NCBI GenBank assembly: GCA_016191015.1
Contig: JACPPM010000270.1
Coordinates: 1 to 38,906, forward strand
Length of the DNA stretch: 38,906 bases
Reading direction: 5' to 3'
Source: Acidobacteriota bacterium
Lineage (GTDB): Bacteria > Acidobacteriota > CAIWXX01
This document shows positions 1 to 38,906 of the stretch, in pieces (the stretch's first letter is position 1; every line of letters starts with the position of its first letter). The notes under the pieces are model-generated. The model saw only the letters and a program-made list of their open reading frames with translations. It was not told the origin of the DNA and made no database searches. Made by a program: the position numbers and the translations under genes.

Positions 1-158
1 AGCAGTCATCTCCGGTGCTCAGGGGGGCATCGAACAGACCCCTTCCTGCCTTCCTAACTTCCTGCTTTCCTGAGAGGAGTCCGGAGCGGCCAGACCGTGG
101 GGCGCCGCCACCCTGTTTGGTTGCGGCTGGTCCGCGTTAGGCTAACAGCCCGGTCGAT

Positions 159-1094
159 TCACGCGTCTTGGAGGGATTTGAAGGGCAGGACGACGTGATT
201 GAGAGCGTAGGCGAACTCGGCTCCCCACAGGAGGATGATCGAAGAGAGGTCGACCCAGATTGCGAAGACGATGAAGCTCTCGAGCTGGCCGTACATCCGT
301 CCATAGAGCGCCAGATTGCTGACGTACCACGTGAACACGCGCTTTGCGGATTCCCACAGGATCGACGTGACGACGGCGGCGGTGAGCGCGACGCGCGAGG
401 GGACGTAGCGGTTCGGAACGAATTTGTAGATCGCCGCGAAAAAGACCACGCTGAAGAGATATGGAAGCAGGATTCCCAACAGGAATCCCTGGACCTGCTC
501 CATCCAATGGGGCGGGACAAGCATCGGCGCTGAGGCGAGATGGTAGTCCAGAAACCCTTCGACGGCCGTGGCCACGGATGTGAGAACGAAGGAGAGGATC
601 AGAAAAAGCGATCCCCCCAGGATCAGGGTTATCTCCAGCAATTTCCGAAGGATGAATGGCTTGCGCTTGTTCACCTTCATGATGTGGTTCATCGCCGCCT
701 CGATCTTCGAAAACACCGCCGTTGCTATGATGAGTGACAGGACGAGACCAGGGATCCGATACCTGCCCATGCTCTGCAGAAAACTCTGGGCATTGAAGAT
801 AAACGTCGGGTCGGTCTGGATGACGAAGTCGCGCGTGTATCCGAGAGTACCTTCGTAGGCTGCCTCCATCGACCCGAGAAACTTGTTCGCGGCCGTGATC
901 AGGACGATCAGCAGGGGTACGAACGAAAAGATAGCATAGAACGCGATCAGAACAGCATGGTCGAAGCAGCGGTCGCTCATGAAATTGCGGCAGCTCTGCC
1001 TCACCAGGAAGAACGGCAGCCGCAGACTCGGCGCGAGCCTGTGGATCCCTCGGTCGGAGATACCTCCCTCCGGCCTTTCCCCCACCGCCTGCAA
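159..1094 (-). CDS. YihY/virulence factor BrkB family inner-membrane protein
   Basis: This 311-residue protein has the layout of the YihY/BrkB family: a short cytoplasmic N-terminus, then about six hydrophobic segments. Visible membrane stretches include HAVLIAFYAIFSFVPLLIVL near residues 47-66, a segment near 115-130, one near 155-175 and a C-terminal pair that includes ESFIVFAIWVDLSSIILLWG. The family signatures of a conserved first membrane segment ending in FVPLL and a late W-x-D-L-S-S-I-I-L-LWGAEF segment are present. Family members are inner-membrane proteins of uncertain transport function, and the name BrkB comes from an old misassignment. The first methionine is used; a start at Met39 would remove only the poorly conserved leader. 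The gene is divergent from the hsp20 gene and appears to be transcribed alone. Confidence 0.88.
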   Translation of the reverse strand: MQAVGERPEGGISDRGIHRLAPSLRLPFFLVRQSCRNFMSDRCFDHAVLIAFYAIFSFVPLLIVLITAANKFLGSMEAAYEGTLGYTRDFVIQTDPTFIFNAQSFLQSMGRYRIPGLVLSLIIATAVFSKIEAAMNHIMKVNKRKPFILRKLLEITLILGGSLFLILSFVLTSVATAVEGFLDYHLASAPMLVPPHWMEQVQGFLLGILLPYLFSVVFFAAIYKFVPNRYVPSRVALTAAVVTSILWESAKRVFTWYVSNLALYGRMYGQLESFIVFAIWVDLSSIILLWGAEFAYALNHVVLPFKSLQDA

Positions 1095-1315
1095 CGACTC
1101 TCCCCCTTTCCCCCGACTCCGCCCATCCTAGTCTATTCTCCAACCGTGTTTCAACCGGTCGCCAACTGCCGCTCCCAGGACCACGACTGCCCAACCAGAT
1201 TTGTCAGCGCCGCCCACCCGCCCCTTCTCCCCGACGAATCGGCGGGACTACGTGCTTCCTGTCGGACAATTATATGAATACTGGAGTATGATGCATATAA
1301 ATCAATATCTTGTAA

Positions 1316-1362
1316 GCATGAGCATCACACACTCATATTTTATGCTTGACAAATGCTCATGC
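1316..1362. promoter_or_regulatory. Inverted-repeat operator candidate upstream of hsp20
   Basis: GCATGAGCA at 1316-1324 is the exact reverse complement of TGCTCATGC at 1354-1362. The right arm lies inside the 17-bp spacer of the hsp20 promoter, so a bound repressor would block RNA polymerase. The half-sites differ from the CIRCE and HAIR consensus sequences as I remember them. The repeat is seen directly; the regulatory role is inferred. Confidence 0.5.
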
Positions 1363-1374
1363 CAGTCCTATATT
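1346..1374 (+). promoter_or_regulatory. Sigma-70 type promoter of hsp20
   Basis: A perfect -35 box TTGACA (1346-1351) is followed, after 17 bp, by TATATT (1369-1374). The surrounding sequence from about 1270 is much richer in A and T than the flanking genes. The predicted transcript would start about 35 nt before the hsp20 ATG. Confidence 0.75.
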
Positions 1375-1416
1375 GGCTTTGTGAGGAACGTAGCAAGGAA
1401 AAAGGAGAAGAAGAAC

Positions 1417-1863
1417 ATGGATTTGATCAGATGGGAACCACTCAAGGATGCGCTGGGCTTGCATGATCGGCTCAATCAGGTTTTCCAGACTTGTGCCCGG
1501 GACTTCCCGATGGCCGCGGATTTGGCTGCGGGCCGGTGGATGCCGCCGGTGGACATCTACGAGTCTGACGGAGAGGTTGTGCTGAAGGCGGAGCTGCCCG
1601 AGGTTGACCGGAAGGACATCAAGCTCTCGATCGAGAGCAACACCCTGACGCTGGAAGGCGAACGGCAGTTCGAGAACGAGACAAAGAAGGAGAACTACCA
1701 TCGGGTGGAGCGGTCATATGGTTCGTTCTGCCGCTCCTTCACTCTTCCCGCCACGATCGACCAGGAGAAGGTGAAGGCAGACTACAAAGATGGCGTGCTG
1801 AAGATCGTGCTGCCGAAGAAGCCGGAACACAAGCCGAAGCAGATCAGCGTCAGCATCAACTGA
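1417..1863 (+). CDS. Hsp20/alpha-crystallin small heat-shock protein
   Basis: This 148-residue protein is an ATP-independent holdase chaperone that binds unfolding proteins in the cytoplasm. A short amphipathic N-terminus (MDLIRWEPLKDALGLHDRLN) leads into an alpha-crystallin domain from about residue 42 (PPVDIYESDGEVVLKAELP) to about 138. The typical closing strand signature (YKDGVLKIVLPK) and a C-terminal I-x-V-type tail (ISVSIN) are present. The open frame extends upstream to 1201, but the ATG at 1417 is chosen because AAAGGAGAAG lies just before it and because it gives the usual family length. A strong promoter with an overlapping inverted repeat precedes it and a rho-independent terminator follows, so it is probably monocistronic and stress-regulated. 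Confidence 0.95.
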   Translation: MDLIRWEPLKDALGLHDRLNQVFQTCARDFPMAADLAAGRWMPPVDIYESDGEVVLKAELPEVDRKDIKLSIESNTLTLEGERQFENETKKENYHRVERSYGSFCRSFTLPATIDQEKVKADYKDGVLKIVLPKKPEHKPKQISVSIN

Positions 1864-1905
1864 GCAGTGCGTGGTGCGGGCGAGTAGCGCCGCATCGAGA
1901 CCCAG

Positions 1906-1934
1906 GGGCGAGGGTATCCTCGCCCTTTTCTTTT
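1906..1934 (+). terminator. Rho-independent terminator of hsp20
   Basis: GGGCGAGG (1906-1913) pairs perfectly with CCTCGCCC (1918-1925) across a GTAT loop and is followed by TTTTCTTTT. It lies about 40 nt after the hsp20 stop codon. Confidence 0.9.
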
Positions 1935-2063
1935 GAGGTGCACGGCCGAGCACCTGTTCGCTATCTGACCCACTGCCCAACAGCAGAACCCCGGGTCGCG
2001 GTCTGAGCTCATTCCACGGCCGCGCTTTGAATGAGGGGATCGATCTGCTCGCAGACCACGTGG

Positions 2064-2118
2064 ACGTAGACGTGGAGCGTGGTCGATCGGGATTCTTCGA
2101 CCACGATTACGTCTACGT
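2064..2118. repeat. Imperfect palindrome with long arms
   Basis: ACGTAGACGT (2064-2073) plus CGTGGTCGA (2078-2086) are mirrored by TCGACCACG (2097-2105) plus ACGTCTACGT (2109-2118). This gives a hairpin of about 20 bp with a small internal loop and a 10-nt apex. No T-tract follows, so it looks like a dispersed intergenic palindrome rather than a terminator. Confidence 0.6.
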
Positions 2119-2305
2119 CTACGATAGACGCTCCCCACTCCACAGAGGCGGTACTCTGGCTCTGCAAGACTACGGCAAAGTCCCGGAAACCGCAGATTCC
2201 ACAGATTGACTCGCAGACGTCACAGATGGCTTCGGGCCGGCCCGAGAGTGAGGAGGAAGTTGCTCGTCGGTTGAAGGCTGGACGAATCCGCGTGATCTGC
2301 GCGGA

Positions 2306-2377
2306 AATCTGCGCCATCTGCGGTTTCGTACGGAACGGACACGCCCAGATCGGCACCTCGGCTTTGCCGCAGCCCTG
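2306..2377. repeat. Dispersed intergenic repeat, copy 1
   Basis: This stretch of about 72 bp matches 12023-12094 at 61 of the 70 positions I compared by eye, in the same orientation and without gaps. The core shared words are CCATCTGCGGTTTCG and CTTTGCCGCAG. In both places the repeat is followed within 20 bp by a TTGACA promoter that serves a gene to its right. It does not code for a recognisable protein. Confidence 0.7.
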
Positions 2378-2396
2378 TCTGGCTCTGTTCTGCATG

Positions 2397-2425
2397 TTGA
2401 CATCCAATCACACTCGCCGTATCTT
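2397..2425 (+). promoter_or_regulatory. Promoter of the MoxR/DUF58 operon
   Basis: TTGACA (2397-2402), a 17-bp spacer and TATCTT (2420-2425) lie about 90 bp upstream of the first gene of the cluster. It is the only strong promoter-like sequence I see before the ten co-directional genes. Confidence 0.6.
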
Positions 2426-2515
2426 GTCGGAACGTCGCCCGGGGGTTTGTGCCTGCTGTGGCCGGGATCGAGGCGGCAGATTCACGGGCTTGAGACGTGA
2501 CTGAAAGGGAATCAG

Positions 2516-3271
2516 ATGGCGGACTGGTATTATGCTCTCGAGGGCAGGCAACTGGGTCCGGTCACCGACGCTGAGATCCAGAAGTTCGCAGGCGAGGGTG
2601 TGGTCACGGCCTCTACCCTGGTGTGGAAATCCGGGATGGCGCAGTGGCAGCCATATGAAAGCGTGCGCGCCTCGACCGAAGGCGCCGTGCCGCCGATCGA
2701 CCCTGCGATCGCCACGACCGCCGAGGCATGTTCACAGTGCGGCGCTTTGTTCTCGCTCGACAACCTCATCAGCTATCAGGGCCTGTTCGTCTGTGCTGCA
2801 TGCAAGCCCCTCTTCTTTCAGAAGGTCCGCGAGGGTGCCACTCCCAAAGGGTGGCTGGACTATGCCGGCGTCGGCATGCGATTCCTCGCTGTGATGATCG
2901 ACGGCATCATCATCACGATTCCGTTCGTGATTCTGATGACGGTGGGGATCGCCGCGGCGGCACCGAGCGAAGGTGGGCCGCTGGGGCCGTTTCTTGTGCT
3001 TCTGCTTGAGCTCGCCATCCTCGTCGGCTGGGGGGCCTACGAGATCTGGTTCATCGGCCGGTTCGGCGCCACCCCGGGGAAGATGATCTGCAAGATCAAG
3101 GTTGTGACGCCTGAGGGTGGCGCGATCAGCTATGGCAGGTCTACCGCACGGTTCTTTGCCAAGCAGTTGAGTGGCATGATTTGCTACATCGGTTACATCA
3201 TGGCGCTGTTCGACAAGGATCGCCAGACGCTTCACGACCGCATCTGTAACACGCGGGTGATTCGAGCCTGA
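2516..3271 (+). CDS. GYF_2 domain, zinc ribbon and RDD membrane protein
   Basis: This 251-residue protein has three parts. Residues 1-50 (starting MADWYYALEGRQLGPVTDAE) form a GYF_2 domain, a short bacterial module thought to bind peptides. A cysteine pair CSQC with a second CAAC about 25 residues on forms a zinc-ribbon-like linker. The C-terminal half is an RDD domain with an R-x-x-A-x-x-ID first helix (MRFLAVMIDGIIITIPFVIL), a second hydrophobic helix and a G-x-TPGK motif. The protein should sit in the inner membrane with the GYF part in the cytoplasm. It is the first gene of the operon and its stop codon shares a base with the next start, which implies translational coupling. Confidence 0.85.
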   Translation: MADWYYALEGRQLGPVTDAEIQKFAGEGVVTASTLVWKSGMAQWQPYESVRASTEGAVPPIDPAIATTAEACSQCGALFSLDNLISYQGLFVCAACKPLFFQKVREGATPKGWLDYAGVGMRFLAVMIDGIIITIPFVILMTVGIAAAAPSEGGPLGPFLVLLLELAILVGWGAYEIWFIGRFGATPGKMICKIKVVTPEGGAISYGRSTARFFAKQLSGMICYIGYIMALFDKDRQTLHDRICNTRVIRA

Positions 3272-3855
3272 TGGCTGCCGACGCCCCCGCGCTGGACTGT
3301 ATCTTCTGCCACGTGCCACTTCTTCCGGCGTTTACCGCCGAGTCCCTGCTGGCGGAATGTCCGGCCTGCCACGCCCCCTTGACGCTCGCCGCGTTCCCGG
3401 CGCTCTATCACCAGCAGGTCGTGGGAGAGGTCGGCGAGCCCGTGGTGATGGACACAGAGTCGAGCTGTTTCTACCATCCGCAGAAGAGGGCAGCGGTGCC
3501 ATGTGACGACTGCGGACGGTTTCTCTGTACCCTGTGTGAAGTGGTCATAAGCGACCGGCACCTCTGCCCCGCCTGTATCGAAGGCAGCCGGAAGAAGGGG
3601 GATCTCAAAGACATCGAGAGCTCGCGCATTCTCTACGACAACATCGCACTTGCCCTCGCCATCTGGCCGATGCTCATCTTCTACTTCACCGTGGTGACCG
3701 CACCGATAGCCGTTTTCGTGGCCATTCGCTACTGGAAGGCGCCGACGAGCATCCTCAAGCGGACCAAGCTCCGCTTCATCGCCGCCATCGGCATCGGCGT
3801 GTTGCAGATGGTTGCGTGGGGTGCCGTCATCGTCACCCTCGCCTCGAAATTTTGA
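3271..3855 (+). CDS. Zinc-binding membrane protein with B-box-like cysteine cluster
   Basis: This 194-residue protein has two cysteine-rich motifs in its N-terminal half: CIFC...CPAC near residues 10-32, and a B-box-like cluster (CFYHPQKRAAVPCDDC, then CTLC, then HLCPAC) near residues 66-108. Two hydrophobic helices occupy the C-terminal half (IALALAIWPMLIFYFTVVTA, and IAAIGIGVLQMVAWGAVIVT at the end). B-box-type zinc clusters mediate protein contacts, and no catalytic motif is visible. It overlaps the preceding stop codon by one base. Its tight linkage to the RDD and DUF4129 genes suggests a structural role in the same membrane assembly, which is inference. Confidence 0.75.
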   Translation: MAADAPALDCIFCHVPLLPAFTAESLLAECPACHAPLTLAAFPALYHQQVVGEVGEPVVMDTESSCFYHPQKRAAVPCDDCGRFLCTLCEVVISDRHLCPACIEGSRKKGDLKDIESSRILYDNIALALAIWPMLIFYFTVVTAPIAVFVAIRYWKAPTSILKRTKLRFIAAIGIGVLQMVAWGAVIVTLASKF

Positions 3856-3860
3856 TCGCC

Positions 3861-4358
3861 ATGGCGGTCTCCGACTTCCGATACCTTCGGCTCCCCGGCA
3901 GCGGCCGCCGGCTCGTGAGCGTGACCCGCCTCTGGCTGGGCGAGGATCATCTCCTCCAGGTCGAGCGGCACAGTTTCGGAGAGGACTACCGGAGGTTCTA
4001 CTTTCGGGAGATCAAGCTGATCGTCACGCAGAGAACAAATCGGGGGCGAAACATGAATATCGTCTTCGGGGTCTTGACCGCACTGCTGCTCCTGGCGATC
4101 TGGGCATCCCGTTCGAGTGTCTGGGAGGCTTGGCTTGTGCCCGCGGTGTGTCTTGGAGTGCTCCTCATCTCGAACGCATTGAAAGGGCCGACCTGTGTCA
4201 CGCGCGTTCATACCGCGGCGCAGACGGCCGAGATCTACTCCCTCAACCGACTCCGGCGCGCTCACCGGGTGATCGACCGACTCAGGCCGCTCATTGAGCG
4301 GGCCCAGGGACACGACTCCACGGCGCCCCGTCCGGCCGGCGCTCCGGTCGAGGGGTAG
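3861..4358 (+). CDS. Small membrane protein of unknown function
   Basis: This 165-residue protein is not recognised. The N-terminal 50 residues are charged and beta-rich (RYLRLPGSGRRLVSVTRLWL), resembling a small PH-like or membrane-peripheral domain. Two hydrophobic helices follow (IVFGVLTALLLLAIWA and AWLVPAVCLGVLLISNA), then a basic C-terminal helix. ATG 3861 is used; a TTG at 3852 that overlaps the previous stop codon is an alternative. It lies between two zinc-binding membrane proteins in the same operon. Confidence 0.7.
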   Translation: MAVSDFRYLRLPGSGRRLVSVTRLWLGEDHLLQVERHSFGEDYRRFYFREIKLIVTQRTNRGRNMNIVFGVLTALLLLAIWASRSSVWEAWLVPAVCLGVLLISNALKGPTCVTRVHTAAQTAEIYSLNRLRRAHRVIDRLRPLIERAQGHDSTAPRPAGAPVEG

Positions 4359-4362
4359 CCGC

Positions 4363-4692
4363 GTGGCACAGCTCACCCACCAGCGCTGCCGCAATCACGC
4401 GCTGCGTGCCGCTGTGGCCCGATGCCCTCAATGCCGACTCTATTTCTGCCGCGAGTGTGTCAGCGATCATGAAGGCCGGGTGCTCTGTGCCGCTTGCCTG
4501 CGGAGACACCTACCCGGCACGGAACGGCGGCGCACCAGCGTGCTCTCGTTCGTAGTGCGATCAGCACAGCTTCTGTTCGGTGTCTTCCTCGCCTGGCTGT
4601 TTTTCTACGGCATGGCCCGCGTGTTGGTCTCGATCCCGAGCTCGTTCCACGAGGGCGAGATCTGGAGCGAATTCCAGGAGCCGGAGGAATGA
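4363..4692 (+). CDS. Small B-box-like zinc-binding membrane protein
   Basis: This protein of about 109 residues starts with GTG (VAQLTHQRCRNH). The N-terminal half holds a compact cysteine/histidine cluster: C-x2-H, CPQC, CREC, then CAAC. This resembles the cluster in the gene at 3271, so the two may be paralogues. One membrane helix follows (AQLLFGVFLAWLFFYGMARV). The GTG at 4363 is chosen because GAGG precedes it and the previous gene ends 4 bp upstream. Its stop overlaps the next start as ATGA, a sign of coupled translation. Confidence 0.7.
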   Translation: MAQLTHQRCRNHALRAAVARCPQCRLYFCRECVSDHEGRVLCAACLRRHLPGTERRRTSVLSFVVRSAQLLFGVFLAWLFFYGMARVLVSIPSSFHEGEIWSEFQEPEE

Positions 4693-6359
4693 TCCGCCGC
4701 AAGGGGCTCGCTGCAGGCAAGAGTGCGATCGAGCTGATCGAGGAGGCGGTCTGGCTTCTGCGCGGATCGCCTCCGCTCGCCTACCTCGTCTACTCCGTCG
4801 GCACCGTCCCGTTTCTCCTCGGGCTTCTCTATTTCTGGGGCGACATGAGCCGCAGCGGGAGCGCGTACGCGCATGCGCCGGAGGCGGCACTGAGCATGGC
4901 CGTGCTCTACTCATGGATGAAAGTCTGGCACTCCGTCTACGCCGGGCTGCTGATGGCATCGGCCACGGGGGGTGCCGCTCCCGAAGGCTGGTCGCTGGCG
5001 CGGGCGGTCAGGCTCAGCGTCGCCCAAACGGCCCTCCAGCCCACATCATTCATCGCTCTCCCCCTCGCGTTTCTCTTCGCCATACCCTTCGGTTGGGTCT
5101 ACGCTTTCTACCACAACCTGAGTGTGTATGGGGATGGCCGGCGTGGATCACTCCGAGAGGTTGCTCGGGATTCCAAGAACCAGGCTATCCTCTGGCCGAT
5201 GCAGAACCACATGCTGATCCTTCTGCTGTGGTTGTTTGGTCTTTTCGTCTTTCTCAATCTCATCACAGCTCTCATGCTCGCTCCCTACCTCCTCAAGATG
5301 TTCGCCGGAATCGAAACGGTGTTTACGAGGGGCGGGCTGGCGTTCCTCAACACCACACTCTTGGCAGCAGCCTGCTCGCTGAGCTATCTCGTCATGAACC
5401 CGCTCGTGAAGGCCGTCTACGTCTTGCGATGCTTCCACGGAGACTCGTTGAGAACCGGTGAGGACATCAGGGTGGAGATGCGGAGCTTCGCTGCAAAACC
5501 GATAGTCGGCGCCGCTGTCCTCTGCGCCGCGCTGGCCTGTGTCGATCCGGCCGACCTTTGCGCCGCCCCGGCTCCACCGGCTCCTCAGGCGGCCGATGCT
5601 TCAGGCGTCCAGGCAGCCGAACTGGAGAAATCAGTCGAGGAAGTGCTCGCGCGGCGTGAGTACACGTGGCGGCTCCCGCGCGAGAAGGTCGACGAGGTCG
5701 AGGAGAAGGGGCTGGTTTCGCGCTTCATCAGGGCGGTCGCGAACGTGATCATGGACGCATCCAAGGCGGTCGGAAGATGGTTTGCCGATATCCTCCGGTG
5801 GTTGCGGGATCTGTTGACACCGGATGAGCAACGGATCGAAGACCAGGGCGGCGGCGGCATCGTCTCCTGGATTCTCTCTTCGACCGGGCTGCTCTACATT
5901 CTTCTGGCGCTGGTCATGTGTGTTGCAGGCGTGCTCGTGTGGCGGCTGGCGCAGAGCCGGAACCGGACAGCCGCCGGACAGCTCGTGCCTCTGCCGGGGC
6001 CCGGACCCGACATCGCCGCGGAGTCGACGACAGCCGATCAGCAGCCGGCGGAAGAGTGGATTGCGGCGGCGGCTCAACTGATGGCTCGGGGCGAGTGGCG
6101 CCTGGCGATGCGTGCGCTCTATCTGGCGTCGCTGGCCCTCCTGGCCCAGCAAAGCCTCGTTACCCTGGCCAGGTACAAGTCCAATCGGGACTACCTCCGC
6201 GAAGTGCAGAGGAGGGGCCGACCCGAGATCGCCGGCCTTTTTTCCGAAAACATGTCGGCATTCGAACGCGTCTGGTACGGCCGCCATGAAGCGACGGAGC
6301 AGATCGTCGAGCAGTTCGACAGGAATCTGGAAAGGTTGAGGGGCCATGCGAAGGCATAG
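4689..6359 (+). CDS. DUF4129 domain multi-pass membrane protein
   Basis: This 556-residue protein has an N-terminal region of about 300 residues with several membrane helices (for example LAYLVYSVGTVPFLLGLLYF). A soluble segment (about 350-435) follows, then one further membrane helix near 460-480. The C-terminal DUF4129 domain carries the family pattern of a helical bundle (RALYLASLALLAQQSLVTLA, YLREVQRRG, then FERVWYGRHEATEQ). DUF4129 typically occurs with MoxR, DUF58 and DUF4350 genes, exactly as here. ATG 4689 overlaps the previous stop codon; the open frame extends upstream to 4494 but only as a shadow of the preceding gene. Its precise role is unknown. Confidence 0.85.
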   Translation: MIRRKGLAAGKSAIELIEEAVWLLRGSPPLAYLVYSVGTVPFLLGLLYFWGDMSRSGSAYAHAPEAALSMAVLYSWMKVWHSVYAGLLMASATGGAAPEGWSLARAVRLSVAQTALQPTSFIALPLAFLFAIPFGWVYAFYHNLSVYGDGRRGSLREVARDSKNQAILWPMQNHMLILLLWLFGLFVFLNLITALMLAPYLLKMFAGIETVFTRGGLAFLNTTLLAAACSLSYLVMNPLVKAVYVLRCFHGDSLRTGEDIRVEMRSFAAKPIVGAAVLCAALACVDPADLCAAPAPPAPQAADASGVQAAELEKSVEEVLARREYTWRLPREKVDEVEEKGLVSRFIRAVANVIMDASKAVGRWFADILRWLRDLLTPDEQRIEDQGGGGIVSWILSSTGLLYILLALVMCVAGVLVWRLAQSRNRTAAGQLVPLPGPGPDIAAESTTADQQPAEEWIAAAAQLMARGEWRLAMRALYLASLALLAQQSLVTLARYKSNRDYLREVQRRGRPEIAGLFSENMSAFERVWYGRHEATEQIVEQFDRNLERLRGHAKA

Positions 6360-7572
6360 GGTCTATCTTGCGCTGCTCGCCGGCGTTCTCGCCGTCTTCG
6401 TCATCGGGGTGATTCGCCTCTTCCAGCTTCATTTTGCGGTCGGAGACGTCTACCCCGCCTACTCTTCGCTCAGATCCGACCCCGTCGGCTCCAAGGCATT
6501 TCACGACGCCCTCGCCGAGATCCACGGTATCTCGACCTCGCGAAACTACCACACGGATTGGGATCGGGGCGGGTCCGGCGCCACTGTCTTTTTTCTGGGG
6601 GCGAGAATCGAGGATGAATCGCCTGATGATGGCGAGTTTGTCTCCCAGATCGAAGAGCATGCGAGGCGTGGTGGCCGCGTGGTCATTGCCTGCTACCCGC
6701 TGAGCCGCATCCGGCGCGTCGATCAGGTGAGTGAGCAGGCCGATCGGCAGAAAGAAAAGAATCCGGCGCCACAAAGAAAGGACCGTGAGACGAGGCGCCC
6801 CTGGGAGAGTTTGGGTGTTCGCATGAATCTGACGAGCTTGCGCAGCCGGCACACGGTCACGGCTCCGGCTGTCGCCGGGGCTGGCGTACCCGAGGGTCTG
6901 CCCGCATCGCTCTCGTGGCACAGCATTCTCTCGTTCGAGCTGTTGCATGAGGATTGGAAGACCATCTACACGCGAGCCGGCCGACCCGTGCTCATCGCCC
7001 GCGACCTCGGCCAGGGATCGATAGTTCTCGTAAGCGACTCCTACCTCTTCAGCAACGAGGCGCTTCGTCGCGAGCTTCATGCCGCCCTGCTCGCCTGGCT
7101 TATCGGACCGTTCTCCGACGTCGTCTTCGACGAGACGCATCTGGGAGTCGCCGACTCGGCCGGCGTCATGTCGCTGGCCCGCAAGTACCACCTCCACGGC
7201 GTGCTCGCCGGGATAGTTCTGCTGGCGGCGCTGTTCGTCTGGCACAACGCCGCGCCCTTTCTGACACCGTCATCCCGCACGCTGCGCGGTCGCGCGGGGG
7301 ATGACGGCGGCTACGTCTCCGGCCGCGATTCGGCTTCCGCCTTCGTCAATCTGTTGCGACGCAACATCCCAACCGGAGATCTCCTCAGGACATGCTTCCA
7401 GGAGTGGAGGAAGACGGCTTCCCCGACCATCAAATCGGAAGACATCGACCGGATGCAGCAGCTGATCGATCGGGGCACCGGCGAGCAGATCATCTCGGCC
7501 TACAGGTCACTGTGCGATCTCACCGGCCCCCTCACGCACCACAAGAAGGAAGAGCTGAGAGCCAAAGGCTAA
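6346..7572 (+). CDS. DUF4350 domain membrane protein
   Basis: This 408-residue protein has an N-terminal membrane helix (about 7-27) and the start typical of DUF4350 proteins (YPAYSSLRSDPVGSKAFHDAL). A glutamine-amidotransferase-like fold region follows (GGRVVIACYPLSRI, GSIVLVSDSYLFSNEALR), then a second membrane helix near 285-305 and a helical C-terminus. DUF4350 resembles the ABC-transporter-associated GldG-type domain and has no visible catalytic triad. The start overlaps the DUF4129 gene by 14 bp and has GAGGGG just before it. Its position between DUF4129 and MoxR is the standard order for this system. Confidence 0.85.
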   Translation: MRRHRVYLALLAGVLAVFVIGVIRLFQLHFAVGDVYPAYSSLRSDPVGSKAFHDALAEIHGISTSRNYHTDWDRGGSGATVFFLGARIEDESPDDGEFVSQIEEHARRGGRVVIACYPLSRIRRVDQVSEQADRQKEKNPAPQRKDRETRRPWESLGVRMNLTSLRSRHTVTAPAVAGAGVPEGLPASLSWHSILSFELLHEDWKTIYTRAGRPVLIARDLGQGSIVLVSDSYLFSNEALRRELHAALLAWLIGPFSDVVFDETHLGVADSAGVMSLARKYHLHGVLAGIVLLAALFVWHNAAPFLTPSSRTLRGRAGDDGGYVSGRDSASAFVNLLRRNIPTGDLLRTCFQEWRKTASPTIKSEDIDRMQQLIDRGTGEQIISAYRSLCDLTGPLTHHKKEELRAKG

Positions 7573-7593
7573 CGGCTCAAGGGAGTGAATGGA

Positions 7594-8559
7594 ATGAACA
7601 CAGAGCTCGATCATCTGAAAGAAGTGCTCACGCGCGCCAGGTCCGAGGTCGCCAAAGTCATCATCGGCCAGTCGGACGTGGTGGACCAGTGCCTCATCGT
7701 CATTTTCACCGGACATCATGCGCTTGTAGAAGGTGTTCCTGGTATCGCAAAGACGCTCCTTGTTCGGACTCTCGCTCGGATCCTGTCGTGCGAGTTCGCC
7801 CGAATCCAGTTTACGCCCGACCTCATGCCGTCCGACATCACCGGAACCAACGTCTTCAATCTGCAGCGAAACGAGTTCACCTTCCTCAAGGGTCCGCTCT
7901 TCACGACCTTTCTGCTGGCTGACGAAATCAATCGGGCGCCGGCCAAGACTCAATCGGCCCTGTTGCAGGCGATGCAGGAACGTCAAGTGTCGGTCGATCG
8001 CGACACGCACGAGCTGTCGCCGCACTTTACCGTCTTTGCCACGCAGAACCCGGTGGAATACGAGGGAACCTACCCACTGCCGGAAGCCCAGAAGGACCGC
8101 TTCATGTTAAAGATCTCGATGACCTGGCCGGACCGCGACGATGAGCTCACGCTGGCCCGCAGGATGCTCGGCCAGGACACCCCCGAGGCCACGCTCGCGA
8201 GTGGCGCCGTGGCATCCGTGATCCGACTCGAGGAGCTCTCCGCCTTGCGCCGTGCCTTGGACAGAGTTGTTGTGCGCGACGAGCTGCTCGCCTACATCGT
8301 CGATCTTGTACGGCGGACGCGCACCCACGAGAGCATTCTGGTCGGTGGCGGACCGCGAGCCGTCCAGGCACTTCTGCTGGCCAGCCGGGCCAGTGCAGCC
8401 ATCCAGGCTCGCGACTTCGTCACCCCCGACGATGTCCGGTCGCTCGCGACCCCCGTCCTCGAACACCGCCTCATCCTCCGCCCGGAGTACGAAGTCGAAG
8501 GCCTCACCGTTCGCGAGGTCATCCAGAACGTGATTCAAGGAGTGGCGGTCCCCAGATGA
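7594..8559 (+). CDS. MoxR family AAA+ ATPase
   Basis: This 321-residue protein is a cytoplasmic AAA+ chaperone-like ATPase of the MoxR family. The Walker A is GVPGIAKT (47-54) with the A-K-T ending typical of MoxR. The Walker B is LLADEINRA (107-115). Sensor 1 lies in the stretch VFATQNPVEYEGTYPLPEAQ, and an AAA_lid domain fills the C-terminus. ATG 7594 is chosen over an in-frame GTG at 7585 because GGGAG at 7581-7585 then has an 8-nt spacing. MoxR proteins remodel or insert metal into partner proteins, often with DUF58 or VWA proteins as partners. Here the DUF58 gene overlaps its stop codon. Confidence 0.95.
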   Translation: MNTELDHLKEVLTRARSEVAKVIIGQSDVVDQCLIVIFTGHHALVEGVPGIAKTLLVRTLARILSCEFARIQFTPDLMPSDITGTNVFNLQRNEFTFLKGPLFTTFLLADEINRAPAKTQSALLQAMQERQVSVDRDTHELSPHFTVFATQNPVEYEGTYPLPEAQKDRFMLKISMTWPDRDDELTLARRMLGQDTPEATLASGAVASVIRLEELSALRRALDRVVVRDELLAYIVDLVRRTRTHESILVGGGPRAVQALLLASRASAAIQARDFVTPDDVRSLATPVLEHRLILRPEYEVEGLTVREVIQNVIQGVAVPR

Positions 8560-9920
8560 AACTCGTCCCCGGTCCACGGCTGCTCATCTGGGTTGCAGTC
8601 GTTGCCGTGCCGCTCTCGGCGCTACTCGGCCTGCCGCCACCGGCACCTCTTGTGGCGGCGGTGCTGCTGTCCGCCTTCGCCTTCGTGACGCTCGGCGACG
8701 CCTTCCGCTCCCTCGGCTCCCTCGACGGGATCGATGTTTCCTTGCCGGAAGTCGTGCGATTGACGAAGGACCGTGACGGTGAAATCGTGCTGCGTCTGAA
8801 GACTGCGCCCGGACGTGACCGCGAGCTCAGAATGGCGCTTCCTCTGCCGGTGGAAATCCGGGCGAGGCACGCCGAGATGACGATCCGTGTTCCTCACGAT
8901 CAACCGTTGTCGGTTCTCGCGTGGCCATGCCGTCCTCTCGAGCGAGGCTCCTACTCCATCGACCGCTGTCGCGTCGAAGGCAACTCGCCGCTCGGCTTCT
9001 GGCTCTATCGGGAAGCGCGGCCGCTAGCAACGGAGGTGCGTGTGTATCCGAATCTCTGGAACGAGAGGAAGACCGTGGGGGCACTTTTCCTCAACCGCGG
9101 CACCTTCGGCATTCACGCGCAGCGCCAGGTCGGCAAGGGGCGCGAGTTCGAGAAGCTCCGCGAGTACATCCCCGGAGACGATTTCGACGACATCCACTGG
9201 AAGGCGACCGGCAAGCGCGGGCGGCCCGTCACCAAGGTCTACCAGATCGAGCGGACGCAGGAGATCTATCTGGTCATCGACTCGTCGCGGCTGTCGGAGC
9301 GACGCCTTGCGGGCATCCGGCAGGCGGATGAGGAGGGAGTGGACGTTGCGGCGGAAACGGTTCTCGAACGGTACGTCACGGCAGCGCTCATCATGGCGCT
9401 CGCGGCCGAGCAGCAGGGGGATCTGTTCGGTCTGGTGACATACAGCGACAAGGTCGACCGCTTTGTGAGAGCGAAAAGCGGCAAGGGTCACTTCCAAATA
9501 TGTCGCGACACGCTCCATTCAATGCAGCCACGTCCGGTGACTCCGGATTTCGCCGAGGTCGCCACGTTTCTCCGCGCGAGGCTGCGGCGGCGCGCCCTGC
9601 TGGTGTTTCTGGCCGAGCTCGACGACCCGCTGCTTGCCGAGAGCTTTGCCCGGCACGTCGAGCTGATCGCCCGCCAACACCTCGTGCTGGCGAACATGCT
9701 GCGCCCGCTCGGGGCGCGACCCCTTTTTTCCGACCCTGGGGTGGCCGGCATCGACGACGTCTACCGGCACCTCGGAGGGCACTACATGTGGCAGAAGTTG
9801 CGGGAGCTCGAAAACGTCCTGCGCCGGCGCGGAGTTCAGTTCATGTTGCTGGAGAACGAGAAGCTGAGCGCTCAGCTTGTCTCGCAGTACCTCAACGTCA
9901 AGAGAAGGCAGATTCTCTAG
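8556..9920 (+). CDS. DUF58 domain protein (VWA-like MoxR partner)
   Basis: This 454-residue protein begins with two hydrophobic segments (about residues 5-45). An extracytoplasmic or linker region follows, then the diagnostic DUF58 motif GDDFDDIHWKATGKRGRP, which leads into a VWA-like fold (IYLVIDSSR). The family is thought to be a client or adaptor of MoxR ATPases. The start overlaps the MoxR stop (ATGA), so the two are probably made in fixed ratio. A palindromic repeat follows the gene before the SpoIIM-like gene. Confidence 0.92.
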   Translation: MKLVPGPRLLIWVAVVAVPLSALLGLPPPAPLVAAVLLSAFAFVTLGDAFRSLGSLDGIDVSLPEVVRLTKDRDGEIVLRLKTAPGRDRELRMALPLPVEIRARHAEMTIRVPHDQPLSVLAWPCRPLERGSYSIDRCRVEGNSPLGFWLYREARPLATEVRVYPNLWNERKTVGALFLNRGTFGIHAQRQVGKGREFEKLREYIPGDDFDDIHWKATGKRGRPVTKVYQIERTQEIYLVIDSSRLSERRLAGIRQADEEGVDVAAETVLERYVTAALIMALAAEQQGDLFGLVTYSDKVDRFVRAKSGKGHFQICRDTLHSMQPRPVTPDFAEVATFLRARLRRRALLVFLAELDDPLLAESFARHVELIARQHLVLANMLRPLGARPLFSDPGVAGIDDVYRHLGGHYMWQKLRELENVLRRRGVQFMLLENEKLSAQLVSQYLNVKRRQIL

Positions 9921-9994
9921 CCCGGATGATTCATGCACGACAAAGGCACGAAGACACAACCTCAGAATGACCGCTCCCGTTGGGCGGCAGTGGG

Positions 9995-10071
9995 GGTAGC
10001 CGCAGGCTTTAGCCTGCGCCGCACAAGCGGCGTCCCACACGCGAGAACGCGGGCTAAAGCCCGCGGCTACC
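9995..10071. repeat. REP-like intergenic palindrome
   Basis: Two arms, 9995-10017 and 10049-10071, are reverse complements apart from two positions. Each arm contains GGCTTTAGCC or its complement next to GGTAGCCGC. Similar GGCTTTAGCC palindromes occur as dispersed repeats in Acidobacteriota-like genomes (from memory). The element sits in the only sizeable gap (215 bp) of the MoxR operon and could separate expression of the SpoIIM/RDD genes from the upstream genes. Confidence 0.75.
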
Positions 10072-10135
10072 GGTGCTTCGGAGGAGTGCCGCGATTTCCG
10101 AATCTGACTGCACATCGCCGCGACGGGGTCACTCG

Positions 10136-11131
10136 GTGATCATCGATCTGCCTCGCTTCATCGCCGAAGAGCGTGCGCACTGGACTCGTCTGGAATCGAT
10201 TCTGGACAAGCTCGAGAGCGAACCCGAGCACAGGCTCGACCTCGCCGGGCTGAAGTCGTTCCATCTTCTGTACGAGCGCACCTCAGCGGACCTCGCGAAG
10301 GTCGCGACTTTTGCCTCCGAGCCTGAGCTGTTGCGATATCTCGAATCACTCGTGGCCCGGGCCTACGGCGAGATCCACGAGACTCGCGACAAGGCCCATC
10401 GGCTGGCCCCGCGGAATTGGTTGCTGCGCACGTTGCCGCAGACATTCAGGCGGCGTGTCGGAGCATTTTGGCTGGCGGTCGCGATCACGCTGCTGGGATG
10501 CGGTTTTGGCGGGATCGCCATCCAGTTCGACTCGGAGGCGCGCGAGGTGCTGATGCCGTTCGGCCATGCCCAGCAGGATCCGCGGGAGCGCGTGGCCACG
10601 GAAGAGAGTGCTGATAAGGATCGCCTCGAAGGCCAGAAATCACAGTTCTCGGCGTGGCTCATGACTCATAACATCCGTGTCTCCGTTTTCACCTTCGGGC
10701 TCGGGATCACATTCGGCCTCGGGACGATTATCATGCTTTTCTTTAACGGTGCGGTCCTCGGTGCCGTGGCCGTCGACTACGTGCTCGCCGGGGAGACCCA
10801 GTTCCTCCTGGGCTGGCTCCTCCCTCATGGCGTCGTCGAAATCCCGGCTATCCTGATTGCGGGCCAGGCAGGGCTGGTCCTCGCCCGCGCCCTGATCGGT
10901 TCGGCGCGGCCGGTTGGGGTGAGAGAGCGGCTGCGAGAGGCGTCCGCGGACCTGGTGACTCTGATCGCAGGAGTCGCAATTCTGCTGGTGTGGGCAGGCA
11001 TCGTCGAGGCGTTCCTCTCGCAGTACCACGAGCCCTTTGTCCCATACTGGCTCAAGATCGCGTTCGGGATTGTGGAGCTCTGCGTGTTGGGCGGGTTCTT
11101 GGCGTTCGCGGGACGCGCGAAGGCGGCGTGA
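10136..11131 (+). CDS. SpoIIM/DUF95-like stage II sporulation protein M family membrane protein
   Basis: This 331-residue protein starts at GTG 10136 (VIIDLPRFIAEERAHWTRLE). An N-terminal helical region is followed by the SpoIIM-type core: a membrane helix near residues 112-130, a large loop, then helices including HNIRVSVFTFGLGITFGLGT and a glycine-rich segment ending in LLPHGVVEIPAILIAGQAG. H-G-x-x-E-I-P is the characteristic SpoIIM motif. In non-sporulating bacteria the family recurs beside RDD, MoxR and DUF58 genes and does not imply sporulation. Its stop overlaps the next start as GTGA. Confidence 0.88.
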   Translation: MIIDLPRFIAEERAHWTRLESILDKLESEPEHRLDLAGLKSFHLLYERTSADLAKVATFASEPELLRYLESLVARAYGEIHETRDKAHRLAPRNWLLRTLPQTFRRRVGAFWLAVAITLLGCGFGGIAIQFDSEAREVLMPFGHAQQDPRERVATEESADKDRLEGQKSQFSAWLMTHNIRVSVFTFGLGITFGLGTIIMLFFNGAVLGAVAVDYVLAGETQFLLGWLLPHGVVEIPAILIAGQAGLVLARALIGSARPVGVRERLREASADLVTLIAGVAILLVWAGIVEAFLSQYHEPFVPYWLKIAFGIVELCVLGGFLAFAGRAKAA

Positions 11132-11931
11132 TCGTGTCGGTGGCGAGCTCGCTCCAGATCAAGACTCCCGAGGGGGTCGTGTTCTCGCTGATCCTCGCAG
11201 GGCCGGTCAGCCGGTTCCTGGCCTGGACGATCGACCTGGCCTGTGTGGCCGCCATCTCGAGCATCCTCGGCAAACTCATCATGCTGCTCATGCTGATCAG
11301 CCCGGATCTTGGCGGCGCCGTGCGCATGGTGCTCTACTTCGCGGTCTCCATCGGTTACGGAATGGTCCTCGAGTGGAAATGGCGGGGGCAAACCGTCGGC
11401 AAGAAGTTGCTCAGGTTGCGCGTCATGGACGAACACGGGTTGAAGCTTCGTGTCAGCCAGATCGTCGTGCGCAATCTCCTCCGGGGGGTCGATGCCCTGC
11501 CTCTCCTGTACGGTGTCGGGGGCGTCGCATGCCTGCTGAGCCGTCGCGCGCAGCGGCTCGGTGACTTCGCCGCGAACACGGTCGTCGTCCGAACTCCGAA
11601 GATCGCAGAGCCTGACCTCGATCAGATCCTCGGGACCACCTTCAACTCGCTCGCCGAACACCCTCACCTCGCCGCTCGCCTCCGCCAGCGAGTCTCCCCG
11701 CGCGAAGCCACCGCGGCCCTCCAAGCCCTGCTCCGCCGAGACCAGCTTGAAGCCACAGCGCGACTCGCGCTCTTCCACGAGCTGGCGGCACATTTCCGCG
11801 CCGCCGTGGCGTTTCCGGAGGAGGCTACCGAGGGAATCACCGACGAGCAATACGTCCGCAATGTTCTCGATATCCTCTTCCGGAGGATGCAGACTGTCAT
11901 CGCCACCCGGCTGCCTCCTGAGCCGGCATGA
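11128..11931 (+). CDS. RDD family membrane protein
   Basis: This 267-residue protein has an RDD domain in its first 150 residues: R-F-L-A-W-T-I-D-L in the first helix, a second helix near 60-80, then G-Q-T-V-G-K-K-L-L-R-L-R-V and a third hydrophobic stretch ending in L-G-D-F-A-A-N-T-V-V-V. The C-terminal 100 residues are a helical extension of unknown function. GTG 11128 overlaps the SpoIIM stop. Together with the RDD protein at 2516 it brackets the operon, so the two may form related membrane subunits. Confidence 0.88.
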   Translation: MIVSVASSLQIKTPEGVVFSLILAGPVSRFLAWTIDLACVAAISSILGKLIMLLMLISPDLGGAVRMVLYFAVSIGYGMVLEWKWRGQTVGKKLLRLRVMDEHGLKLRVSQIVVRNLLRGVDALPLLYGVGGVACLLSRRAQRLGDFAANTVVVRTPKIAEPDLDQILGTTFNSLAEHPHLAARLRQRVSPREATAALQALLRRDQLEATARLALFHELAAHFRAAVAFPEEATEGITDEQYVRNVLDILFRRMQTVIATRLPPEPA

Positions 11932-12022
11932 CGACTTGATCCGGGAGGCCTCGACCGTCGCGTTCTGTACGCTCGGACGCGAAGGTATAGGTCAGCCGCC
12001 GAGTCTCCACTAGCTTTGCGGA

Positions 12023-12094
12023 GCTCTGTGCCATCTGCGGTTTCGCACGGAACGCCCTCGCCCAAATCGGCGCCTCGACTTTGCCGCAGTCCTG
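12023..12094. repeat. Dispersed intergenic repeat, copy 2
   Basis: This is the second copy of the 72-bp element at 2306-2377, in the same orientation. It ends 11 bp before the TTGACA box of the vapBC promoter. Confidence 0.7.
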
Positions 12095-12105
12095 CGTAGA
12101 CCCCG

Positions 12106-12142
12106 TTGACAATGTTATCATCGACAGCTAGCATGATAACAT
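12106..12142 (+). promoter_or_regulatory. vapBC promoter with overlapping operator
   Basis: TTGACA (12106-12111), a 17-bp spacer and TAGCAT (12129-12134) form the promoter. A perfect inverted repeat, ATGTTATCAT (12112-12121) and ATGATAACAT (12133-12142), covers the spacer, the -10 box and the first bases of the antitoxin start codon. A transcript starting 7 nt after the -10 box would begin at or next to the ATG, so the mRNA may be leaderless. Autorepression by the antitoxin is the norm for VapB proteins. Confidence 0.75.
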
Positions 12143-12371
12143 GATACGAACTCAGATTTCCTTCGACGCAAAACTGTACGAGGCCGCCCGTCGGGAAGCC
12201 GGACGCCGGCGGATCTCGCTTTCGGAAATGTGCCGTCGCGCGCTCCGGGATGCGCTCGCCGATGTGCCCACGACGGCACCGTGGATGCGCTACGCGGGTG
12301 CTGTCGCATCGGGCGATCCGAATGCCAGCGACACTGTGGATGTCGTCGTCTATGGTCGTGAGGAGCCGTGA
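12141..12371 (+). CDS. VapB-type ribbon-helix-helix antitoxin
   Basis: This 76-residue protein begins MIRTQISFDAKLYEAARREA, a beta strand followed by a helix as in ribbon-helix-helix DNA-binding antitoxins, then a second helix (ISLSEMCRRALRDAL). The acidic C-terminal tail should wrap the toxin. It overlaps the toxin gene by 4 bp (GTGA). There is no Shine-Dalgarno sequence, which agrees with the leaderless promoter prediction. Confidence 0.85.
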   Translation: MIRTQISFDAKLYEAARREAGRRRISLSEMCRRALRDALADVPTTAPWMRYAGAVASGDPNASDTVDVVVYGREEP

Positions 12372-12796
12372 AACGAGCGGCGAGACGATTCGATGTGTTC
12401 CTGGATTCTGGGATCTTCATAGCCCTCCTGGATCGAAGTGATCGATGGCATCCGGCCGCCAAGGCATTGTTCGCATCTCCGCCGAAGAGCTGGTGTACTT
12501 CTCTCCTGGTAGTGTCGGAATCCTATTCATGGTTCCTCCATCGGCTCGGCGAACAACCGGCCCGTGTTTTCCGGGCTTTCTTGCGGGATCTGAGAGGTGT
12601 CGCGCTGCTGGAAGCGACCGGCGCGCGCCATAGATCCACGCTCGGCATGCTCGACCGGCTGCGCGGGAGCAAACTGACGTACGTCGACGCATCGTCCCTC
12701 GCCCTCATCCAGCTCCACAGCATCCGCGAAGTGTGGGGTACTGATGATCACCTGAGGTTGCTGGGGGCGCGAGTCACACCCGGCTCATTTCGCTAG
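12368..12796 (+). CDS. VapC-type PIN domain ribonuclease toxin
   Basis: This 142-residue PIN domain protein should cleave RNA with bound magnesium. The acidic residues expected for PIN proteins are present: Asp13 (FLDSGIFIALLD), Glu51 (VVSESYSW), Asp107 (YVDASSLALI) and Asp126/Asp127 (GTDDHLR). The start is GTG overlapping the antitoxin stop. Its length is normal for VapC. Confidence 0.9.
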   Translation: MKRAARRFDVFLDSGIFIALLDRSDRWHPAAKALFASPPKSWCTSLLVVSESYSWFLHRLGEQPARVFRAFLRDLRGVALLEATGARHRSTLGMLDRLRGSKLTYVDASSLALIQLHSIREVWGTDDHLRLLGARVTPGSFR

Positions 12797-12849
12797 GCTT
12801 GTGGGTGCGCCTGCAGCACCAGATGATCCGGCTGCGTAGAGCTTCGATT

Positions 12850-14595
12850 TCACCGCGGCGCTACACGCACCCTCATGATTCCGACGCCCGTGGATGGCAG
12901 CAGCGTGACGAGTGTGCCCGTCGCGTCCGCCTTGACTCTTCGCGCCCGGCTCGAGACGATCGCGGCGCAGCCGTTGCCGCTCGATCGGATCGTATCGACT
13001 GTCACCTTGTACCTTTTCCGCGGTGACAGTCCACGGACCGCCACGTTGATCGATGGGATCGCGGCGTTGTCGCGGTGCGCTACGAGGATTTCGGTCGCCC
13101 GATCCTTCTTCACGGCCGCGATGCGCAGATTCGACCAGGCTTCGCTCGAATCTCCCCCAATGCTCGCTCCGAGCACGCGCCCGGCTCTGAGATCGCTGAG
13201 GAACTTCATCGCATGGTAGGTCGCTCTCCGGCAGGCGATATTCGATGCCGGGATATCGCAACCGAGGGGATCACCGAGGTCCATTTTTTCGTGAACCGAG
13301 GAGACGAGCGACTGATAGGGGAATCCTTCACACTCGGGTGGTCCGTCGAGATTCCAGGTGTAGTAGTGTGCGGACCGTATCCTCGGCTCTCCGCCGGCAC
13401 CGATCTCCAGCCAGTCGATGATCGAGCTGATCATGTGCGCGGCTTCCTTCGACAGGCGAACATCGTCAGGCATGGTGCCGTCCTCGGCCTCGAAGTTTCC
13501 GAAAGTGCCATTCCACCCGCACAGGTATTGCGGGATGTTTTCGCGGAATCCGAGCTCGCGCAGCACACCGCGGATGTGCTCCGCGCCCTCCAGCAGGCGG
13601 CCGGGGCCGAATCCGTCGAGCCCGTACCAGTAGTAGCCCTGCCATCCGATCGCCGACGGTTCGAAGCCCGGATCGAGGCTCTTGAGCGCTTCCAGCCAAT
13701 CTTCGATTCCGAGGGCGTCCGGATTGGCCTGGAGCTCCTGTGTGAAAACGCGCGAGTAGGTGCTCGTGGCCGGCGCGACAAGCTTGACCTGCGGCAGGCT
13801 CTCCGTCAAGGCCCTCTGAGTCAGGATATAGAGCTCGGCGTGATCCCGGGCGCGCTCTTTCGAACTGAGCGGACGATCTTTCCCATAAAAGAGGTTTTCG
13901 TACTCGCCGAAAAAGTAAATCGTGGGCTGTTGCCACCCGATCTCCGCGAGATACCTCCCCACCTCTCTCATCACGGCGATCCACTCCTCGGGGTCCGCGG
14001 GCGACATCGACATCCAGTTCGGACTTGCCGGAGCGTGCGACAGTGTTCGCGGCATCGCGCCCAGGCCCAACCCCATCTGGTCGATCCCCATTCCGAGGCG
14101 ACTTGCCAAGGTCGCTCGATAGGAAGCGAAGTCCGCCACATCGATCCACAGATCGCGTCGGAGGCCAAGGGGTCCCCGGGCCGCCGTGCCCGGTCTCGTC
14201 GCGGATCGCAGGACGCGGATCCCACCTTCCGGAAAGTAGTACTCATCGTTGAGCAGGGGGACACTGTCCGTGCGCATCCGCAGCTCCTTCCAAGCGCGCG
14301 ATTCGAATCTGTCCCAGTAGTTCCACGTCATCCCCTGAATAGCGACGTAGTTGGAAAGGACCTCCGCGCTGCCGAGGTCGGCACGCCGATCGATTGAGAG
14401 GTCGACGAGGTCGTCGACGCGCGCGACCTCCGCGGCGCCACCACGGATAGGGAGCAGAACACTCAATCCGAATCCGAAGAAAGCCGCCGCGAATTGCATA
14501 GGGCCGAGCTCACCACTCCGCTCCCCTACCTTCGGTGAGGGGTCTCGCCCTGCAGCGCGTCCGGACCGCAAGGATTCGTCGGTTTCTGATCTCAT
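12850..14595 (-). CDS. Secreted glycoside-hydrolase-like protein
   Basis: This 581-residue protein has a hydrophobic stretch (MQFAAAFFGFGLSVLLP) ending in GGAA and beginning at about residue 32, read as a signal peptide with an unusually long charged N-region. The body has the look of a TIM-barrel glycosidase followed by a beta-sandwich, as in GH39-like enzymes: IYFFGEYENLFY may hold the acid/base glutamate, and QYLCGWNGTFGNFEAEDG lies near the end of the barrel. I do not recognise a specific family or substrate. ATG 14595 is chosen because GGAGGTGATG precedes it, although the frame is open up to 14829. A shorter start at the Met of MQFAAAFF would give a conventional signal peptide. Confidence 0.6.
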   Translation of the reverse strand: MRSETDESLRSGRAAGRDPSPKVGERSGELGPMQFAAAFFGFGLSVLLPIRGGAAEVARVDDLVDLSIDRRADLGSAEVLSNYVAIQGMTWNYWDRFESRAWKELRMRTDSVPLLNDEYYFPEGGIRVLRSATRPGTAARGPLGLRRDLWIDVADFASYRATLASRLGMGIDQMGLGLGAMPRTLSHAPASPNWMSMSPADPEEWIAVMREVGRYLAEIGWQQPTIYFFGEYENLFYGKDRPLSSKERARDHAELYILTQRALTESLPQVKLVAPATSTYSRVFTQELQANPDALGIEDWLEALKSLDPGFEPSAIGWQGYYWYGLDGFGPGRLLEGAEHIRGVLRELGFRENIPQYLCGWNGTFGNFEAEDGTMPDDVRLSKEAAHMISSIIDWLEIGAGGEPRIRSAHYYTWNLDGPPECEGFPYQSLVSSVHEKMDLGDPLGCDIPASNIACRRATYHAMKFLSDLRAGRVLGASIGGDSSEAWSNLRIAAVKKDRATEILVAHRDNAAIPSINVAVRGLSPRKRYKVTVDTIRSSGNGCAAIVSSRARRVKADATGTLVTLLPSTGVGIMRVRVAPR

Positions 14596-14965
14596 GGCAT
14601 CACCTCCTACGTAAGTCCCTGTTCGCACAAGACGTGCCAAGCCAAGCCCCGCCCCTGCTCCAACTCGACCGGGACTGCAACTCATGGAGAATCCTGACAG
14701 AGCGTGCGGAGGCACATGGGTGCGGCGGTCGCCGCTCCGTTTCACTCGTACGAAAACCGAAGGATGTGTCTTCGATTTCCAAGACAACACATGCGAGATG
14801 TCGTCGACCTCTTCTCCCGCTGGATTCAACCTGACGCGCGGCGCCGTGCGTGATAGCCTGAGAGAGACAGAGAGGGTGGCAATGCCAGGTGTTCGCTGAT
14901 TACGGACCCGACTATCCTCGTCCCGGGTTCTTCCGTATTGTCGCGTAACTCACAGGAGGTGGCCG
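14596..14965. other. Divergent intergenic region with no recognised gene
   Basis: This gap lies between the divergent glycosidase-like and patatin-like genes. Both genes have strong Shine-Dalgarno sequences at its edges (GGAGGTGAT on the minus strand, AGGAGGT on the plus strand). I see no convincing promoter box or RNA structure in the middle. Confidence 0.5.
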
Positions 14966-16993
14966 ATGCCGGATGCGTTTCAGGCGGCTCGAGAAGAATG
15001 CGATCTGGTGATGAAGGGCGGCGTCACCAGCGGGATGGTCTATCCGCCCCTCCTTCTTCGCCTCGCCACAAAGTATCGGTTCCGCCACATCGGGGGGACA
15101 TCGGCCGGGGCGATTGCGGCCGCCGCTGCGGCTGCGGCCGAATACGGGCGTGAATCGGGCGGATTCGGCCGCTTGGAGGAGCTTCAAAACAAGCTGTGCG
15201 AGAAGGGATTCCTGCGCAGCCTCTTCCAACCTTCTGCGAAAACGCGCCCCCTTCTGGATACCGCGATTGACTTCGCTGCGGCCATCAAGGAATGGCGGTC
15301 GAAGTCGAACCCAGCGGGATCACAGGCGCGCAGATTCGCGGGGCTCGCGTGGCTGATGCGCCGTGTTCTCGCCAGTTCGCACAAGTCCGCCTTCGACACC
15401 GGCACTCTCATCTCGGCGCTGGCAGGGCTCGGAGTGGCGGGAGCGATCACCCTCGTCGTATGGCTGGTGCTGCTCGTCGCCGGCCGGGTGCCAGGCGGCC
15501 CCGCGCTGACAGGTCTGCTTGCGGTGCTCGGAGGCCTCTGCGCCTTGAGCTTCGGCCTCATCGGTGGCGCGCTTTGGTGCGCGATCGACCTCGTCAGGAT
15601 TCTCCTGAACGAGGTGCCTGCGAACTTCGTTGGTGTCTGCACGGGCAGAAAAGACCCGGGCTCCGCCGACGACACCGTGGTGCTCACGGACTGGCTTCAC
15701 GATGAGATCAACAGGCTCGCGGGACTGCCGGTCGACGGTGATGCGCTGACCTTCGGCCAGCTCGAAGAGAAGAAGATTCTGTTGCGAATGATGGCATCGA
15801 ACCTCAGCCAGGGACGCCCTCATCGACTCCCGTTCGAGAACCGTTTCATCTTCAACGAGGCAGAGATCGCCAAACTCTTCCCAGGGGTGATCTGCGAACA
15901 GCTCAAGCGCGATGCTCACCGCAGCGATCGACTCTCACTTCCTGAAGGCTACTTCTTTCTCCCGGATCCGAAAGATCTGCCGGTGGTCGTGGCCACGCGC
16001 CTGAGCCTCAGCTTTCCGATTCTCATCAGCGCGGTGCCCCTGTACACAGTGGACTGGGGTACGCTGAGATCCGGGAAGCGCGTTGGTCCCCTGGAGATCG
16101 CAGTGGATCAGCTACAGGCCAACTGGTTCAGCGACGGCGGGATCTGCAGCAATTTCCCGATCCACTTCTTCGACCGCTGGCTGCCGACGCGGCCGACGTT
16201 CGGGATCAAGCTCGCGGCTCTACCGCCCAAAGCGATGGAGAAGAGGGAGCTGGACGACGAACGGGTGAGCGCGCGATTTCTCGCACGGCAGTCGGACAAC
16301 GTCTTCTCGATCCCCGCGAAACAGCTCGATCCCGATCAGCTTCCCGATGTGGACGATTCGGGCGAGTGTTTCGAACCTGCCGGATCCGGCGACCACGAAA
16401 TCGATCGGGCAGTATGCCTGCCTCGCGCAAACGAGACGATGGCCGCCGAGTGGGTGCCGCTGGAGGGCAACGATGCCAACGGAGGGGCCCCCGGCCTCCT
16501 GCAGTTCGTATGGGCGATCTTCGCGACGGCACAGAACTATCGCGACAATGCACAAGCGATGCTGCCGAGCTACAAGGAGCGCATCGTGCAGATCCGGCTC
16601 AGCAGCGACGAAGGGGGGCTCAATCTCGCGATGGGACCCGACGTCATGCAGAAAGTTGTCGCAAAGGGAAACCGTGCGGGAGAGCTGTTGACACGCTTTC
16701 GCTTTGACCATCACCAATGGGTCAGGTTGCAGGTGTTGATGGCGCAGCTCGAACGCGAGCTCACCACGATGGTCGGTGCGCTCGACAGGAAGGGATTCGA
16801 CCTCGCTGCCGTGATCGACCAACAGATCCACTCGGCGGATCGCTTCCCCTACGCGCGAGACAAGCTGTGGTGCGCAAGGGCGACGGAAAGGATCACCGAG
16901 CTGAGATCGATGGTCGCCCGCTGGAATAAGTCGGCCTTCCAGGAATCCGTCCCCAGGCCGAAAGCCAGCCTTCGCGTGACGCCGGAGAGCTAG
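14966..16993 (+). CDS. Patatin-like phospholipase with membrane insert
   Basis: This 675-residue protein opens with the patatin hallmarks: an oxyanion glycine stretch (LVMKGGVTSGMVYPPLLLRL) and the nucleophile elbow GGTSAG with Ser46. The partner aspartate lies in SDGGICSNFP (Asp390), so a Ser-Asp catalytic dyad for acyl-ester hydrolysis is complete. Between them, roughly residues 138-205 carry two strongly hydrophobic segments (ALAGLGVAGAITLVVWLVLL and LTGLLAVLGGLCALSFGLIG), which would tether the enzyme to a membrane. The C-terminal 250 residues are helical and of unknown function. AGGAGGT stands 5 nt before the ATG. The gene looks monocistronic. Confidence 0.88.
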   Translation: MPDAFQAAREECDLVMKGGVTSGMVYPPLLLRLATKYRFRHIGGTSAGAIAAAAAAAAEYGRESGGFGRLEELQNKLCEKGFLRSLFQPSAKTRPLLDTAIDFAAAIKEWRSKSNPAGSQARRFAGLAWLMRRVLASSHKSAFDTGTLISALAGLGVAGAITLVVWLVLLVAGRVPGGPALTGLLAVLGGLCALSFGLIGGALWCAIDLVRILLNEVPANFVGVCTGRKDPGSADDTVVLTDWLHDEINRLAGLPVDGDALTFGQLEEKKILLRMMASNLSQGRPHRLPFENRFIFNEAEIAKLFPGVICEQLKRDAHRSDRLSLPEGYFFLPDPKDLPVVVATRLSLSFPILISAVPLYTVDWGTLRSGKRVGPLEIAVDQLQANWFSDGGICSNFPIHFFDRWLPTRPTFGIKLAALPPKAMEKRELDDERVSARFLARQSDNVFSIPAKQLDPDQLPDVDDSGECFEPAGSGDHEIDRAVCLPRANETMAAEWVPLEGNDANGGAPGLLQFVWAIFATAQNYRDNAQAMLPSYKERIVQIRLSSDEGGLNLAMGPDVMQKVVAKGNRAGELLTRFRFDHHQWVRLQVLMAQLERELTTMVGALDRKGFDLAAVIDQQIHSADRFPYARDKLWCARATERITELRSMVARWNKSAFQESVPRPKASLRVTPES

Positions 16994-17008
16994 CTGCTCG
17001 CAGCTAGC
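16989..17008. terminator. Perfect hairpin over the patatin stop codon
   Basis: GCTAGCTGC (16989-16997) and GCAGCTAGC (17000-17008) form a perfect 9-bp stem with a 2-nt loop, and the stem includes the TAG stop. No U-tract follows, so termination is possible but unproven. It lies between two convergent genes. Confidence 0.45.
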
Positions 17009-17063
17009 CCCGGAGCATGATCGAGATCGTCTGATCGCAACAAGCCGTGGGCCGACGCCGCGC

Positions 17064-18419
17064 CTAGCGAGGAGCACTGTGAAGCGTCCAGCCGCTCTGA
17101 CGCATCCGCTCACCGATCAGAAGGACGGCCAATGGCGCTATCTGCAGGAGGATCCGGGGCAGAGCGATGCGGATATGCGGCTCGAGCGGCTGCCATGGCG
17201 AGAGGACGAAGACAGGAACGAACGCCAGTGCATACGCGGCGATCAGGAGTGTCAGCCACATCAATCGGCCGTCCAAGGTCACCGCGGCCGCAGCAGCCAG
17301 AGGAAAGAGAAACCCCCACGAGGACGGCGATGCGATGATCGCACCGAGCTCGAGGAGTATGAGCGTCAGTTTCCCGGCCGAGCACGTCCATTCGCCGTTC
17401 AACACAATCCCAGCGTAGTCGACGGTCGAGACGATCGGAAGATGGCGGCTGAGCGCGATCCACGACAGAGCGCCGCATACAGCGATGGTGGCCGGGACGA
17501 GAGCAATCGATCCGGCTGGCGGATGCGGCGCCGTCTTTCGCAGAAAGTGGACGAAAACCAGGATCCCGTAGATGATGAGGAAGACCATTCCCTCCTGCTT
17601 GCACAGCGCGGACTGGACGGCGAAAAGCATGCCCCATGCGGCCCAAAAGATGTCGCCATCATCCGTCCACCTCAAGAAAAGCCCGGCCGCGGCGAGCTGC
17701 AGACAACCCGAGACCACCTCCGGCAGCGATACCTCCAGCGCCGAGACCCAGAGAGGAAGATACGTCAGAAGAGCTGGTCCAAGAACCGCGGGGAATCCTC
17801 CCCCTGCGCTCCGCCTCATCACTCCCCAAAGCAGGATCGGAGCAACCAGCCCGAACAGAGCGATCGGCGCCTTGAACATCCGATCGTCATCCGCCGGTCC
17901 TATCGCAGCGAAATAAGATTGCAGAATCGGCACGCCAATCGGATACTTCGGATGGAGGTGAATCCGATACGGATCGGTGAAGGCAGGGGCGAGCACCGTC
18001 CCTTCGGCCGACAGCACCTTGGCCTTGAAACCCCAGATGATGCGGCTGTCCCAGCCTGTCAGTGGCAGAAGCTGGACTTCGGCGAAAACTTTCGCCGCGG
18101 CAGGGAGCAGGAGTAGCGCGAGAATGATCTCCGCGCGCACGGGGCGGTGCGCAGCAATCCGCGAGAGGCGGTCACGCCACTCGCCGTATCCCGCGAGACC
18201 CGCGATCAGGAGCACGCCCACGGATGAGAGGATGGCAAAGGGCAGGTGGAACGTCATCATAAGGAGCGACCAGGTGATGACGAGGGAAGCCCCGGCAAGT
18301 GTCGAGAGGCCGAAGAATTCGGCAGCGCCCAGCCGTCGAGCGAGACCTCCGGCAACGAGCGCACCCGCGCCACCCCAAGCCAGGATCAAGACGGCCGCGA
18401 GCAGCGAAGCGAGGATCAT
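17064..18419 (-). CDS. Multi-pass membrane protein, GT39/ArnT-like glycosyltransferase
   Basis: This 451-residue protein has roughly ten or more membrane helices. The first periplasmic loop after the early helices has the sequence GWDSRIIWGFKAKVLSAEG, and a later HPKYPIGVPILQSYFA resembles the loop of polyprenyl-phosphate-dependent glycosyltransferases (GT-C fold, PMT/ArnT type). An aspartate in that first loop is the usual catalytic base of such enzymes. The substrate is unknown. ATG 18419 overlaps the stop of the upstream gene (ATGA); the frame stays open further upstream but only in shadow of that gene. Confidence 0.72.
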   Translation of the reverse strand: MILASLLAAVLILAWGGAGALVAGGLARRLGAAEFFGLSTLAGASLVITWSLLMMTFHLPFAILSSVGVLLIAGLAGYGEWRDRLSRIAAHRPVRAEIILALLLLPAAAKVFAEVQLLPLTGWDSRIIWGFKAKVLSAEGTVLAPAFTDPYRIHLHPKYPIGVPILQSYFAAIGPADDDRMFKAPIALFGLVAPILLWGVMRRSAGGGFPAVLGPALLTYLPLWVSALEVSLPEVVSGCLQLAAAGLFLRWTDDGDIFWAAWGMLFAVQSALCKQEGMVFLIIYGILVFVHFLRKTAPHPPAGSIALVPATIAVCGALSWIALSRHLPIVSTVDYAGIVLNGEWTCSAGKLTLILLELGAIIASPSSWGFLFPLAAAAAVTLDGRLMWLTLLIAAYALAFVPVFVLSPWQPLEPHIRIALPRILLQIAPLAVLLIGERMRQSGWTLHSAPR

Positions 18420-18886
18420 TGGGCTGTCCGGATCGCACGTTGATCCCTGGGCGCGCCAGGCCCCCGCGCGTAGTCTTCGATGATCCAGCGGACGTCGACA
18501 TCCGTCCTCGGCCCGAACTGCTTCTGTCGCAAGGAAGGCGGCCCGATCGCGTCGCTCGCCGGCGGCGACACCGTCTCCATGAAGAGTGCACGCGGATAGA
18601 GATAGTAGTTCAGAAGCCATGGGTCCCCGTCGGTGCGGACGAGAACTGATTCCGCCGGCCGAATGGCGTTCAGGCAGTAGGCCGTGAGGTCCGCTCGCGA
18701 TGGGGAATATAAATAGACTGCCCGATCCGCCGCCGATGCCCTCCGCCACCACGATGTGAACTGGACCCTCCGGTAGAAGAGCTCAGCGCATCCCCACGCA
18801 CTCACACCCACGTGTGCGCAGAGCAGGACGAGGGCGAGGAGAGAAACAATCTTCTGCGATCCCCTCGCCCAAAGCCAGTCACGCAT
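18416..18886 (-). CDS. Single-pass membrane protein paired with the glycosyltransferase
   Basis: This 156-residue protein has one N-terminal membrane helix (IVSLLALVLLCAHVGVSAWG) and a soluble C-terminal domain with SVLVRTDGDPWLLNYYLYPR as its most conserved-looking part. That stretch resembles the periplasmic tail found in some GT-C-type proteins, so it may be a detached soluble part of the same machine. It overlaps the downstream glycosyltransferase gene by 4 bp. I do not recognise a named family. Confidence 0.65.
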   Translation of the reverse strand: MRDWLWARGSQKIVSLLALVLLCAHVGVSAWGCAELFYRRVQFTSWWRRASAADRAVYLYSPSRADLTAYCLNAIRPAESVLVRTDGDPWLLNYYLYPRALFMETVSPPASDAIGPPSLRQKQFGPRTDVDVRWIIEDYARGPGAPRDQRAIRTAQ

Positions 18887-18922
18887 CACGCCTCTCGCAC
18901 ACCTTCCCGTCATCCACAGGAG

Positions 18923-18986
18923 CCCGCCGCAGGCGGGTGACGAAGGATCTCATGCGTGCTCTGAGAGCACGGCATGAGATCCTTCG
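18923..18986. repeat. Two consecutive intergenic hairpins
   Basis: CCCGCC/GGCGGG (18923-18937) is followed by a longer palindrome with perfect 15-bp arms, CGAAGGATCTCATGC (18941-18955) and GCATGAGATCCTTCG (18972-18986). An inner 6-bp stem (GTGCTC/GAGCAC) lies within it with one bulged G. The tail CGCTCAGGATGACA resembles a widely dispersed repeat of Acidobacteriota-like genomes (from memory). It lies just after the yifB stop and could end its transcript, though no U-tract is present. Confidence 0.7.
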
Positions 18987-19042
18987 CGCTTCGCGCTCAG
19001 GATGACACTCTTGGTGAGTCCCCGATGTGCGATCGCAGCACA

Positions 19043-20557
19043 TCACAAGAACCGATCGATGCTCCGAAGTTGAATCGCCTCCGCCAGATGATCGTACGCA
19101 ACCCTCTCGGAGCCGGCGAGGTCGGCGATCGTGCGGCTCACGCGCAGAATCCGGTGATAGGCGCGGGCGCTGATACCCATGCGAGTTGAGGCGGCTTCGA
19201 GCAGCGCGGTCATGCGTTCGTCGAGAACGCAATGCTTCCGGATCGCTCGCCCGTCCATGCGGGCGTTCACCCGCGGGGCACCGAAGCGAGCGGCCTGGCG
19301 GTCGCGCGACGCCTGTACGCGCTCACGCATGGCCCTGGATGGCTCGCCCACCCGATCCGACCGGAGCTCATGCAGGTGCACGGCCGGCACCTCGAGCTGG
19401 ATGTCGATCCGATCGAGAATCGGACCCGAGATCCTGTTGAAGTACTTCTGCCGCTGGAGGGGCGTGCATGCACAGGGCCGCGCGGGATCGCCAAAAAAGC
19501 CGCAGGGACAGGGGTTGAGCGCGGCGACGAGCATGAAGCGGCAGGGGAATGTGACCGACTGCTGCGCTCGCGAGATCGTGACGATGCCGTCCTCGAGTGG
19601 TTGGCGGAGCGCCTCGAGCGCCGTCCGCGGGAACTCGACAAACTCATCCATGAAGAGCACCCCGTTGTGTGCCAAGCTGACCTCGCCCGGCCGCGGATGA
19701 GAGCCTCCCCCGATCAGCCCGGCCTCCGACACCGTATGGTGCGGAGCGCGGAATGGTCTGATCTTCACCGCTCCAAGCCCATCGGTCAGACCGGATGCCG
19801 AGTAGATCTTGGTCGACTCGATGATCTCTTCCAGGCTCATCGCCGGCATGATCGACGGCAACCGTCTCGTGAGCATCGTCTTGCCGGCGCCCGGCGGTCC
19901 CACGAGAAGAACATTGTGACCCCCGGCAGCGGCAATCTCGAGTGCACGCTTTGCCGTTTCCTGGCCCTTCACCTCCTGGAAATCATCATAGCCGTCATCC
20001 TGCCGTGAAGGAGGTGGCGGGTCAGGCGGCGATGGCGACGGCGTCGTCCCGGATAGAAACCCGATCACCTCTGAAAGATGGGTCACCTGGATGATCTCGA
20101 TGCCGCCCACCAGTGCAGCCTCGCATGCGCTGGCCGCAGGGACGATGATGCCGCGGTAGCCGCCGTCTCGGGCGAGCACGGCGGAGGCCAGTGAGCCACG
20201 AACGCCGCGAAGGGAGCCATCGAGGGCGAGCTCGCCGATCAGGATGTAGTGCGGGGCGAGCGGCAGCTCCATCGTCCCCGTGGCGCGTAGGATTCCGATG
20301 GCGATCGGCAGGTCGAAGGAGCCTCCCTCCTTTCGCAACTCGGCGGGAGCCAGATTGATCGTGATCCTCGATGAGGGCAGCTTGAGCCCTGAGTTCTTGA
20401 TCGCGCTGATAATCCGTTCCCGACTCTCCCTCACCGTCGTGTCCGGGAGGCCGACGACCGCGTAGTAGGGAAACCCGGACCCCGTCGAATCGACCTCGAC
20501 GTCCACGACTACGGCGTCAATGCCGACGAGCGTGGTGGTCTTTACCGTCGATAGCAT
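19043..20557 (-). CDS. YifB/ComM family Mg-chelatase-like AAA ATPase
   Basis: This 504-residue protein matches the YifB/ComM family in length and order. An N-terminal domain resembling the Lon S16 fold (LVGIDAVVVDVEVDSTGSGF, then VVGLPDTTVRESRERI) is followed by the Mg-chelatase ATPase domain with Walker A GPPGAGKT near residues 218-225. A cysteine set around NPCPCGFFGD lies in the middle and a C-terminal helical bundle ends the protein. ComM is a hexameric helicase that promotes branch migration during natural transformation in Gram-negative bacteria. The gene appears to stand alone between palindromes and the mltD-like gene. Confidence 0.95.
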   Translation of the reverse strand: MLSTVKTTTLVGIDAVVVDVEVDSTGSGFPYYAVVGLPDTTVRESRERIISAIKNSGLKLPSSRITINLAPAELRKEGGSFDLPIAIGILRATGTMELPLAPHYILIGELALDGSLRGVRGSLASAVLARDGGYRGIIVPAASACEAALVGGIEIIQVTHLSEVIGFLSGTTPSPSPPDPPPPSRQDDGYDDFQEVKGQETAKRALEIAAAGGHNVLLVGPPGAGKTMLTRRLPSIMPAMSLEEIIESTKIYSASGLTDGLGAVKIRPFRAPHHTVSEAGLIGGGSHPRPGEVSLAHNGVLFMDEFVEFPRTALEALRQPLEDGIVTISRAQQSVTFPCRFMLVAALNPCPCGFFGDPARPCACTPLQRQKYFNRISGPILDRIDIQLEVPAVHLHELRSDRVGEPSRAMRERVQASRDRQAARFGAPRVNARMDGRAIRKHCVLDERMTALLEAASTRMGISARAYHRILRVSRTIADLAGSERVAYDHLAEAIQLRSIDRFL

Positions 20558-20707
20558 CAGTCCAAAGTCCGGAGTCCGATGTCAGAAGCCGACGTCACGG
20601 ACATGCGCGTCGTCGTCCGCGGTACCGGCTGGTTGTCCCCTTGGTATGAGGAGGCGACGAGCATCGGCGGCCGTGCCTTCCCTACCCCGCGGAGAGTCCG
20701 CAGCAGA

Positions 20708-22531
20708 TCACTTCTTGCCGCGGTAGATGACCAGTTTCTCTCCAGGGTAGATCACGCGAGATCGCGACAGACCATTCAGCCCGCGGATGGACTCTACGGT
20801 GGTGTTGTGATGGCTGGCGATCTCGAACAGCGTATCGCCTTTCTTCACCTGATAGACCACCTTCTCGTAGGAGCCTGACTGGCTGCCGCTTGAGGTCGAG
20901 CTCCGGACCACGAGCCTGTCGCCGGGATGGATGAGCGCGCTGCGGAGCCCGTTTTTCTGCATGAGGCTGGTCGGTGAAAGATCGAACAACCGGGCTATGC
21001 TGAAAATCGTGTCTCCCGAACGGACCGTGTATGTCGAACCGCTTGTGGATGTCGTGGCGACACGGCCGCTGGAATACGAGGTCGACCCGGCCTGGGCGAT
21101 GAGCTTCGGGCCCATCGGGATGATCAGCTTCGAGCCCGTCGCGACCTCGGGTTTCTCCAGCGCATTCGCCTGGAGGATCGATGTCACGCTGGTTCCGAAA
21201 AGGCTCGCGAGCTTCGTCAGCGTGTCCCCGGCCTCGACGGTTCGCAGCCTCCACGTGACGCGCTTGTCCGGAGGGATGAGAGCGAAATTGGCTGCGAAAA
21301 GCTCCGTGCGCCCGGCCGGAACGCGGAGCGCGTAGTCGGTCACGCCCTTGGGGGTCGTCAGGCGACGGAGCTCGGGATTGAGCGCCTGGATCTCGGAGAG
21401 AGTCGAGTCGGCGCATTCCGCGATGAGGCGTAAATCCGATGTAGTCGGAACCCGGATGGATTCGTATTCGATCGGCTTGTCCGGTTCGATGGCGAAGCCA
21501 TACTCTTCCTGGTTCTTCGCGATGAGCATGCCGGCGAGGATCGCAGGGACGTAGTTCTTGGTCTCGATGCGGAGGTAGCTCGTCTCGGCGATTTCCCAAA
21601 AAGTCTTCTTGCCGGTACGTTGCAGTGCGTAAGCAACCTTCCGTTCGCCGGCATTGTAACCCGCCATCGCGAGGTACCAGTCGCCGAACATATTGTAGAG
21701 GTCTCTGAGATAGTGCGCGGCGGCGCGCGTCGCCTTTTCAGGGTCGCGTCGCTCGTCGACCCACCAGTCCGTTTTCATTTTGTAGCGCTGGCCAGTCCCG
21801 AGGATGAATTGCCACATCCCCATCGCGGCGGCTCTGCTGTATGCGTTCGGCTTGAAGGAGCTCTCGATGAGAGCCACGTATGCGAGGTCCTGCGGGACCC
21901 CCTCTTCTTTCAAGATCTGCCGGATCATCGGCAAGTACCGGCCGCTGCGCCAGAGGCCGCCCTCGATTTCATCCCGACGCCGGTTCTGGAAAGAGCTGAT
22001 AAATGCGAGAACCTTCGAATTGATGACGACCGGAATATCGTAATCCGACTGCGCGATATCACCTTCGATCTTTTCAATGAGCTCGTCGGTCTCAGCCGCG
22101 GTTGGCGGCTCCTCGACCGGCACCTCGAGCTCATCGATCGTGGCCGGCTCGAGCGGTGCCTCCGTGAACCCATCGCCGTCCTTGAACGCGACGAGCTCTC
22201 GATTGTGAATCTCCGTCAGGTAGTTGTCGAGCGCGCTCGAGAGGCGTGGGTCCTGCCCCGGATCAAACCCAGACAGAAGGAAGGTATCAACGCAGGTATC
22301 GAAATCATGACGGGCCTTTTCGAGGTGGCCGTCGCGGAATTCCGTCTCACCGCGTTCGAAATAAAACGCGGCCGTCGCCAGGATCTGTTGGATCTGGATC
22401 TCTTTCGGATCAACTGGCGCCGACGCTTTCGCTGTGACCTGGACCGTCTCCGGACCCTTGGTCTTTACACCGCCCCCTCCACACGAAACGAGGAGGAATG
22501 CCACGCCAGCGAACGCATAGACCTTCTGCAT
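20708..22531 (-). CDS. MltD-like lytic transglycosylase lipoprotein with three LysM repeats
   Basis: This 607-residue protein starts MQKVYAFAGVAFLLVSCGGG, a signal peptide with lipobox LVSC, so it is probably a lipoprotein. Residues about 175-300 form a transglycosylase SLT domain: LAYVALIESSFKPNAYSRAA supplies the catalytic glutamate, and the domain ends in DWYLAMAGYNAGE. Three LysM peptidoglycan-binding repeats fill the C-terminus (TWRLRTVEAGDTLTKLASLF, TYTVRSGDTIFSIARLF and YQVKKGDTLFEIASHHN). The enzyme cuts glycan strands in the periplasm to give anhydromuropeptides. ATG 22531 is preferred to an upstream TTG because it gives a proper signal peptide. Confidence 0.93.
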   Translation of the reverse strand: MQKVYAFAGVAFLLVSCGGGGVKTKGPETVQVTAKASAPVDPKEIQIQQILATAAFYFERGETEFRDGHLEKARHDFDTCVDTFLLSGFDPGQDPRLSSALDNYLTEIHNRELVAFKDGDGFTEAPLEPATIDELEVPVEEPPTAAETDELIEKIEGDIAQSDYDIPVVINSKVLAFISSFQNRRRDEIEGGLWRSGRYLPMIRQILKEEGVPQDLAYVALIESSFKPNAYSRAAAMGMWQFILGTGQRYKMKTDWWVDERRDPEKATRAAAHYLRDLYNMFGDWYLAMAGYNAGERKVAYALQRTGKKTFWEIAETSYLRIETKNYVPAILAGMLIAKNQEEYGFAIEPDKPIEYESIRVPTTSDLRLIAECADSTLSEIQALNPELRRLTTPKGVTDYALRVPAGRTELFAANFALIPPDKRVTWRLRTVEAGDTLTKLASLFGTSVTSILQANALEKPEVATGSKLIIPMGPKLIAQAGSTSYSSGRVATTSTSGSTYTVRSGDTIFSIARLFDLSPTSLMQKNGLRSALIHPGDRLVVRSSTSSGSQSGSYEKVVYQVKKGDTLFEIASHHNTTVESIRGLNGLSRSRVIYPGEKLVIYRGKK

Positions 22532-22697
22532 ATCCCTAACCCCCAAGAAATCAGATCGATTACGCGAGCCTTATACCATGGCCCAAAGCAGGTGGTCAAA
22601 GGGTTTTTTCGGGTTTTCTTCTTGACCGTGGACCGTCCCGGCTGGTAGAAGGATGCGGCGAGTGATCTGGAGTATGGAAGAATTGGGGAGCCGGAGA

Positions 22698-24341
22698 ATG
22701 AAGGGAACGCAGCAGGGCACTCTCGAGTTTGATATCGCTGAGACGCCCGTGGTCGTAGCAGAGGAAGCAGCGGTGCAACCGAAGCCGGCCAGGCGGGCGA
22801 CGGCCGAGAGTTTGGCGCAGAAGCAGCGGGAAATCTCCGTCTCGGAGTTTTTCAGCAAGAATCGTCACCTGCTTGGATTCGACAACCCGCAGAAAGCTCT
22901 GCTGACCGCCGTCAAGGAGGCGGTCGACAATTCGCTCGACGCCTGCGAAGAGGCCGGCATCCTGCCGGATCTCAAGATCCAGATCTCGCAGCTCTCCGAG
23001 ACACGATTCGTCATGGCGGTGGAGGACAATGGTCCCGGGATCATGAAGCAGCAGATTCCCAAGATCTTCGGGAAGCTCCTGTACGGTTCGAAGTTTCACA
23101 CCATGAAACAGTCCCGAGGCCAGCAAGGGATCGGAATTTCCGCCGCGGGCATGTACGGACAGCTCACCTCGGGCAAGCCCACACGAATCGTTTCGAAGAC
23201 ATCCAAGGAAGCACCGGCGCACTATTTCGAAGTGCAGATCGACACGGCGAAAAACGCCCCGACCGTCGGCAAAGATCAGAAGGTGCCCTGGGAGGCGAAT
23301 CATGGGACCCGCGTCGAAATAGAGATGGAGGCCACTTACAAGAAGGGGCGCCGCTCGGTCGACGACTACATTGAACAGACCGCTCTCGCGAATCCCCACG
23401 CCTCCATACGGTACACCAACCCCCTGGGTGAAGAGATCGTCTATCAAAGATCTGCCGGCGAGCTGCCGGTCGAGCCAAAGGAGATCAAGCCGCACCCACA
23501 CGGCGTCGAGCTGGGGATGCTTCACCGCATCATCGTCGATTCCAAGGCCAACTCGGTGCGGCTCGCGCTGCAACGCGAGTTCTCTCGCGTCTCGGACAAG
23601 GTCGCTGGGGAGATCCTGAAGAAGTCCGGCTTCGCCGGGAGCACGCGCCCGCGGCACCTCACGATGGCTGAAGCCGAGTCGCTGATGCGAGCCATCCAAC
23701 AGGTCAAGATCATGGCGCCGCCTACGGCCTGCCTTTCGCCCATCGGGGAAGACGCCATCCTGAACGGGATGAAGGCGCGGATCAAGGCCGATTTCTACAC
23801 AGCCACGACTCGCCCGCCGGCCGTGTACCGCGGACATCCTTTCCAGGTCGAGGTCGGCCTCGCCTACGGTGGAGACATGCCGGCGGACGAACCGATCGAG
23901 CTCTATAGGGTGGCGAACCGCGCACCTCTGCAATACCAGCAGTCCGGGTGCGCGATCTTCCGCGCGACGCTCACGACCGACTGGCGCAAGTACGGACTCC
24001 AACAGCCCAAAGGGTCACTCCCGATCGGCCCGGCAGCGCTCTTCGTCCACATGGCCTCGGTGTGGGTGCCGTTCACGAGCGAGAGCAAAGAGGCGATCGC
24101 CCACTACCCGGAGATCATCAAGGAATTCAAGCTGGGCCTCCAGGAGTGCGCCCGCCGAATGGGCTCACATCTGCGCCATCATCGCCGGGAGGCGGACGAA
24201 CTGAAGAAACGCTCGTATATCGAAAAATTCATCCCCCACATCGGCATCGCCCTCAAAGAAATCCTCTCGCTGAGCGAGAAGCAGAAGGACGAGGTGGTCG
24301 AGGTTCTCAGCCAGACGCTGGAACGAACACGAGCCTCCTGA
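22698..24341 (+). CDS. top6B: DNA topoisomerase VI subunit B
   Basis: This protein of about 547 residues carries a GHKL (Bergerat) ATPase: N-box [12 protein letters not shown] (74-85), G1 box VEDNGPGI (108-115) and G2 box GQQGIGIS (141-148). An H2TH-containing linker follows, with [14 protein letters not shown] and [15 protein letters not shown]. The transducer domain has [19 protein letters not shown] and [13 protein letters not shown]. With subunit A (Spo11-like) the complex passes DNA duplexes through a double-strand break. Topo VI is mainly archaeal and plant, with sporadic bacterial cases. ATG 22698 is chosen for its GGGGAG at 7 nt spacing; ATGs at 22653 and 22674 are alternatives. No subunit A gene lies in the window. 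Confidence 0.93.
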
Positions 24342-24460
24342 AGCGGCGCGAAGCCACGGAGCCCGACCCAAGCCTGTGATGGGGCTCACCTCTGCACCCG
24401 TAACCGCCAGATCCAGTGTGCCGTCTCATGCGTTGATTAACAGGATCGGACGACGGCCGA

Positions 24461-24982
24461 ATGGAGGCGTGGAATCCCATGAACGAACAGGTGAGTGGAG
24501 CGAGGTTTTTGGTGGAGACGGGGCCATTGCCCTGTGCACTGCACGCGGCCAGGGCCGGCTCCCAGGGAATCCCGGTGAGCTCTGGTGGCATCAGCGGGGT
24601 TTTGAGAGACGGCAGCACGGGAGATCCACTTCCTGAGATGGGCGTCTGGATCCTGCGCAAAGGCGACACCGGCTGGCTGATCGTTCGGAATCTTACGACG
24701 AGAGAAGATGGAAGCTTCTTCGCCGACAGCCTTCCTCCTGGAACGTACTTTGCGTTCGGCGGCTTCGATTTCCGGGGCAAGCTGAGATACGAGATCCAGG
24801 GGTTCGGAGGCGGCTCGTACCTGGGTGCCACGGCCTTCGACGGCTCCCGCCCGATCAAGGTCATGCCGGGGTCGATCGCCGCCGGGGTCTATATCGGGCT
24901 GAGGCGCCTCACGGATACCGATCTCGCGGCCTGTGTGGTGTCGACGCAATCGAACGAGGTGGCGACGACGACGAGAATGTGA
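24461..24982 (+). CDS. Carboxypeptidase-regulatory-like domain protein
   Basis: This 173-residue frame contains a beta-sandwich of the carboxypeptidase regulatory-like type near residues 43-105 (ISGVLRDGSTGDPLPEMGVW, then TTREDGSFFADSLPPGTYF). Such domains are usually extracellular or periplasmic and sit in larger proteins. There is no clear signal peptide and no good ribosome site at either candidate start (24461 or the Met at 24479). It could be a short protein or the remains of a longer one. Overlapping frames on the minus strand have no family signature. Confidence 0.5.
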   Translation: MEAWNPMNEQVSGARFLVETGPLPCALHAARAGSQGIPVSSGGISGVLRDGSTGDPLPEMGVWILRKGDTGWLIVRNLTTREDGSFFADSLPPGTYFAFGGFDFRGKLRYEIQGFGGGSYLGATAFDGSRPIKVMPGSIAAGVYIGLRRLTDTDLAACVVSTQSNEVATTTRM

Positions 24983-25085
24983 GCACGATCATGCGTCCGC
25001 CGGCCACGCGTGGCGCATTCCCGGCCGCGCTCAGAGTACGTGCGGGCTGCACGACGTTTGTAGAAACTCCGGGACGACTGAATAG

Positions 25086-26300
25086 TCAGTCAAGCCACTC
25101 CCAAGCGGGCGTCACGGCGACGTCATAACCATCCTCCTTGATCGCATCGCGCTGGTCGAGTGTGAGCAAGAGGAGTGTGCGTCTCCGTGCGCCGCGGCCT
25201 GGGATGCTGGCGGCAGCTATGAGTCCGCGCATCTCGCGTGCACGATTGGCGGGCGTGAGCTGGGCGCATACCTGGATGGCTAACTCCGGAGTGACGAAGT
25301 CGCACTCCCAAAGATGAGCTTCGGCTGCGTAGGTGGGCGCCTCACCGCGCCGACGAAGTGCTAGCAATATCGCGTTCTCCAGTCGACGGCCAAGATCCGG
25401 AGTGGGATTGGGGGTGTTGGCGGCACAGAAACCGGGATCGATCGCGTAGTACTTTGGAGGGCTGATCACTCGTCGCCTGAACGACGCACTGAATCTCGGG
25501 ACAGCCAATAGCAACCAAGCGTCCTGCAAGTATTCCACATAGCGGGCTACCTGCGCTACCGACGGGATCGCCAACCCCTTGGCCAGCGCCTGCAGCGATA
25601 GCGGCTGTCCCGTGTGCGCCAGCAGGTGCAGCCCGAGGTTCATCAGGTGCCGCGTTTCCCGGAGAGCGTGGCGCGAGACAATGTCCCGCTGCACGACGTC
25701 GCGCAGAAGTTCGCGGAGCAAGTCTGGGGCGACGCCAGGATCGAGCAACGCGCCGGGAAACCCACCCTCGCGAAGATAGCTCTCCAAGCTGGCCGCACAG
25801 CGCTCGCCGTCACGAAGCTCCAGGTATTCGCCGTAGGAGAAGGGGTACACCTCGGACGAGAGATGCCGCCCGGTGAGCTTGGCGCCCAGATCGCGTCCCA
25901 GAAGCGAGGCGTTCGAGCCAGTAACGCATACGCGCCGCCCCGCATCCAGCAAGGCACGCACCAAGCGCTGCCATTCGGGAACCTCCTGCACTTCATCCAG
26001 GTACACGGCGGCTCTCGGATAGTGCTCGTCGAGTACAGAGAGGACCGTAGCGAAGTCTTCTGGCCCCATCCCGTAAAGCCGCGTGTCCTCTAAGTTGCAG
26101 AACACCCCGACACCAGACATCCGGCGGCGCAGTTGCCTCTGCAATGTGCTCTTGCCGCACCGTCGAACGCCCGTGAGCACCAGCGCGTGGCCAGCGGTGC
26201 CCCGCAGCCGATCGGCGACCAAGCGCCGGACTTCCCTCACAGGGGGGCTGGTACCTCCAGGCGTCGCCAATACGCCCTCAATTGTTCCACGCAGTAACAC
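25086..26300 (-). CDS. AAA ATPase with DUF4143 C-terminal domain
   Basis: This 404-residue protein has the AAA_14/DUF4143 architecture. Walker A is GVRRCGKST (44-52) and Walker B is AAVYLDEVQEVPEW (about 95-108). A typical stretch VCVTGSNASLLGRDLG follows, and a DUF4143 nuclease-like or dimerisation domain occupies about 215-400 (YYAIDPGFC, RRLENAILLALRRRG). Members are common in mobile and defence neighbourhoods but have no agreed role. The start is GTG at 26300 with no Shine-Dalgarno sequence; a TATGAT box lies only 13 nt upstream, suggesting a leaderless mRNA. Confidence 0.85.
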   Translation of the reverse strand: MLLRGTIEGVLATPGGTSPPVREVRRLVADRLRGTAGHALVLTGVRRCGKSTLQRQLRRRMSGVGVFCNLEDTRLYGMGPEDFATVLSVLDEHYPRAAVYLDEVQEVPEWQRLVRALLDAGRRVCVTGSNASLLGRDLGAKLTGRHLSSEVYPFSYGEYLELRDGERCAASLESYLREGGFPGALLDPGVAPDLLRELLRDVVQRDIVSRHALRETRHLMNLGLHLLAHTGQPLSLQALAKGLAIPSVAQVARYVEYLQDAWLLLAVPRFSASFRRRVISPPKYYAIDPGFCAANTPNPTPDLGRRLENAILLALRRRGEAPTYAAEAHLWECDFVTPELAIQVCAQLTPANRAREMRGLIAAASIPGRGARRRTLLLLTLDQRDAIKEDGYDVAVTPAWEWLD

Positions 26301-26342
26301 AATAGTGTTCTATCATAAGATACAGCGTTGTGCAATCACAAG
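26296..26342 (-). promoter_or_regulatory. Promoter and small palindrome before the AAA/DUF4143 gene
   Basis: Reading the minus strand, TTGTGA is followed after 18 bp by TATGAT, with the GTG start 13 nt further. AACAC (26296-26300) and GTGTT (26305-26309) form a 14-bp palindrome over the start codon and could be an operator. Both calls are by eye. Confidence 0.4.
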
Positions 26343-26496
26343 AAACAGCACATCCCGCCCATACCCCAACAGCGGTCGATCCATCCATCGTTCTGACTCA
26401 TCGCGGGAAGCGCCCGCTATCGCCCAGATCCGGCGATAGGGGGGGATCTGCTTCGTCGCCTTCGTCGCTGCTGTGCTCACATACAAGGGCGAGATA

Positions 26497-26623
26497 CTCG
26501 TAGAGACTCATTGAGACTCGTAGAGACTTCGCAGCGATCGGCGCAGCCCTAGTTTCACAGCTCGACATTGTTCCTCTCGGCAGTCTCTAGCAGTCTCTAC
26601 GAGTCTCCACCAGTCTCTACGAG
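26497..26623. repeat. Nested inverted repeat of GAGACTCGTAGAGACT units
   Basis: The left arm (26497-26528) holds CTCGTAGAGACT, then a second unit GAGACTCGTAGAGACT (26513-26528). The right arm (26592-26623) holds the exact complements AGTCTCTACGAGTCTC (26592-26607) and AGTCTCTACGAG (26612-26623). Together they form a 32-nt-arm hairpin with a 4-nt internal loop and a 63-nt spacer (26529-26591). It is not a recognised element. Confidence 0.75.
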
Positions 26624-26892
26624 ATTGGGGCGCCTACCCCCTTCTCGCCGGATTGGGCTATGGCCGCACCGACGACTCCAAAGAGACGCATGTGCCGCTA
26701 CCCGGGTTGGGCTCGATGGCGAAACTGCCGGCGCGCCGCCGATGCGCCCGCGTATGCTGCTGGTCGGGATCCCCACGGGGTCCCCCTTGAACCGGGGTTC
26801 CAGCAACTTCCCAGTAAGCCGGACCCCGGCTTCAGGTGCCATCTGCTCCAACTCGGCGAAGGTCTTCTTCTTGGTCTTTCCGTATCCCATCG
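26597..26892 (-). CDS. Unrecognised small ORF, doubtful
   Basis: The frame beginning MGYGKTKKKTFAELEQMAPE is plausible coding sequence for about 55 residues and then becomes arginine- and serine-rich as it enters the inverted repeat. The frame is open further upstream to 27040. I recognise no family. It may be the remains of a gene or only chance coding. The rest of 26301-27104 holds the nested hairpin and nothing else I can name. Confidence 0.2.
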
Positions 26893-27104
26893 TCTGGTAT
26901 TCCCCCAGACATATCGTGACGTAGACTCCGCGACCGAAATGCTCAACATCGACACAACGTGCCGGACGTTGGCGTCCACGGTCGGCGGCTTGGATGATCT
27001 GACAACATGTCTGCAAGAGATAGGGGTCCCTGCGCCTCATGTCCCGAGAGAACGAAACGGAGACCGAATCGAAGTGGTAAGATTCGTATCGAAGGAGCGT
27101 GGCA

Positions 27105-27488
27105 ATGAAGGAACTTGTGAGATTTGCAGATCATGCATACGCCTTGATGCGTATCATGGCGGGATTGATGTTCGCCTTCCACGGCGCGCAGAAGGTCTTG
27201 GGCGTGCTTTCCGATTTCCACCCGCCCGTGGGCTCTCAGCTCTGGATCGGCGGGCTGTTGGAGCTCCTCGGCGGCCTGGCCGTGATGCTTGGGATTCAGA
27301 CTCGCATCGCGGCGATCCTCTGCAGCGGCGAGATGGCAGTGGCCTATTTCCAGTTTCACTGGAAGTTCCAGCTCGGCCCCAACTTCTTCCCCGGGATCAA
27401 CAAGGGGGAGCTGGCCGTCCTCTACTGCTTTGTCTTCCTCTTTATCGCATGTCGAGGCGGAGTCAAGTGGTGCGTCGGGAAACGGTGA
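27105..27488 (+). CDS. DoxX family membrane protein
   Basis: This 127-residue protein has four hydrophobic helices in DoxX order. The first helix carries RIMAGLMFAFHGAQKVLG, followed by LWIGGLLELLGGLAVMLGI, then RIAAILCSGEMAVAYFQFHW and a last helix YCFVFLFIACRG. DoxX proteins are small inner-membrane proteins linked to redox or thiol metabolism in several bacteria, with varied roles. ATG 27105 is chosen because AAGGAG precedes it by 7 nt; a GTG at 27099 is too close. Confidence 0.9.
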   Translation: MKELVRFADHAYALMRIMAGLMFAFHGAQKVLGVLSDFHPPVGSQLWIGGLLELLGGLAVMLGIQTRIAAILCSGEMAVAYFQFHWKFQLGPNFFPGINKGELAVLYCFVFLFIACRGGVKWCVGKR

Positions 27489-27546
27489 GGACATGGCTGA
27501 CCGGTGGCTAGTAACAAGTGCTTCGCTGATGGCAGCGATACCATTC

Positions 27547-27694
27547 CTCGAAGGGACCCTTCGACCGATCCGAACGTTTGCGTACATCCGTAGCCTGGGG
27601 GGCCGGCGATGATGAGACCGAGGCCGTTGCGCGTGATCCGATCATCTTCCACGATCGCCACCATGACGGCAGCTGGTGCGGCTGTGTCGGTCAT
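27547..27694 (-). pseudogene. Truncated response regulator receiver domain
   Basis: The minus-strand frame from ATG 27694 reads MVAIVEDDRITRNGLGLIIA and then FGSVEGSLR. This is the start of a NarL/FixJ-type receiver: the acidic pair VEDD, the first helix, and the FGSVEEAL-like third strand and helix. Similarity stops after about 48 codons, before the phosphorylation aspartate, and the frame then runs into unrelated sequence. GGGAGAGAG before the ATG shows an intact old start. It is a decayed fragment. Confidence 0.6.
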
Positions 27695-27965
27695 CTCTCT
27701 CCCATTCCAGGCATCCCGATGAGAACTGGACGACCCGCCTTGGTGAGCCGTCCCCGCCGCCGCCCACTCCCCTACTATCGCTCACTTGATGGTGAGCATG
27801 ATCATGCTGTTTGAACGGAACCGAAAACTTCACGCGGATCCCATGGCAGGCCGCAACCGATCGCTCAGCCCCGCGGCTCTGCTGTGCATTCCGAATAGAG
27901 CCGCGATCGTGAGAGAGCAGTCGAGACCGACATTGTCACACGCCTTCCAAGGCCGTACTCGTGCA

Positions 27966-28331
27966 CTACACATCGGCCTGATCTACTCCCGCGCGTAGAC
28001 GGCGATGACCTTCCAAGACGGTCAGTACGTCGATCGTCTCATCGGTGACGCGATAGACGGTTCGGTAGGAGTGCCGGATGAGCTCGCGGATTTCGTCGCG
28101 GTCGAGCTCCGGAACGACGCGGCCGCTGAGCGGAAAGGCGCACGCCGGTTCCACGGCCTCGATCAACATACCCACCCGGTGTGCAGCAGCGTCAGGGTTG
28201 TCTTTGCCGATGAAATCACCTATCTCGATGAGATCGTTTTGAGCGCGATCCGTCCACTGAATCGTGCGCGCGCGGCGAGGAGGTGGAGCACCGGTTCGAG
28301 CTCTGGCTGGACCCCGGCGCCGGGTGCTCAT
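27966..28331 (-). CDS. RelE/ParE family toxin
   Basis: This 121-residue protein has the ParE/RelE pattern: TIQWTDRAQNDLIEIGDFIG (first strand and helices), then GRVVPELDRDEIRELIRHSYRTVYRV, then a last strand IDVLTVLEGHRRL. A proline- and arginine-rich extension of about 21 residues precedes the usual start, probably forced by the 4-bp ATGA overlap with the antitoxin gene. Family members poison translation (RelE) or gyrase (ParE), and the sequence alone does not decide which. Confidence 0.85.
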   Translation of the reverse strand: MSTRRRGPARARTGAPPPRRARTIQWTDRAQNDLIEIGDFIGKDNPDAAAHRVGMLIEAVEPACAFPLSGRVVPELDRDEIRELIRHSYRTVYRVTDETIDVLTVLEGHRRLRAGVDQADV

Positions 28332-28621
28332 CGGCTTCTGCGTTGGCGATACCGTTTTCGGATTCGAGCGACGACGGACGCGTGATCCGTGAGCCGGCCC
28401 GCTTCAGCATCCTTGAGCCCTTCCTCGACCGCGGCGACAAACCGCTTGCGCTCAGTCAGCTCGTCAAAGACTAGCGGTGAAACCAGGACGCCGGCGGGCT
28501 TCCCGTTCTGAGTGATGACAACCGCCTGCCCGGTTGCAGCACAGCGCCTCAACCACTCGGCCGCCTCTGTCTTGAACTGGCTCACCGGAACGATATCTTC
28601 CGAGACACGCAGTGCCCTCAT
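28328..28621 (-). CDS. Phd/YefM family antitoxin
   Basis: This 97-residue protein has the Phd/YefM DNA-binding fold (IVPVSQFKTEAAEWLRRCAA) followed by VVITQNGKPAGVLVSPLVFDEL and an extended C-terminal toxin-binding tail. Two adjacent ATGs exist; the one at 28621 has 5 nt to GGAGGT and the one at 28624 only 2, so the inner ATG is chosen. It leads the operon with the toxin gene. Confidence 0.88.
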   Translation of the reverse strand: MRALRVSEDIVPVSQFKTEAAEWLRRCAATGQAVVITQNGKPAGVLVSPLVFDELTERKRFVAAVEEGLKDAEAGRLTDHASVVARIRKRYRQRRSR

Positions 28622-28630
28622 CATGCACCT

Positions 28631-28674
28631 CCAAATTCAGATCGAATAATAGACTGAATTTGGATCATGTTCAA
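28631..28674 (-). promoter_or_regulatory. Promoter and operator of the Phd/ParE module
   Basis: On the minus strand TTGAAC (28669-28674) is followed, after 17 bp, by TATTAT (28646-28651). A perfect 10-bp inverted repeat, CCAAATTCAG (28631-28640) and CTGAATTTGG (28654-28663), flanks the -10 box, with one arm in the promoter spacer and the other over the Shine-Dalgarno region. This is the classic autorepression layout. Confidence 0.8.
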
Positions 28675-28775
28675 GCGACTCGCTCTGCATTCTGGGATTC
28701 GGAGTACGGCTTGCATGCGGAATTCAATGCCTGCCATGCGGGGACTTGAATGGCGGCAAGACCGCTCCCGATAGC

Positions 28776-28966
28776 GCTCACCAGAACTGACCCACCCCGT
28801 GCTCACATAATCTGACCCACGTGCCGAACGTCCTTTTCTTTCCAAGCAGTAGATATTGCCCCTTGTTTGCAGTTACTTATGAGAGCGAAAGGGCCATTTG
28901 TTCACGCGCATGAACTTTTCTAGTGGGTCAATCTAAGTGAGCATAGGTGGGTCAATTTACCTGAGC
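28776..28966. mobile_element. Inverted-repeat element, probable transposon remnant
   Basis: The left end (28788-28820) and the right end (28923-28954) each hold two TGACCCAC words separated by a GCTCAC word and are imperfect inverted copies of each other. The similarity extends outward to GCTCA (28776-28780) and TGAGC (28962-28966). The interior of about 100 bp has no coding capacity. Multiple short terminal repeats of this kind are typical of IS21-like ends, so this may be a solo remnant or a MITE. No target duplication is obvious. Confidence 0.6.
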
Positions 28967-29210
28967 GGCATCGCGCTCCCTCACGGTCGCGGCTCTGATC
29001 GACATCCCGATCGTGTGAACGGAGCCGCATCCGGGCCTCTCATCCGGCCGGCCGCCTGGCTGGCTCGCTACTCTTGCTGGAATGTGGGGCCTCTTGCGCG
29101 TACGCTAATCGTACTGTTCCAACCCCTACCGCGTCGACGAGAGTCGGATCGTTCACCCGCGGCCGTCCGGTAGGAAGGTCCCGCAACGCGCGCGCCATCG
29201 GGTTGAGGCG
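28967..29210. other. Non-coding stretch
   Basis: I see no gene with a family signature, no terminator and no RNA here. The left edge carries CTCCCTCACGGTCGCGGCTC, which looks like a dispersed intergenic word. Confidence 0.4.
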
Positions 29211-29387
29211 CTAGATGGCGCGGATAACAACGGTCTTGCCGAAGCTACGGCGTGATTCCATGAAAGCGTGTGGCTAAGCGATTTCGTCCGACGAGAACGT
29301 CGAGCCGACCACCAGTCGAACGCCATCCTTGGTGACCAATGCTGTGAGTTGCTGCCCGGTCGCCTTCAGCCGCGCCAGCTCGTCCAG
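29211..29387 (-). pseudogene. Broken C-terminus of a zinc-type alcohol dehydrogenase/quinone reductase
   Basis: The minus strand reads LDELARLKATGQQLTALVTK, then a stretch that ends SSDEIA, an in-frame TAG, and then PHAFMESRRSFGKTVVIRAI before a final stop. The last part is the very conserved end of NADPH:quinone reductase and zinc-binding dehydrogenase proteins (AHxxMESRRxxGKVV). The internal stop and another stop just upstream of LDEL show that the gene is dead, with the N-terminal part lost. Confidence 0.75.
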
Positions 29388-29487
29388 TCAAGCCGCGATT
29401 CTCACGTTCTGCCTCGGACTCAAACCCGAAAACGAAACACGGACAGAGCGCGTTGGCTGACACCTGCCGTCTCCTACCAGTCGATCC

Positions 29488-30030
29488 GCCGCAGTCCCCT
29501 TTTTGGCCTTTCGCGTTTCGACAGCGCACATGGGACGCCTGCCTCAAGACGTACTACAAGGAGTCGCAATCCCCTTATTGGCCTTTCCCGTTTCGACTGA
29601 CGCTGAGAAGCACGCGCAGGCGATCATCAACTTGTCGCAATCCCCTTATTGGCCTTTCCCGTTTCGACTTACGAACGCATTCCACCGGACGGAGTTCGCG
29701 CGTTTGAGTCGCAATCCCCTTATTGGCCTTTCCCGTTTCGACCACTACGAGGAAGACTCGCAAGGATGGCACGACAGAAGTCGCAATCCCCTTATTGGCC
29801 TTTCCCGTTTCGACTAACTTACGTCAGTGGTTCCCTTTAATGACTGATGATGTCGCAATCCCCTTATTGGCCTTTCCCGTTTCGACACATCGGCCCGTAT
29901 ACCTGCACGCTGTGCGGGAACTGGGTCGCAATCCCCTTATTGGCCTTTCCCGTTTCGACCGACCTGCTCAATGCGGCAATGAGTGAAGTGAAGAAGTCGC
30001 AATCCCCTTATTGGCCTTTCCCGTTTCGAC
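29488..30030 (-). CRISPR. CRISPR array 1 (8 repeats, 7 spacers)
   Basis: The 35-bp repeats begin at 29488 (degenerate), 29563, 29634, 29708, 29780, 29852, 29925 and 29996. On the plus strand each starts GTCGCAATCCCC and ends CCCGTTTCGAC. Spacers are 40, 36, 39, 37, 37, 38 and 36 nt. On the minus strand the repeat ends ATTGCGAC, similar to the ATTGAAAC-type handle of many crRNAs, so transcription is predicted leftwards. The repeat at 29488 differs at four positions and would be the distal end. No cas1, cas2 or cas6 lies near. Confidence 0.97.
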
Positions 30031-30416
30031 TCCGCCTTCCCCAGACTACTGAAAAATCCGGCCTTGGACCCCCCCTCTGCGGGGATCTCGCGAAACTCGC
30101 ATCCCTGAGCCCCGAATGGTCGATGAAACACCTCCCTTCCGCTTGACGTATCCGTCTGCTTTCAATGACTTGCGCTTGCTGCGAGGATGATTTCGGTGCC
30201 GCTGAGGTGCCACTTTCCGTAATGCGCCGAATATCAATCACTTGGAAGCCGAACCGAGGACCATGCCTTCCGGACGTCCTCATCCTCGCAACGCAGAGTT
30301 CCACAATACTGTGAAGGCTGGAAATGTGCCACATGAAACATTCCGTACGGTCCGGATGTGGCGACTGGCCATTGTCGATCGCAAAACCTCCCCCTTCGCG
30401 GACAACCTCGCCGCCA
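30031..30416. other. Gap between array 1 and the cas operon (candidate leader)
   Basis: With leftward transcription this gap would hold the array 1 leader. I see no AT-rich leader, no convincing promoter and no terminator after the last cas gene, so array 1 may be transcribed with the cas operon. No gene with a family signature is present. Confidence 0.4.
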
Positions 30417-31526
30417 TCAGACTCTCTTCAGCGGCACTGCGCTGTTTACACCGTGCTTGAACCAGTGAAAGTCCGGATAGGAGAATCTCCGTCGGTCCTT
30501 CTCATCCCATACCAGCATGACGCGCAACGCTTGCATGGTGGGAGAGGAATCACCCACATAGCTGGTCGTCCGCGCAGCAATCTGCTTCAGCAGCTCCCCT
30601 CCCTCCCATCGCTGCTCGCCATGGCACGCCAGCGAAGAGTAGCGGGACCTAGGAGTCGGCAGCAAAGTCATTGTCTCGATTCGGACGTGGCAGCTCCCGG
30701 CCCCAAGGGATTTGGCGTAACCCAGCTTGTGACGCAGGGGCCCGGTGAGCCTGAGATCATCCTGACCCCCTATCGGCACATGGACTTCGGCCCGCTCCTC
30801 GAGTGCGACGACGTAAAGCAGCAGCGAGAGCTCCGCGTCAGTGAGGTTCTCAAACTGAACCGAGAACCGGAAGGTGTGTCCCTTGGGCAGAACATCGATG
30901 GTCCACAGATCGGCCTCTTTTGCCGCGGTCGGATGTCGAAGTGCGTCCACTTGGCCTGGCTGGTGGAAGTAGAACTTCCGCTGGCGGCCGTCCACCACGC
31001 CGGATCCTGGCGTCTTATAGAATGCGGTGTGGCTGGGCTTGGGGGATCCGAGGTAGACAGCGGCTTGGTGGAGTCTCCCGTCCCCATGCACGAGGACGCC
31101 ATCGCTTATGGATATCTTCCCCTTGAGCACACGCGCATGCGCTTGTCTCTCCATCATGCCGAACATACGGCACGTGATGCAGAGCGACCGGCAATCCGTG
31201 CACGCCTCTTGGCTGTCGTCCACCTCCCACGTCTTGTTCTTAACGAGCATGCATCCGCCACCGACCAGTTCCGCCATGGAGCGGAAGAGTCCCTTGAGCG
31301 AGGTGCCGGGGATGACGGGCTTATTGGCTCTCGTGATGAACTGCTTGTTTTTCCCAACGGTCTCCTTGCCGATGAAGAGCGGCGTGAGGGTTGTCAGCAG
31401 ACAATCGAGCTCACCTGTTGCCGCATTCACGACAAATCTCTCTCTTGTAAGAGGGGCTTCCCGCCGAATGGTGTCACGCGTTGGAACGAAGCGATACGGA
31501 TTCCAGAGCTCACTCCCCTCCGGCAT
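30417..31526 (-). CDS. TIGR03986-type RAMP protein (Cas7-like)
   Basis: This 369-residue protein begins MPEGSELWNPYRFVP; the NPYxFVP start is characteristic of the TIGR03986 RAMP family found with type III-D loci. The RAMP motif PGTSLKG is at 73-79, followed by a cysteine-rich stretch ending CITCRMFG. A glycine-rich core and a C-terminal region ending DFHWFKHG follow. RAMP proteins bind crRNA in the effector backbone. I see no catalytic aspartate at the position equivalent to Csm3 Asp33. The open frame runs upstream to 31991, but ATG 31526 fits the family and overlaps csx19 by 17 bp. It is the last gene of the operon. Confidence 0.85.
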   Translation of the reverse strand: MPEGSELWNPYRFVPTRDTIRREAPLTRERFVVNAATGELDCLLTTLTPLFIGKETVGKNKQFITRANKPVIPGTSLKGLFRSMAELVGGGCMLVKNKTWEVDDSQEACTDCRSLCITCRMFGMMERQAHARVLKGKISISDGVLVHGDGRLHQAAVYLGSPKPSHTAFYKTPGSGVVDGRQRKFYFHQPGQVDALRHPTAAKEADLWTIDVLPKGHTFRFSVQFENLTDAELSLLLYVVALEERAEVHVPIGGQDDLRLTGPLRHKLGYAKSLGAGSCHVRIETMTLLPTPRSRYSSLACHGEQRWEGGELLKQIAARTTSYVGDSSPTMQALRVMLVWDEKDRRRFSYPDFHWFKHGVNSAVPLKRV

Positions 31527-32037
31527 TGCTCTCCCTTCCCGGCATCTCTTCGATGCGATAGTACCTGCTGAACTGGACGATTTCGTTTCGACCGACCCAG
31601 TTTTGCACAGCCAGCGCCACCCGACCTCGATTGTGGACAGCCGAATCGATGGGGTAGGCAAACCGGTGCGGAACCTGTTGCTCGATCCACTCATTCTCGA
31701 GATTGGTCCTGACTCCCCACAACACAAACCTGTCGATGCGCGGGGCGAGTTCGACCAGGGCAGCAGAGCGATCCTCGCCTTCGATATGAGGTGGCCCTTC
31801 TCCAAGATAAACGACGCGCATGGACCGCCCCACTCTGCGCCATCGCAGCTCACCTCGGGGCGAGAATATCCTGCCTTGCTCCGTCGCCGCGAGAAATTCG
31901 CGATCATAGGCGTATCGGCAAAAGCGTTGCAGACCAGGTCCAAAGGCAATCTGGAGAGCCTCTGACGGAATGTTGGCCGCGCCAAGCGCATCGATAAACT
32001 GGTTCACCTCCATGTCCTTGGTCGTAAGCAGGCTCAT
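31510..32037 (-). CDS. csx19: Csx19 (TIGR03984-type) CRISPR-associated protein
   Basis: This 175-residue protein holds the stretch GRIFSPRGELRWRRVG (residues 55-70), which I recognise as the hallmark of the Csx19/TIGR03984 family that accompanies type III-D modules. Other parts (VLWGVRTNLENEWIEQQVPH and VQNWVGRNEIVQFSRYYRIE) fit the same family outline. Its biochemical role is unknown. ATG 32037 overlaps the preceding RAMP gene stop by ATGA, so it is translationally coupled. The frame is open upstream to 32079. Confidence 0.75.
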   Translation of the reverse strand: MSLLTTKDMEVNQFIDALGAANIPSEALQIAFGPGLQRFCRYAYDREFLAATEQGRIFSPRGELRWRRVGRSMRVVYLGEGPPHIEGEDRSAALVELAPRIDRFVLWGVRTNLENEWIEQQVPHRFAYPIDSAVHNRGRVALAVQNWVGRNEIVQFSRYYRIEEMPGRESNAGGE

Positions 32038-33017
32038 GCGTTCCTCCCACCTGTGTAACTCACGATGCTCGCCGGCCACCGAACCGTCTCAATGTACCCG
32101 ACGAGATCATCGACTGCTGGGGTGAGAAGATCCTTCCACGTTTCCTTGATGTCGTAGACATGACGGAGACCTTGCTGGTCTGGTGAAGGAAGGGGAATGT
32201 CGGTTGGCCTCTCCGGGTGAAAACCGTAGAGCTGACACTCGTCCTGAGTGGCCAACGCCGTGACGCCCGAGAACGACCGCACCGGTCGACCATAGTACCC
32301 TAGCTGAAATTCAGTGATAGCCGCCTTGATGCGTCCAAGCCCGCGGCTGCCACCCGACCCGATGCGAATCAGTTCCTGTTCCATGTCGCGCAAGATGAGC
32401 GCGACCATCCCGAGTTGCCATCGCTCGAAGTTTTGGATCTCCAAGGTCGTCGAGAACGTCCCCCGCACCAAGACTTCCAAATCGTATTTGGCAGAGCCGG
32501 CTGCCCCGCCGGTGAGACGGTCGATCGCGACTCCGTCTCGAACCTCAAACACCGCGCTGCTCCCTGTGCTCAGATAGGCATCTGAGGTTGCGAGCCTCCC
32601 GATGTAATCATGGGAGCCGAATAGCCTGCAGGCGGGGCAGGAGTGACGGTAGATTTCGTTGGTGGGCAGCGTGTTGAGTTTCCGATCTTTCTTGTATTTT
32701 TCGAAACGAAGTCCGCAGGAGGCCTGGCCCTTCTCTACGTCTTTCTCTCTGCCTACCTCCACATACGGAAGACACACCGGCACAGGCTGAGTCCGAAGGG
32801 TCCGACAGATCTTCTCCCCGTAGGACCGCAAGACTCCCTTGAGGGAGCTGCCGGGGATGAACGGCTCACCCAGGCCGCCTCGATGACGGGTTCGGACAAA
32901 GGACATGTTGACGCCGCTGACCGTCGCCTGGCTCGACTTGATGAGGAGGGGATCGACGGGAGTTATGGTGAGCTTGATAACCGCGTTGTTGACCAATCTC
33001 TTAAGCACTACCGTCAC
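32034..33017 (-). CDS. Csm3-like RAMP protein (Cas7), larger paralogue
   Basis: This 327-residue protein carries PGSSLKG at 55-61 and the RAMP cysteine motif CPACRLFGS at 127-135, both shared with the next gene upstream. The residue aligned by eye with the cleaving aspartate of Csm3 is Asn37 (GVNMSFVRT), so this subunit may bind the crRNA-target duplex without cutting. A mid-protein glycine stretch GSGGSRGLGRIK is the second RAMP signature. The start is GTG 33017, which overlaps the upstream gene by 17 bp; GTG 33008 is an alternative. Confidence 0.85.
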   Translation of the reverse strand: MTVVLKRLVNNAVIKLTITPVDPLLIKSSQATVSGVNMSFVRTRHRGGLGEPFIPGSSLKGVLRSYGEKICRTLRTQPVPVCLPYVEVGREKDVEKGQASCGLRFEKYKKDRKLNTLPTNEIYRHSCPACRLFGSHDYIGRLATSDAYLSTGSSAVFEVRDGVAIDRLTGGAAGSAKYDLEVLVRGTFSTTLEIQNFERWQLGMVALILRDMEQELIRIGSGGSRGLGRIKAAITEFQLGYYGRPVRSFSGVTALATQDECQLYGFHPERPTDIPLPSPDQQGLRHVYDIKETWKDLLTPAVDDLVGYIETVRWPASIVSYTGGRNA

Positions 33018-33807
33018 CTCGTGCGTCCAGCACTCTCCTCAGGGCTTCGTTCAGGAGCGCAGGGGTCTCTTGCATTTTCCTGTCGATGAGGTAGGCCCGC
33101 AGGTGCTCGGCATTGCCGTAATCGACAGTCGACACGGCAACGTCCTTCAGCTTCGCGCGCCCTAGGCCACGCGACGTGAAACCGCCGATGCGGCACCCCA
33201 CTTCCCATTCTGCGACGACCGCGGCGACCAAGGCCACGTCCTCGTCGGTAGGATCTTCAAGCTCGATCTGAATCGTGTACTGGGCGCCCGGCCCAACGAC
33301 TTCATAGTCATACTTGGCACCGTGAACGGCCGTGTGACTGTCTCTATCGATGCAGACCCCGTCGCGCACCTGGATGCTCTTTCCCCACTCCTTCAGCGCC
33401 CCATCGCTGAAGTAGATGTGCGAGCCTTGATAAGGGGATCCGAAAAGCATACACACATCGCAGGTGTGCCGTTGGAGCCATTTGAGCTTCTCCGCCTCGC
33501 TGCCCAGATTCTTGAACTCTTCGTGAACCCCCTTGCGATACGACTCGTCGGTGACGCAGCTGACACCGGAGAGTGAGCCGTCGAGCAGGCAGGCAGTCAG
33601 CTTCAAATGAGGCGCGAGGCGTTCGGCTGTGGAACGGAAATTTCCTTTCAAAGATGAACCAGGAAGAATCGGTTCACCACGCCGATCCAGAAGAACTCCC
33701 ATATCCGAGGCCAGATCGCCCTCCTTCCCTGAACCCACGTGGAAGGCAGTTTCAAACTCGATGTCACCCTTGATCTTGATGCGCCTTACAAATCCCTTCT
33801 TGCCCAT
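33001..33807 (-). CDS. csm3: Csm3-like RAMP protein (Cas7), probable target-RNA nuclease
   Basis: This 268-residue protein has the Csm3 outline. AFHVGSGKEGDLASDMGVLL is followed by PGSSLKG (49-55), and Asp35 aligns with Csm3 Asp33, the residue that cuts target RNA every 6 nt. CDVCMLFGS (116-124) and a glycine-rich loop (IGGFTSRGLGRAKL) complete the family pattern. It should be a backbone subunit in several copies. ATG 33807 lies directly after the stop of the preceding gene, with GGGAGG before it. Confidence 0.9.
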   Translation of the reverse strand: MGKKGFVRRIKIKGDIEFETAFHVGSGKEGDLASDMGVLLDRRGEPILPGSSLKGNFRSTAERLAPHLKLTACLLDGSLSGVSCVTDESYRKGVHEEFKNLGSEAEKLKWLQRHTCDVCMLFGSPYQGSHIYFSDGALKEWGKSIQVRDGVCIDRDSHTAVHGAKYDYEVVGPGAQYTIQIELEDPTDEDVALVAAVVAEWEVGCRIGGFTSRGLGRAKLKDVAVSTVDYGNAEHLRAYLIDRKMQETPALLNEALRRVLDARGDGSA

Positions 33808-34284
33808 CTATTCCCTCCCTACGCAGAAATAGTAGTGAGTCGCAAAGTGCTCGAAGTAAATGCCGATGATCTCGTTGAGAAGCCGTTCCGCCGCATCTCT
33901 GTTCTCGTGCTTTGCACGGGATAGTGCGACCTTGTCCGTCAGACTGGCAAGACTCTTCAACACACCCAGCTTCTCGAGCTGATCAGTAACGATAGGTCGA
34001 AGCGCATGGGGCCCCTCGGCCCTCGTGAGCAATTCAAATACGAAACTCCAAAACTCCTTGTTTTCTTTCTTGGTGTTCTTGGATTTCTGGCGTTCGGCCA
34101 GCTCTTTGATGCCACCGTACCCGGAGCTCTGGATGATCGAGGAGGTGGATTGGAGCTGAGCACGGCTGGCAAAATGCTCGTGCTGCGCCAGGTACTCATC
34201 CACGGCGGCTATCGCAGCGTTGCGAAGTCGCTCGTCAGCGAACAGCGCAATCTCGTCCCGGATCAGATCGTCATTTAGTCTCAT
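33808..34284 (-). CDS. Helical small protein of the type III-D operon
   Basis: This 158-residue protein is predicted to be almost all helix (MRLNDDLIRDEIALFADERL, IKELAERQKSKNTKKENKEF, HENRDAAERLLNEIIGIYFE). Its middle is very rich in lysine. It overlaps the Csm2-like gene by 14 bp and directly precedes the Csm3-like gene, so it probably joins the effector complex. It could be a second small subunit or a chaperone-like partner. I do not recognise a named family, and it lacks the glycine loop and histidine expected for Cas6. ATG 34284 is chosen over an upstream frame start at 34398. Confidence 0.8.
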   Translation of the reverse strand: MRLNDDLIRDEIALFADERLRNAAIAAVDEYLAQHEHFASRAQLQSTSSIIQSSGYGGIKELAERQKSKNTKKENKEFWSFVFELLTRAEGPHALRPIVTDQLEKLGVLKSLASLTDKVALSRAKHENRDAAERLLNEIIGIYFEHFATHYYFCVGRE

Positions 34285-34699
34285 GTGAAGCCCTCCGGAG
34301 CGCAGAGCCATAGAGGTAGTGTGCGACGACCTGTTTTGCCCAGCCTCGCGCCAGGCGGAGCTTGAGGTCGAGGACGGCGCCCGGATCGCCAGCTCCAATT
34401 CGATGCGCCTCCTGTTCGAGACTGCTCAGCTGGTCTAGCAACGCGGGTGCGACCTTCGCCCAGCCTCCGGCCCCGCCGGCCTTTTTCTTCTCTTTGCCTG
34501 CCTGATTTTTGATGTAGTTGATGATCTCGGAGAAGCGTGTCGTGGCGTTCACGAGCGTTTCGAATCCTCTGAGCTGAGACTTCGTGTCCAGCCCCGCCGC
34601 CACTATCGCATCTGCCAACTTGACCGACTCAGGATAGACCTGTTCAAGAAAGATATCGATCTTCCCAAGCATTTCATCAGACACGGGCCGACGAGCCAT
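34271..34699 (-). CDS. Csm2/Cas11-like small subunit
   Basis: This 142-residue helical protein has DTKSQLRGFETLVNATTRFS at residues 38-57. This resembles the T-x-SQ-I/L-R-x-F motif at the start of the main Csm2 helix. A lysine-glycine linker (KEKKKAGGAGG) splits two helical halves, and LKLRLARGWAKQVVAHYLYG near the end matches the K-x-x-L-A-Y-A-x-x-R pattern of Csm2 loosely. Csm2-type subunits line the target-binding groove. ATG 34699 shares a base with the csx10 stop and has AAGGAGG at 7 nt. Confidence 0.75.
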   Translation of the reverse strand: MARRPVSDEMLGKIDIFLEQVYPESVKLADAIVAAGLDTKSQLRGFETLVNATTRFSEIINYIKNQAGKEKKKAGGAGGWAKVAPALLDQLSSLEQEAHRIGAGDPGAVLDLKLRLARGWAKQVVAHYLYGSALRRASHETK

Positions 34700-35844
34700 C
34701 ACAGAACCTCCTTACAAACATGCAACGGATCACAAACGGACACCGAGCCGAATCCCTCCTGGCGCCTGAGCCCGATTCCCTCCGCGCTCACCCGTGCAAG
34801 CCGCCGGGCAAGTTCCTCCTGCCCGCCGCCTCGGTAGCGGAACAGGAAGACACTCCCGCGAGCGACTCCCAGCTCTTCCGGCTTGGCCATCCCCCATGCC
34901 CAGTTCCAGCCCTTGATCGCCACTGCCTTCAATACTCGAGCAACCTCTTCAGCACCGTCGATCTGCAGATCGATGTCGGCCACATTCCGAAGAAAGTAGT
35001 CAACCAGAATAGCGTGTGACCGAAGAGTGACGCTGAAGTAAAGGCCATTCGGGAGGTCTACCAGAGCGTGGTCGCGGAATTTCCTGTCCCACGCGTTCAC
35101 ATCGATCGCTGGCTCATCGACTTCCTTCAGAGAGAGACGGATTTCTCCAAACCCGCGCGTCCTGCCCGCGCCTACGAAGACCGGTCTGCCGAAGATCTCG
35201 TTCAGAACCGCTGCCTGCGAAGGAGAAAGCCGGGTCTGCCCGCAGAAGATCTGATTAACGGGCTGGCCGTCGCTTTTTCTGACGAAGTTGTTGACCGACT
35301 GAGTCGTGTAGAAGATCCCCTGAGCCACCGTGCGCGTCAATCGGTCGATGCCGGTGTGCCGTCGATAGAGCTCCGATGTGGCCGCAGAATGTGGGTCTGT
35401 GCAATCGCCGTTCCACACACCTTCGAAAGTCTTGACTTCGTTCTTGCAACCGTCGTGGTCGCAGTTCCATGCACTCTGATTCGCCGGCTTTCCGGTGACC
35501 CTGGCGACGGCGGTCAGAGCGAGAGTGTCCCGCACGCCGTGCCGCCCCTCCTTCCGAAACCCCGGTTCCCGTTTGCATGAGACGACGCTCAACGGGAGTG
35601 GCTTTGTCTCAGCCCCAAGCTCTTGCGAAGGGAGAAGGTCAGGGAAGCAGACGGGATTCTCGATGAAAAGATCTCGGAACTTGGCGTCTGCAGGTCCGCC
35701 GAACGATCGGCAATACGTAGCCGCCATCGCGCCGAGAAGCGTGCTGCCGGGTATGTACGTAAGCGTCCCCGACTTGCTGGACTGCCTGTCTTCCTTGACC
35801 ACCAACGGAGCGAGCGCTTCAGCCGAGATGATGTGCGGCTTCAT
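34699..35844 (-). CDS. csx10: Csx10 (Cas5-like RAMP of type III-D)
   Basis: This 381-residue protein begins like Cas5-group RAMPs, with ALAPLVVKEDRQ and then YIPGSTLLGAMA (30-41). It ends with the Csx10 signature GLRRQEGFGSVSVCDP. Csx10 is the marker of subtype III-D and should bind the 5-prime handle of the crRNA. A cysteine cluster (Cys128, Cys133, Cys148 with nearby His130) in the middle could bind zinc. It starts with ATGA overlap to the RAMP upstream. Confidence 0.9.
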   Translation of the reverse strand: MKPHIISAEALAPLVVKEDRQSSKSGTLTYIPGSTLLGAMAATYCRSFGGPADAKFRDLFIENPVCFPDLLPSQELGAETKPLPLSVVSCKREPGFRKEGRHGVRDTLALTAVARVTGKPANQSAWNCDHDGCKNEVKTFEGVWNGDCTDPHSAATSELYRRHTGIDRLTRTVAQGIFYTTQSVNNFVRKSDGQPVNQIFCGQTRLSPSQAAVLNEIFGRPVFVGAGRTRGFGEIRLSLKEVDEPAIDVNAWDRKFRDHALVDLPNGLYFSVTLRSHAILVDYFLRNVADIDLQIDGAEEVARVLKAVAIKGWNWAWGMAKPEELGVARGSVFLFRYRGGGQEELARRLARVSAEGIGLRRQEGFGSVSVCDPLHVCKEVL

Positions 35845-36566
35845 GACCCCTCCTTCATCTGGTCGGCGCGAAAGAGGGTGTAGAGCTCAACGAGATCAGA
35901 ATCACCCAGGTTCTCAAGAATCCTCAGCAGCTCGATCGCCCGCCCGTTGTATGAGAGTTTCGTTACGTGCAGGTTGATTGCACCTGCGCCCGAGCTCTTG
36001 TCTCCCCCCATACGATCGACATTCAAGATACCGGCGATCATCACACAGTACGCAAACGGCACCGCTCCATCGCCGGTCGTTACAAGTTGACGATGATATC
36101 CATCGACGGTGGTCAGGAATGTTCCACCGCCCGCGTACTCGGTAGAGAAGAGATGCTTCGTGCGTGCCGTCCTCAGTCCCCGGTACATCGCTGTGCGACT
36201 CGTCACCTGTGTCGTGGGAGGCATTTCCTCAGCGAGCTGGTACGCATCCCGAAAGAAAAGCTCACCCCCTTCGTATCTGTTTCCAAAGAGTGCATCCACT
36301 GGTGATTCCACCTTGGCCAGAGGCAGGAAATCGCTGGCGGAGGCGAAGGCAGATGTATGGGGATCTGCCGGCTCCGGGTATCCGAGGGCGCGCGAAAGGC
36401 GCTCACAACTCTCGCGAACCACGCCCTTCAGCGTGCTGGCAGGAATGTAGGGACGCCCCATGCCATCTCGCTGCACGATCCTATCCGCGGCAGGGCTTCC
36501 TTCGCCTGAACCCATGTGCCACCGAGATGTAAACTCGATCCTCAGCTCTAAAGAAATGGAGTGCAT
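35841..36566 (-). CDS. Cas7-like RAMP protein
   Basis: This 241-residue protein starts MHSISLELRIEFTSRWHMGS and carries PASTLKG at 42-48, a RAMP lysine loop. Asp28 (SPAADRIVQRD) lies where Csm3 Asp33 would be, so it may cut target RNA. A DALFGNRYEGGELFF stretch and MGGDKSSGAGAI (glycine loop) complete the fold. No CxxC pair is present, unlike the other Cas7-like subunits here. ATG 36566 has AGGG 5 nt before it; a GTG at 36572 is an alternative. Confidence 0.88.
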   Translation of the reverse strand: MHSISLELRIEFTSRWHMGSGEGSPAADRIVQRDGMGRPYIPASTLKGVVRESCERLSRALGYPEPADPHTSAFASASDFLPLAKVESPVDALFGNRYEGGELFFRDAYQLAEEMPPTTQVTSRTAMYRGLRTARTKHLFSTEYAGGGTFLTTVDGYHRQLVTTGDGAVPFAYCVMIAGILNVDRMGGDKSSGAGAINLHVTKLSYNGRAIELLRILENLGDSDLVELYTLFRADQMKEGS

Positions 36567-36576
36567 GATCACCCTT

Positions 36577-38085
36577 TCATCTCATGAGCTCGGTGAGCTC
36601 GATCAGATCCACCAATGCCGTTGAACAGACAGTTCCCTCAAGATCGCGCCATGGCAGGCTTGTCAGACAGTCGAGCTCATTGAGGGCGTCCAGGAGAACC
36701 TGCCGCTGCCCTTTCTCCTTCACTCTACCGATGAGCTTGAGACACTCGATCGTTCCGTTCATCTTGCCGAGGAACGGCGCCTGCCGCAGCCGTATGGTAC
36801 GTGACCGAGGAAGATCAGAGGCGACAATGGCTGCGGCGTGCTGAAGGAGCTTGTGGGCCTGATCGAGTGAATAAGGACGGCAATGGAAATGCAATTCGTG
36901 TCGAACATGCCTTCTTGTTAGAAATCGCTCTCTCGAGTCGTGCACATGGACTTGGTTGAATTGGGATGTGTCGTGGAAATCGATGTAGGAAGGGACATAT
37001 GAATCATTGGCCGTGACATCACATGATCCGCCCCTCTTGGCAGATCGCAGTAGCTCCTCGGCCTGCTCAAGCAGCACGAAGAACGGGGTGTGGCTCTTTC
37101 CAAACGCAATCCCGAGCGAGAGCGTCACTCCTTCTTCTCTCGTTCCGACAGGAGCGAGCCCGCTTCTGCCGAAGCGGGCTTTCGTCTTCTCGTGGAACTT
37201 ATCGGCAACCGAGATCGCGAACGGGAACGCAGCATCGGCCGACAGGCAGACAAGAAGATCGTCCCCGCCGAGAAGGAGTATGTCTGCTCGCACTGCGGGG
37301 ATCGCAAGGCTCTCAGCCAAGGCCTCGTGACATGCCTCTCTGATGCACGTGTCGATGGTTTGGGAGAAAAAGGCGAATTGCTTCCGGTCGTCGATCGACC
37401 TGATGATCTTGCCCATGTGATTGCCGTCTGCGTAGACGAGTGCGAGGTACCCGGCCTTCTTGGAGGAGCTGCCGATCTCCTCGAACGTGGTGGGGCGTTC
37501 GAAAGTATCGTTCGCGCCCCTGGAATCAAGAAACTCCTCGAAGCCGCGCCAGAGTCCTTTATTTGTCCTCCCGAAATCGAGCTTCCGGTGGCAGGTGTCG
37601 CAGAGGATGACTTCATCGCCGGCATGTTCCTCGACCGTGGTCGCCATTCCCGAGCAGCTATCGCATTCGCGAATCAGCCCTGAGTGCATGGCTGGTGTCG
37701 ATCGAAAAGGGTTCTCTTCCTTCTCCTGTTTCATTCTCATGAAGGCGGAAGCGAGGCTCTCCCTGTACTGACCTCGGACCATCTCCGCCCTCCCGCTTAC
37801 AAGTCGTAGGCCTCCTCGTGATTCCTTGACGAAGCACCCCTTCAGCTCCTCGATGACATCGTCGATCCTGCCTTCATCGCCGTTGAGGAGGAACTGGGAT
37901 GCGCCTCCACCGGCAAATACCAAATCAACCGCCGTGTCGCCGAGCGCTGTCTTCAGGAACCGTTCCGTTCCGATTCTGTTGAGATGGTCCAGCAGCGCGC
38001 TCGCGCCCCGAATCTCCACAAGGCGATCGGTTCCGAAGACGTAGTCTTTGATGGACGGGACATCGAATACGACCAAGTGCTTCAA
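36577..38085 (-). CDS. cas10: Cas10 with GGDD cyclase motif, lacking the HD domain
   Basis: This 502-residue protein starts directly in the first palm-like domain (VVFDVPSIKDYVFGTDRLVE). A zinc finger follows (CDSC at 141-144 and CDTC at 162-165), then the catalytic palm with YADGNHMG (218-225) and LLLGGDDLLV, GGDD at 273-276. It ends in a helical C-terminal domain. The N-terminal HD nuclease domain usual for Cas10 is absent, and no separate HD gene lies upstream. It should therefore make cyclic oligoadenylate from ATP but not cut DNA. The start is TTG at 38085 with GGGAGGAG before it. It is the first gene of the operon. Confidence 0.93.
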   Translation of the reverse strand: MKHLVVFDVPSIKDYVFGTDRLVEIRGASALLDHLNRIGTERFLKTALGDTAVDLVFAGGGASQFLLNGDEGRIDDVIEELKGCFVKESRGGLRLVSGRAEMVRGQYRESLASAFMRMKQEKEENPFRSTPAMHSGLIRECDSCSGMATTVEEHAGDEVILCDTCHRKLDFGRTNKGLWRGFEEFLDSRGANDTFERPTTFEEIGSSSKKAGYLALVYADGNHMGKIIRSIDDRKQFAFFSQTIDTCIREACHEALAESLAIPAVRADILLLGGDDLLVCLSADAAFPFAISVADKFHEKTKARFGRSGLAPVGTREEGVTLSLGIAFGKSHTPFFVLLEQAEELLRSAKRGGSCDVTANDSYVPSYIDFHDTSQFNQVHVHDSRERFLTRRHVRHELHFHCRPYSLDQAHKLLQHAAAIVASDLPRSRTIRLRQAPFLGKMNGTIECLKLIGRVKEKGQRQVLLDALNELDCLTSLPWRDLEGTVCSTALVDLIELTELMR

Positions 38086-38368
38086 AGGCTCCTCCCTTCC
38101 GGATGGGACGGTGCGGGATCAACGGAACAAACGCCATGCGAGGGTTCCGCAGCTCATGACCCCGTGCATGGTTTCATCCTCTTGCGGTGTCTGACGCCTC
38201 CCTAGCGCCGGAGATCGGTACAAGACCAATCTTCACATTCTTAGTTTCGCCAAACTCGATTTCCTTCCCCCTGAATCATAGGTTTCTGTAGAAAATGAGA
38301 GAAAGTCTGCTCTCTAACCCTGTTTGACCCGACCGCTCGCCGGACTTCGTGTTCCGGTCGGCGGTCGA
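38086..38368 (-). promoter_or_regulatory. Upstream region of the cas operon with trailer hairpin of array 2
   Basis: On the minus strand a TATGAT (38275-38280) in an AT-rich stretch is a possible -10 box, but the -35 match (TTCTCT) is weak. A hairpin sits at 38330-38367: CGACCGC plus CCGG pairs with CCGG plus GCGGTCG across a 10-nt loop, with 11 of 14 positions paired. It begins one base after the last repeat of array 2 in the predicted transcription direction and could attenuate read-through into cas10. Confidence 0.4.
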
Positions 38369-38906
38369 GTCATGATCCCCAAACTGGCCTTTCGTGTTTC
38401 GACCAGCTCATCAACGGCGGAAAGGTCTATGGGGAAAGGTCGCAATCCCCTCATTGGCCTTTCGTGTTTCGACGAAAAATCGTTGTCTTCAAAAACGGCG
38501 TTAGAAGTCGCAATCCCCTCATTGGCCTTTCCTGTTTCGACCTCTACGCCATGAAAGACCCGACGCTCGGGCAGATGTCGCAATCCCCTCATTGGCCTTT
38601 CCTGTTTCGACTGGCGGCGGAAGAAACCAAGAGGCAGATTTTTGCCAAGTCGCAATCCCCTGATTGGCCTTTCGTGTTTCGACTCGGCCTCGGACCAGAG
38701 GTCGAATTGTACCTTCAAGAGTCGCAATCCCCTCATTGGCCTTTCCTGTTTCGACCACCTCTACGAATTCATCGCCACGAGCAACTTCAAGAGTCGCAAT
38801 CCCCTCACTGGCCTTTCCTGTTTCGACTATCGAAAACGACTGGAAATTTGGCAACGCAACTGTCGCAATCCCCTCATTGGCCTTTCCTGTTTCGACGAAC
38901 TGGTTG
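38369..38906 (-). CRISPR. CRISPR array 2 (8 repeats seen, runs past the window)
   Basis: The 35-bp repeats begin at 38369 (degenerate), 38439, 38507, 38577, 38649, 38721, 38793 and 38862. On the plus strand the common form starts GTCGCAATCCCCTCATTGG and ends CCTGTTTCGAC, two base changes from array 1. The seven complete spacers are 33-37 nt and an eighth is cut by the window end. The repeat at 38369 has lost the part that becomes the 3-prime end on the minus strand, as expected for the leader-distal repeat. Transcription is predicted leftwards, towards cas10. Confidence 0.97.

Follow-up and report, generated by a model that had tools for sequence, protein, structure and literature searches.

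The cas10 gene close to one end of the window (by which we mean the whole stretch of DNA analysed here, 38,906 nucleotides) very probably encodes an HD-less type III-D cyclase, the large subunit of an RNA-sensing CRISPR complex, that would act by signalling, as judged from sequence comparison and a structure model. The HD domain was lost from this protein or was never present, and an HD-less Cas10 is the norm for subtype III-D, not an oddity. With its cyclase site intact, Cas10 is best predicted to signal without itself cutting DNA. The window represents a whole contig (C235) of a 6.43 Mb genome and ends inside a CRISPR array, and a candidate receiver of the signal is encoded on a second contig (C318). 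The features are collected in Table 1.

Domain structure of the window Cas10

The gene starts with TTG, and a strong Shine-Dalgarno-like sequence (GGAAGGGAGGAG) lies immediately 5' of this codon. The protein carries GGDD at residues 273-276, two CxxC pairs at residues 141-144 and 162-165, and a YADGN motif at residues 218-222. GGDD is unchanged in 7 of 7 aligned sequences; in an alignment of 20 sequences G273, G274 and D275 never vary, and D276 differs in one sequence only (GGDE). Pfam matches palm 2 (Cas10-Cmr2, E = 4.6e-16) and, below threshold, residues 25-101 (Csm1_B), and gives no match to an HD family in this protein. In an AlphaFold2 model built with the 20 aligned sequences (pLDDT 88.7, pTM 0.90), palm 1 begins at residue 2 and consists of a beta strand (2-8), two helices (12-17 and 22-48), two further strands (53-59 and 62-68), a helix (71-88) and a final strand (96-101). 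An HD domain hidden in the N-terminal 110 residues had been named as a possible refutation of the original prediction; in the model this region is palm 1 and contains no HD domain. In a phmmer alignment with the archaeal III-D Cas10 8bmw_K, which bears an HD domain, residue 3 is paired with residue 314 of that protein, and therefore the approximately 310 residues that precede palm 1 in the archaeal protein are absent here. Model and alignment together rule out a hidden N-terminal HD domain. What had been read from the letters, namely a protein of 502 residues that starts in palm 1, has an intact GGDD and intact CxxC pairs and lacks an HD domain, is borne out by the open reading frame and its closed upstream end (see below), by the alignments and by the model.

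The PADLOC Cas10 model is matched over virtually its whole length (protein 1-407, profile 2-414 of 414, E = 4.5e-67), and since it covers the protein from its position 2 onwards, the HD-less form is already represented in the libraries. The PADLOC model for Cas10d also matches (2e-38). By sequence as well as by fold, the top PDB matches are III-D Cas10s: Foldseek ranks four structures of the HD-less III-Dv Cas10 of Synechocystis first (TMq 0.77-0.81, E down to 7.9e-25; best match 8s9t_C, TMq 0.81), followed at lower rank by SsoCsm and the III-A Csm1 proteins.

A single-sequence search of genome contigs gave no match to Cas10 relatives; with an alignment of three sequences, 26 relative loci were found on GTDB genome contigs, of which 23 (L042-L064) have a Cas10 frame of 401-609 residues. 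In none of these 23 is the stretch before palm 1 long enough for an HD domain. Palm 1 starts at most 80 residues from the start of the frame in 22 of the 23, the other (L062) being a frame without most of palm 1. III-D genes adjoin cas10 in 22 of the 23 relatives as well; the remaining locus (L055) lies at a contig edge and has only a cas6-like neighbour. The Cas10 proteins of the relatives also start at palm 1, and the gene order is that of the window operon.

The type III-D operon

The nine genes of the operon are unfused and lie on the minus strand in the order cas10, RAMP, csx10, small subunit, a protein without family match, csx7, csx7, csx19, RAMP. Because csx10 and csx19 are present and the subunits are unfused, we assign the operon to subtype III-D with a III-D1-like layout; judged by its genes, it is an ordinary type III-D effector. 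The match of csx10 to TIGR02674 (E = 2.3e-46, 158.8 bits) falls just under the NCBI cut-off of 177.3 bits. The familyless protein sits between the small subunit and the first csx7.

Two of the Cas7-type subunits, the RAMP of 243 residues and the first csx7, keep the Asp in the alignment column that we take to correspond to the RNA-cleaving Asp of Csm3, and would likely slice target RNA. The second csx7-type protein has Asn (GVNM) where nearly all relatives carry Asp (GPDM), and one RNA cut site may have been lost in this way. The description as a pure signalling Cas10 fits the Cas10 protein itself, with its intact GGDD and no HD domain, but probably does not extend to the complex as a whole, given the aligned Asp that two Cas7-type subunits retain.

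Table 1. Features of the window and of two further contigs of the same genome (positions without a contig name are those of the window).
Feature	Position	Strand	Evidence
Patatin-like phospholipase, 675 aa, with apparent hydrophobic stretches	14966-16993	+	
ParE / Phd-YefM toxin-antitoxin pair, adjoins array A	27966-28624	-	
CRISPR array A, ~8 repeats, variant CCCTTATTGGCCTTTCCCG, then leader-like sequence from 30031	29484-30034		Repeat reading
RAMP of the TIGR03986 family, ends the operon, ATG probably at 31526	30417-31526	-	TIGR03986 E 4.9e-48, over cut-off
csx19, 189 aa, accessory subunit typical of III-D	31510-32079	-	TIGR03984 E 4.7e-10, over cut-off; PADLOC Csx19
Second csx7-like Cas7 subunit, 327 aa, Asn instead of Asp	32034-33017	-	TIGR02581 E 6.6e-33, over cut-off
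csx7/csm3-like Cas7 subunit, 268 aa, Asp conserved	33001-33807	-	TIGR02581 E 2.4e-39, over cut-off; column alignment
Small operon protein without family match, probably 158 aa from ATG	33808-34284	-	Homologues in L035 and L043 at the equivalent place
Small subunit, Cas11/Csm2-like, 143 aa	34271-34702	-	PADLOC Csm2 E 2.4e-4; equivalent place in the operons of relatives
csx10 (Cas5 of III-D), 381 aa, the signature gene of the subtype	34699-35844	-	TIGR02674; PADLOC Cas5_IIId 2.3e-48
RAMP of Cas7 type, 243 aa, retains Asp in the column of the Csm3 catalytic Asp	35841-36572	-	Pfam RAMPs E 2e-18; column alignment
cas10, III-D type, HD-less, 502 aa: palm 1, zinc finger, palm 2 (GGDD), C-terminal helical domain	36577-38085	-	Pfam, phmmer, AlphaFold2, Foldseek, PADLOC
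CRISPR array B, variant CCCTCATTGGCCTTTCCTG, degenerate end beside cas10, runs off the contig end	38361-38906		Repeat reading
Most probable continuation of array B	C318:1-625		Nine repeats
cas6-RT-cas1 fusion, 955 aa, adjoins cas2	C318:1174-4041	-	
CARF-HEPN (Csm6/TIGR02710) protein, 436 aa	C318:4117-5427	-	TIGR02710 E 1.6e-46, over cut-off; HEPN PF09670 1.1e-27; PADLOC CARF_HEPN 7.2e-92
Degenerate repeat pair with similar flank	C318:5531-5690		
Membrane protein of the Cmr module, 309 aa	C318:9384-10313	-	
CARF-like protein of the Cmr module	C318:10325-11077	-	PADLOC CARF_RelE 3.6e-6; alignment to clear members
III-B Cas10/Cmr2, 627 aa, GGDE	C318:13514-15397	-	
Broken cas3 remnant (half of HD, start of helicase)	C169:10552-12104	-	

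Two further features of the window lie outside the operon and its arrays, a toxin-antitoxin pair and a patatin-like phospholipase; no PADLOC defence-system model matches the latter.

CRISPR arrays and the probable contig join

The operon is flanked by arrays A and B, whose repeats are closely related. In a pattern search of the genome the repeat was found on only one other contig, C318 (L022). This contig starts with nine repeats of the exact array B variant (array A differs) in matching orientation, and leader-like sequence follows. The partial spacers at the two contig ends, 10 nt on C235 and 26 nt on C318, add up to 36 nt, a normal spacer length, an agreement that may also arise by chance. 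Array B most probably continues on C318, which would then adjoin the window contig; we infer this join without overlapping sequence. In some relatives (L036, L039) adaptation genes likewise adjoin the III-D operon on its cas10 side, a layout that fits the join.

The flanks beyond the two arrays (window 30031-30330 and C318 626-925) are closely similar over ~250 nt, which would fit a duplication of the leader. On C318 a similar flank also accompanies a third, degenerate repeat pair.

Adaptation genes, CARF-HEPN protein and Cmr module on C318

Beyond the array, C318 carries on its minus strand cas2, a cas6-RT-cas1 fusion, a gene for a CARF-HEPN protein, two degenerate repeats and a III-B Cmr module. 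The fusion suggests that spacer uptake from RNA is possible. The CARF-HEPN protein matches the Csm6 family TIGR02710 (Cas_Cas02710), and the motifs of both domains can be read in its sequence (TGGTK in CARF; RSHSLLAH, of the form RX4-6H, in HEPN). No solved structure related to it by sequence was found. The genome has a single TIGR02710 match and two Cas10 palm 2 domains, one in the window Cas10 and one in the Cas10 of the Cmr module. The latter carries GGDE instead of GGDD and is HD-less too, since only ~35 residues precede its palm 1, too few for an HD domain.

The Cmr module also encodes a membrane protein paired with a CARF-like protein, which we consider a candidate two-gene effector. The membrane protein has a conserved C-terminal tail (WxEExxTxPL) and no family in Pfam or PADLOC; the structure model for its family is poor (pLDDT 55). 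A six-frame search with PF09651 gave no match at E 0.1, even though the partner is CARF-like. Homologous pairs occur directly downstream of III-D operons in three relatives (L049, L051, L062), where the CARF protein is of APE2256 type. CARF genes beside other HD-less III-D operons are of this type in the same three loci and of NE0113 type in two more (L043, L047).

The candidate receiver of the signal

As originally noted, a scan of the operon proteins and of further ORFs of the window found neither CARF nor SAVED. The receiver is missing from the window but probably not from the genome: the genome-wide receptor search proposed at the outset yielded one TIGR02710 CARF-HEPN protein, encoded on what is most probably the continuation of the array. 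The same search gave no match to SAVED, a weak negative because control genomes were equally silent, and none to Csx1_CARF, for which the control gave matches. The absence of a receptor from the window is best explained as a contig-end artefact of assembly fragmentation, and we note that 'no receptor in view' can arise generally from contigs that break inside CRISPR arrays.

In the mechanism that we propose, a crRNA-loaded III-D complex would bind a matching foreign transcript, whereupon the GGDD site of palm 2 would polymerise ATP to cyclic oligoadenylate (cOA; both the activity and the nucleotide are predicted) and the Cas7 subunits with catalytic Asp would slice the target RNA. The CARF-HEPN ribonuclease of C318 would read the signal and would be common to the III-D complex and the neighbouring III-B Cmr module with its HD-less Cas10. 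We lean towards the CARF-HEPN protein as the receiver for the window Cas10, a role that we infer.

A competing reading, less probable yet a serious one, is that the CARF-HEPN protein serves the III-B Cmr complex only and that the III-D Cas10 has a different or unknown receiver, for example the pair of CARF-like and membrane protein, whose homologues stand directly downstream of III-D operons as described above. In five of eight further genomes the relatives of the CARF-HEPN protein are found beside cmr genes, and since they adjoin III-B more often than III-D, the protein may belong mainly to Cmr. Against an exclusive role speaks one relative (L038) that adjoins a III-D operon in a stretch where cmr genes were not found, as does the position of the gene on C318, where adaptation genes lie on one side of it and the Cmr module on the other, all transcribed in one direction. 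Sharing of one receiver by the III-D and III-B complexes is plausible. The fuller picture, in which both HD-less complexes, side by side with one cas6-RT-cas1, signal via the one CARF-HEPN protein and perhaps also via the CARF and membrane protein pair, is put forward tentatively.

It is improbable that the window complex signals with a molecule other than cOA, such as SAM-AMP. The receptor found is a CARF-HEPN protein of Csm6 type, and proteins of this class are activated by cOA; no CorA was recognised among the scanned cas genes neighbouring the loci. The thought of another signal derives from some III-B Cas10s that make SAM-AMP (PMC10600005) and from CorA homologues present in some III-D loci (PMC12669027).

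Other possible sources of an HD domain

That a separate gene supplies an HD nuclease acting in trans with the window Cas10 is very improbable, in agreement with the original prediction. The sole over-threshold Cas3_HD match in the genome (C169:10852-11148, E = 7.8e-14) spans profile positions 97-207 only, and the N-terminal half of the profile, which presumably carries the HD motif, is absent from it. The match is part of a broken cas3 remnant, on a contig without CRISPR repeats and not close to either type III locus, and the cas genes that accompany the two Cas10s include no recognised HD protein. A nuclease in trans is rejected on these grounds. The remnant itself (L073) points to a type I system that was once present.

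Hardly credible at all is a truncation that removed the HD domain in this gene only, or a wrong start or a frameshift that masks it: TTG is a less common start codon, but it is preceded by the Shine-Dalgarno-like stretch, and relatives across several phyla share the start position of cas10. The stop-to-stop frame of 513 codons opens only 11 codons before the start and the CRISPR array begins ~280 nt upstream of cas10, so that no HD domain can sit upstream; none of the three upstream frames between cas10 and the array contains an HD-like ORF, and we reject this reading.

Comparison with known systems

The absence of the HD domain agrees with what is known of the subtype. Among the III-D Cas10s in a survey of 1113 type III loci, 3% had a recognisable HD domain, and its authors concluded that cOA signalling is the main mode of action of III-D (PMC11229360); phylogenies cited by a study of III-Dv likewise place most III-D Cas10s among the HD-less proteins (PMC11026444). 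The window Cas10 alone matters little; it confirms the signalling-only Cas10 as the rule in III-D. A shared receiver, if true, would provide a natural example of cOA signalling between loci, a possibility that the survey raises (PMC11229360). With two HD-less Cas10s, one TIGR02710 CARF-HEPN protein and one pair of CARF-like and membrane protein, the genome offers a clean test case for the sharing of cOA between CRISPR subtypes.

The closest known counterpart by whole-chain fold is the III-Dv Cas10 of Synechocystis sp. PCC 6803 (8s9t-8s9x; PMC11026444; TMq 0.81, at an identity of ~18% to the structural match), which keeps GGDD and whose HD domain is truncated or disrupted. For this HD-less complex, target-RNA-dependent synthesis of cOA and activation of Csx1 have been shown (PMC11026444). 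As in the window, a csx10-type Cas5 and Csx19 are part of the system; the III-Dv complex differs in its fusions (Cas7-Cas5-Cas11 and Cas7-2x), whereas the window subunits are separate genes as in III-D1. The Cas10 of the archaeal III-D complex SsoCsm (8bmw_K, 829 aa) is homologous in the palm 1, zinc and palm 2 regions (E = 1.4e-9) but bears its HD domain in the region before palm 1 that the window protein lacks; because such a III-D Cas10 exists, lack of HD does not define the subtype. The Cas10 of VmeCmr from Vibrio metoecus (PMC8682760) resembles the window Cas10 in being HD-less and in acting by signalling only, with the difference that VmeCmr is a III-B system with cA3 and NucC, whereas the window encodes a III-D system for which a CARF-HEPN protein is the candidate receiver.
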